Below, in pieces: positions 1 through 41,078 of a stretch of 41,078 bases of DNA. Source of the DNA: an uncultured Bacilli bacterium. Its GTDB lineage: Bacteria > Bacillota_I > Bacilli_A > RF39 > UBA660. Location of the stretch: positions 1 to 41,078 of the forward strand of contig CANQHO010000005.1 in assembly GCA_947623815.1 (NCBI GenBank). The letters are read 5' to 3'. The position numbers were made by a program, and so were the translations under genes. How positions within the stretch are numbered: position 1 is the first letter of the stretch; every line of letters begins with the position of its first letter. Under the pieces are notes generated by a model. It made no database searches and had not been told where the DNA came from. It saw only the letters and a program-made list of their open reading frames with translations.

Positions 1-213
1 AAAGAACAAGCAGTAAAAAACAATATTAAAACTAACTTTTCTTTACATACTTTAAGACACTCATTTGCGACCCACATGTTAAAAAATGGGGCTGATTTAA
101 GAAGTATTCAAGAAATGCTTGGCCATGCTAGTATTTCCACCACCCAAATATATACTAATATTGGAAATCAAGAACTAGCCAATAGTTATAAAAAATTCCA
201 TCCCCATGCATAG
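1..213 (+). CDS. Xer-type tyrosine recombinase, C-terminal fragment
   Basis: This is the last 70 residues of a site-specific tyrosine recombinase; the start lies outside the window. The visible part carries the catalytic core: [10 protein letters not shown] (the H-x-x-R box), then [14 protein letters not shown] with the second His and the Tyr nucleophile, and a FHPHA tail like those of host XerC/XerD. Family knowledge: XerC/D resolve chromosome dimers at dif, and inoviruses borrow them to integrate. A dif-like site lies about 4.7 kb downstream, so this may be the enzyme that inserted the prophage. XerC, XerD or a single XerS/XerH-type enzyme cannot be told apart from this fragment. Confidence 0.9.
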
Positions 214-226
214 AAAGGAAAAAAAT

Positions 227-1606
227 ATGAAATTAGTAAAAATTAAAAAAGAAATATTTAGAGAATATGATATAAGAGGAATATATGAAGAAGATTTAAA
301 TAGTGATGTTGCCTATACGATTGGAAGAAGTTTCGCCACTATAATTAAAGATAAACATGTAATTATTGGAAGAGATAATAGATTATCTTCCCCAGTATTA
401 CATGATGCTTTAGTGCAAGGACTTTTAGAAAGTGGGGCTTCTATCATCGATTTAGGATTAGTGACAACGCCAATGTATTATTTTGCTAAAAAGAAGAATA
501 ATATAGAAAATGGGATAATGATTACAGCAAGTCACAATCCCAAAGAATACAATGGTTTTAAAATATCTTTTTCCCATGAAGGAAATGCTTATGGAAAAAC
601 CATTTACGATTTTAGAGATTTTACCGATAAATTAGAATTTGATAGTAAAAAGGGTAGTATTACTAATTTAGATATCGAAAAAGACTATTTAGATTTAATT
701 AAAAATAGTGTTGATTTAAAAGGTAAAAAAATAAAAGCTGTTTTTGATTGTGGTAATGGAACCGGTTCGATAATTATTAAAAAAATATTAAAAATGTTTC
801 CTAATATTGAAACCGAATTTTTATTCTGTGAATCCGATCCAACTTTTCCCAATCATCATCCCGATCCATCAGTTAAAAAAAATCAAGAACAACTATCTTT
901 AATGGTTAAAAAATTGGGATATGATATCGGAATAGGTATTGATGGAGATGCGGATAGAGTAGGGATTGTCGATAATAATGGTACAATTTTAGGAGCCGAT
1001 ATATATATGATTTTAATGTATCGTTATTTATATCCTTTTTTAAAAGAAAAAAAGGCTATTTATGACGTTAAATGTTCAAGAGTACTAATTGATGATTTAA
1101 AACGGTTAGGTTATCAAACAACCATGTATAGAACTGGAAACTCTTACATGAATCAAAAAATCAATCAGGATAATTATGAATTTGGGGGAGAATATTCGGG
1201 TCATGTTTGGTTTAAAGATAAGTTTCCAGGCTTTGACGATGGTATATATGCCGGACTTAGAGCTATTGAAGTATTATCCAATTCTAAAAAAAGTATGACC
1301 GAATTATTAACTAATTTAAATACTTATTATTCATCTAATGAAGAAAAAATAAAAGTAACTGAAGAAACTAAATTTTTAATTGTCGATAAAATCAAACAAT
1401 ATTGTTTGGAAAAAAACTATCAATTTGAAGATATCGATGGAGTTAGAGTAGAATTTAAAGATGCCTGGGCTTTAGTTAGAGCCAGCAATACCGGACCAGA
1501 TTTAACAGTTAGATTTGAAGCAACCACAGAAAATAGAGCCGAAGAATTAAAAAAAGAATTTTTAAAAGAAATAAAAAAGGCCCAAGATGAACTACTTAAT
1601 AACTGA
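227..1606 (+). CDS. Phosphomannomutase/phosphoglucomutase (alpha-D-phosphohexomutase)
   Basis: This cytosolic enzyme interconverts hexose 1- and 6-phosphates and supplies sugar nucleotides for cell-surface glycans. All four family loops are present in a 459-aa protein of normal length: TASHNP with the phosphoserine at about 100-105, metal-binding DGDADR at 239-244, sugar-binding GEYSGH at 321-326, and phosphate-binding RASNTGP at 418-424. The start at 227 is preferred because GAAAGGAA lies 6 nt upstream; an in-frame ATG at 206 lies inside the xer gene with no ribosome site. It follows xer directly and its end overlaps the next gene by 20 nt. Man versus Glc preference cannot be read from motifs. 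Confidence 0.93.
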   Translation: MKLVKIKKEIFREYDIRGIYEEDLNSDVAYTIGRSFATIIKDKHVIIGRDNRLSSPVLHDALVQGLLESGASIIDLGLVTTPMYYFAKKKNNIENGIMITASHNPKEYNGFKISFSHEGNAYGKTIYDFRDFTDKLEFDSKKGSITNLDIEKDYLDLIKNSVDLKGKKIKAVFDCGNGTGSIIIKKILKMFPNIETEFLFCESDPTFPNHHPDPSVKKNQEQLSLMVKKLGYDIGIGIDGDADRVGIVDNNGTILGADIYMILMYRYLYPFLKEKKAIYDVKCSRVLIDDLKRLGYQTTMYRTGNSYMNQKINQDNYEFGGEYSGHVWFKDKFPGFDDGIYAGLRAIEVLSNSKKSMTELLTNLNTYYSSNEEKIKVTEETKFLIVDKIKQYCLEKNYQFEDIDGVRVEFKDAWALVRASNTGPDLTVRFEATTENRAEELKKEFLKEIKKAQDELLNN

Positions 1607-2294
1607 ACAAAACTATCATGATTTGGTCGATTATTTATATTCTATTCAAGATTTAAAATATCAAAAATTTCATAAAAGTCTTTTAAATGATGATATAGAA
1701 GTAATTGGTATAAGAGTTCCTATTTTAAGAAAAATTGCTTTAGAAATTGCGAAAAATACCGGTATAAATTTTTTAAATATCGTTAAACATGACACTTATG
1801 AAGAAATTCTTTTACATGGACTTGTCCTTGGTTATTTAAAAATAGACTTTGATGATTTATTACCCTTATTAGATGAGTTTTTAAAATACAACAGCAATTG
1901 GGCTATTAACGATATTACCGTAACAACTTTAAAAATATTTAAAAAAAACCTTGAAAAAGGTTTCATCTATATTAAAAAGCTTTTGAAAAAAAATAGTTGG
2001 TCGAAAAGATTTGGCTTAGTTTTATTACTTACTTATTACATCAATGATGAATATATCGATGAAGTAATAAAAATATCAATGGATATTAACAGTAAGGATT
2101 ACTATGTTTTAATGGCTAATGCTTGGTTAATATCTATCTGTTATATAAAATATCCTGAGAAAATAGAACCACTTATTTTAAATAAATCATGGGATATAGT
2201 TACTTTAAAAAAAGCCATTGGGAAAATAAAAGATTCATATCGGGTTACTAAAGAAGATAAAGAAAAACTTAATAAATTTTTAAAATCAATTTAA
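1587..2294 (+). CDS. AlkD-like DNA alkylation repair protein (HEAT-like repeats)
   Basis: A 235-aa all-helical protein resembling the AlkC/AlkD DNA glycosylase family, which removes N3/N7-alkylated purines without flipping the base. Supporting features are the N-terminal segment around RVPILRKIA, the W-containing SNWAINDITV stretch and the NSWSKRFGLVLLL helix, all usual positions for this superfamily, and a length near the usual 220-240 aa. It starts inside the 3' end of the mutase gene, which suggests translational coupling. It ends convergently, overlapping tspO by 9 nt. The family call is fairly firm; glycosylase activity is inferred. Confidence 0.75.
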   Translation: MNYLITEQNYHDLVDYLYSIQDLKYQKFHKSLLNDDIEVIGIRVPILRKIALEIAKNTGINFLNIVKHDTYEEILLHGLVLGYLKIDFDDLLPLLDEFLKYNSNWAINDITVTTLKIFKKNLEKGFIYIKKLLKKNSWSKRFGLVLLLTYYINDEYIDEVIKISMDINSKDYYVLMANAWLISICYIKYPEKIEPLILNKSWDIVTLKKAIGKIKDSYRVTKEDKEKLNKFLKSI

Positions 2295-2738
2295 GATATA
2301 TATTCCGATAGTTAAATAAGTCGCAAATAGTATCCATATTAAATATAAAATATTTAAATAAGCGGATACTTTTTCTTTTTTATAAAAAAGACTAATCATT
2401 TTAATTACTAAAAAGTCTAATAAAATGATCCAAATAACCGAAACAAAACGCCATTTTAAAGAAAAGAAGATAATTGACCAAAATAAATTGACAATCAATT
2501 GAGTATAATAAACTAAACTTTCTTTAAAAGTATCCGTATAATATTTCTTTTTTAGAATATAATAAGAAATACCCATCAATAAATAAATTATAGACCAAAC
2601 AATAGGAAATAATATTTTAGGTGGGGAAAATGGAGGTTTAAGCAAAGTAGGGTAGTCAATATTACCTGATATTAAAAAACCGACAATTGATCCTAATATA
2701 ATAGGTAAAAAAATGTAAAATCCTTTTTTAAAATTCAT
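2286..2738 (-). CDS. tspO: TspO/MBR family membrane protein
   Basis: A 150-aa protein with five hydrophobic segments. The family signature lies after the first helix: PPFSPPKILFPIVWSIIYLL corresponds to the conserved P-P-x-x-P-P ... F-x-x-V-W stretch of TspO/peripheral benzodiazepine receptor proteins. These bind porphyrins or other tetrapyrroles in the membrane, and their exact role in Firmicutes is unsettled. GGAG-like bases (AGAAAGGAAT) precede the ATG. The gene runs opposite to its left neighbour, overlaps it at the 3' end, and appears monocistronic. Confidence 0.88.
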   Translation of the reverse strand: MNFKKGFYIFLPIILGSIVGFLISGNIDYPTLLKPPFSPPKILFPIVWSIIYLLMGISYYILKKKYYTDTFKESLVYYTQLIVNLFWSIIFFSLKWRFVSVIWIILLDFLVIKMISLFYKKEKVSAYLNILYLIWILFATYLTIGIYILN

Positions 2739-2808
2739 AAAAATTCCTTTCTCCTAAATTCACTATTATATTATGATTAAAAATTTTAAAAAATGTCAAA
2801 AAAACCTC

Positions 2809-2835
2809 ATATTTTTAAAAAAGTTGTCCATACTA
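2809..2835 (+). promoter_or_regulatory. Possible forespore (sigma-G/F-like) promoter
   Basis: CATACTA at 2829-2835 matches the -10 element known for sigma-G promoters, and CATAT at 2809-2813 is a partial -35 match, but the spacing of about 15 nt is shorter than usual. It sits just upstream of a small Asn/Ser/Lys-rich gene in a genome with spore genes. There is no good housekeeping promoter here. Weak, suggestive evidence only. Confidence 0.3.
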
Positions 2836-2851
2836 TTACTGGGTGATGAAA

Positions 2852-3022
2852 ATGAAAAAGAATAACAGTTCTAGTTGTGATAGAACAAATAAAACAAATA
2901 AAAGCAACAAAGCTAACAATGTTCAAACGAATAAAAGTAATCGTAAGAACGAAAATTCAGCTTCTGCTTCAAAATCATTTGAAATTGATCCAAATGATGA
3001 ACATTCTTTCAATCTTAGATAA
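2852..3022 (+). CDS. Small Asn/Ser/Lys-rich protein, possible spore protein
   Basis: A 56-aa ORF (58 aa if the in-frame ATG at 2846 is used). GGGTGA at 2841-2846 is the ribosome site and favours 2852. The product is hydrophilic: the first 40 residues are dominated by Asn, Lys and Ser with no membrane segment, and the tail FEIDPNDEHSFNLR is acidic and more ordered. A strong terminator follows within 11 nt, so this is a self-contained transcription unit. I do not recognise a family. The composition, the CATACTA box upstream and the sporulating host suggest a minor small acid-soluble or coat-associated spore protein, but that is inference. Confidence 0.6.
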   Translation: MKKNNSSSCDRTNKTNKSNKANNVQTNKSNRKNENSASASKSFEIDPNDEHSFNLR

Positions 3023-3032
3023 TTACCCAGTG

Positions 3033-3058
3033 GTCCTATCAATTTGATAGGACTTTTT
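3033..3058 (+). terminator. Rho-independent terminator after the small Asn-rich gene
   Basis: GTCCTATC at 3033-3040 pairs with GATAGGAC at 3046-3053 around a short AT loop, followed by TTTTT. It lies 11 nt after the stop codon. Confidence 0.85.
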
Positions 3059-3062
3059 AAAA

Positions 3063-3082
3063 TAAAAAAGACCTTACGGTCT
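3063..3082 (-). terminator. Terminator of the leftward 166-aa gene
   Basis: Read leftward, AGACC, loop GTAA, GGTCT is followed by a run of T (plus-strand A run 3063-3068). It overlaps the stop codon of the gene at 3081 and stands back to back with the preceding rightward terminator. Confidence 0.7.
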
Positions 3083-3581
3083 ATCCTGCTTGACGATACA
3101 ATGTTTTAGTTAATGAATGATTAGGTTGTATTTCATAACTTGAATCTATTGATAAATTTTTGATATTGTTTTTAAGTAGTTCAATTTGTTCTTCAATATA
3201 TGCAGTATTTTCTTTTTTAGGATTTTTATTAACACAATAAAATATTTCATTTAAAGGACATGCTTCTTTAGAAACCGTTATGGTAAATTGATTTTGATCT
3301 TTACATATTTGGAAATTTTTTTCTGGATGAAAAGTATCATAAACAAATTCGCCATGTTCTAATAAACTATCTAAAAGCGGAGTAAATAAGTTATTTTCTA
3401 AGATTGTTAAATTTAAGTTTTTATCGTTATCGGCTAGGGGAGTAATAAATTTAAAACTAATAATTTTATCTACCTCTATTTGAAATAAACAAAATTGATT
3501 GTCATCAATCATAGTAACGATGTTTTTATTTCCTTCATTACGAATAAGATAGGAAATATCATCTCTATTAACTTTAATCAT
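3081..3581 (-). CDS. Hypothetical protein, 166 aa
   Basis: I do not recognise this protein. It is soluble with no signal peptide or membrane segment. The N-terminal two thirds look beta-rich (alternating hydrophobic stretches such as NIVTMIDDNQFCLFQIEVDK). A helical stretch rich in Lys/Glu (IEEQIELLKNNIKNL) lies near the C terminus. The start has a GAAAGAAATG-type ribosome site. It is monocistronic, with its own terminator overlapping the stop, and is read divergently from nothing close by. Confidence 0.7.
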   Translation of the reverse strand: MIKVNRDDISYLIRNEGNKNIVTMIDDNQFCLFQIEVDKIISFKFITPLADNDKNLNLTILENNLFTPLLDSLLEHGEFVYDTFHPEKNFQICKDQNQFTITVSKEACPLNEIFYCVNKNPKKENTAYIEEQIELLKNNIKNLSIDSSYEIQPNHSLTKTLYRQAG

Positions 3582-3616
3582 TTCTTTCTCACCAATTGTT
3601 ATTATATCACTTTTAT

Positions 3617-4351
3617 TTAAAAAAAGGTACTATTTATTATCATGATAATAATACCTATGATAAAAAATAGGAAAATTCTTCTTTTTTGATGATATTTTAA
3701 GGCCGTAGGTAATAATTCTATTATGGCTATATAAATCATTATACCGGCTATAATAGAAAATAAAAGTCCTAAAATATTATCATTTATATATGGTTTTAGG
3801 AAAAAAGCGGTTATAAGGGCTCCTAAAAATTCGGATAAACCGGATAGGAGAGTATATAAAAAGGCTTTTTTCTTATTTCCTGTTGCGTAATATATAGGAA
3901 CGGCTATAGTTATACCTTCGGGAATATTGTGTAATCCAATAGCAATAGCCAAGGTTAAACCTAGTTTAACGTTTTGACTACCCGCCATAAATGTAGCAAT
4001 ACCTTCTGGAATGTTATGTAAAATAATGGCTAACATAGATATAATACCGACTTTATAAAGTTTACTTCCTTTTAAGTAATCGGAACATTTATTTACTAGA
4101 TGGGCTAATATTAAACCCATAAGGATACAAACAGTTATTTTAAAAAAAATTGCTTGTTTAGTAGTGTTTAAGATCAATAAATGGACTGATTCCGGTATTA
4201 AGTCTAAAAACGATACACTGAGCATGACGGAAGAAGCAAAAGCTAGGGAAGATACTAGTATTCGGTTATCTTTATTAAAAAGAATAAAAAATGCCCCTAA
4301 TACAGTTGATAAACCAGCCAGTAAAGTTAATATAAAAGGAAATATGTTCAT
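3617..4351 (-). CDS. ZIP family divalent metal transporter (ZupT-like)
   Basis: A 244-aa inner-membrane transporter expected to import zinc, iron or manganese. Two copies of the ZIP metal-site motif are visible in adjacent helices, HNIPEGIATFMAG and GLHNIPEGITIAVP; their His, Asn and Glu residues are the known metal ligands in helices 4 and 5. About eight hydrophobic segments span the protein, with a short variable loop (CSDYLKGSKLYK) in place of the long His-rich loop of eukaryotic relatives. It is the last host gene before the prophage. The metal preference is not readable. Confidence 0.9.
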   Translation of the reverse strand: MNIFPFILTLLAGLSTVLGAFFILFNKDNRILVSSLAFASSVMLSVSFLDLIPESVHLLILNTTKQAIFFKITVCILMGLILAHLVNKCSDYLKGSKLYKVGIISMLAIILHNIPEGIATFMAGSQNVKLGLTLAIAIGLHNIPEGITIAVPIYYATGNKKKAFLYTLLSGLSEFLGALITAFFLKPYINDNILGLLFSIIAGIMIYIAIIELLPTALKYHQKRRIFLFFIIGIIIMIINSTFF

Positions 4352-4888
4352 GATATCACCAATAAAATGTATTCAATAGACTAAAAAAATATACTAAAAA
4401 AAGGGGAGTAGTTAATAAATTTGTTAGTCCCCTATTTGTTTAATTTTTAATTATTATAGATTTTAAATTATTATTTCTTTATTTAATGTACATTTTAATA
4501 ATAAAATATACGATAAATAATAGAATTGTTTGGTGAAAATTGATTAAAAATCATCATAGGTAATATTCTATAATTTTAGTATTCTTTTTATATTATAACT
4601 TTATTCATGATATATTGATACTATTTTTATTATTAACAATTTATCTAACTTATAAATATCCCATTATAAAGTGGTAATTTTTTAAATGTTTTTATTTTCT
4701 ATAATTGTTTGTATATTATAGTAAATAATTAAATAAAATTGTATATTAAAATTTAATATTTTAATTATTATTATTTGTTAGGATAATAGTATTTCTTCAT
4801 ATATGATATTTATTATTATATAACATTAAATTATTGTATTTAACCTTATTTTGCCTTTATTTTTAAGGTGAAAAAACAATTTTTATAA
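4352..4888. other. Gene-free AT-rich host DNA beside the prophage
   Basis: No ORF with a credible ribosome site was found on either strand. The stretch is extremely AT-rich. It should contain the promoter of the leftward ZIP gene. AGGGGA at 4402-4407 can pair with TCCCCT at 4428-4433 across a 20-nt loop, a weak hairpin. Otherwise I see nothing specific before the dif-like site. Confidence 0.6.
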
Positions 4889-4916
4889 AAAACCGATAAT
4901 ATATCATGTCGTAACT
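4889..4916 (+). other. attL: left dif-like Xer site with a degenerate XerD arm
   Basis: The left arm is AAAACCGATAA (4889-4899), the 6-bp centre TATATC (4900-4905) and the right arm ATGTCGTAACT (4906-4916). The 13 bp CCGATAATATATC are repeated exactly at 12773-12785. The XerC-type arm looks normal (ending GATAA, like the E. coli CATAA end), but the XerD-type arm departs from consensus at about half its positions. That is as expected if this half comes from the phage attP. Confidence 0.75.
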
Positions 4917-4954
4917 GTTAATTTGAGGCTGTTTTACATTATTTTTACATTTTT

Positions 4955-4983
4955 ACTTAACGTTTATCGTTAAGTTTTTTTAC
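4955..4983 (+). terminator. Hairpin with T-run (terminator or leader attenuator)
   Basis: ACTTAACG (4955-4962), loop TTTAT, CGTTAAGT (4968-4975) and then a run of T make a strong intrinsic terminator for rightward transcription. In the integrated state it would block read-through from host DNA. In the excised circle it lies between the att-proximal promoter and the first phage gene, so it could act as an attenuator. Confidence 0.7.
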
Positions 4984-4994
4984 TTAATGATATA

Positions 4995-5136
4995 TATACC
5001 TCACTCACTAAAGACGATGAGTGTTCAATTACTTTTTTTTCTAGTTATCTATATATACATTCTTATTATATATAAAACTTTATTCCTTTAAAAACATACT
5101 ACTTCGCATAAATCTTTTAGTGAGTGATAGGGTATA
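4995..5136. repeat. Inverted repeat flanking the phage leader
   Basis: TCACTCACTAAA at 5001-5012 is repeated exactly in inverted orientation as TTTAGTGAGTGA at 5116-5127, and the flanks TATACC (4995-5000) and GGTATA (5131-5136) extend the symmetry with a 3-nt offset. The arms are about 100 nt apart, just upstream of the first phage gene. They could be a paired operator or an origin/packaging element of the single-stranded genome; no function can be assigned from sequence. Confidence 0.75.
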
Positions 5137-5172
5137 TTAAAAAAATTTAATTAGATTGTGAGGTGTTATTTA

Positions 5173-5472
5173 GTGGATATTCTAAATTATGAACAAGAAA
5201 TTTTACTTATTTTTGCCGGTGTAACTAAGTTTACCGATAAAAAAACTGGCGAAGTTGTTGAAATGACTGAAATAATTTATGGATTGCCTATTGAGAAAGA
5301 CAAGTTACATTGTGGTTATGGCGTTTTAAAATGTTATAGAAAAGGTAATGTAACTGATGAGTGTTTTTTACATGTTGGTAGGCGAGTAAAAGCGACTATT
5401 ACTGCTACGCCTGACGCTAACAGTAATCACGTAAAATATTCACTTACTAAATTGAATGGGAAAGATATTTAG
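5173..5472 (+). CDS. Candidate phage ssDNA-binding protein (pV-like position)
   Basis: A 99-aa, soluble, beta-rich protein and the first gene of the phage operon. The GTG at 5173 is chosen because GAGGTG lies 7 nt upstream; the GTG at 5158 overlaps that ribosome site. Alternating hydrophobic stretches (EILLIFAGVTKF, MTEIIYGLPI, RRVKATITATPD) fit a small OB-like barrel. Inoviruses need such a protein in large amounts to coat single strands before assembly, and its gene usually lies near the coat genes. No diagnostic motif is visible, so the function rests on position, size and predicted fold. Its end overlaps the next gene by 17 nt. Confidence 0.6.
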   Translation: MDILNYEQEILLIFAGVTKFTDKKTGEVVEMTEIIYGLPIEKDKLHCGYGVLKCYRKGNVTDECFLHVGRRVKATITATPDANSNHVKYSLTKLNGKDI

Positions 5473-5770
5473 ACTTAATTTTAATCACTTTAAAATAAAA
5501 CCTAAATTATATTTTTATAGTTTTTCTTATTCACATTATTTGGCTTGCTATACGAATATGAAAGGCGAGTATAATTTTCGTATTTTTACTACACGATATT
5601 TTACAAGAGTTCCCGCTTATGGCTCTGTAATTTCTAAAATTGTTCAAAGTGATTTGCCTATGTCTTTTCGAGATAAAAAACGTTATATAAAATTATCTTT
5701 AAATAGTTATAGAAAAAATAAAATAAGACAATTTATAAATTTAGTAAGGAGATTGGAAAAATGGACGTAG
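5456..5770 (+). CDS. Small basic phage protein of unknown function
   Basis: A 104-aa protein rich in Lys, Arg, Tyr and Phe with no membrane segment or signal peptide. The ATG lies inside the end of the preceding gene, so it is probably translationally coupled, and its stop overlaps the next start. The C-terminal half (RDKKRYIKLSLNSYRKNKIR) is strongly basic and could bind nucleic acid. I do not recognise a family. A replication or DNA-binding accessory role is plausible but unproven. Confidence 0.6.
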   Translation: MGKIFRLNFNHFKIKPKLYFYSFSYSHYLACYTNMKGEYNFRIFTTRYFTRVPAYGSVISKIVQSDLPMSFRDKKRYIKLSLNSYRKNKIRQFINLVRRLEKWT

Positions 5771-5910
5771 AAATTATTGCTCAATTAAATCAACATTTAA
5801 TTGATATTAAATATTTGTTGTTTAGTCTTAATTTTTTTGCTATTAGTTTTTATATTTATCAAATATTTAAACTTATTTATAAAATGTTTTGTTGGTTATT
5901 AGATTTTTAA
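5761..5910 (+). CDS. 49-aa phage membrane protein
   Basis: The ATG at 5761 has AAGGAG about 9 nt upstream and overlaps the previous stop. The product has a short acidic/polar N terminus (MDVEIIAQLNQHLIDIKY), one long hydrophobic segment at residues 19-37 and a mixed end. It lies directly before the coat gene. Size and topology fit a minor virion cap protein of the pVII/pIX kind, but nothing in the sequence proves that. Confidence 0.6.
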   Translation: MDVEIIAQLNQHLIDIKYLLFSLNFFAISFYIYQIFKLIYKMFCWLLDF

Positions 5911-5918
5911 AATTGGTA

Positions 5919-5947
5919 TAGACAAATATTTTATTTGTTTATATATA
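5919..5947 (+). promoter_or_regulatory. Probable coat-gene promoter with overlapping hairpin
   Basis: TAGACA (5919-5924), a 17-nt spacer and TATATA (5942-5947) resemble a housekeeping promoter just before the coat gene. The spacer holds a hairpin, ACAAATA / TATTTGT (5922-5938). A separate promoter would give the high expression that coat proteins need. Confidence 0.5.
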
Positions 5948-5971
5948 TATGAGAATAGAAAGGGGAAAAAA

Positions 5972-6139
5972 ATGGAAGGTTCAAGTCAAGCGCCAACTTA
6001 TGATTTTTCTAGTGTTGATTTAAAACCAGTAACTGACAACTTTATGGCTGTTATTACCATTGCCGTACCATTCGCTCTAGGTTTGTTAGCCATTCGAAAA
6101 GGTATTAGTCTTTTATTTGGTATGATAAGAGGTGCGTAA
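5972..6139 (+). CDS. Inovirus major coat protein (pVIII-like)
   Basis: A 55-aa protein with the classic filamentous coat layout: a polar, net acidic N-terminal part (residues 1-23), a membrane-spanning helix with small residues (about 24-41) and a basic C-terminal end with R42, K43 and R53 that would face the DNA. There is no signal peptide, unlike M13 pVIII; the N terminus is free to lie outside after direct membrane insertion. A strong AAAGGGG ribosome site precedes it and an intrinsic terminator follows, as in other inoviruses where the coat transcript is made in excess. Confidence 0.85.
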   Translation: MEGSSQAPTYDFSSVDLKPVTDNFMAVITIAVPFALGLLAIRKGISLLFGMIRGA

Positions 6140-6156
6140 TTATTTTTTCTTGATAG

Positions 6157-6179
6157 GGGAGAAGTATTTTCTCCCTTGT
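6157..6179 (+). terminator. Terminator after the coat gene
   Basis: GGGAGAA (6157-6163), loop GTATT, TTCTCCC (6169-6175), then TTGTT. A leaky terminator directly after the coat gene is a known inovirus arrangement that keeps the coat transcript more abundant than the downstream minor-protein genes. Confidence 0.65.
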
Positions 6180-6206
6180 TAGGAAATCTTTCATTGATTT
6201 TAATTA

Positions 6207-6367
6207 TGGTTAGACGTGAGTATAAAATTATTTACTTCGATAGTAGTCGTGGGGAAACTATCGAAGAACTTTACAGTACTATTGAGATTATTATTATGTT
6301 AATTGTTTTTAAATTTATGAAAGGGTTTAAGGTGTATAAAATATGCGAAGTAGATTTTTTATATTAG
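6207..6367 (+). CDS. Small phage protein of unknown function
   Basis: From ATG 6207 the product is 53 aa: a basic N terminus (MVRREYK), an amphipathic middle and one hydrophobic stretch (IEIIIMLIVF) near residues 26-35. A longer form from TTG 6176 would add 10 residues. The ribosome site is poor (TAGGAAAT, well upstream). It overlaps the adhesin gene by 25 nt. It may be a minor membrane-associated virion protein or a non-functional reading frame; confidence is modest. Confidence 0.45.
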
Positions 6368-7815
6368 TTTCTGTGTTATTTAGTTTTATTAGTTTTTCTA
6401 ATAAAGTTTATGCTAGGTTTGATAATTCTTATTCGATGAATTTTACTTCTGCTAATTTTAATTATGGAAGTAATAAACCACAAAAAAAATATGATACTCT
6501 TTTCAGTGTTGGAAGTAGTGGTGCGAAACTTACTATGTTTGACGGCGATGCTAATTATAAAGAGTTTAATGTTGAAGAATTTGATTTTGAAAAATATCCT
6601 TACTGGCTTGCTTATACTGTTGATGAAAGTTATTTTTATCCAGAAGAAAATATTTCAAGTTTTGTATTTATTTTTTCTAAAACTCCTATTTATTTGAAAT
6701 TGGTTCAAGGTTCTGATGAACGTTATTCAACTGTTGTATGGTGTAATGAAACTGGCGATAATTTTAATGGTAATAGAGACCCTAACGATAATATTCTTAT
6801 TTATTATTTTGACGGTTCTGTTACTTATTCAAATTTTTCTTTTAAAGAGGAAAGTTTGAATACTCACAATGATGTTATTTCTCATGTTGATATGCTTGAT
6901 AAAAATCGTTTGATTTCTGGTAAAGGAAATGGTAATTATTTCGATGCAAAACTTTTTGCTACTAATGATGTTATTTATGACTTTCAAACTAAAAAGCCTT
7001 TAGTTAGTGATTATGATACTGTTAATCAATTGAAATATAATTTTGATGTTAAATTAGACCATGTTGAGTTAGATGATAATAAAAAAGTTTTATATTATGC
7101 TTTTAAATTAGAATTAGACAATCATAATGATTTTTATATAACTGCACATTATGATGATGATGATATTGGCTCGGTTTCTTTCGACGGTATAAAAGATTTT
7201 AGTGATTATTTATTTAAAGTTGATGTTAATTGTAAAATAACTTTTCATTTAGTTAAAAGGGATACTGGAGAAATACCAGAAATTAGAACTTTTGAAGTAG
7301 AAAATATAGGTATGTATTTTGATGAAGATGCTCAAAAGTATGTTGAAGAACTTAATAATTATCGAAACCCTACTGATGATGTTGTTAATGATTATGTTGA
7401 AAAATTTAAAGATGAAGAATGGAATGAAGATTCTGACGATACTAATCATTCTCTTAATCTTTTTAATTATATTAAAGATCGTTTTCCTATTATAGAACAA
7501 TTATATGAAATTCATGGAGCATGGAAGTTTGATATAAATAACCCTAAGTATTTGCAAACTAAATATGGTGGTTGTACTACTATAGGTTATGTATATGAAG
7601 TAGGTGGAGAACAAGTTTATTCAAAGAAACCTTATTGTAATCAAATACCTCGTATGTCTTTAAAACTTGGCGGTGTTCAGATTTTGAATAATTTGGAAGT
7701 TGTTGATACATATTGGTTTTGGAAATATCGTGATGAGGCTTTTTTCTTAATTCGTTTGTCTTTAGGTTCTTTTACTTTTTTTAAACTTTTACAGATGATA
7801 CGTTCTTGTATTTAA
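6343..7815 (+). CDS. pIII-like attachment protein with signal peptide
   Basis: A 490-aa secreted, membrane-anchored protein. Residues 1-24 form a signal peptide (RSRFFILVSVLFSFISF, with a likely cut after VYA). A long acidic, Tyr/Asp/Asn-rich ectodomain follows, and the C-terminal 25 residues are hydrophobic (FFLIRLSLGSFTFFKLLQMI). This is the plan of inovirus adsorption proteins: N-terminal receptor-binding domains on the virion tip and a C-terminal anchor needed to release the filament. It lies between the coat and pVI-like genes, the expected place for pIII. No sequence motif identifies the receptor. Cys residues are few (WCNE, GGCTT, PYCNQ). Confidence 0.8.
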   Translation: MRSRFFILVSVLFSFISFSNKVYARFDNSYSMNFTSANFNYGSNKPQKKYDTLFSVGSSGAKLTMFDGDANYKEFNVEEFDFEKYPYWLAYTVDESYFYPEENISSFVFIFSKTPIYLKLVQGSDERYSTVVWCNETGDNFNGNRDPNDNILIYYFDGSVTYSNFSFKEESLNTHNDVISHVDMLDKNRLISGKGNGNYFDAKLFATNDVIYDFQTKKPLVSDYDTVNQLKYNFDVKLDHVELDDNKKVLYYAFKLELDNHNDFYITAHYDDDDIGSVSFDGIKDFSDYLFKVDVNCKITFHLVKRDTGEIPEIRTFEVENIGMYFDEDAQKYVEELNNYRNPTDDVVNDYVEKFKDEEWNEDSDDTNHSLNLFNYIKDRFPIIEQLYEIHGAWKFDINNPKYLQTKYGGCTTIGYVYEVGGEQVYSKKPYCNQIPRMSLKLGGVQILNNLEVVDTYWFWKYRDEAFFLIRLSLGSFTFFKLLQMIRSCI

Positions 7816-7840
7816 TTTATTTAGAAAGGAGATGTTTGTT

Positions 7841-8194
7841 TTGGGAACTTTTTCTGCTCTTATTTCTTCTTTTGCAGGTAGTGCTTTAGGAAGCGTTTTT
7901 TCTAAAACTGTTAAAACCGTTTTTAAGGTTGGTACTGCTGTTTTTCTTATTTTAACTATTTTGAATATGATGCCGATAAAACAGGTTATTATTGGCGATA
8001 CTTTGTTTAATTTTCTTACTGAGGGTAATTTTCAAAAAATGATGAATTTGATTTACTATTTTTTTCCGGTTGATTTTGCTTTATCTTGTATTGCTTCTAT
8101 TTCTTTAACAAGTTGTGCTATTATTTTTTATAGGGTTCTTAATCATGTTATTGATTATATCTCTTTGGTTAGTAGTGAGAAAAGCAAGAGTTAA
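7841..8194 (+). CDS. pVI-like minor virion membrane protein
   Basis: A 117-aa protein starting at TTG 7841, which has AAAGGAG 9 nt upstream; the ATG at 7832 abuts that site and is too close. Three hydrophobic segments are visible: a Gly/Ala-rich N-terminal one, VKTVFKVGTAVFLILTILNM, and FALSCIASISLTSCAIIFY. Size (M13 pVI is 112 aa), topology and position between the adhesin and the Zot gene all fit pVI, which anchors pIII to the filament end. It ends 2 nt before the next start. Confidence 0.7.
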   Translation: MGTFSALISSFAGSALGSVFSKTVKTVFKVGTAVFLILTILNMMPIKQVIIGDTLFNFLTEGNFQKMMNLIYYFFPVDFALSCIASISLTSCAIIFYRVLNHVIDYISLVSSEKSKS

Positions 8195-8196
8195 TT

Positions 8197-9132
8197 ATGT
8201 CTTTTAGTTTATTTCTTAAAGGTATTTTTAGGGTTTTTATAATTTTTCTAAAGAGTTTATCTTTTGTTTGGATACCTTGCTTAATTTCTATTATTATTAT
8301 AATTATTGTTTATTTCTTTTATTTTATAAAATATCGTTATGTTGAACATTTTCGACCTGTTGGAAAACGTGTTCTTATTAAAGAACGTTCTATTTTAAAA
8401 AGAATTTTTTTAGATTTTCCGAAACGGTTGGCTTATGATTATGTACATCAAGATTATGATGATTTTAGTGAATTTGGTATTCATATGGTAATAGGAAAGC
8501 AAGGTGCTGGAAAGAGTACTACAGTCGCTTATTTGTTGCGTAAATGGAAAAAAATTTATCCTAATTTACAGATTTATACTAATATGGGTTATAAGTATGA
8601 AGATGATGTCCTTGACCAATGGCGACAACTTATTACTCGTACCAATGGTAAAAAAGGCGTTGTTAATGTTATTGATGATATTAAGGCTTGGTGGAGTAAT
8701 GCAGATAGTAAAAATTTACCTCCCGAAGTTTTAGCGGAAATTTGTCAACAGCGTAAACAGAAAAAGGCTATTTTGTGTACTATTCAAGTTTTTAGTGAAC
8801 TTCCTAAGGCGTTTCGTAGTCAAACTCATACTGTATATATACCGACGACTTTTTTCGGTTGTTTAACCGTTGTTAAAAAAAGTGATATAAAATATTATAA
8901 CCCTGATAAGGAAAAGTTTACTAAAACCCGTGGAATGTTTTTCTTTGTGCATTCAAAAGAAATTAGGGATAGTTTTGATACCTATAAAAAGATAGAAAAA
9001 TATAAAGATGTTGAATGGGATGTTTCTCCCTATTTTGCGAGTAGTCTTGACGGTTCCGACACGTCGGCCGTCAAGACCTTGCAAAATAGTGTTGACACCT
9101 TGGCGACATCTTTGAGGAAGAAAAAGAAATGA
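8197..9132 (+). CDS. pI/Zot-family morphogenesis ATPase
   Basis: This 311-aa P-loop ATPase drives extrusion of the phage through the cell membrane. Walker A GKQGAGKST is at 100-108 and Walker B VVNVIDD at 155-161. The stretch EICQQRKQKKAILCTIQ (about 182-198) has the Zot-family pattern. A long hydrophobic segment (about 10-44) lies at the N terminus, before the ATPase domain; M13 pI carries its membrane span after it. The C-terminal 35 residues are Ser/Thr/Lys-rich, and the DNA encoding them contains a large GC-rich hairpin. It overlaps rep by 4 nt. The family call is firm. Confidence 0.92.
   Translation: MSFSLFLKGIFRVFIIFLKSLSFVWIPCLISIIIIIIVYFFYFIKYRYVEHFRPVGKRVLIKERSILKRIFLDFPKRLAYDYVHQDYDDFSEFGIHMVIGKQGAGKSTTVAYLLRKWKKIYPNLQIYTNMGYKYEDDVLDQWRQLITRTNGKKGVVNVIDDIKAWWSNADSKNLPPEVLAEICQQRKQKKAILCTIQVFSELPKAFRSQTHTVYIPTTFFGCLTVVKKSDIKYYNPDKEKFTKTRGMFFFVHSKEIRDSFDTYKKIEKYKDVEWDVSPYFASSLDGSDTSAVKTLQNSVDTLATSLRKKKK
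9030..9089 (+). repeat. 60-nt GC-rich hairpin inside the zot gene
   Basis: CTATTTTGC (9030-9038) pairs with GCAAAATAG (9081-9089); GTCTTGACGG (9044-9053) with CCGTCAAGAC (9068-9077); CCGAC (9056-9060) with GTCGG (9063-9067); the loop is AC. That is 24 base pairs interrupted only by small internal loops, and the core is far richer in GC than the surrounding genome. It is a candidate packaging signal or replication-origin hairpin of the single-stranded phage genome. Confidence 0.85.
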
Positions 9133-10241
9133 GTTTTAATCGTTCTTCTGATTTTAAGATTAGAAGTCATATAGAAAATTTGCTTGTTCAAGGTTCATTA
9201 TTTGAATTGAGAAAGAGCGCAAGCTCTTTCCTATTACTTGATTATAGTCTCATAACTCGGAAAAAAAATTTAGTTTATGATTTGAAAATTATCAATTGCA
9301 ATGGTAAATTAGAAATTTGGAAATTTCCAAATAAAAGATTTATTACTGATAAGAACTTAGAAAAAGATAAGGAGCCATTTATTGTTAATTGTAACAAAAG
9401 AGATTTAATTTCTTTGAAAGGAAAGGAGAGTGATATTTGTGTTTTTCCTAGTGATCATCTTGATAGCAGTCCTTTGTTTAGAGTTTCTAATACAAAAAAA
9501 CATGAACAAGAACAGAGATTTAAAGAACTCCAAAAACGAACTGAAAGAAAAATAAACACTGAAAAGAAAATTTTAAAGAAAAATATTGATAGAAGTAAAT
9601 TTGATTTGTTTAGATTAGTTAAATGTAATTATAATGATTTTGATACTTTTTTAACTTTAACTTTTAAAGAAAATGTTACAGATTTGGATTTTTCGCTTAA
9701 ATGTTTTCAAAATTTTGTTAGAAGTTTAAAAAATTATTTTAAAAGAAAAAACCAAGAATTTAAATATTTAGTTGTTCCCGAGTTTCAAAAAAGGGGAGCC
9801 GTTCATTTTCATTTATTAACTAATATTTCTTATGATTGGGACGATATTTTAGAAGAAAAAGAAATTTTTAATGAAAAAAAAGGTTGGATAAAATTTAAGT
9901 ATTTAAAAAAATATTGGAACTATGGTTTTTCTTCTTTAGAAAAAATTAAAGATGAAAATGTTGGTGGTTATTTAACTAAATTTAGTGAATATTTAACGAA
10001 ATATAAAGACAATCGTTTATTCGGTCGTAGACGTTATTCTTATAGTTATAATTTAAAAAAGCCAGAAGTTATTTATTTGAATAGTGATGATGTTAATGCT
10101 CAAAATTTGATGTTTAATTTTTATTTTCAATCTAATGAAGTTTTTAAAGATAGTTATTATGATGTTTTAGGGAATGAAATTTATTATCGTTGTTGGAATT
10201 TGGTTGATGATTTTGATAAAAGATTTGTAGTAGGGGAGTGA
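9129..10241 (+). CDS. Rolling-circle replication initiator (HUH endonuclease Rep)
   Basis: A 370-aa Rep protein that nicks the phage origin and starts rolling-circle replication. The three family motifs are in order: motif 1 FLTLTF (174-179), motif 2 HFH within GAVHFHLL (224-230, metal-binding HUH) and motif 3 with catalytic Tyr at 281 and/or 288 in GGYLTKFSEYLTK. The N-terminal 120 residues lack a recognisable domain and may bind the origin; a Lys/Glu-rich helical linker (about 125-155) follows. The ATGA overlap with zot implies coupled translation. Whether one or two tyrosines act is unknown. Confidence 0.92.
   Translation: MSFNRSSDFKIRSHIENLLVQGSLFELRKSASSFLLLDYSLITRKKNLVYDLKIINCNGKLEIWKFPNKRFITDKNLEKDKEPFIVNCNKRDLISLKGKESDICVFPSDHLDSSPLFRVSNTKKHEQEQRFKELQKRTERKINTEKKILKKNIDRSKFDLFRLVKCNYNDFDTFLTLTFKENVTDLDFSLKCFQNFVRSLKNYFKRKNQEFKYLVVPEFQKRGAVHFHLLTNISYDWDDILEEKEIFNEKKGWIKFKYLKKYWNYGFSSLEKIKDENVGGYLTKFSEYLTKYKDNRLFGRRRYSYSYNLKKPEVIYLNSDDVNAQNLMFNFYFQSNEVFKDSYYDVLGNEIYYRCWNLVDDFDKRFVVGE
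9211..9230 (+). repeat. Perfect hairpin in the 5' part of rep
   Basis: GAAAGAGC (9211-9218), loop GCAA, GCTCTTTC (9223-9230): an uninterrupted 8-bp stem with a GNRA-type tetraloop in coding sequence. Possible nick site, secondary packaging element or mRNA structure limiting Rep synthesis. Confidence 0.6.
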
Positions 10242-10405
10242 TGTTTATTTATTTGATTACTTTTTATGATTTAGATAAAAAAGAATTAAAAAACTGTTAT
10301 TGTTTTGAATTTGTTAGTGCTGATATTGTTATAAAGAGAATTACTTTAAGTAAAAAATATAAATTTATTGATTGTGTTTTTGACAGATTTTTAGATATTT
10401 TTTAA
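10241..10405 (+). CDS. 54-aa phage micro-protein, paralogue 1
   Basis: The ATG overlaps the rep stop (TGATG) and has AGGGGAG upstream. The product is mixed alpha/beta, not membrane-spanning, with two Cys in NCYCFEF. Its second half, VSADIVIKRITLSKKYKFID, resembles the second half of the next ORF (R-I-x-F/L-S-K-K-x-x-F-I), so the two genes look like a tandem duplication. No family is recognised. The position after rep suggests a replication-control or host-interaction role. Confidence 0.65.
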   Translation: MFIYLITFYDLDKKELKNCYCFEFVSADIVIKRITLSKKYKFIDCVFDRFLDIF

Positions 10406-10417
10406 GGAGTTGATTTC

Positions 10418-10561
10418 TTGGTTATTGTTTATTATATTGAATATAAAAATGGTACTACTTTATCAAAAAAATTTAATAGTCCTTATTTAGCCGAAAGATT
10501 TATTCGTAAGATAAGATTTTCAAAAAAAGTTGAGTTTATAAGTGCTTTTTATGATAAATGA
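10418..10561 (+). CDS. 47-aa phage micro-protein, paralogue 2
   Basis: It starts at TTG 10418 with AAGGAG about 8 nt upstream. The N terminus VIVYYIEYKNG parallels IYLITFYDLDK of its neighbour, and YLAERFIRKIRFSKKVEFIS parallels that protein's second half. Both copies keep the SKK-x-x-FI core and an aromatic-rich end (AFYDK). It is soluble and basic. Two related micro-proteins in one small phage genome suggest a homo- or hetero-dimeric factor; the function is unknown. Confidence 0.65.
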   Translation: MVIVYYIEYKNGTTLSKKFNSPYLAERFIRKIRFSKKVEFISAFYDK

Positions 10562-10575
10562 AAGGAGTTTGTTAT

Positions 10576-10710
10576 TTGATTTTTAAAATTGGTTTATATA
10601 TTATTATATTTTTAATTGTTTTTATTTATTTATGTGGTATATTTGATATTATTAGACGAATTATTGTAACCGCTATTAAACATAAAAAAAATAAAAAAGA
10701 TGATAATTAG
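10576..10710 (+). CDS. 44-aa single-pass phage membrane protein
   Basis: It starts at TTG 10576 with AAAGGAG 8 nt upstream. Residues 5-22 form one hydrophobic helix (IGLYIIIFLIVFIYLCG), followed by a basic tail (RRIIVTAIKHKKNKKDDN). This is the last rightward phage gene; a hairpin terminator overlaps its stop. Small size and a basic C-terminal tail recall minor virion caps (pVII/pIX), but the order after rep is unusual for those. Confidence 0.6.
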   Translation: MIFKIGLYIIIFLIVFIYLCGIFDIIRRIIVTAIKHKKNKKDDN

Positions 10711-10723
10711 TCATCTTTTATTT
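10695..10723. terminator. Bidirectional terminator between convergent phage operons
   Basis: AAAAGATGA (10695-10703) pairs with TCATCTTTT (10711-10719) around TAATTAG. T-rich sequence follows in both directions. It covers the ends of the last rightward gene and the leftward RHH gene. Confidence 0.7.
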
Positions 10724-10886
10724 TGTTTATTTCTTTCATTACAAAATCTTTTTTAGTTATATTATTTTTTTTACAGTAATTATCTAGTTTTTCCATATCT
10801 TTTATTTTTAAATCAATGCTTAATTGTTTATAATGTGTTTTCTTATATTCTTTTATATATTCTTTTTGATTAAATTTTTTATTCAC
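10707..10886 (-). CDS. Ribbon-helix-helix (Arc/CopG-like) phage regulator
   Basis: A 59-aa protein from GTG 10886 with GAAAGGAG at 10893-10900. The basic N-terminal tail (NKKFNQKEYIKEYKKTHY) is followed by a beta strand (KQLSIDLKI), helix A (KDMEKLDNYCKKN), the turn and helix B (ITKKDFVMKEINKI), the ribbon-helix-helix pattern common in phage and plasmid repressors. It is the only clear DNA-binding regulator inside the element, so it is the best candidate for the phage repressor or copy-number control. It is convergent with the structural operon. Confidence 0.75.
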   Translation of the reverse strand: MNKKFNQKEYIKEYKKTHYKQLSIDLKIKDMEKLDNYCKKNNITKKDFVMKEINKIKDD

Positions 10887-10927
10887 TTTGTACTCCTTTC
10901 TTTTTTAATTATATAATTTTTTTATTA

Positions 10928-10960
10928 AAAAGAAAAGTATTGTATTTTTACTTTTCTTTT
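10928..10960 (-). terminator. Terminator after the 98-aa phage gene
   Basis: Leftward, AAAAGAAAAGT, an 11-nt loop and ACTTTTCTTTT form an 11-bp stem overlapping the stop codon, followed by a T-containing AT-rich stretch. It may reduce read-through into the RHH gene. Confidence 0.55.
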
Positions 10961-11244
10961 TTTTCTATAAATGTAATATTTTTAATTATTACTGGTAATA
11001 TTAAAGAACCGTCTTTTATTTTTATATCACATTTTATAGCAATTTTATCTCCTATATTATAATTTTTAATTTCTTCTTTTATTTCTTCTTTTGTTTTTTT
11101 ATTGAATATACCTACAATAATAAAGTTTTCGTTTGTTTCTATTGCAATATAATCTTCTTTATTTAATATTAAATTTCCTATTACAATTTTATCCTTTCTT
11201 ATTGTGTTTTTTATTTTTAGATCTTTTTCTTTATAAAATTCCAT
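10948..11244 (-). CDS. 98-aa phage protein, possible OB fold
   Basis: A good AAAGGAAAATAAT ribosome site precedes the ATG at 11244. The protein is soluble and Lys/Glu/Ile-rich, and looks beta-rich after an N-terminal charged part. The segment NYNIGDKIAIKCDIKIKDG followed by a strand and IIKNITFIEKKEK recalls the last strands of OB-fold ssDNA-binding proteins (G-D-x-I-x-I-x-C ... dG ...), but this is only a resemblance. If correct, it is an alternative candidate for the phage ssDNA-binding protein. Confidence 0.65.
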   Translation of the reverse strand: MEFYKEKDLKIKNTIRKDKIVIGNLILNKEDYIAIETNENFIIVGIFNKKTKEEIKEEIKNYNIGDKIAIKCDIKIKDGSLILPVIIKNITFIEKKEK

Positions 11245-11261
11245 TATTATTTTCCTTTCTT

Positions 11262-11447
11262 TTAATATTTATAGAATATTATTTCATTTTTTTTAATTCT
11301 ACTAAAATTTATTTTGTTTTTATTTGTATATGTTTTTAATTCTTTTAATTTGTTTTTTTTGATATAATTTTTTACTTTAAAAAAATGAAATAATTTTTTA
11401 ATGTATATTTGTATATAATAATTTTTAAATTTTATTGTTTGATACAT
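11262..11447 (-). CDS. 61-aa very basic phage protein
   Basis: AAGGAG lies 7 nt before the ATG at 11447. The product is dominated by Lys, Asn, Tyr, Phe and Ile with almost no acidic residues; there is no hydrophobic helix long enough to span the membrane. It is upstream of the 98-aa gene in the leftward set with a gap of 17 nt. I do not recognise it. The strong basic charge suggests nucleic-acid contact, or it may be a chance ORF in AT-rich DNA; the ribosome site argues for a gene. Confidence 0.5.
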   Translation of the reverse strand: MYQTIKFKNYYIQIYIKKLFHFFKVKNYIKKNKLKELKTYTNKNKINFSRIKKNEIIFYKY

Positions 11448-11486
11448 TTTTTTACTCCTTGCATTTTTTTAAATTTTAATTTATAA

Positions 11487-11594
11487 TTAAATAAAGATTT
11501 TATAAAGTGCCTACTATATAAAGTTTTACGCGTTTATTTCAATTTTTCGCGTAGAGGAGGCTGGTCGCCCCCTACTTGTAAAATCTTTATTTAA
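11487..11594. repeat. Structured repeat module, left copy, with 16-bp inverted repeat
   Basis: TTAAATAAAGATTTTA (11487-11502) is repeated inverted and exactly at 11579-11594, enclosing a GC-rich core with ACGCG / CGCGT (about 11527-11552) and a GGAGG ... CCCCC hairpin. The span 11493-11574 recurs as an inverted copy at 12244-12323. Confidence 0.8.
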
Positions 11595-11603
11595 GAAGAA
11601 AAA

Positions 11604-11723
11604 TTATTCTTCTTTTATCAAGGTTATCTCGTTGTTTTTTACTATTATAGTATAACCTTTTTTAAAAAGTTTATAGGCTTTCTCTAAAGTTATGAACCTA
11701 TAAATTTTTTTGTTTAGTTTCAT
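11604..11723 (-). CDS. 39-aa phage micro-protein behind a strong promoter
   Basis: The ATG at 11723 has AAAGGAGGTG upstream, the best ribosome site in the prophage, and a consensus promoter 25 nt further up. The product is basic (N-terminal KLNKKIYRF, then TLEKAYKLFKKGYTI) and ends acidic (LIKEE); it is not membrane-spanning. AAGAAGAA ... TTCTTCTT after the stop forms a weak terminator. Strong signals for so small a product suggest a regulator of the lysogenic state, for example an excision or Rep inhibitor. The function is unknown. Confidence 0.7.
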   Translation of the reverse strand: MKLNKKIYRFITLEKAYKLFKKGYTIIVKNNEITLIKEE

Positions 11724-11749
11724 TTTTTCACCTCCTTTAAACACTAAAT

Positions 11750-11778
11750 ATTATAGCACATTACCTATGTAATGTCAA
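11750..11778 (-). promoter_or_regulatory. Consensus leftward promoter with palindromic operator
   Basis: Read leftward: TTGACA (11773-11778), a 17-nt spacer and TATAAT (11750-11755), both perfect. The spacer is filled by a near-perfect palindrome, ACATTACCTATGTAATGT (11758-11775), which overlaps the -35 and would block polymerase if bound by a dimeric repressor. It drives the 39-aa gene and possibly the leftward genes ending in the RHH regulator. Confidence 0.85.
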
Positions 11779-11805
11779 CTTTTTTTCTTAAAAAAATAAG
11801 GGTTT

Positions 11806-12108
11806 ATAAAAAAATAAAACATTAGTTCTTGTAAAAAATTTTCATGCGGAAACTTGAACAAAATTTCGCCTTTTTTTATGCCGAGAAAAACCATTGTTTT
11901 AGGCGTGATTTATCGTCATAATTAGTCATTTTTTTAATTCTTCGAAGAAAAGGACGTTTTTAAAACAAGATAAATCACGGGTTCCTGAAACAATGGTGGA
12001 ATTGGAATAAATAATTGAAATTTTGTTCTGGTTGGAGTTGAAAATTTTTTTAGAACGAATGTTTGTTTAATAAAAAGGTGGGTGGGAGTCGTGTTTTATT
12101 TTTTTTAT
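11806..12108. repeat. Large nested palindrome (origin/packaging candidate)
   Basis: Pairs, outside in: ATAAAAAAATAAAAC (11806-11820) with a matching block at 12093-12108; ACATTAGTTCT (11819-11829) with 12052-12062 (1 mismatch); AAAAAATTTTCA (11833-11844) with 12039-12050; GAACAAAATTTC (11856-11867) with 12017-12028; CCATTGTTTTAGG (11891-11903) with 11984-11996 (1 mismatch); CGTGATTTATC (11904-11914) with 11969-11979. The apex holds the palindrome TTCTTCGAAGAA (11938-11949). No gene is present in this stretch. Confidence 0.85.
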
Positions 12109-12133
12109 ATAAGCGAAGTGTTGGGGGAGTTAT

Positions 12134-12157
12134 AAAGAGGGGGTGTCCCCCCTTTTT
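12134..12157 (+). terminator. G/C-rich intrinsic terminator in the phage gene-poor region
   Basis: AAAG, bulged A, GGGGG (12139-12143), loop TGT, CCCCC (12147-12151), C, then TTTTT. It is one of the strongest stems in the phage and reads rightward. Confidence 0.75.
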
Positions 12158-12243
12158 AATTATGTGATATTGTTTTATTATGTGTCGCTTGCGTTATTTT
12201 TATCGTGTTGAAATTTTAAGTCAAGCGTGGGGGTAATTGCCAA

Positions 12244-12323
12244 GAGGGGGCGACCAGCCTCCTCTACGCGAAAAATTGAAATAAACCGTAAAACTATAGT
12301 ATGGCTCGTATAAAATCTTGGCT
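12244..12323. repeat. Structured repeat module, inverted right copy
   Basis: This is the reverse complement of 11493-11574 with small gaps (a 4-nt and a 1-nt indel plus a few substitutions in the outer part). The inner stretch from the GTTTATTTCAATTTTTCGCG block through CCCCCT is identical. It brackets the palindrome region as one half of an inverted pair about 670 nt apart. Confidence 0.85.
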
Positions 12324-12373
12324 AAAAATAAAGGGTATAAAACTGGAGGGTGGGTATAGTATTTTAAAATTTA

Positions 12374-12416
12374 AAAAAATGCAAGTTGAACCCCCCACGT
12401 GAAACTTGCATTTTTT
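12374..12416. terminator. Strong bidirectional terminator in the phage
   Basis: AAAAAATGCAAGTT (12374-12387) pairs exactly with AACTTGCATTTTTT (12403-12416) across a 15-nt C-rich loop, a 14-bp stem with T-runs for both strands. It insulates the origin-like region from the leftward 57-aa gene. Confidence 0.85.
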
Positions 12417-12454
12417 ATTATTAGTCCCCTTAGTATTCTATTAAAGGGCTCTAT

Positions 12455-12628
12455 TTAGTATTTTTTTATTCTGTGTGCTATTATTATCAATAGTATTATT
12501 ATGATAAATAGTAGTATTGTTATTATTATGGGTATGTATAAATTATATGTTGATAATTCTTTATATTTTTGCGTTTCTTGATTTTCTTTTTCTACACTTT
12601 CTATTAGTTTCTCATATTCTGTACTCAT
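12455..12628 (-). CDS. 57-aa membrane protein near attR
   Basis: The ATG at 12628 follows AAAGGAGGAG. The N-terminal 26 residues are charged and helical (STEYEKLIESVEKENQETQK, coiled-coil-like). Residues 31-51 are a very hydrophobic Ile/Leu helix, and the tail is basic (HRIKKY), so the charged N terminus may lie outside or inside. It is transcribed alone, leftward, with terminators behind it. It could be a superinfection-exclusion or membrane-integrity factor; no family is recognised. Confidence 0.65.
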   Translation of the reverse strand: MSTEYEKLIESVEKENQETQKYKELSTYNLYIPIIITILLFIIIILLIIIAHRIKKY

Positions 12629-12708
12629 GTATTTTAACTCCTCCTTTAATATAATTTTATCATTTTGTGTTTATTTTTCATTTATTTATTTTAATTTTTT
12701 TAATTTGG

Positions 12709-12737
12709 TTGACATCTTTTTAAAATTTTTGTATAAT
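12709..12737 (+). promoter_or_regulatory. Perfect consensus promoter reading out through attR
   Basis: TTGACA (12709-12714), 17 nt and TATAAT (12732-12737): exact consensus, reading rightward. In the chromosome it points across the dif-like site into the antisense strand of the HTH gene. In the excised circle the same promoter would lead through attP into the phage leader and the ssDNA-binding/coat/rep operon. Confidence 0.85.
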
Positions 12738-12768
12738 TATCTTAGTTAAGTAATAAATGTAAATTAAA

Positions 12769-12796
12769 AACGCCGATAATATATCTTATGTTAAAT
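12769..12796 (+). other. attR: right dif-like Xer site with consensus XerD arm
   Basis: The arms are AACGCCGATAA (12769-12779) and TTATGTTAAAT (12786-12796), with centre TATATC (12780-12785). The right arm equals the XerD arm of E. coli dif and is close to the B. subtilis one. Both arms look usable, so a working dif probably persists on this side of the prophage. Confidence 0.8.
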
Positions 12797-12819
12797 ATTT
12801 AGCTTTTTTAAATTTAAAT

Positions 12820-12863
12820 AAAAAAGGAATAATTTAAATTTCTTATGTTATTTAAATTACTCC
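12820..12863 (-). terminator. Terminator of the HTH gene
   Basis: Leftward, GGAGTAATTTAAAT (12850-12863) pairs with ATTTAAATTATTCC (12826-12839) with one mismatch and is followed by TTTTTT. It overlaps the stop codon of the HTH gene and stops transcription before the dif-like site. Confidence 0.75.
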
Positions 12864-13628
12864 CCTTGCTTCAATTTCTGCAATCTTTTCTAAGACTTCA
12901 TTAGAGTTTTTTTCATTTATTTCTGTATAACCAAGTTCTTTTAAAGCCCTGATTCTATAAGTTGTAAGTTCCAAAGTTCTACTTAATTTTTCTTCTTTTT
13001 TCTGTTCTATTTGTTTTAAGAAACGTTTATGTAATTCCGTAATTTTCTTTTTAGATAAGCCATTGCTATTATGATATAACGTCATAGCGGAAAACATAAT
13101 ACTTTCAAAGACAAATTCTTCATCTTCATCAAAAACGTAAGCCGTCGGTTTAGTTAAACAAGCAGATTTAGCAACATAAGACAATATATAACGTAATTCT
13201 TTAGATGTCCGCATTGCTTGAATAAAATGGTATAAATAAAGGTAAGTAAAATATTCACTACCATCATTATCCGCTAAATCTTCTTTGATCAAATCAATGA
13301 TATTCATTAAAAGTTCCCGATTTTTTTTAGATAATCCTTCATACACATTCGCATCATATTTAAATTTTTCATTGACATTTTGTAATAAGTTTTCCATTCT
13401 GGTTTCCACTTCATTGATATAATCAGTATCAACCTTTATATTATCTAAATCCTTAGAATTTTTAATTCCTAATAAATTAAGTAATAAAACTTTTTTATCT
13501 TTAGGCCACTTATTTAAATCTTCTAATTCTAAATAATTATAAATCATCTGTCTTGAAACACCTAAATATTTCGCTAATTTTACTTTAGATATTCCAAGTT
13601 CATGTAATATAGTATTTAATCTTTCCAT
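12852..13628 (-). CDS. HTH transcriptional regulator, unknown target
   Basis: A 258-aa protein with an N-terminal Cro/C1-type helix-turn-helix at about residues 6-33 (LHELGISKVKLAKYLGVSRQ). A long helical domain without recognised motifs follows (many Leu/Lys/Glu helices, e.g. KITELHKRFLKQIEQKKEEK). GGAGGG precedes the ATG. It lies just outside the right att site, so it counts as a host gene, although a role in phage control is possible because its promoter and the phage leftward promoter share TTGACATTA. The phage outward promoter would produce antisense RNA to it in the lysogen. Confidence 0.75.
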   Translation of the reverse strand: MERLNTILHELGISKVKLAKYLGVSRQMIYNYLELEDLNKWPKDKKVLLLNLLGIKNSKDLDNIKVDTDYINEVETRMENLLQNVNEKFKYDANVYEGLSKKNRELLMNIIDLIKEDLADNDGSEYFTYLYLYHFIQAMRTSKELRYILSYVAKSACLTKPTAYVFDEDEEFVFESIMFSAMTLYHNSNGLSKKKITELHKRFLKQIEQKKEEKLSRTLELTTYRIRALKELGYTEINEKNSNEVLEKIAEIEARGVI

Positions 13629-13650
13629 TTTCTACTACCCTCCTATTATA

Positions 13651-13679
13651 ATTTTACATCAATGTATATATAATGTCAA
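13651..13679 (-). promoter_or_regulatory. Promoter of the HTH gene with ACAT/ATGT symmetry
   Basis: Leftward TTGACA (13674-13679), a 17-nt spacer and TAAAAT (13651-13656). ACAT/ATGT half-sites occur inside the spacer, which suggests that the HTH protein may bind its own promoter. Confidence 0.65.
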
Positions 13680-13735
13680 CTATTAGCAAAAAATGTCAAT
13701 TAAAAAAATCTTAAAAAAAAACTCTATAAAAGAGT

Positions 13736-14842
13736 TTATAAATACCAGCATTTCTCATTATTTTTATATACTTCTTTAATAATACCGCCACCTAAACATT
13801 CTTCATTGTCATATAAAACACAGGCTTGTCCAGGAGTTACTGCCTTAACCGGATTTTTATAAATAACTTTTACCATATTGTCATCTAGTATTTCGATTTT
13901 AACTTCATTATCCTTTTGTCGGTAGCGAAACTTAGCAGTACAATTATGGGGCCTTTTATCACTGATCCAATTCATATCTTCTAAAATACAATAATCACTA
14001 TATAAATATGGATTATCTTCACCAAGAGCAACATATAAAATATTGGAAGCAATATTTTTCCCAACCACAAACATGCGATTAGAATATCCCCCAATATCTA
14101 AACCACGTCTTTGACCAATTGTATAATGCATAAGACCAATATGTTTACCTATTACTTGATTATTATCGATATTGACAATATCACCGGGTTGATTAGGAAT
14201 ATAATTTTCTAAAAATTTAGAAAAATTTCTTTCCCCAATAAAACATATTCCCGTTGAATCTTTTTTATTAGCCGTAATAAGTCCTAATTCACTGGCTATT
14301 TTTCTAACTTCTTCTTTTTTATAATCCCCAATGGGAAATAAAACATTTTCTAATTGTTTTTTACTAGTTTGCGATAAAAAATAAGTTTGATCTTTATTGT
14401 CATCAATTCCCCGTAATAATTTACCATCTTGCATTCTCGCAAAATGTCCAGTCGCTATATAATCCGCCCCTAATTTTTTAGCCTCTTTAGCAAACATATC
14501 AAATTTTATATATTTATTACACATAATATCCGGATTAGGAGTTCTTCCCTTTTTAAGTTCATCTAAAAAATAAGTAAAAACATAATCCCAATACTCTTTA
14601 ATAAAATCGACTCTTTTAAGCGGGATATCTAACTTTTGACAGACCTTTAAAGCATCATTATAATCTTGTTCTTGGGGACATATATCGTTATTTAAAGTCG
14701 GATTACCTAAAGTATCATTATTGATACTAGCGTCCCAATTACGCATAAAAAGTCCAATTACATTGAATCCTTGTTTTTTTAATAAGTAGGCTGCAACACT
14801 ACTATCTACTCCCCCACTTATCCCAACTACTACAGTTTCCAT
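13736..14842 (-). CDS. mnmA: tRNA 2-thiouridylase MnmA
   Basis: This 368-aa enzyme adds sulfur to U34 of Glu, Gln and Lys tRNAs using ATP and a sulfur relay. The PP-loop is SGGVDSS (about residues 9-15). The two catalytic cysteines are in NPDIMCNK (about 107) and DSTGICFIGERNF (about 200); the GLMHYTIGQRRGL segment after them is strictly family-like. The length is normal and a GAGGTGG ribosome site precedes the ATG. It is followed leftward by the HTH gene about 100 nt away and may be monocistronic. Confidence 0.96.
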   Translation of the reverse strand: METVVVGISGGVDSSVAAYLLKKQGFNVIGLFMRNWDASINNDTLGNPTLNNDICPQEQDYNDALKVCQKLDIPLKRVDFIKEYWDYVFTYFLDELKKGRTPNPDIMCNKYIKFDMFAKEAKKLGADYIATGHFARMQDGKLLRGIDDNKDQTYFLSQTSKKQLENVLFPIGDYKKEEVRKIASELGLITANKKDSTGICFIGERNFSKFLENYIPNQPGDIVNIDNNQVIGKHIGLMHYTIGQRRGLDIGGYSNRMFVVGKNIASNILYVALGEDNPYLYSDYCILEDMNWISDKRPHNCTAKFRYRQKDNEVKIEILDDNMVKVIYKNPVKAVTPGQACVLYDNEECLGGGIIKEVYKNNEKCWYL

Positions 14843-14893
14843 AAGCCACCTCTTTTGTCAATTATTATAGCACTTATTAGATTTAAAGTAAAA

Positions 14894-15520
14894 CTATTTA
14901 ACCAACAGTAAAATTTTATGTAATCCGTAAGGAACCGCAAAAGTTTCTAAACAAATGGATATAAAAACAAACAAAATTGTAATGATTAAAATTGTCAAAT
15001 AATTACTGAATAAAATTTTAAAATCTAAAGACTTTCTTTTGAGAATGGAATGACTTAATTTTAAAGAAAATTTTATAGAAAAAATGACTAAAATAGTGTA
15101 CCAAATAAAACTAAAAAGTGAAGGCAACATATAAATAAAAGCAATAATACATCCTTTTAAACGATATTTTAATAATATCGCAGTAATTGAAAAACCTAAA
15201 GTAAAACTTTTGATAAAATAAATAAATAAAATAATGGGAATACCTATAATGGACATGCCTAATATCCAAATAGAAAATAAAAAAATAAAATTATTGACAC
15301 TGGCATTTGTAAAACTAGTAAAATAATTGATTTTGTTACTTTTTATTAAAGACATATACTCTTCCATATAATTTTTAACTAAAACTTTATCACTTTTAGA
15401 TAGAATAGTTATAAAAATAGAACCGGCTAAAAAACCTATTATGGCTAGTCCCACAAAAAACAAAATAAATCTTTTATTTTTTTTAGCTTTCATTTTTATT
15501 CCGAATATTATTTCTTTCAT
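14894..15520 (-). CDS. spoIIM: Stage II sporulation protein M (SpoIIM)
   Basis: A 208-aa membrane protein with about five spans. Known role: with SpoIID and SpoIIP it dissolves septal peptidoglycan so that the mother cell can engulf the forespore. The N-terminal part (KNKRFILFFVGLAIIGFLAG, then KNYMEEYMSLIKS) and the later multi-span part match the SpoIIM/DUF95 pattern in order and length. GAGGTGG lies before the ATG. It sits between mnmA and gpr, in a region rich in sporulation genes. spoIID and spoIIP are not in this window. Confidence 0.82.
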   Translation of the reverse strand: MKEIIFGIKMKAKKNKRFILFFVGLAIIGFLAGSIFITILSKSDKVLVKNYMEEYMSLIKSNKINYFTSFTNASVNNFIFLFSIWILGMSIIGIPIILFIYFIKSFTLGFSITAILLKYRLKGCIIAFIYMLPSLFSFIWYTILVIFSIKFSLKLSHSILKRKSLDFKILFSNYLTILIITILFVFISICLETFAVPYGLHKILLLVK

Positions 15521-15614
15521 GGTTCCACCTCAATAAATTATATGAACATTTGAAAACTTTATTCGAAAACTTTACTTTAGTTGCAAAAATAGATATAATT
15601 ATTATGGTGATAAG

Positions 15615-15731
15615 ATGAAAAAGAAAAAGAATAAAAATAAAAACACTACTAAAATAGTTGGAATATGTATTTTAGTAGCGGTTGTAAGTTCTTATATCGT
15701 GGGTCTTTTATCAATACTAGGACAAGGATAA
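15615..15731 (+). CDS. 38-aa single-pass membrane protein
   Basis: ATG 15615 follows a GGTGAT ribosome site and a TATAAT about 20 nt upstream. The product is a Lys/Asn-rich head (KKKKNKNKN) plus one hydrophobic helix (IVGICILVAVVSSYIVGLLS). It resembles the small single-span DUF4044-like proteins of Firmicutes in layout only. It lies between spoIIM and gpr on the opposite strand, and an inverted repeat covers its stop. Confidence 0.6.
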   Translation: MKKKKNKNKNTTKIVGICILVAVVSSYIVGLLSILGQG

Positions 15732-15749
15732 CCAATTGGTTATTCTTTT
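15728..15749. terminator. Convergent terminator, 38-aa gene and gpr
   Basis: ATAACCAATTGGTTAT (15728-15743) is a perfect palindrome followed by TCTTTT. It covers the stop codons of both converging genes. Confidence 0.65.
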
Positions 15750-16753
15750 AAAATATTTTCATTTAAAACAATATTGATACCCAAGCCAATTAGTTCGGCA
15801 AACTTTTCTAAAGTAAAATCGATTTCTTTAGGAGTAACCATTAAATTATAACCAATAGGCGTTAATACTTCTATAAATAAAGATTTTAATTCATCTTCAT
15901 TTAAAGTACCAACCATACCTAATAAATCCTTTTTTTCTTTATTATCTACAGCCACCTTTTTATTTAAATAATTAGTAGTTCCAATCGCCAATTTATGGGC
16001 TTTACTTTTTTGATATTGTTTTTGGTAAGCATAATGTTTTTCTAAAAAAGATACGGTATCCGTAACTAAAGTTGCGGCATCCACGACAGTTGGTACCCCG
16101 ATAGCTATTACCGGTATATTCAAAGTTTCATGACTAATTTCTTTTCTACTGTTACCAATCCCACTACCTGGGTTAATACCAGTATTCCCCATTTGAATAG
16201 TATGATTAACACGCGATATTGAGGAAGCCGCTAAAGCATCAATTACAATTACAAAATCTGGTTTACTAGCCTTAACTACCCCTTTTATTAACTCAGTTGT
16301 TTCAATACCGGTAACTCCGGTAACATTAGGCGTTACTGCACAAACTTTTCTTAAATTGTTATCATCTAAATGGTTAGTAACTATAATTCTTTCAATCGTA
16401 CAAGGACCTAAAGCATCGGGAGTGGATTTAGAATTACCAAGTCCAATAACTAAACATTTATCATTTTTAGAAATATTAGTTTCTTTTAATAATTGGGATA
16501 AATATTTAATAAATACTTCTTGTTTTTGATCTATTTGTGTAATACTTATATCTTGATTAAAAGATATTGTATAATAAATTCCCGGTTTTTTAGATATTAA
16601 ATTGCCACATTTTTCATCGACTTCTACCCTAGTTACTTCAATATCATTATTTTTAAAAACGGTTTCTAATTTGTTAGTTTGATTAAAATAAGTCAGTGAT
16701 TCATGAACTAAATCTGTTCTAAATGAATATTTTTTTAAATCGATATTTTTCAT
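15740..16753 (-). CDS. gpr: Germination protease GPR (spore protease)
   Basis: A 337-aa aspartic-type protease of family A25 that degrades small acid-soluble spore proteins at germination. Family blocks are clear: CLVIGLGNSKSTPDALGP (about 104-121), AVTPNVTGVTGIETTE, KPDFVIVIDALAASS with the conserved Asp, and NPGSGIGNSRKEIS, then VIAIGVPTVVDAATLV. It is made as a zymogen and self-processes near its N terminus in known members; the N-terminal stretch FRTDLVHES matches the propeptide cleavage region. It is strong evidence that this bacterium forms spores. Confidence 0.95.
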   Translation of the reverse strand: MKNIDLKKYSFRTDLVHESLTYFNQTNKLETVFKNNDIEVTRVEVDEKCGNLISKKPGIYYTISFNQDISITQIDQKQEVFIKYLSQLLKETNISKNDKCLVIGLGNSKSTPDALGPCTIERIIVTNHLDDNNLRKVCAVTPNVTGVTGIETTELIKGVVKASKPDFVIVIDALAASSISRVNHTIQMGNTGINPGSGIGNSRKEISHETLNIPVIAIGVPTVVDAATLVTDTVSFLEKHYAYQKQYQKSKAHKLAIGTTNYLNKKVAVDNKEKKDLLGMVGTLNEDELKSLFIEVLTPIGYNLMVTPKEIDFTLEKFAELIGLGINIVLNENILKE

Positions 16754-16831
16754 AATCTTACCTCTTTATTATTTTGGTATATTTTTCATAATTTATTACA
16801 TGTTTACGTAAAATTTATTGTTCTTAAAACC

Positions 16832-16860
16832 TTGCTTTTTTACTAATTGTTTGCTAAAAT
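16832..16860 (+). promoter_or_regulatory. Promoter of rpsT
   Basis: TTGCTT (16832-16837), a 17-nt spacer and TAAAAT (16855-16860), 30 nt before the S20 start codon. Confidence 0.7.
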
Positions 16861-16890
16861 ATAAAAGACGTATAACTTGGAGGTGAGAAA

Positions 16891-17154
16891 ATGCCAAATA
16901 TTAAAAATGCGAAAAAAGCCGTTAAAGTACAAGCTAAAAAAGCAACTAAAAATAATGCATATAAAGCAAGTATGAAAACAGCTATTAAAAAAGTAGAAAA
17001 GGCTGTTAATGCTAAAGATAAAGAATTAGCAAGTGAAATGCTTAAAAATGCTATTAAACGTATTGATAAAGCTGCTGCTGCTAAAGTTACAACCGAAAAT
17101 TATAAAGCACGGATGAAATCAAGATTGACAAAAAAAGTAAACGAAATGAACTAG
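16891..17154 (+). CDS. rpsT: 30S ribosomal protein S20
   Basis: An 87-aa very basic protein, normal for S20, which binds 16S rRNA early in small-subunit assembly. The N terminus MPNIKNAKKAVK and the Ala/Lys helices (KNNAYKASMKTAIKKVEKAV, then LKNAIKRIDKAAAA) are typical. GGAGGTGAG lies just before the ATG. It has its own promoter and terminator, so it is monocistronic, and is divergent from gpr. Confidence 0.97.
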   Translation: MPNIKNAKKAVKVQAKKATKNNAYKASMKTAIKKVEKAVNAKDKELASEMLKNAIKRIDKAAAAKVTTENYKARMKSRLTKKVNEMN

Positions 17155-17168
17155 TTTCGTTTTTTTTA
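17140..17168 (+). terminator. rpsT terminator
   Basis: AACGAAA (17140-17146) pairs with TTTCGTT (17155-17161), then a T-run. The stem begins inside the last codons of rpsT. Confidence 0.85.
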
Positions 17169-17203
17169 TTGAAAAATGATGATATAATAAAAATGGTGAT
17201 AAG

Positions 17204-18127
17204 ATGAAAATAGTTAAAGCCTTTGTTTTTATCATTATGATAATAACTGCTTTTCTTATATATACTTATAGAACAGATATTATAGTATTTTTGTATGAAA
17301 AATCGATGGAACAAAAGAATATAGAAATTGCTAATGAATATGAAAGAGACCAAGATTTTAATTTTGTTAAACAAACTTCTACTTTTATTCCAACTAATTA
17401 TCAAGATGTTTTAAATATATTTTATACTGTTTTAAATAAAGGGTATAATCGTTTTACTTTTTATTGTCATCCCGATTATAAGGAATGTTTACATGATGTA
17501 ACTAAACTGGCTAATGACCAAACAATTTTATCCAATATCAATAATTTTGTTCATCCTTTTAACAATTATAGAGCCTTGGAAATAAAAAGTAATGCTTTGG
17601 GTGAAATTTCTATCAATATTGAAAAAATGTATACTGAAGATGAAATAAAAACCATTTCTAATAAAGTAGATGAAGTGATTAAAAGTAAAATAAAAAGTAA
17701 TATGTCAGATAAAACCAAAATCAAAGTTATTCATGATTATATTATAAATAATACCAAATATGATAAAGAAGGGGAAAAAATAATTGAAAATGATAGTACT
17801 TTTTTTAAATACTCTTCTAATAAAGCCAGTGGCCCAGTTATGTATAATTTAGCCCTTTGTGGTGGTTATACTGATTATATGATGTTATTTTTAGACAAAT
17901 TAAATATTTTATCTTTTAAAGTATCGACTGACAATCATATTTGGAATGTAGTTAATTTAGATGGTAAATGGTATCATTTAGATTTAACTTGGGATGATCC
18001 GGTTACTAATAACAATCAAGATATCCTTTTACATGATTACTTTTTAATTACAACAGATAAGTTATTAAAAAAAGATAAAACGGAACATACTTTTGATGAA
18101 AAGTATTTTAGTGAAGTAAAAGCATAA
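17204..18127 (+). CDS. Membrane-anchored transglutaminase-like protein
   Basis: A 307-aa protein with an N-terminal signal anchor (VFIIMIITAFLIYTY, about 7-21) and an extracytoplasmic domain. The transglutaminase-like Cys-His-Asp triad is visible: Cys in LALCGGYTDYMMLFLD, His in TDNHIWNVVNLDGKWYHLD, Asp in LTWDDP. The upstream helix KVIHDYIINNTKYD is also family-typical. Such proteins act as peptidases or cross-linkers at the cell surface, and some relatives work in spore coats. A GGTGAT ribosome site and TATAAT lie upstream. The substrate is unknown. Confidence 0.85.
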   Translation: MKIVKAFVFIIMIITAFLIYTYRTDIIVFLYEKSMEQKNIEIANEYERDQDFNFVKQTSTFIPTNYQDVLNIFYTVLNKGYNRFTFYCHPDYKECLHDVTKLANDQTILSNINNFVHPFNNYRALEIKSNALGEISINIEKMYTEDEIKTISNKVDEVIKSKIKSNMSDKTKIKVIHDYIINNTKYDKEGEKIIENDSTFFKYSSNKASGPVMYNLALCGGYTDYMMLFLDKLNILSFKVSTDNHIWNVVNLDGKWYHLDLTWDDPVTNNNQDILLHDYFLITTDKLLKKDKTEHTFDEKYFSEVKA

Positions 18128-18157
18128 AACCAATTAGTTTAAATTCTAATTGGTTTT
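18126..18157. terminator. Convergent terminator after the transglutaminase-like gene
   Basis: AAAACCAATTAG (18126-18137) pairs exactly with CTAATTGGTTTT (18146-18157) across 8 nt, followed by a T-rich tract; it serves both this gene and leftward ylbL. Confidence 0.85.
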
Positions 18158-19149
18158 TAATTTTTCATTTTTTCTAAATATTCAACTGCTTCATCAAAGG
18201 TTTTAACTGCTACAATATTTATTTTATAATCTTTTTCATTTTTAACTTGCATTGCTTCTTTATAATTATCTTGGGGAACAAAAAATATGTCCATTTTCTT
18301 TTTGACAGCCCCCATTATTTTATATTTAACTCCATCGATAGCCCCAACTGTTCCATCCATTTCAATAGTTCCTGTTCCGGCTATTTTTTTATTTTTAGTA
18401 AGATCACTAACTAATTGATTATAAACAGCCAAGGTCATCATTAAACCACCAGACGGACCAGATTCTTGTTCTTTAAAGTTAAAGGTTACTTTCGGATCAG
18501 TTTCTATTTCAATATAATGATGAAAGGCTATTCCCAACATATTTTGGTTATCTTTTTTAATAAAGTTGGCTTTTAAAGTATAGGTTTTATTATTTCTTAA
18601 AACGGTAAAAGTTAATTCCTTTTTATCGGTATTTTGAATGAAATTAACTAATGTATCTAAATCATCTATTTTGGTATCTTCAACTTTTATTATTTGATCC
18701 CCTACTTCTAAAGAAGTATCGGCTTCATTCATTATATAATATACATATACTCTACTATCTTTTAAATCTATTTTTTTATTGGCTTTTTTATAGGCAATAT
18801 ATAAAGCAACTTGGTTCGCATCGGAAAGCATCATTTGACTTCTTTTATTTGAGGCTTCAATGCTTTCATCTTCAATAACAAAGTCTTGTTTTTTTACTCT
18901 TTCCCAGTCTTTTTTTAAAAAGGAAAATAAGTAATTGGCTACATTCCCATCGAGAGTTGAGACATAACTTAAATAAAAATTACCTTTTATTTCTTTTTGA
19001 TTTTCTATTTTTATTCGATCTTTTATGTTTATTACTCCCCCCGGCATTTCAATATAATATGGTACGGGACAGGTTAATACTATAAAAAGGGTTATGTATA
19101 AGATTAAAAATTTCCAATTTTCTTTTATAAAGTTTTTTATTTTTTTCAT
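18157..19149 (-). CDS. ylbL: YlbL/SepM-type PDZ-Lon membrane protease
   Basis: A 330-aa membrane serine protease. The N-terminal span (FLILYITLFIVLTCPVPYYI, about 13-32) is followed by the family motif EMPGG; a PDZ domain lies around 115-200; the C terminus is a Lon-type S16 proteolytic domain with the Ser in ESGPSGGLMMTLAVYNQL (about 228-245) and the Lys in GVKYKIMGAV. Related enzymes degrade regulators (YlbL) or trim peptide pheromones (SepM). The ribosome site is AGGTGAT. It is divergent from ylbJ, the usual ylb neighbourhood of Bacillus. Confidence 0.9.
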   Translation of the reverse strand: MKKIKNFIKENWKFLILYITLFIVLTCPVPYYIEMPGGVINIKDRIKIENQKEIKGNFYLSYVSTLDGNVANYLFSFLKKDWERVKKQDFVIEDESIEASNKRSQMMLSDANQVALYIAYKKANKKIDLKDSRVYVYYIMNEADTSLEVGDQIIKVEDTKIDDLDTLVNFIQNTDKKELTFTVLRNNKTYTLKANFIKKDNQNMLGIAFHHYIEIETDPKVTFNFKEQESGPSGGLMMTLAVYNQLVSDLTKNKKIAGTGTIEMDGTVGAIDGVKYKIMGAVKKKMDIFFVPQDNYKEAMQVKNEKDYKINIVAVKTFDEAVEYLEKMKN

Positions 19150-19223
19150 GACATCACCTAATTTTAATGTATTTTTCTCTTAAAATATTATACTATTTTT
19201 TTCTTACTTTCGCAATTTATACA

Positions 19224-19237
19224 TATAATCTATTATG
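19224..19237 (+). promoter_or_regulatory. -10 element abutting the ylbJ start codon
   Basis: CATATAATC at 19222-19230 resembles both a housekeeping -10 and the sigma-E -10 (CATACAAT type), and lies only 5 nt before ATG. There is no Shine-Dalgarno sequence between them, so the mRNA is probably leaderless. ylbJ is sigma-E dependent in B. subtilis. No convincing -35 is seen. Confidence 0.45.
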
Positions 19238-20161
19238 AAAGAGATAAAGTCTAAATTGTTGATTATTTTTTTAGTATGGTTTTTAATAATGATACTGTTT
19301 AATTCTAGTTTAGTTGTTGATGTGGTTTTAACTAGTGTTACTATTTTTAAAAATAATATTTTTCCTACGTTATTTCCTTTTTTTGTTATTTCTGATTTAC
19401 TGATTAGTCTTAATTTTGTAAGTATTATAAGTCCAATTTTAAATAAGTTTTTAAAGCCTTTATTCCATACTAGTAGTAATAGTAATTATATTTTTTTAAT
19501 GAGTATGTTATCTGGTTTTCCCAGTAATTCTAAGATTGCTAAAAGTTTATTGGATAATAATATGATTACTGTAGAAGAAGTCGAACATGTTTTATGTTTT
19601 TCCCATTTTTCTAATCCTTTATTTATTTTGGGTACTTTAACAGTTTTTTTAAATAGTAAAAAAATGGGTTTTATAATTTTAATTATCCATTATTTGTCCA
19701 ATTTTATTATTGGTTTTTTAAGACGGAATAAGGTGGTAATTAAAACGGAAAACTCTAATTTTATAAATAAAAATAGTAAACCATTTGGTACTATTTTAGG
19801 AGAGGCTATTAGTAATGCAATTCAATCTTTATTGCTTATTTTAGGTACTTTGACAACTTTTATGTTGGTTTCAGCGATTATTTTAAAGGTAGTTTATATA
19901 ACCGAACCTTATGCCACTATTTTAAGGGGAATTTTAGAAATGACTCAAGGATTAAAGTATACTAGTTTGTTGGTGCTGCCACTATCCTTTAAGGCTTTAA
20001 TTTCGCTAGCCTTTTTATCTTTTGGAGGTTTTAGTATTCATATCCAAGTAATGAGTATTTTAAATAACCCAGACATTCATTATTTACCTTATTTAAAAGC
20101 CCGAATCTTACATGTTTTAATTTCTACTTCCCTACTATATTTAGTATATAACTTTGTTTAA
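19235..20161 (+). CDS. ylbJ: Sporulation integral membrane protein YlbJ
   Basis: A 308-aa membrane protein with about eight spans and the two symmetric nucleoside-recognition (GATE) halves typical of YlbJ/SpoIIIA-neighbour membrane proteins: FPTLFPFFVISDLL near the start, FLMSMLSGFPSNSKIAKSLL (about 88-107), and a matching second half with FGGFSIHIQVMSIL. In B. subtilis YlbJ is needed for normal spore cortex and heat resistance, probably as a mother-cell transporter for dipicolinate. It is divergent from ylbL. No ribosome site is visible. Confidence 0.87.
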   Translation: MKEIKSKLLIIFLVWFLIMILFNSSLVVDVVLTSVTIFKNNIFPTLFPFFVISDLLISLNFVSIISPILNKFLKPLFHTSSNSNYIFLMSMLSGFPSNSKIAKSLLDNNMITVEEVEHVLCFSHFSNPLFILGTLTVFLNSKKMGFIILIIHYLSNFIIGFLRRNKVVIKTENSNFINKNSKPFGTILGEAISNAIQSLLLILGTLTTFMLVSAIILKVVYITEPYATILRGILEMTQGLKYTSLLVLPLSFKALISLAFLSFGGFSIHIQVMSILNNPDIHYLPYLKARILHVLISTSLLYLVYNFV

Positions 20162-20186
20162 AATTTATAGAATATATTGGTTAGTA

Positions 20187-20312
20187 TTATACTGTCTGCC
20201 AGACATTATAAATTATTAAAGCTAATTGAAATAGCACTAATATAATTGTTACAAAAATTATAAATGTATCTGATGAGATAATATTTAGTTTTTCCTTTTT
20301 ATTCTTTTTCAT
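20187..20312 (-). CDS. 41-aa single-pass membrane protein
   Basis: ATG 20312 has AGGAG 6-7 nt upstream. The product has a basic head (KKNKKEKLN) and one long hydrophobic helix (TFIIFVTIILVLFQLALIIY), ending with NVWQTV. The next element upstream is a terminator-bearing leader, so its expression may depend on read-through or attenuation. I do not recognise the protein. Confidence 0.6.
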   Translation of the reverse strand: MKKNKKEKLNIISSDTFIIFVTIILVLFQLALIIYNVWQTV

Positions 20313-20564
20313 GTCCAAGCTCCTATCTTAATATATATAATATCATAGTTAATTAGCCTACATCAAGTTAAAAAAAGAAATTGCTTTGAAAAAAAGCAAT
20401 TTGTACTACCACTCTTTATAAAAGAGATTATCTCAAGCAAAACTTAATGTGTTAAAATACGATTTAAAATTCATTTCTAAAGTATCTGGAAGTTTTTATA
20501 AAGTCATTAAATTTGTGCTTGCAATAACTATTTTATCACATTTTTTTAATATTGCAAGTGTTTT
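20313..20564 (-). other. Intergenic leader/3' region with terminator and promoter
   Basis: Leftward promoter TTGCAA (20552-20557), 16 nt, TAAAAT (20530-20535) predicts an RNA from about 20523. AAATTGCTTT / AAAGCAATTT (20378-20402) followed by T7 is a strong terminator. Just before it the RNA reads GAGTGGTAGTAC, a loose resemblance to a T-box. CTTGCAATA / TATTGCAAG also forms a repeat overlapping the promoter. It may be an attenuated leader of the 41-aa gene, or simply the 3' end of the alaS operon. Confidence 0.5.
20378..20402 (-). terminator. Strong leftward terminator
   Basis: A 10-bp perfect stem with a 5-nt loop and a leftward T-run (plus-strand A7 at about 20370-20376). Confidence 0.85.
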
Positions 20565-21680
20565 TTAACTTTTACTAATTCGTTCATATTCTAAATTAAA
20601 ATATCTATCGGTCATGCCCGAAATAAAATCGATGACAATTTTTTTTAGATTAGTTTTTTTATATTCCCTGCTTTGATCATTTAAAAAAACATCAAAAATA
20701 GGTGAAGAAAGATTATTTTTTAAATCCTGATAATATCTATTAAACAAAGCATCAAACATTTCTTCATAATGGCTAATTTGTTCTTTAGAATTGGCTAGAT
20801 TGTAGATATATTCATAATTAAATTTTTTTAAGGCTTTCATACTGTTAAAAACTTTATCAGACATACATAAATAAGGTTTATCATAACTATTTTCAATAAT
20901 ATCACAAATAAGAGTATTAACAATACTTTTATTACTATTCCCTAAAACATCAGTAATTTCTTTGGGGATAATTTTTTTATCTAAAACTCCAAGTTCACAA
21001 GCATCTTCAATATCCCGGCCTAAATAACTGATGATATCACTAACGCGAACCACACAACCTTCTAAAGTCATGGGAATAACTTTTTCTTGATTAGTCCCCT
21101 GTTCTAAAGCATCGACTTGCTTTAAAAACTGTTCTTTAGTTTTCTTTATCGGTTCATATTTTTGCAGTTCTAATTCACCATTATGACATAACATTCCATC
21201 TAAAACTTGAATAGACAAATTAGTATTTTCTAAAACCATCATATTTCTGACACTTTGGACATTGTGATTAAATCGGCCAATAGACTCTCTAATACAAATT
21301 TTATCTAAAATATGTTCTCCGACATGACCATATGGTACATGGCCCAAATCATGACCTAAAGCAATAGCTTCAATTAAATCTTCATTCAAGTTTAAAGCCC
21401 GGCCAATTGTTCTAGCAATTTTAGAAACTAATTGGACATGCACCATTCTTTTAGAAATCAAATCATCTAAACTATTAGAAAAAACTTGTGTTTTTCCCAT
21501 ATATCTTGTATAACAACTAGAATGAATAATTCTATCGACATCCCTAAAAAAATTAGGTCGAAAATCTTTGGTTTCTTTTTTTAAACGAATACTTTCTTTA
21601 TCCAATGTAGCATAAATACTATATGATTTTTCAATTCTAGTCATTCTTTTTTCAATCGTAGAATATATTTCTTTATTCAT
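20565..21680 (-). CDS. HD-domain dNTP triphosphohydrolase (dGTPase-like)
   Basis: A 371-aa metal-dependent phosphohydrolase of the Dgt/SAMHD1-like superfamily. The HD box is clear in IALGHDLGHVPYGHVGE, preceded by a conserved His/Arg region (VHVQLVSKIARTIGRALNL) and followed by RVSDIISYLGRDIEDA, where the distal Asp of the metal site lies. ATG 21680 is preferred over TTG 21692 because AAGGT precedes it. It overlaps alaS by 8 nt and is the last gene of the operon. dGTP specificity is assumed from the family only. Confidence 0.85.
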   Translation of the reverse strand: MNKEIYSTIEKRMTRIEKSYSIYATLDKESIRLKKETKDFRPNFFRDVDRIIHSSCYTRYMGKTQVFSNSLDDLISKRMVHVQLVSKIARTIGRALNLNEDLIEAIALGHDLGHVPYGHVGEHILDKICIRESIGRFNHNVQSVRNMMVLENTNLSIQVLDGMLCHNGELELQKYEPIKKTKEQFLKQVDALEQGTNQEKVIPMTLEGCVVRVSDIISYLGRDIEDACELGVLDKKIIPKEITDVLGNSNKSIVNTLICDIIENSYDKPYLCMSDKVFNSMKALKKFNYEYIYNLANSKEQISHYEEMFDALFNRYYQDLKNNLSSPIFDVFLNDQSREYKKTNLKKIVIDFISGMTDRYFNLEYERISKS

Positions 21681-24363
21681 ATTTACCTTCAATAATCAAA
21701 TAAATGGCTTCTAATATTTTATCAACATCAGTAATAGATGTTCCTCCACCTTGGGCAAAAGTTTTAGAACCTCCGCCATTACCTTGACATTTTACCGCGG
21801 CTCTTTTTACTAAATTTCCCATATCAAATGGTAAATTTTTAGAAGATTTGGCGATAAAATTAACATCATCACCTTTGATATTGGCAATAAATATACAAAT
21901 ATTTTGATGTTTGTTTTCTAAAGCGTCGACCACATTTTTTAAAGAAGAATTATCGTAATTTTCTATTTTCATAATAATAGTATTGTATCCGTTAACTTCT
22001 TTTAATTTACTTTCAAATTTGTCTAAATCATTTAAAGCCTGTTCATCTCTTAATTTATGGTAGTTTTTCTCTAAAGCACTAACAATGTTTCTAATATTAT
22101 TTACTTCTTCTAAGTTAAAAATAACGTCTTGGTAATTTTGGGGAGCATCATTATTGATAGAAAATATGGAATAATCAACAGGTAATTCTATACCATGACT
22201 AGCCGCTGAAGTGATTATTTTTTTGGCTTTTTCTAATAAACTCATCATAATATCATTATAAGGTTTAATGGCTTCAAATAAAACTTTTTCAATGTTTGTA
22301 TCGACGGCGGCTTCGACCCGATATAAGTTACTTCCTTTGGATTCTAAACTTTTTATCGCAAATCTTTTGATATCTTTAGTGTTTTTAACATGAGTTCCCC
22401 CACATAATTCTACACTATCGGCTAAGGTTACTACCCTAACTTTATCTTTATATTTATCGCTAAATAAAGCCATGGCTCCACTTTTTATCGCATCGTCTAA
22501 ATTCATAATTTCGGTTTTAGCATCACAATTCATATTTATTTTGTCATTGACTAATCTTTCGATTTCCATAACTTCTTTACGGGAAATTTTGTATTCATAA
22601 CAAAAGTCAAACCGCAATCTTTCATCATCGACATAAGAACCCATCTGATGAACATCGTTAGAAAGTATTTCTTTTAAGGCTTTTTGAAGAAGATGGGTAG
22701 CACTATGATTTTTTCTAATATTAGCTCTTTTTTCTTCATCGATATGGGCGGTAACTATTTGACCAACTGTCCATGTAACTGAGGCATTTAAATGGTGAAA
22801 TGTTTGACCATTAGGGCCTTTAAATAAATCTAAAACTTTGGTTGAATCAATTAAACCACTATCGGATACTTGTCCTCCACTTTCCGCATAAAATGGAGTT
22901 TTTTCTAATACTAAATAACAGTCCCCACTAATAGAACTTACAAATTTTTCTCCGTCAAAAATGGCAATTATTTTAGTTTCTGTTTGGTTTTCATCATAAC
23001 CAACAAATTCACTAGGTATTTTAAATTCTAGTAAATCTTCATTTTGATTATGCATACTTATTTCTTGTTTCCGATTTTTACTAGATGTTTCTTGTTGTTC
23101 TTGCATATAACGATCAAATTCTTCTTTACTGACTGTAAAACCTAATTCATTAGCGTATTCTAAAGTTAATTCAAAAGGAAAACCATAAGTATCATATAAT
23201 CTAAAGGCATCTTGACCACTTATTTTTTTATCGGTAGATTTATTAAAAATCTCTTCTAATTTCTTTTCCCCATTACTTAATGTTCGCATAAACAATTCTT
23301 CTTCTTGGTTAATTTTATATTTGATAGTATCGATATTATCGACTAATTCAGGATAGTTTTCCCCCATGATATTTACAACTACATCGACAAGATCTTTCAT
23401 AAATGGTTTATTTATTCCAAGTTTTTTACCATATCTTAAGGCTCTTCTAAGTAATCTTCTTAAAACATATTCCCGTTTGGTATTACCAAATGATGCGCCA
23501 TCAGCCAAAGCAAAGGTTAACGCTCTAACATGATCGGCTATAACTTTAAATGGCATTTCTCCATGGTATGAAACCCCTGATATAGTTTCAATTTTTTGAA
23601 TAATTGGTCGAAATAAATCGGTTTCATAATTGGTTTCAACTTCTTGTAAAATTAAACACATTCTTTCTAAACCCATACCGGTATCGATATTTTTATTTGG
23701 TAATTCCGGGTATTCATTTCTACTTAAACCTTCTTTAGCATTATATTGACTAAAGACATTATTCCATATTTCAATATATCTATCGTTTTCAATTTCTTCT
23801 TTTAATAAAGCAATTCCTTTATTTTCTTTATCATATTGGACACCCCGATCATAAAATATTTCACTATCTGGTCCACTTGGTCCCGGTCCAATTTCCCAAA
23901 AATTATTATCTAATTTGATTATATGATCATCTTTTACTCCGACACTTTTCCATAATTCATAGGCTTCATTATCTTCAGTATAAATAGTTATATATAGTTT
24001 ATCAGGATCCATTTCTAACCATTTAGTCAAAAATTCATAACTCCAAGTAATGGCTTCTTTTTTAAAATAATCACCGATGGAAAAATTACCTAACATTTCA
24101 AAAAAAGTATGGTGTCTAGCCGTAAGTCCAACATTTTCTATATCGTTAGTTCTTAAACATTTTTGACTGTTGGCAAGTCTTCTACTAGGTGGAGTCATGG
24201 TGCCATCAAAGTATTTTTTTAAAGGTGTTACTCCAGCATTTATCCAAAGTAACGATTTGTCATTTTCCGGTATTAACGGAGCACTTTCTATTATCAAATG
24301 ATTTTTACTTTCCCAAAATTGATACCATAATTTACGCATTTCATTGCTTGTTAGTTTCTTCAT
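21673..24363 (-). CDS. alaS: Alanyl-tRNA synthetase
   Basis: A full-length 896-aa class II synthetase. The aminoacylation core starts with RKLWYQFWESKNH and includes the motif-2 region FEMLGNFSIGDYFK; the editing domain carries HSATHLLQKAL (zinc ligands) and CGGTHVKNT; the C-terminal Gly-rich segment GGGSKTFAQGGG closes the C-Ala domain. The GAGGTAG ribosome site is good. It is embedded in a tight operon between a P-loop kinase and an HD phosphohydrolase with overlaps on both sides. No clear T-box was found at the operon head. Confidence 0.97.
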   Translation of the reverse strand: MKKLTSNEMRKLWYQFWESKNHLIIESAPLIPENDKSLLWINAGVTPLKKYFDGTMTPPSRRLANSQKCLRTNDIENVGLTARHHTFFEMLGNFSIGDYFKKEAITWSYEFLTKWLEMDPDKLYITIYTEDNEAYELWKSVGVKDDHIIKLDNNFWEIGPGPSGPDSEIFYDRGVQYDKENKGIALLKEEIENDRYIEIWNNVFSQYNAKEGLSRNEYPELPNKNIDTGMGLERMCLILQEVETNYETDLFRPIIQKIETISGVSYHGEMPFKVIADHVRALTFALADGASFGNTKREYVLRRLLRRALRYGKKLGINKPFMKDLVDVVVNIMGENYPELVDNIDTIKYKINQEEELFMRTLSNGEKKLEEIFNKSTDKKISGQDAFRLYDTYGFPFELTLEYANELGFTVSKEEFDRYMQEQQETSSKNRKQEISMHNQNEDLLEFKIPSEFVGYDENQTETKIIAIFDGEKFVSSISGDCYLVLEKTPFYAESGGQVSDSGLIDSTKVLDLFKGPNGQTFHHLNASVTWTVGQIVTAHIDEEKRANIRKNHSATHLLQKALKEILSNDVHQMGSYVDDERLRFDFCYEYKISRKEVMEIERLVNDKINMNCDAKTEIMNLDDAIKSGAMALFSDKYKDKVRVVTLADSVELCGGTHVKNTKDIKRFAIKSLESKGSNLYRVEAAVDTNIEKVLFEAIKPYNDIMMSLLEKAKKIITSAASHGIELPVDYSIFSINNDAPQNYQDVIFNLEEVNNIRNIVSALEKNYHKLRDEQALNDLDKFESKLKEVNGYNTIIMKIENYDNSSLKNVVDALENKHQNICIFIANIKGDDVNFIAKSSKNLPFDMGNLVKRAAVKCQGNGGGSKTFAQGGGTSITDVDKILEAIYLIIEGKYE

Positions 24364-24892
24364 GTTCTACCTCTCTTACTATTGTTAAAATATTGTTTTT
24401 TAAATCTTCTAAAGTATGATTATTATCAATTACATAATCAAAATCGTGATAATTATCTAAAGCGGTTTCAGTAATATGATTTTTTTCCGCATTAGTTAAT
24501 TCTTCAGTTTTTCTTTCTAAAAGGATTGATATACTATTAGGATATTTTTCTTTTATTGATGTAATTTCATTTACCATTCTAGTATCATCGATTAAGATAA
24601 TATCATAATAATTTTGATAAATGAAAATGTCTTCAAGCATTCTTCTAGAAAAATATTTATTATCGTAATCTCTTATAACTGTCCCAATTTCCTGCATGAA
24701 ACTTCTAGGTTTAGTTTCTTCACTGCCATCCCAACCAGTGATATTTTTAGTATATTTTCTAAGATAAAACGTATATTTTAATTCAATCGTTTTTAAGTTT
24801 TTACTGTTATAGTAATCTTTTAAAATATCGACCGCTGTATCTTTACCACTTCGCGCTTTACCACAAATTATATAAATCGTTTTAAGCTTCAT
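24341..24892 (-). CDS. P-loop nucleotide kinase (dNMP kinase-like)
   Basis: A 183-aa cytosolic protein with Walker A CGKARSGKDT (about 10-19), a central IILIDDTRMVNEI (Walker B-like, about 99-111) and a C-terminal helical lid. Its plan resembles deoxynucleotide monophosphate kinases and dephospho-CoA kinase relatives, which phosphorylate small nucleotides; the exact substrate is not readable. It overlaps alaS by 23 nt and the transporter gene by 11 nt, showing co-translation. Pairing with a dNTP phosphohydrolase in the same operon would fit nucleotide-pool control. Confidence 0.7.
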   Translation of the reverse strand: MKLKTIYIICGKARSGKDTAVDILKDYYNSKNLKTIELKYTFYLRKYTKNITGWDGSEETKPRSFMQEIGTVIRDYDNKYFSRRMLEDIFIYQNYYDIILIDDTRMVNEITSIKEKYPNSISILLERKTEELTNAEKNHITETALDNYHDFDYVIDNNHTLEDLKNNILTIVREVEHEETNKQ

Positions 24893-26045
24893 TTAATCCC
24901 TCTTCTTCAACGTAACCAAACCAATCGTATTTTTCTTCGAAATAAGTAAATATAGCTTTAAATACTCCGATAGTAGGGGTTGATATTACCATTCCTAAAA
25001 TTCCAAAGAAGTGACCAAATACTAAAAGTCCTAACATAATAGTAACTGGATGTAATTTGGTGGTTTTAGCCATAATAAGTGGTTGTAAGAAATTACCTTC
25101 TAATCCTTGAATAATTACTAAGGCAATTAAGGTTAATACTCCACAAGTTGGACTTATAGAAAAACCGACTATTACGGCTGGTATTCCCCCGATATATGGT
25201 CCCGCATAAGGTATAACATTAGTAATTCCACAAAATATTCCAAATAAAAGGGGTGCTTTAAGTCCGGTTAGGAAAAAGACAATCGAACTGACCATAAAAA
25301 TTAGTAAAGAATCAAGGATGGCTCCCGTTACAAAGTTGCGACAGGTCGTGTTGATAGTTTGTAATAATTTTTCCGTATCTTGACGTATTCTTTTAGGAAC
25401 AAAAATGATATAACCTTCGGCTTCGGAAAAGTTCATAAGTAGATAAAAACCAATGATAAGACCTATTAAAATGGCCCCTAATCCCGAAAATAAGGATTTA
25501 CCAATTTTAAAAGTCAATTCCGGTAGTGAATTAGTTAAGTTTTGCCCAAAGTTTTCGATGGCTAAATAAATATTATCTTTAATACTAGCAATATCAATAT
25601 TATCAATTTTTTGAAATTTCGCAAATATGTTATCTATCCAAACATAAATTGTATTCAAAATTGAAGGAATATTTTTTACAAAGTCATTAACTTGATCAAT
25701 TAAAAGGGGAATAATAGTACTTAAAAGTAAATAAACTAAGCCTAAAAATAATATATATGTCAGTAATGTACCAAGTCCCCTCCTTACTCCTTTTTTTTGT
25801 AACCATGTAACAAAGGGATTAAATAACCAAGCGATAAAAAATCCGATAAATAGTGGTGATACTATGGATAATATAGATAATATGGTTCCTCCTATTTTCC
25901 ATTCTTTAAAAATAATAGTGATTAAATAAATAGCTATTATGATAGATAATAAATAAACTATTTTTAAAATGTTTTTAGATAATGACAAAACATCATTTAA
26001 TTTAGGTATGTCTATACCTTTTTCAGTTTTACTTTTTTTAAACAT
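24882..26045 (-). CDS. AI-2E family transporter (YtvI/PerM-like)
   Basis: A 387-aa membrane protein with about eight spans. Family features are the N-terminal pair of helices, the long extracytoplasmic segment (about 120-190), and the second-half motifs GLIIGFYLLMNFS, FCGITNVIPYAGPYIGGIPA and LVFGHFFGILGMVISTPTIG. Members export small molecules, or act as sodium/proton antiporters; a sporulation relative (YtvI) is known. It is the first gene of the operon behind its own promoter and is read with a GGAAGG ribosome site. Confidence 0.9.
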   Translation of the reverse strand: MFKKSKTEKGIDIPKLNDVLSLSKNILKIVYLLSIIIAIYLITIIFKEWKIGGTILSILSIVSPLFIGFFIAWLFNPFVTWLQKKGVRRGLGTLLTYILFLGLVYLLLSTIIPLLIDQVNDFVKNIPSILNTIYVWIDNIFAKFQKIDNIDIASIKDNIYLAIENFGQNLTNSLPELTFKIGKSLFSGLGAILIGLIIGFYLLMNFSEAEGYIIFVPKRIRQDTEKLLQTINTTCRNFVTGAILDSLLIFMVSSIVFFLTGLKAPLLFGIFCGITNVIPYAGPYIGGIPAVIVGFSISPTCGVLTLIALVIIQGLEGNFLQPLIMAKTTKLHPVTIMLGLLVFGHFFGILGMVISTPTIGVFKAIFTYFEEKYDWFGYVEEEGLNEA

Positions 26046-26068
26046 ATATACCTTCCTTTACACTCTTT

Positions 26069-26098
26069 ATTATAACAAATATTTACTTACCTAAACAA
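26069..26098 (-). promoter_or_regulatory. Promoter of the transporter-alaS operon
   Basis: Leftward TTGTTT (26093-26098), 18 nt and TATAAT (26069-26074), between miaA and the transporter gene. Confidence 0.65.
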
Positions 26099-26101
26099 CT
26101 A

Positions 26102-26986
26102 TTATTTGTTATCATTTATATATTTTAAAACATCGTTAATAGTTGTATTAAAATTTTCAAAATCTACATCAAACCAAACAACCGGTAATTGATGATTAAA
26201 CCAAGTGTATTGTCTTTTCGCATATTTACGACTGTTTTGTTTTATTTTATCTATCGCTTCTTCTTTCGTTATTTTTTTATCAAAATATAAAAATAATTCT
26301 TTATAACCAATCGGTGTCATAACGGCTTTAGTTCGGATATTTTTTTCCCATAATAATTTAGCTTCATCTAATAATCCATTTTTAATCATTTCATCTACTC
26401 TATTATTTATATTTTCATATAAAATATCTCTATTGGTTGTAAGGCCAATAAATATAGTTTTGTATAGTAAATTATCTGTTTTATTTTCACTTATTAGTTT
26501 ATGATGATTATGATAATATGTCAAAAATCTTACTAGTCTTTTTCGATTATTGATATGAATAGAGGTATTATTATCTAGTTTTTTAACCTGTTCATATAAT
26601 TCTTGATTAGTCCAATTATCAAAAATATCTACTTTTTTTTCTTCTTCAAATTTATAATCATATAGACATGCTTTAATGTATAAACCAGTTCCCCCAACTA
26701 ATATTGGTACGTGATTTCTTTTTTTTATTTCCGCAATTTTTTTTCGGGCATCTTTTTGAAAATCAAAAACTGTATAATCTTCGGTAAGGTCTTTAATATC
26801 GATTAAATGGTGAACAATATTTTCTTTTTCTTCTTCTTTTACTTTGGCCGTTGCAATATCTAATCCTTTATACACTTGCGTACTATCACAATTTATAATT
26901 TCCCCATTCAATTTTTTCGCCAGTTCAATGCTTAATTTAGTTTTACCTACCCCAGTAGGTCCACATATAACAATTACACTATTCAT
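26102..26986 (-). CDS. miaA: tRNA dimethylallyltransferase MiaA
   Basis: This 294-aa enzyme adds a dimethylallyl group to A37 of tRNAs reading U-initial codons. P-loop CGPTGVGKTKLSIELA (8-23), DSTQVYKGLDIATAK (34-48), LVGGTGLYIKA and the C-terminal TPIGYKELF and RKYAKRQYTWF segments are family hallmarks. The ATG overlaps the preceding gene's stop (ATGA). It is the last gene of the lepA operon. The length is normal, about 290-310 aa. Confidence 0.97.
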   Translation of the reverse strand: MNSVIVICGPTGVGKTKLSIELAKKLNGEIINCDSTQVYKGLDIATAKVKEEEKENIVHHLIDIKDLTEDYTVFDFQKDARKKIAEIKKRNHVPILVGGTGLYIKACLYDYKFEEEKKVDIFDNWTNQELYEQVKKLDNNTSIHINNRKRLVRFLTYYHNHHKLISENKTDNLLYKTIFIGLTTNRDILYENINNRVDEMIKNGLLDEAKLLWEKNIRTKAVMTPIGYKELFLYFDKKITKEEAIDKIKQNSRKYAKRQYTWFNHQLPVVWFDVDFENFNTTINDVLKYINDNK

Positions 26987-27987
26987 TTTTGTTTCCCACT
27001 TTTAGCTAAAGGTTTTAATAGTTCATTAACTTCTTCATCTGTTTTTAAAGGATAAGTTGTATTAAATAATGTAGCTACTTCTTCTATTGTTTCAGCTTTT
27101 AAATAACTATCTAAAAAATCCATAATATTAAAATCTTCATTGAGTTTGTTAAAGGCTAAAGGATAAGCATAAATATATCTAAAATTTTTAAATAATCTCT
27201 CAAGGTCAATATTAGTATAAGTATTTAATTCATGAGCCATATTATAAGCCAAATCTTCTATCTCATAAAATTTAGCGTATTTTCTAAAATTTTTATTATT
27301 AAATTTTCCATATCTTAAATAAACATCTAAACAAGTTCCTACTGTTTCAAAATCCATGGCTTTTATAAATAAATCTTCTTTTTCTAATTCGTTCCAATTA
27401 TTTAATTCTTCTTCAAAAGGGGTATTATTCATAAATTTAATAAACTCATTAGTCATTAAAAAGGCAGATGCTTCCGTAAATAAATAGTCAATTTGACTGT
27501 TTTTATGGACAACTAAAAAATGAGTTAATTCGTGAATAATTTGTAAAGCATCTTCGATAGTCCCTTTTAAAAAAATTGTTATTCCATTATTAGTTGTTAC
27601 ACTATTATCCATGTCTAAATATTTTTTATCCATCCAATTTTCCTTGGTAACTAAATTTAAAGATCCCTTTTCTTTTAATTTTTCTAAAGTTTTTACCCAA
27701 GTTAATGATGGATCGATAAATTCTAAAAACTTTTTAACTAATTTGTCGGTAGTTTCCAAATCAACTGTTTGAAATTCTTGATAAACTACATCTGTTTCCA
27801 TAGTTGCCAATTTCGAGGCTAGTGGTAGAAAAAAAGGCAATTTTTCCAATAAAAATTTAAAATTTAAAGTATATTTTGGTAAATCACGCGTAATTATTTG
27901 ATCAATATTTTCATCATTAAGGATATTAGGAATACTAACCTTTTTATAGTATTCATTTAACATATTATATAATTCATTGTTTTCCAT
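26983..27987 (-). CDS. HEXXH-type putative zinc metalloprotease of unknown family
   Basis: A 334-aa soluble protein. IIHELTHFLVVH (about 149-160) is an HEXXH zinc motif. A Glu about 16-20 residues on (LFTEASAFLMTNEF) could be the third ligand, the arrangement of gluzincin peptidases such as M3 oligopeptidases. Length and the rest of the sequence are unlike standard M3 enzymes, which are about 600 aa, so it may be a truncated relative or a separate family. It sits between queA and miaA, overlapping miaA by 4 nt. Confidence 0.65.
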   Translation of the reverse strand: MENNELYNMLNEYYKKVSIPNILNDENIDQIITRDLPKYTLNFKFLLEKLPFFLPLASKLATMETDVVYQEFQTVDLETTDKLVKKFLEFIDPSLTWVKTLEKLKEKGSLNLVTKENWMDKKYLDMDNSVTTNNGITIFLKGTIEDALQIIHELTHFLVVHKNSQIDYLFTEASAFLMTNEFIKFMNNTPFEEELNNWNELEKEDLFIKAMDFETVGTCLDVYLRYGKFNNKNFRKYAKFYEIEDLAYNMAHELNTYTNIDLERLFKNFRYIYAYPLAFNKLNEDFNIMDFLDSYLKAETIEEVATLFNTTYPLKTDEEVNELLKPLAKSGKQK

Positions 27988-27999
27988 AAGTTAGTCCTT

Positions 28000-29025
28000 T
28001 CATTCGATAAACATACTATCTCCAAAGGAGAAGAAACGGTATTTATTTTTGATAGCTTCGTTATACGCTTGCATAATAAAATCTTTACCCGCTAAAGCAC
28101 TTACTAACATCATCAAAGTTGATTTTGGTAAATGGAAATTAGTAATTAAGGCATCGACGGCTTGCCATTTATAACCGGGATATATAAATATATCGGTATA
28201 GCCACTACATTTTTTGAATTCGCCATATAATCCTTTGACGGTTTCTAAAGTTCTAGTGGTAGTTGTACCGACACTGACAATTCTTTTTTTATTTTTTACG
28301 GCTTCATTTAAAACATCCGCTGTTTTCTCATCCATTTGATAGTATTCTTTATGCATTTTATGTTCTTTAACATTGTCGACATTAACAGGTCTAAAGGTTC
28401 CTAAACCGACATGTAAAGTTATATAACAAATAGTAACTTTTTTTTCTTCCAATTCTTTTAATAATTCTTTAGTAAAATGCAAACCGGCAGTTGGAGCGGC
28501 GGCACTACCGATTTTTTTAGCGTAAACGGTTTGATATCTATCTTTGGTTTTTAATTTTTCATGAATATATGGTGGCAAAGGCATTTCCCCTAACTTATCT
28601 AATATTTCATATAAAATACCTTGATAAACTAATTTAAATAAACAAATACCCTCTTCTTTTTTTTCCACACATTCCGCTTTTAATATTCCCTCGCCAATAT
28701 TAACAACCGTTCCAACTTTAATTCTTTTAGCCGGTTTAACTAAACATTCCCATATATCGTCATGTTTACTTTCTAAAAGAAGAATTTCTATTAAAGCATT
28801 GGTTTTTTCTTTTAGACCATACAATCTAGCTGGTATTACTTTAGTATCGTTTAATACTAACACATCATTTTCATCTAAAAGAGATACAATGTCGTGAAAA
28901 TGTTTATGTTCGATAGTTTTTTTATTTCTATTAAGCACTAAAAGCCGCGATGAATCTCTTTTTTCTAAAGGGGTTTGGGCAATTAGTTCACTGGGTAATT
29001 CAAAATCAAAGTCTGATGTTTTCAT
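28000..29025 (-). CDS. queA: S-adenosylmethionine:tRNA ribosyltransferase-isomerase QueA
   Basis: A 341-aa enzyme of queuosine synthesis that moves the ribosyl part of SAM onto 7-aminomethyl-7-deazaguanine at tRNA position 34. Hallmarks are [12 protein letters not shown] at the start, [12 protein letters not shown] (about 57-68), [13 protein letters not shown] (about 172-184) and [17 protein letters not shown]. The AGGAGGTAA ribosome site is excellent. tgt is usually next to queA; it is not in this window. It is part of the ruvAB-queA cluster common in Firmicutes. Confidence 0.97.
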
Positions 29026-29036
29026 AATTTACCTCC

Positions 29037-29732
29037 TTATTTTTGTTTGTCTTTTTTAGGAAAAATAACTTCGTAAAAATTGGTTGGTTGTTTTTTTACT
29101 TCATTTTTTAATAAATTGATATTATCGTCGGATAAAAATTTTTCATTCGCCATTACTACTAAACTTTCATCGGCGTATTTAGATATGTCAGAAAAACCAC
29201 AATATTCATACATAAAGGTTCTAACCGTGGATACTAAAGTATTTAAATCTTGGTTTTGAATAAAGTTTTCCCATTCTAAATATAATTCTTTATTGGATGC
29301 TAGAAAGTAATTTAAAAGGGCTAACATGTATATAGGATGTCTATCATTTCGACTTAATTTATATACTAGACCATTTTTATCAACGATAGAGTTTTCTAAA
29401 GGAATACTAAGTGGTTGAATATGCATTTCTTTATCACTTAATAAAGGCAAAGTAAAAGATTTATTTTGGCCGATTTTAAAAATTTTACCATCTTTTCCAT
29501 ATAATGTATTGGGAATTAAGAAAGGATTTAATAAAACAAAACCAAGTTTTCTGATGACAAAATCAATATATGGTAAATATGTTTGATAGTCTTTAGAAAA
29601 GTTTCCAAATTCTTTTAAATTACTGGTATTTTCCTTACAATAGTTTTTAGTAATAACTTCACAAGTTTTTAATAAATTGTAATAATTTATGGGGATAATC
29701 TTACCATCGGGTTTTATTAAACAAGTTTTCAT
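29037..29732 (-). CDS. Hypothetical protein, 231 aa, in the ruvB-queA cluster
   Basis: I do not recognise this protein. It is soluble with no signal peptide. It has a beta-rich opening ([18 protein letters not shown]), a central [14 protein letters not shown] segment with loop-like Gly/Lys, and a helical C-terminal half ([21 protein letters not shown]). It overlaps ruvB by 4 nt and has GGAGGG upstream, so it belongs to the operon and is translationally coupled. Two Cys in the first half (TCLI, TCEVI) and YCKEN, YCGFSD are noted, but there is no metal-site pattern. Confidence 0.75.
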
Positions 29733-30727
29733 TTTCCCTCCGGAAAAGGAATATTTAAGTGTTCGTACGCTAATTTAGTTACCATTCTACCTCTAGCCGT
29801 TCTTTTAAGTAATCCCCTTTGTAATAAATATGGCTCATAGACATCTTCAATTGTCGTTTGTTCTTCGCCGATAGATGAGGCAATCGCCTCTATACCGACA
29901 GGTCCCCCATTAAATCTTTCAATGATACTTTTAAGAAGATGATAATCGGTATCATCGAGACCAAGTTCGTCAACTTTTAAGCGGTCTAAAGCAATTTTAG
30001 TTATGGATAAATCTATTTTACCATTACCTAATACTTGTGCATAGTCTCTTACTCTTTTAAAAAGTCTATTGGCTACTCTAGGAGTTCCTCTACTTCTTCT
30101 CGCTAGTTCAAAAGCGGCATCTTCATCAATTGGACAGTCTAATACCCGACTTGTTCGATTGACAATTTGGGTTAGTTCTTCATCAGAATAAAATTGTAAT
30201 TTGGATACTATTCCAAACCGATCACGCAACGGACTTGATAAATCGCCAGCCCTAGTGGTGGCCCCAACTAAAGTAAATGGGGGTAAGTCAATAGTGATAT
30301 TGCGACTATTTCCTTCATTACCCACCATTATTTCCAATTTAAAATCTTCCATAGCGGAATATAGTATTTCTTCAATATATTTAGGTATTCGATGTATTTC
30401 ATCGATAAATAAAACATCATAGTCATCTAAACTCGATAATATCGCCGCTAAATCCCCGGATTTTTCAATAGAAGGACCTGTTACGGTTTTAATTGAACTA
30501 CCTAATTCATTGGCAATTATATGGGATAAGGTTGTTTTTCCTAAGCCAGGTGGCCCATATAATAATACATGATCTAAGGCTTCTTTACGAATACGGGCGG
30601 CTTGAATAAAAATTTTGATGTTTTCTTTAACTTCCGTTTGCCCAATGTATTCTTCCATTTGTCTAGGTCTTATTTGTTCTTCATTATCTTCTTCTAATTG
30701 TTCATTGGTTATAATTCTATCATCCAT
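29729..30727 (-). CDS. ruvB: Holliday junction helicase motor RuvB
   Basis: A 332-aa AAA+ ATPase that drives branch migration of Holliday junctions with RuvA. Start signature [11 protein letters not shown] (21-31), Walker [11 protein letters not shown] (about 59-68), Walker [11 protein letters not shown] (about 105-114), sensor [20 protein letters not shown] and the C-terminal winged helix ([14 protein letters not shown]) are all present. AGGAGGAA lies before the ATG and ruvA ends 10 nt upstream. No ruvC is present, as usual for Bacilli where RecU replaces it. Confidence 0.98.
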
Positions 30728-30736
30728 AATTTCCTC

Positions 30737-31279
30737 CTATTTTAATAATAGTTTTAAGGCTTCTTTAATTTGGTCTTCTAAACTTTCACTTTGTATTTTA
30801 GGTATTATTTTACTGATATCAGTCTTTTTATATCCCAAAGCCAGTAAGGCTTCTTCTAATTCTTCTTTAGATACATTATCGGTTTGATTAGTAACTAATT
30901 TTCCTTTTAAATCGAGAATTATTTGTCTCGCTACTTTATCTCCTATTTTAGGGAATTTTTTTAAGTAAGAGACGTTTTCTTTATCGATGGCTTCAATGAT
31001 TAAACTGTGATCACTCGCTAAAAATGGCAAAGCCATTTTACATCCTACTCCTTTAACACTAATTAGTTTTAAAAACAACTGTTTTTCTTCTAGACTCTTG
31101 AAACCATAAAGCGATATTTCATCTTCTTTTACATATTGATAAATATATATTTTAACAGAGTCATTTTTTTTAAAAGAGTATGGACTAGCCGTATGAATTA
31201 AATAGCCAATTCCTTGATTTTCTACTGTTATGGCATCACTTTCAATTTCACTTATTATTCCATTTATATAATTATACAT
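30737..31279 (-). CDS. ruvA: Holliday junction DNA helicase subunit RuvA
   Basis: A 180-aa junction-binding protein, a little shorter than the 195-205 aa typical. Domain I has the family opening MYNYINGIISEIESD, with the strand-turn GYLIHTASPYSF; the two helix-hairpin-helix motifs follow (LISVKGVGCKMALPFL and KFPKIGDKVARQIILDL), and domain III (EEALLALGYKKTDI) contacts RuvB. It is 3 nt after lepA and 10 nt before ruvB. Confidence 0.96.
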   Translation of the reverse strand: MYNYINGIISEIESDAITVENQGIGYLIHTASPYSFKKNDSVKIYIYQYVKEDEISLYGFKSLEEKQLFLKLISVKGVGCKMALPFLASDHSLIIEAIDKENVSYLKKFPKIGDKVARQIILDLKGKLVTNQTDNVSKEELEEALLALGYKKTDISKIIPKIQSESLEDQIKEALKLLLK

Positions 31280-31281
31280 AT

Positions 31282-33078
31282 TTACTCCTCATCCATTTTT
31301 AATACTGATAAAAAGGCTTCTTGTGGTATTTCAATATTACCAACCATTTTCATTCTTTTTTTACCTTCTTTTTGTTTTTCTAATAATTTTCTTTTGCGGC
31401 TAACATCGCCACCGTAACATTTGGCCAAAACATTTTTTCTAACGGCTTTGATTGTTTCGCGAGCAATTATTTTAGAGCCAATGGCGGCTTGAATTGGGAC
31501 TTCCCAAAGTTGCCGGGGTATTTGTTTTTTTAAATTTTCCACTATTTTTTTACCTCTTTGATAAGCAAAGTCTTTATGGACTATCAAACTTAAGGCATCG
31601 ACAAGATTGCCGTTTAATAATATATCCATTCTAACTAAGTTACTACTTTTATATCCGATTAGTTCATAATCAAATGAAGCGTAACCTTTAGTACTAGATT
31701 TAAGGCGATCAAAAAAATCGTAAACTATTTCAGATAGGGGTATTTCATAATGGATATTGACTCTTTTTTCATCTAAGTATTCCATACTGATAAAGTTACC
31801 TCTTTTGTTTTGACATAATTCCATTATTGGACCAATATACGTACTTGGTACAAAAATAGATGTTCTAATATATGGTTCTTTAATATCGGCGATAAGTGCT
31901 CTATCCGGCATAGAACTAGGACTATCTATTAAGACATTAGTTTTGTCGGTTTTTAAAACATCGTAAACTACTGATGGTGAGGTAGCAATTATATCGATAC
32001 CAAATTCTCTTTCAATTCTTTCTTCGATTATTTCCATATGTAATAATCCTAAAAAACCACATCGAAAGCCAAAACCTAAAGCCTTTGATGTTTCAGGAGA
32101 AAATTCTAAGGCCGCATCATTTAATTTCAGTTTTTCTAAGGCTTCTTTCAAGGCTTCAAATTGATTAGTTTCGGTTGGATATAAACCACAAAATACCATC
32201 GGTTTCATCGGTTTATATCCTGGTAAAGCCTCAGTTTTGGTTCCATATTTGATTATGGTATCTCCTACTTTAACGTCTTCAATTGATTTAATGGCCGCAC
32301 ATACATAGCCAACTTCCCCGGTTTTTAATTCGTCTTTTTTTATTTCATGGGGAGTATGAACTCCTAATTCTACTACTTCATATATGGCATTGGTGGCTTT
32401 CATTTGAATTTTGTCTTTTAGTTTAATACATCCATTAACAACCCGAACGGAGGCGACTATTCCACGATATGAATCAAAGTAACTATCAAAGATAAGGGCT
32501 TGTAAATCGGCGGATTTTTCACCACTTGGTGCGGGTATTCTTTCGACTATTGCCTCTAATAATTTATCAATACCTTCTCCCGTTTTAGCACTGGTCAAAA
32601 TTATTTCTTCTTTAGTAAATCCAAAGGTATCAATTAACTCTTTAGTAACTTTTTCGATATTGGCATTGGGTAAATCGATTTTGTTGATAACGGGAATGAT
32701 GGTTAAATTATTATCTAAAGCCAAGTATAAATTGGCTAAAGTTTGGGCTTCAATTCCTTGGGCTGCATCGACTATTAAAATAGCCCCTTCACAGGCCGCT
32801 AAAGATCTGGATACTTCGTAAGAAAAATCGACATGACCTGGGGTATCTATTAAATGTAGTAAATATTCTTCATTATCTTTTTTATATTTAAGTTGTACTG
32901 CATTAAGTTTTATGGTGATACCACGTTCTCTTTCTATATCCATATTGTCTAAAAGTTGGTCTTTTTTTTCTCTTTCTTGAATAGCACCAGTTTTTTCTAA
33001 TATCCGATCAGCAAGTGTACTTTTTCCATGATCAATATGGGCAATTATGGAAAAATTTCTTATGTTTTCTTGTTTCAT
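31282..33078 (-). CDS. lepA: Elongation factor 4 (LepA)
   Basis: A 598-aa GTPase that back-translocates or aids ribosome biogenesis. G1 [15 protein letters not shown] (about 12-26), the GITIK effector segment, G3 [11 protein letters not shown] and G4 NKIDLP are present, and the C-terminal LepA-specific domain ends with [20 protein letters not shown] 33078 is chosen because GGTGATCC lies just upstream; the 33096 ATG lacks a ribosome site. It opens the operon through miaA. It lacks a hemN partner here. Confidence 0.98.
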
Positions 33079-33101
33079 TTGGATCACCTTTTCCATGATT
33101 T

Positions 33102-33130
33102 ATTATATCATAAGGGATAATTATAAGCAA
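33102..33130 (-). promoter_or_regulatory. Promoter of the lepA-ruvAB-queA-miaA operon
   Basis: Leftward TTGCTT (33125-33130), 17 nt and TATAAT (33102-33107), about 25 nt before the lepA start. Confidence 0.8.
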
Positions 33131-33248
33131 TGAATTGTAATTTTAAAATTCTTAGTTTTTCGATATTTAAAATAATCTAACTACCATTTTACTATACCAT
33201 ACGTATATTCGCTAGTCAACATTTTTTACCCCCTTTATTTTTTTCAAC

Positions 33249-33277
33249 TTGTTTTATCATTTTTTCCATGCTATAAT
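33249..33277 (+). promoter_or_regulatory. Promoter for a probably leaderless mRNA
   Basis: TTGTTT (33249-33254), 17 nt and TATAAT (33272-33277). The ATG of the next gene is at 33284, exactly where transcription would start, and there is no ribosome site. Confidence 0.7.
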
Positions 33278-33283
33278 TTTTTT

Positions 33284-33661
33284 ATGGAAAATTTTTATAA
33301 CATTAGAATAATAAATTGGTTTAGGAGTGAATACAACGGTTCAGTTATTATTGACTCTAATAATATAAACGGTGTTTGTATAGGCAGTAATTATGGAAAT
33401 ATATATGAATTATCTGGTCATTTTACCGAAGATAAATTATATATGGAAATTATATCCCCTTCGGAAGTAATTCCTATTCTTTTAACTAAAAGTGATTATT
33501 TTCCTAGGCAATCATTAGCTAACTCAGTTTATTATTCTGGGGAAACATTAGATATTTGTGAAGATAGCATTTTTATTGAATTAACGGCTATTAACGATAT
33601 CAAAAAAACAATTCAAGAATTAGAAAAAAATAAAATTAAAACATTCAGGAGGCATTTATGA
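33284..33661 (+). CDS. Hypothetical protein, 125 aa
   Basis: I do not recognise this protein. It is soluble and beta-rich (SVIIDSNNINGVCIGSNYGN, then HFTEDKLYMEIISPSEVIPI), with a short helix at the C terminus (IKKTIQELEKNKIKT). It looks like a small sandwich or barrel. The ATG is at the predicted transcription start, so translation is probably leaderless. It overlaps the following gene by 4 nt and is thus co-expressed with it. Confidence 0.7.
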   Translation: MENFYNIRIINWFRSEYNGSVIIDSNNINGVCIGSNYGNIYELSGHFTEDKLYMEIISPSEVIPILLTKSDYFPRQSLANSVYYSGETLDICEDSIFIELTAINDIKKTIQELEKNKIKTFRRHL

Positions 33662-34620
33662 AAAAAAATATTACTTATAAAGTAAATACTAAAAATTTAT
33701 TGGCTTTATGCCATATACTTGATGACTATAAAGTATTTAGCACTAAAATTGATGAAATTTCTAAATCAAAGGAATTTCCTATTAGTGACATGGTAAAAAT
33801 TGTAACTAGAAATTTTACTTTCAATTATGAAATGGTTAAATTCTACAACGAAAATAAACAAATAATTGATACTATTCTTAATTATACTTATATATCTGAT
33901 TTTATAATTCACAAAAAAGAGTTAGATGATATTTATAATTATTTGATTAAACATCAAGACAAATTAAATAAAATAATACCTTTAATAACTAAATTAGACA
34001 ATTTAAAAATTAAAACAATAGAATTTGATGAGTCTTTAGATTTTACAGATAAAATATATAATCTTGATACTGCTTTCAATTATAATTTTGAATACTACTA
34101 TTTAGATAATATGGAAATACTTCCTACTTATGATTCCCAACAAGTCAATTATAAAACTAACAACTCAAATTATGAAATAGAAATTAGTCGCAATCTTATC
34201 AATGATATCATTTGTAATTCTATTAGGGTTAATAGTTTATGGTTTGATTCTAATAAATTACCGGATGTTATAACCATCGAAAGTACTTTTAATAAAATTG
34301 TTGCTTTAGCAAGCACTGTTAAACCAGACCAAAAAAGTTTAAAAAATATTATCGATTTAGATATGGCTATGGAAAATATCCAAAAAGAAATAGCAAATTT
34401 CTATGATAAAGTTGAACAAATGAAAGATAATAAAGCCAAACAAGAACTTATAAAACTTTTAGAAGACACTAAACAACTTTTAAATAATATCGCCAAAATA
34501 AATCAAAAATATTCGACTGATATTTATAATACTAATCCCAAAATAAATGAAGAATTAGTCAATAAGGAAAAAGAAAAAATATATGCTAAAAAATGGTTTT
34601 CTTCTATAGATATTGATTAA
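33658..34620 (+). CDS. Hypothetical helical protein, 320 aa
   Basis: I do not recognise this protein. AGGAGG precedes the overlapping ATG. It is Lys/Asn/Ile-rich without membrane segments. The N-terminal and C-terminal thirds look alpha-helical and coiled-coil-like (YNYLIKHQDKLNKIIPLITK; later KAKQELIKLLEDTKQLLNNI). The middle (LDTAFNYNFEYYYLDNMEIL) is more beta-like. Together with the 125-aa gene it forms a two-gene unit ending at a strong terminator; they may be a partner pair. Confidence 0.7.
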   Translation: MKKNITYKVNTKNLLALCHILDDYKVFSTKIDEISKSKEFPISDMVKIVTRNFTFNYEMVKFYNENKQIIDTILNYTYISDFIIHKKELDDIYNYLIKHQDKLNKIIPLITKLDNLKIKTIEFDESLDFTDKIYNLDTAFNYNFEYYYLDNMEILPTYDSQQVNYKTNNSNYEIEISRNLINDIICNSIRVNSLWFDSNKLPDVITIESTFNKIVALASTVKPDQKSLKNIIDLDMAMENIQKEIANFYDKVEQMKDNKAKQELIKLLEDTKQLLNNIAKINQKYSTDIYNTNPKINEELVNKEKEKIYAKKWFSSIDID

Positions 34621-34645
34621 CATAAGTTTTACTTATGTTTTTTTA
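34620..34645 (+). terminator. Terminator of the two hypothetical genes
   Basis: ACATAAGT (34620-34627), loop TTT, ACTTATGT (34631-34638), then a T-run, starting at the stop codon. Confidence 0.88.
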
Positions 34646-34653
34646 AAAAAGAA

Positions 34654-34674
34654 AAAACTGTTAAAAACAGTTTT
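34654..34674 (-). terminator. Terminator of the ABC transporter gene
   Basis: Leftward AAAACTGTT, loop TTT, AACAGTTTT, then a T-run; it overlaps the stop at 34673. Confidence 0.85.
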
Positions 34675-37600
34675 ATTCAGTTCGAAGAGCAATAACGGGA
34701 TCCTTTTTAGATGCTGCTTTAGCGGGTATTAAACCACCAAGTAAAGTTATAATAATACTAAGTATTACTAACAATAAAGCATTTTTAAAATAAAGGATAA
34801 CATTTAAAGGAATATCGCCAATAAAATGGTGCAAAATAGAATTGATAATTGGAATCACACTATAAGAAACACCAATCCCAATCATTCCCGATAACAAGCC
34901 AATTATAAATGTTTCAGCATTAAAGATTGATGATATATTTCTTTTAGATGCTCCAATTGCTCTTAAAATACCAATTTCTTTAGTTCTTTCATAAACGGAT
35001 ATATAAGTTATAATACCAATCATAAAAGATGATACTACCAAAGAAATAGAAGTAAATGCTATCAATACATAAGTTACTGTATTAACAATTGTTTTAACAG
35101 AATTTATAAGAATTCCTGTCGTATCAGTATAATGAATTACTTTTTCTTCATCATCTTGTTTTTTATTATAATCGTCGATAAACTTTAAAAAGTTTTCTTT
35201 ACCATCAAAACTATCAAAGTAAAAAGACATATAAGTTGGTTCTTCTTTTTCTTGGTAACCTAAAGAAATTAAATTACTAGTAGCCGTTTTCTTCTCATTT
35301 GACATCATGGAAGTAACTAATCTAGTTATTTCATCTTCGGTCATATTAAATTTAAAAGCAGAAGCAATTTTATCTTGGTCGACATTAAAAGCATTAGATA
35401 AACTACTAGTTAAATTAGTCATCATTTCCGATACTTTGGTCAAAACTGTTTTTTTCATAACAGCTTCAGTCATTATTTTAGCCAATTGATCTTCAGTTTT
35501 GATAATTGCGGCACTTTCAACAAATGATTTAGTTACAGTTTCACTAATTGTTTTATCAATAACTACATTGTTTTTTAATTCTTCCGTTGGCATCATACTA
35601 GTATAAGTAGTTATATATACATTTAATAAACTTTTTAGTAGTCCTGTATATGTCTCTTTAAAAGTAGCCGCTGGAATTACATAATTTTTTTCCATCTTAT
35701 TTAAGATATTAGTAACTTCTTTGGTTTTTAAATAATTATTGACTATTGTATCTATATCTTCTGCCTTCACACTACCTTTGATACTATCAAACATACCTTT
35801 AGTAAAAGTATTTAAATTATCAGAAAATGTTTTTTGGGCTTTAGATGTATCGGTTGTTATTGCATCATTTATTTCTTGCATATATTTTTGACTTTGTTTT
35901 TCGATAGCTTTATTATCTATTTTAATATTGAAGGCCTGTTCTAATTTCTTTTTATCAATACTAATTAAATCTTCAAACGATAAATCTAAAGCATTGTTTC
36001 CTTCATCAAATTTTTTGTTGGAAAAAATATCTATATCTTTATTTTCAAGTTGTTTTTTTACTATGTCGGTTTCACTAGCATTATCAATTATATAATCTGT
36101 TAAAGCCCCAGTATAAGAAACTCCTGGTCTTAGTATTGTCGATGTCTCCCCTTCTTTAGGGGCTATTATACCGACAATTTTTAAATTGATGGCCTTATCA
36201 TAAAGATCTTTTAAAGTTTCACTATCTTCACTCATGTTTTCATAAACTTTATATTTGGAGTTATATTTATACATATCAGTTGGTAAAACCAGTTTAAGTT
36301 CTAAATCCATCAATTCTTGATAAGATAAAGTTAATGGTTCATTTTGGATATTTACTTTTTCCCCATTCATTATTTTAGTTACAATAGTAGTAAGTTCTTT
36401 AGTATCTCTTAGTCCTAAAGAATAAACTAATAAATCGGGTATTGTATTTTTATCCGACAAAACTATCATTATCTCATCATATTTTTCGGGTAAACGACCA
36501 GCTAAAATGTCATAAGATTTTTTAATAGCATTTGTGTCACTAGTCATTTTAGTATAAACGGAAGTGAATGATGACATGATACTAGAATTCATCATAGCAC
36601 TAAATGAATCACTAGGATTTAATTTGACGATTTTTTTAGTGGCATCTTTAGTATAAATTAAAGGTTCAACACTATAATAATTTTCGATATTAGAAACGTT
36701 TTGATTTACTTCATTTTGATGATCTTCTAAATATTTTTTAAAACTTTTTAAATCGTTGGTACTTAAGGCTTTTAACATATTAGATATGTATTGTTCTTCT
36801 TTTAAACTACCCTTTTTTCCGGTTTCTTCTTCACTAGGGGTCATAGATAACAACATACTAGTTAAATCAGTTGCCTCTTGCATGATAGTTAAGGGATAAG
36901 AAGTTAAGGTATCTTCTTGGATTTTATCTACATAACTTTGAAAGCCATTAGAAACGGCTTGCACTAAAGCAATTCCAATTATTCCAATTGATCCGGCAAA
37001 GGAAACTAAAATGGTTCTTCCTTTTTTAGTAAGTAAGTTATTTAAAGAAAGCCTAAAAGCCGTTAAAAAACTCATCGATGTTTTTTTAATTTTAGGCATT
37101 TTTTCAATGATATTTTCTTTTTCATCTAAGGGATTTGAGTCTTCAGTAATGACCCCATCTAGTATTTTAATAATCCGATTAGAATAAAGGTTGGCTAAAT
37201 CAGGATTATGAGTAACCATAATAATAAGTTTGTTTTTTGATATTTTTTTTAGAATATCCATAACTTGTTTACTAGTTTTAGTATCCAAAGCCCCCGTTGG
37301 TTCATCGGCTAAGATGATATCAGGATCATTTACTAAGGCTCTAGCTATCGCTACTCTCTGCATTTGCCCACCAGATAATTGATTGGGCTTTTTATGGATT
37401 TGGTCTTTTAATCCAACTTCTTCTAAGGCTTGAATAGCCCTTCTTTTTCTTTCTTTTTTAGAAATACCGCCAATCGTTAAGGCTAGTTCTACATTAGATA
37501 GTATGGTTTGATGGGATATCAAGTTATAACTTTGAAAGACAAAACCTACTCGGTAGTTACGATAAGCATCCCAGTCTCTATTTTTAAATTTTTTGGTGGA

Positions 37601-37801
37601 AATTCCATTGATTATTAAATCTCCTGAGGTATATCTATCTAATCCCCCAATAATGTTTAACAAAGTTGTTTTTCCACAACCACTTTGTCCTAATATTGAT
37701 ACAAATTCACTTTTTCTAAATTTTAAAGTAATTCCTTTTAAGGCTTCGACTTTTTCATTACCTGTTACATAGGTTTTTTTTATGTTTTTAAGTTCTAACA
37801 T
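34673..37801 (-). CDS. ABC transporter, ATPase fused to permease (MacB/LolCDE-like)
   Basis: A 1042-aa membrane protein. Residues 1-220 are the ATPase: Walker A GQSGCGKTT (about 38-46), signature LSGGQMQRVAIARAL (about 142-156), Walker B ILADEPTGALD. One span follows (about 262-285). A very long extracytoplasmic region of about 600 residues, much of it helical, precedes three C-terminal spans with the FtsX-like stretch VYERTKEIGILRAIGASKRN. This is the MacB/FtsX-type fold in which ATP hydrolysis moves the outer domain mechanically. The substrate is unknown; peptide or lipoprotein handling is typical. Monocistronic. Confidence 0.92.
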   Translation of the reverse strand: MLELKNIKKTYVTGNEKVEALKGITLKFRKSEFVSILGQSGCGKTTLLNIIGGLDRYTSGDLIINGISTKKFKNRDWDAYRNYRVGFVFQSYNLISHQTILSNVELALTIGGISKKERKRRAIQALEEVGLKDQIHKKPNQLSGGQMQRVAIARALVNDPDIILADEPTGALDTKTSKQVMDILKKISKNKLIIMVTHNPDLANLYSNRIIKILDGVITEDSNPLDEKENIIEKMPKIKKTSMSFLTAFRLSLNNLLTKKGRTILVSFAGSIGIIGIALVQAVSNGFQSYVDKIQEDTLTSYPLTIMQEATDLTSMLLSMTPSEEETGKKGSLKEEQYISNMLKALSTNDLKSFKKYLEDHQNEVNQNVSNIENYYSVEPLIYTKDATKKIVKLNPSDSFSAMMNSSIMSSFTSVYTKMTSDTNAIKKSYDILAGRLPEKYDEIMIVLSDKNTIPDLLVYSLGLRDTKELTTIVTKIMNGEKVNIQNEPLTLSYQELMDLELKLVLPTDMYKYNSKYKVYENMSEDSETLKDLYDKAINLKIVGIIAPKEGETSTILRPGVSYTGALTDYIIDNASETDIVKKQLENKDIDIFSNKKFDEGNNALDLSFEDLISIDKKKLEQAFNIKIDNKAIEKQSQKYMQEINDAITTDTSKAQKTFSDNLNTFTKGMFDSIKGSVKAEDIDTIVNNYLKTKEVTNILNKMEKNYVIPAATFKETYTGLLKSLLNVYITTYTSMMPTEELKNNVVIDKTISETVTKSFVESAAIIKTEDQLAKIMTEAVMKKTVLTKVSEMMTNLTSSLSNAFNVDQDKIASAFKFNMTEDEITRLVTSMMSNEKKTATSNLISLGYQEKEEPTYMSFYFDSFDGKENFLKFIDDYNKKQDDEEKVIHYTDTTGILINSVKTIVNTVTYVLIAFTSISLVVSSFMIGIITYISVYERTKEIGILRAIGASKRNISSIFNAETFIIGLLSGMIGIGVSYSVIPIINSILHHFIGDIPLNVILYFKNALLLVILSIIITLLGGLIPAKAASKKDPVIALRTE

Positions 37802-37875
37802 GTCAAGCCTCCTTTTATCTCTAATATATTATAACATGTCTTTTATTTTGGCGCAATAAACGCTTCTTTTTAATT

Positions 37876-38373
37876 TTATGTTTTCCGATATTTTAAATAT
37901 CTTTTTTTATAAATTTCTAAATCTTTTTCTTGATAATAGGCTATTACATTTAATACATCTTGGTAATTTTGAAATTGGTATTTAAATTTTTCAATTTCTT
38001 CTTTAGTTAATTTATAGCCCATTAAAAATCTTTTAGCCCGTTCCGGATGAAGATTTAAACCAGTTTCAATGATTTCTTTTCTAGATAGTTCTCTAATTAT
38101 AGATAATTTTTCTACTGCGTACATATCATAATAACCATAGTATTCATCATTGTATTTCTTAACTAAACCACTACCTTTTACTTGGCATATTGTAATTGGG
38201 GTTTTAAAGGAATCATAATAACGTAAAGTGTCTTCGATATTTTTACATAAGTGGTAACCTTTTTTTCCAAAAATTAGTTTTCCTGTATTTACATAAATTT
38301 TTCCAATCTCTAATTGTTCTTGATATCTATTTTTTAAACCTTTTTCCAAACTTTTATAGCCTATTACTTCCAT
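37876..38373 (-). CDS. DUF7666-like hypothetical protein
   Basis: A 165-aa soluble protein from ATG 38373, chosen because GGTGG precedes it; upstream in-frame codons up to 38409 would add 12 residues with no ribosome site. The first half (GYKSLEKGLKNRYQ, GKIYVNTGKLIFGKKGYHLC, then EDTLRYYD) resembles the DUF7666 pattern of phage and bacterial proteins: a G-x-x-Y opening, G-x-x-Y-x-x-x-G and K-x-G-x-H-x-C. Its function is unknown. It stands alone between the ABC transporter and ftsK. Confidence 0.6.
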   Translation of the reverse strand: MEVIGYKSLEKGLKNRYQEQLEIGKIYVNTGKLIFGKKGYHLCKNIEDTLRYYDSFKTPITICQVKGSGLVKKYNDEYYGYYDMYAVEKLSIIRELSRKEIIETGLNLHPERAKRFLMGYKLTKEEIEKFKYQFQNYQDVLNVIAYYQEKDLEIYKKRYLKYRKT

Positions 38374-38407
38374 AAAACCACCGAGAATTATTATAACATT
38401 TATATGC

Positions 38408-38436
38408 AATAAACACTAGTTTTTCTAGTGTTTATT
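38408..38436 (-). terminator. Stem-loop at the ftsK stop
   Basis: AATAAACACTAG (38408-38419) pairs exactly with CTAGTGTTTATT (38425-38436). The stem is strong, but no T-run follows leftward, so terminator function is uncertain. Confidence 0.5.
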
Positions 38437-40678
38437 CTTCATTGGTATCTTCTTTATTTACTAAAACTTCTCTTGGTTTAGATCCTAAACTAGGTCCTAC
38501 TATTCCTCTTTCTTCTAGTAAGTCCATGGCTCTAGCGGCTCTATTGAAACCAATTTTGAATTTTCTTTGTAATGATGAGGTACTAGCCTTTCTACTTGAT
38601 ACGACAAATTCTACAATTTGATCGTATAATGGTTCTTCCGTAGCATCTTGCTCATCAACCATGGTGGTAGCACCTTTACTTTCTTGATCTTCTAATAATT
38701 TTTCATTGTATTTAGCCTTTTGTTGGTTAATGGTATAATTAGCCACTTTTTTAATTTCATCATCACTTAGGAAAGTTCCTTGAACTCTAGTCGGGATATT
38801 TTCCCCTTGCATTTTAAATAACATATCCCCTTTTCCTAATAATTTTTCGGCTCCTGGGGAATCTAATATCGTCCTTGAATCGATTTGCGATGATACGGCA
38901 AAGGCAATCCTTGATGGGATATTGGCTTTGACAACACCGGTGATGACATCGGTACTTGGTCTTTGGGTCGCAACAATTAAATGAATACCAGCGGCTCTGG
39001 CCATTTGGGTAATTCGCATAATTGAGTCTTCTACTTCTTTAGCGGCTACCAACATCAAATCGGCAAGTTCATCGATAATAACTACGATAAATGGCATTTT
39101 TTTCATTTGGTCATTACTTGGTCTTTTTTTGTTTTCTTTATCGACTAATTCGTTATATCCGGCAATGTTTTTGGTTCCTGTTCGACTAAATAATTCATAT
39201 CTATCTTCCATTTCTACAACAATGTTTTTTAAGACAGTGTTAGCCTTTTTAGCATCGGTTACTACCGGAGTATATAGATGGGGTACACATTCATACATAG
39301 AAAGTTCTACTTTTTTCGGATCGACTAAAACTAATTTTACTTCATCGGGTTTGGTTCGCATTAAAATGGATACGATGATACTGTTGATACATACTGATTT
39401 ACCACTACCAGTCGAACCGGCTACTAATAAATGGGGTGTTTTGTTTATTTCCATAAATACTGGTTTACCCATGATGTTTCTTCCTAAGGTTACTAGTAAT
39501 TTAGAGTCTTTATATTGTTTTGGTATACTATCTAAAAGTTCTCTAACTGTTACCATGGATGTTACTTTATTTGGTGTTTCAATACCGATGGTGGAACGAC
39601 CTGGTATTGGGGCTTCAATCCTGATATCTTTAGCCGCTAAGGCTAAGGCAATTTCTTTATTCAAACTTTGTACTTTAGATAGTTTGGTTCCTGATTTAAT
39701 ACGCATTTCATATTGGGTTACGGCTGGTCCCACGTTATAGTCAATTACTTCTCCGACAATGTTAAAGTCGCGCAATACTTGTTCGATAATGGTTTTATTG
39801 TTTTCAATTGTTTCTTTACTTTCCACACTTTTCTTTTTGGGTGGTTCATTTAAAAGATTTCTTGGTGGTAATAAATATTTTTGTTTGACTGGTTCTTCGA
39901 TTATTTCTTCTTCTTTTTCTTCAATTTTTTCTTCTATTTCTTTTGGTTCTTTACTTTCCATTTTAGCTATTCGTTTTAAATCGGAAAGGGTTAAAACAAC
40001 AGTTCTTTCTTCTTCATCTTTGTCATCAACTTTTTCAACTGGTTCTTTTTCCTCTTCTTCATCGTCATCGGAACTTTCAATTATTTTTTCTTTATGATGT
40101 GGTTTTACTTTTCCAATTATTTTACTAAATAAATCGGCAATCGATATATCGGTTATTAAAACAATACTTCCTATCATTAAAGCAATAGTAGTAATTATAG
40201 TTCCGGGTATGGCAAGTAATGATGAAAAGGTGGCCGCAAAAAAGGCACCAATCATTCCTCCACAGATATTACTGATACTGGCAATTTCCATCCGATGACC
40301 GGCTTGTTGCATAAATACGTTGACAGTTTCAGTTATTATAGCCGCAAAACCTTTTAGGTCATGACTACTGATATATTTTATATGGGAAAGGATTAAAATA
40401 CTGATTACAAGGATATATATACCAATCATTTTAGATGTTAAAAAGTCGGGTAATTTTCTTTTGGCAATCATGTATCCACCAATGATTATTAAAGCCAAAA
40501 ATAAAAATATATACCAAGTTCCTACTAAAAAAACGGCAAAGTTAGTTACAAATACTCCGACAATTCCGGCTTGAATTATTCCTACTAAGGAAATAATTAT
40601 CATGGCTAAGCCAATTAGTTCTATTTTATAATTTAATCCTTCGTCTTTTTTTTCTTTTTGTTTTTTCTTTTTTGCCAT
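38432..40678 (-). CDS. ftsK: DNA translocase FtsK/SpoIIIE
   Basis: A 748-aa membrane-anchored DNA pump. Four N-terminal spans (about 25-190), a Glu/Lys-rich linker, then the motor: Walker A VAGSTGSGKSVCIN (about 425-438), Walker B FIVVIIDELADLM, and ATQRPSTDVITG. The C-terminal gamma domain is FKIGFNRAARAMDLLEERGI, which reads KOPS/SRS sites. It moves chromosome ends at division near dif and fills the forespore. ATG 40678 follows GGAGGATAG. In Xer systems FtsK activates XerCD at dif, so it bears on the prophage site in this window. Confidence 0.96.
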   Translation of the reverse strand: MAKKKKQKEKKDEGLNYKIELIGLAMIIISLVGIIQAGIVGVFVTNFAVFLVGTWYIFLFLALIIIGGYMIAKRKLPDFLTSKMIGIYILVISILILSHIKYISSHDLKGFAAIITETVNVFMQQAGHRMEIASISNICGGMIGAFFAATFSSLLAIPGTIITTIALMIGSIVLITDISIADLFSKIIGKVKPHHKEKIIESSDDDEEEEKEPVEKVDDKDEEERTVVLTLSDLKRIAKMESKEPKEIEEKIEEKEEEIIEEPVKQKYLLPPRNLLNEPPKKKSVESKETIENNKTIIEQVLRDFNIVGEVIDYNVGPAVTQYEMRIKSGTKLSKVQSLNKEIALALAAKDIRIEAPIPGRSTIGIETPNKVTSMVTVRELLDSIPKQYKDSKLLVTLGRNIMGKPVFMEINKTPHLLVAGSTGSGKSVCINSIIVSILMRTKPDEVKLVLVDPKKVELSMYECVPHLYTPVVTDAKKANTVLKNIVVEMEDRYELFSRTGTKNIAGYNELVDKENKKRPSNDQMKKMPFIVVIIDELADLMLVAAKEVEDSIMRITQMARAAGIHLIVATQRPSTDVITGVVKANIPSRIAFAVSSQIDSRTILDSPGAEKLLGKGDMLFKMQGENIPTRVQGTFLSDDEIKKVANYTINQQKAKYNEKLLEDQESKGATTMVDEQDATEEPLYDQIVEFVVSSRKASTSSLQRKFKIGFNRAARAMDLLEERGIVGPSLGSKPREVLVNKEDTNEE

Positions 40679-40740
40679 ACAACTATCCTCCATATTTATT
40701 GTATCAAATAATCTTTAGAAAATCTATTATTTTGAAAAAA

Positions 40741-40935
40741 AGATACTGTTTTTTTCAGCATCTATTGTCCAACAAAAAGCAGGAGCAAGAAATAACGATA
40801 AAAACCTGATCTCCCAGGTGGGCACTACATGGCTTATTTTAGGATCCTTATAAATATAAGTATTCAACACCACAAGTCAATTAAGTTCCCAATCGTTATA
40901 TTTTAGTAGGTTTTTCAAATTAACCTTACTCCTGT
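40741..40935 (-). ncRNA. Structured RNA of about 195 nt, 6S-like candidate
   Basis: Leftward: an extended -10 TGTTATAAT (TATAAT at 40942-40947) predicts a start near 40935. A closing stem pairs CAGGAGTAAG (from 40925-40934) with CTTGCTCCTG (from 40780-40789). ATAACGAT can pair with ATCGTTAT, and AAAAACCT with AGGTTTTT, which cross each other, so these are alternatives or a pseudoknot. It ends in AGATGCTG / CAGTATCT (40741-40763) plus T7. Length and closing stem fit 6S RNA, but I cannot confirm the family. Confidence 0.55.
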
Positions 40936-41011
40936 AACTTAATTATAACATAGTTAATTTATTTCGCCTAGTCTTTTTTGAATTTTTTGTTTAAAATTTG
41001 ATTTGAACAAA

Positions 41012-41031
41012 ATATCAAACAAGTTTGATAT
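41012..41031 (-). terminator. Hairpin, probable terminator of an upstream leftward gene
   Basis: ATATCAAAC (41012-41020) and GTTTGATAT (41023-41031) form a near-perfect palindrome, followed leftward by TTTTG. It probably ends a leftward gene whose body lies beyond the window; the last bases 41056-41076 could encode its end (KETSKK then stop), but that is too short to be sure. It could also be an operator. Confidence 0.5.
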
Positions 41032-41078
41032 GTATAACCTCACGATTATACTTTTCTACTTCTTAGAAGTCTCCTTCT

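What the first reader, a model, noticed from the sequence alone, without database searches (positions are those of the whole stretch)
40741..40935. Stand-alone structured RNA with crossing helices upstream of ftsK
It has an extended -10, a 10-bp closing stem, two 8-bp pairings that cross each other (pseudoknot or switch) and a terminator. Length fits 6S RNA, but the crossing pairs are unusual for a simple rod, so this may be another RNA class, or a switch controlling ftsK.
Basis: partly seen in the sequence, partly recalled or inferred. Interest (0 to 1): 0.52.

Follow-up and report, generated by a model that had tools for sequence, protein, structure and literature searches.

The report
6S RNA with conserved refolding switch
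The structured RNA upstream of ftsK is a 6S RNA, the known RNA that parks on bacterial RNA polymerase, and its two "crossing" pairings look like the two alternative folds of the known polymerase-release switch, kept in many relatives.

Summary
The feature is real and lies on the minus strand (about 40935 down to 40775, or 40741 with a second terminator). It is a 6S RNA: it matches Rfam RF00013 full length at 46.3 bits (cut-off 46.4, E 2.6e-8). Its two same-genus orthologues pass the cut-off (47.2 and 48.1), and 84 of 98 genomes of the family carry a 6S hit. The second corresponds to the "central bubble collapse helix" described for B. subtilis 6S-1 and proposed for Aquifex, formed when product RNA opens P2. 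Across 88 relatives this second helix is supported by compensatory change: true partners pair better than swapped ones in all 20,000 permutations, and 78 of 88 can form it. A 3' central-bubble hairpin that takes the two G of P2 forms in 72 of 88. So the RNA carries both an E. coli-like hairpin and a B. subtilis-like collapse helix, whose 3' strand lies at or just beyond the edge of P2. Control of ftsK is not supported: ftsK follows 6S in 5 of 88 loci, a ThiF/TcdA-like gene in 40 of 88. A known RNA with a modest structural variation.

The parts
40942..40950 (-). extended -10 promoter element TGTTATAAT of the 6S gene
   Evidence: sequence; TGNTANANT-like word in the 32 nt upstream of 75 of 88 relatives
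40778..40935 (-). 6S RNA (ssrS), Rfam RF00013 match over model 1-187
   Evidence: 46.3 bits, gathering 46.4, E 2.6e-8; orthologues of two same-genus genomes 47.2 and 48.1 bits
40925..40934 (-). closing stem P1, 5' strand (10 bp)
40780..40789 (-). closing stem P1, 3' strand
40908..40915 (-). P2 5' strand AAAAACCU (first crossing helix)
   Evidence: part of the canonical stem of the Rfam model next to the central bubble
40800..40807 (-). P2 3' strand AGGUUUUU
40906..40906 (-). predicted template C for the first nucleotide (G) of the product RNA
   Evidence: inference from position: C of the conserved GAC/UAC directly 3' of P2; B. subtilis uses C40 (PMC8876501, passages)
40892..40899 (-). distal 5' central bubble AUAACGAU, 5' strand of the collapse helix (second crossing helix)
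   Evidence: pairs with 40792-40799, supported by partner-swap tests
40792..40799 (-). 3' strand of the collapse helix, AUCGUUAU, directly 3' of P2
40804..40819 (-). 3' central-bubble hairpin ACCUGG-GAGA-UCAGGU, competes with P2 for AGGU
   Evidence: MFE; 72 of 88 relatives form a hairpin using both G of P2
40820..40890 (-). internal (apical) arm, GGG...CCC
40774..40778 (-). U5 run after the closing stem: likely first terminator
   Evidence: sequence; T run there in 81 of 88 relatives
40741..40763 (-). second terminator hairpin followed by a T run
40698..40703 (-). -10 TACAAT (extended, TGATACAAT) of ftsK, separate from 6S
   Evidence: sequence, inference
38432..40678 (-). ftsK, likely start at 40678 behind GGAGGA (40693 is the first ATG)
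   Evidence: NCBIfam FtsK model E 1.3e-135, below its curated score cut-off

Best explanation
It is the single 6S RNA of this uncultured gut Bacilli-type genome. In its ground state it is the usual rod: closing stem, P2 (AAAAACCU/AGGUUUUU), open central bubble, internal arm. In that form it mimics an open promoter and occupies housekeeping RNA polymerase. When nucleotides are plentiful the polymerase starts a short product RNA on the template C at 40906 and transcribes into P2. The product RNA covers the 5' strand of P2 and frees the 3' strand. Two helices can then form and close the bubble: the hairpin ACCUGG-GAGA-UCAGGU, which takes the G residues of P2, and the collapse helix AUAACGAU/AUCGUUAU. 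The RNA leaves the polymerase. The two crossing helices are thus most likely alternatives in time, not one static pseudoknot. Shown here: 6S identity, conservation and compensatory change of the collapse helix, hairpin conservation, and predicted folding that moves toward the collapsed state when the product-RNA footprint is blocked. Inferred from E. coli and B. subtilis work: polymerase binding, product RNA synthesis, release.
For: 6S: 46.3 bits, E 2.6e-8, full length; same-genus orthologues 47.2 and 48.1, above 46.4; 84 of 98 family genomes; 61 of 98 over the cut-off; one copy. Collapse helix: 5' bubble against the segment 3' of P2, native mean -6.38 against -4.34 +/- 0.19 kcal/mol for swapped partners, 0 of 20,000, n = 88; 0 of 20,000 also for 47 sequences under 65% identity; 78 of 88 with at least 5 bp and -4 kcal/mol. 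Neighbour contrasts 29 better, 6 worse of 38, p 1.2e-4; a wider first definition gave 27 against 12 of 42, p 0.024. Position scan: the 5' bubble pairs with positions 2-12 after the GG of P2, while the stretch 5' of P2 pairs further out, 8-20. Hairpin halves z -10.2, 72 of 88 use both G. Blocking a 13-nt product-RNA footprint raises sequences with at least 4 expected collapse pairs from 34 to 68 of 88. In the window the two states are equal in energy, -37.9 against -37.8. Known mechanism: PMC8876501, PMC4227106, PMC12005410.
Against: The window's own score is 0.1 bit under the Rfam cut-off, and no match in the window reached it. 10 of 88 relatives do not reach the collapse-helix threshold. Contrasts include 6 of 38 and 12 of 42 pairs that go the wrong way. 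In free RNA the predicted ensemble already favours the collapse helix over P2 in the window (5.3 expected pairs, P2 28% paired), so the ground state is not clearly the rod by thermodynamics alone. In B. subtilis an engineered extra 3' bubble hairpin hinders release (PMC8876501), which sits badly with a hairpin that helps. No transcript, polymerase binding or product RNA was measured.
Confidence: 0.86

Rival explanations
1. 6S RNA in which P2 and the collapse helix form together as a true pseudoknot in the free RNA, a latched state that cannot bind polymerase until opened.
For: The two helices share few or no nucleotides: measured from GGUUUU, the collapse helix starts at or beyond the end of P2 in 29 of 81 loci and overlaps it by 1-2 nt in 52 of 81 (7 of 88 without a clear helix left out). 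In the window they are adjacent, 40800/40799.
Against: The strand joining the two 5' halves has median 7 nt and is 5 nt or less in 16 of 81 loci, which is short to span about 13 stacked pairs with no linker on the other side (inference). An open 5' bubble is needed in the bound state. The hairpin of 72 of 88 loci competes with P2.
Confidence: 0.1
2. A cis-acting leader or switch that controls ftsK.
For: The RNA ends 48 to 80 nt before ftsK on the same strand, and ftsK follows in the same genus too.
Against: Two terminators and a separate extended -10 lie between them. ftsK is the next gene in 5 of 88 loci, a ThiF/TcdA-like gene in 40 of 88. Full-length 6S match.
Confidence: 0.02
3. A non-6S RNA of a new class that resembles 6S by chance.
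For: Score just under the curated cut-off.
Against: E 2.6e-8 over the whole model, orthologues above the cut-off, family-wide occurrence, extended -10 in 75 of 88.
Confidence: 0.02

Closest known systems
Bacillus subtilis 6S-1 RNA (bsrA) and its central bubble collapse helix
   Same: Rod with P2 next to the central bubble, 3' bubble hairpin, distal 5' bubble pairing back over P2 after product-RNA invasion; template C for a product RNA starting with G (PMC8876501, introduction, passages and figure legends).
   Different: There the collapse helix is described as using the 3' strand of the P2 region. Here the matching strand lies at the outer edge of P2 or beyond it, in its own stretch between P2 and the next closing-stem helix. 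The B. subtilis sequence itself was not fetched, so this comparison rests on the paper's wording.
Escherichia coli 6S RNA with its release hairpin
   Same: A 3' bubble hairpin that takes the 3' strand of P2 (as described in PMC8876501).
   Different: The E. coli hairpin is 9 bp and no collapse helix is described there; here both elements occur, hairpin median 6 bp.
Aquifex aeolicus 6S RNA, proposed central bulge collapse helix
   Same: Same proposed refolding (PMC4227106, passages).
   Different: Other phylum; the helix there is a proposal, here it has comparative support from 88 loci.

Membership tests
6S RNA (RF00013) | match to the covariance model of sequence and rod structure | tested here: met
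   46.3 bits, E 2.6e-8, model 1-187; 0.1 bit under the gathering score, while same-genus orthologues reach 47.2 and 48.1
6S RNA (RF00013) | closing stem, central bubble, internal arm; about 160-200 nt; own promoter and terminator | tested here: met
6S RNA (RF00013) | usually one copy, conserved in relatives | tested here: met
   one copy; 84 of 98 family genomes
6S RNA (RF00013) | binds housekeeping RNA polymerase holoenzyme | not testable with these tools
   needs co-purification or gel shift
6S RNA (RF00013) | template for short product RNAs | not testable with these tools
   candidate template C at 40906 by position only
6S with B. subtilis-type collapse helix | distal 5' bubble pairs with the 3' strand at P2 after product-RNA invasion | tested here: met
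   pairing supported by partner swap, 0 of 20,000, and by constraint folding; that product RNA triggers it was not tested
6S with E. coli-type release hairpin | extended 9-bp 3' bubble hairpin that forms only after P2 opens | tested here: inconclusive
   hairpin uses both G of P2 in 72 of 88, median 6 bp, but is predicted partly formed already in free RNA
ftsK leader regulator | transcribed into and conserved next to ftsK | tested here: not met
   terminators between; ftsK next in 5 of 88 loci

The most novel reading that the evidence does not exclude
In a large clade of uncultured gut Bacilli-type bacteria, 6S RNA carries a two-part release device under strong selection: a P2-stealing hairpin together with a collapse helix whose 3' strand is a dedicated element outside P2. 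P2 and the collapse helix therefore cross without competing for the same bases, so the RNA can pass through (or rest in) a transient pseudoknot that nucleates strand exchange and sets how few product-RNA nucleotides are needed for release.
Probability: 0.2. Interest if true: 0.58.

Novelty: new variant of a known kind. Interest (0 to 1): 0.4.

Why it matters
The collapse helix of 6S RNA rests, in the papers read here, on probing and mutants of B. subtilis 6S-1 and a proposal for Aquifex. Here 88 relatives from one bacterial family give independent evolutionary support that this second fold is selected. They also suggest that the E. coli-type hairpin and the B. subtilis-type helix, which are contrasted in print (PMC12005410), can be parts of one device. 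That makes the release step testable by paired compensatory mutants. It also shows that crossing pairs near a gene can be the two states of a known RNA and need not signal a new class.

Tried and rejected
Rejected: new RNA class; ftsK switch; a plus-strand RNA (promoter, model match and terminators all lie on the minus strand). Weak Rfam hits HrrF, mir-190, ZNRD1-AS1 and psRNA6 in the 429-base scan (E 1.8 to 9.9) were taken as chance.

First partner-swap script used word patterns as anchors and dropped 38 of 88 loci; its result on 50 loci was the same in direction (-5.79 against -3.79, 0 of 10,000). It was replaced by alignment anchors with all 88 kept. The 14 of 98 family genomes without a hit were not searched further with a family-specific model. 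No formal R-scape test was run. The class-wide test used 33 loci outside the family returned, including two second copies from genomes already represented; hits returned without a locus were not fetched; 3 of the 33 were dropped for lack of anchors, leaving 30 (native -2.61 against -1.16 +/- 0.20, 0 of 20,000). Individual rows there vary widely, several at 0.

Full report
What is there. The finding lies on the minus strand, although it was given without one. Reading down from 40950 there is an extended -10 (TGTTATAAT, 40950-40942), an RNA start near 40935, a 10-bp closing stem, the two crossing 8-bp pairings, a U5 run after the closing stem (40778-40774) and a further terminator hairpin (40763-40741). 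The two crossing pairings are perfect Watson-Crick matches. In 500 dinucleotide shuffles of the same 195 bases, 6 contain a crossing pair of that quality; if G-U pairs are admitted 442 do. The single sequence is thus suggestive only. The 209-nt strand folds better than all but 1 of 200 shuffles (z -2.42).

What it is. No Rfam family reaches its gathering score anywhere in the window. With an E-value threshold the stretch 40935-40778 minus matches 6S RNA, RF00013, from model position 1 to 187 at 46.3 bits, 0.1 bit below the cut-off, E 2.6e-8. The genome has no second match at E up to 1. The orthologues of two same-genus genomes, found by DNA similarity (96% and 78% identity), score 47.2 and 48.1 bits, above the cut-off. 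In the family 84 of 98 genomes have a match at E up to 0.01, 61 of 98 over the cut-off; in the sampled order 52 of 60, class 60 of 120, phylum 16 of 120, all three at E up to 0.001 and overlapping in part. The organism is an uncultured gut Bacilli-type bacterium.

Which strands are which. In the Rfam alignment the first crossing helix (AAAAACCU/AGGUUUUU) falls on the canonical stem that borders the central bubble, P2. The second joins the distal 5' bubble, just before the GGG of the internal arm, to the stretch just 3' of P2. That is where B. subtilis 6S-1 RNA makes its "central bubble collapse helix" after product RNA has opened P2 (PMC8876501: introduction, passages and figure legends read). 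Such a helix is also proposed for Aquifex (PMC4227106, passages), and a 2025 paper contrasts the E. coli hairpin with the B. subtilis collapse helix (PMC12005410, passages).

Is the second helix selected? 88 loci were compared: 86 matches in 84 genomes and two. The segment between P2 and the internal arm (X) was paired with the segment 3' of the P2 G residues (Y), each with its own partner and with partners of other genomes. Native mean -6.38 kcal/mol; swapped -4.34, sd 0.19; 0 of 20,000 permutations as good. For 47 sequences under 65% identity: -5.78 against -3.87, sd 0.27, 0 of 20,000. 78 of 88 form at least 5 bp at -4 kcal/mol or better. Disjoint nearest-neighbour pairs whose Y differ: 27 favour the native partners and 12 the swapped ones out of 42 (p 0.024); with the narrower segment, 29 and 6 out of 38 (p 1.2e-4). 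Distinct helices seen include ACGAT/ATCGT, GTGAT/ATCAC and TCGAA/TTCGA. Outside the family, 30 of 33 loci tested gave -2.61 against -1.16, sd 0.20, 0 of 20,000, with wide spread.

Where the 3' strand sits. Sliding an 8-nt window over Y, X pairs best with positions 2-12 (z -12.6 and -12.9). The 14 nt 5' of P2 pair with positions 8-20 (z -18.7 at 10-18) and not with 0-12. So the collapse strand has its own place between P2 and the next closing-stem helix. Measured from GGUUUU it overlaps P2 by 1-2 nt in 52 of 81 loci and by none in 29 of 81 (7 of 88 without a clear helix left out). B. subtilis is described as using the 3' strand of the P2 region; I did not fetch that sequence, so this difference is a reading of the paper's text.

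The hairpin. The 3' bubble can fold on itself (window: ACCUGG-GAGA-UCAGGU). Its halves prefer their own partners (z -10.2), and in 72 of 88 loci the hairpin takes both G of P2. Hairpin and collapse helix are nested and compatible; each opposes P2. The predicted MFE of the window holds both, and a fold with P2 forced is 0.1 kcal/mol away (-37.8 against -37.9). Blocking a 13-nt product-RNA footprint raises expected collapse pairs from a mean of 3.08 to 5.38, and loci with at least 4 from 34 to 68 of 88. The footprint assumes that synthesis starts on the C of the conserved GAC/UAC, by analogy with C40 of B. subtilis.

Switch or pseudoknot. The linker between the two 5' strands has median 7 nt and is 5 nt or shorter in 16 of 81 loci, little for spanning two stacked helices that have no linker on the other side. 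With the hairpin competing for P2, alternation is the simpler reading. A transient pseudoknot is not excluded.

ftsK. Two terminators and a separate extended -10 (TGATACAAT) with its own GGAGGA lie between 6S and ftsK. Among 88 loci the next forward gene is ftsK in 5 (own genus plus two more genera) and ThiF/TcdA-like in 40, by an N-terminal motif. One of the latter was checked: best NCBIfam model TcdA, 150 bits, under its cut-off of 304. A 6S next to the B. subtilis TcdA homologue yrvM is recalled, not tested.

In print. Searches of the held library for 6S RNA with "central bubble collapse helix", "bulge collapse", "pseudoknot" and "covariation" showed no comparative test of the collapse helix in the listings and passages seen. 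The primary 2012 paper and the 2014 survey of 6S distribution are not held, so I cannot say that it is absent from print; from memory the 2012 paper suggested wider conservation.

Verdict. A 6S RNA, ordinary in kind. The crossing helices are real and look like the two states of the known release switch, with clear evolutionary support and a modest change of layout.

Noticed in passing
L004 1762-1899 (minus), G002; own genome C30 and C10: An RT-14 RNA (RF02921, 49.9 bits, cut-off 48.1) lies about 100 nt upstream of 6S in the same-genus genome G002, with ORFs that look like a diversity-generating retroelement cassette (small helical protein, variable-protein C-terminus; by eye). The window's genome has five weaker RT-14 hits, three on contig 30 beside a reverse transcriptase (C30:12710-13312).
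   Followed up: partly
L167, L168, L169, L170, L174, L175, L179: Other families of the class carry tandem 6S copies: four in G165, three in G171, two each in G147, G157, G137, G154 and G134.
   Followed up: no
class sample: Several families with small genomes (f4, f7, f10, f15) gave no 6S hit among the rows listed, which fits loss in the most reduced lineages.
   Followed up: no
window 34673-37801 (minus): 1042-aa fused ABC transporter: LolD/MacB-like ATPase domain followed by a long permease part.
   Followed up: no
window 37876-38409 (minus): ORF of up to 177 aa between ftsK and the ABC transporter; a 164-aa stretch of it has no NCBIfam match.
   Followed up: no
9 of the 88 6S loci, e.g. L039, L043, L050, L055: A protein of about 270-290 aa starting with LPIVNRNR-like residues recurs as the downstream neighbour of 6S; not identified.
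   Followed up: no
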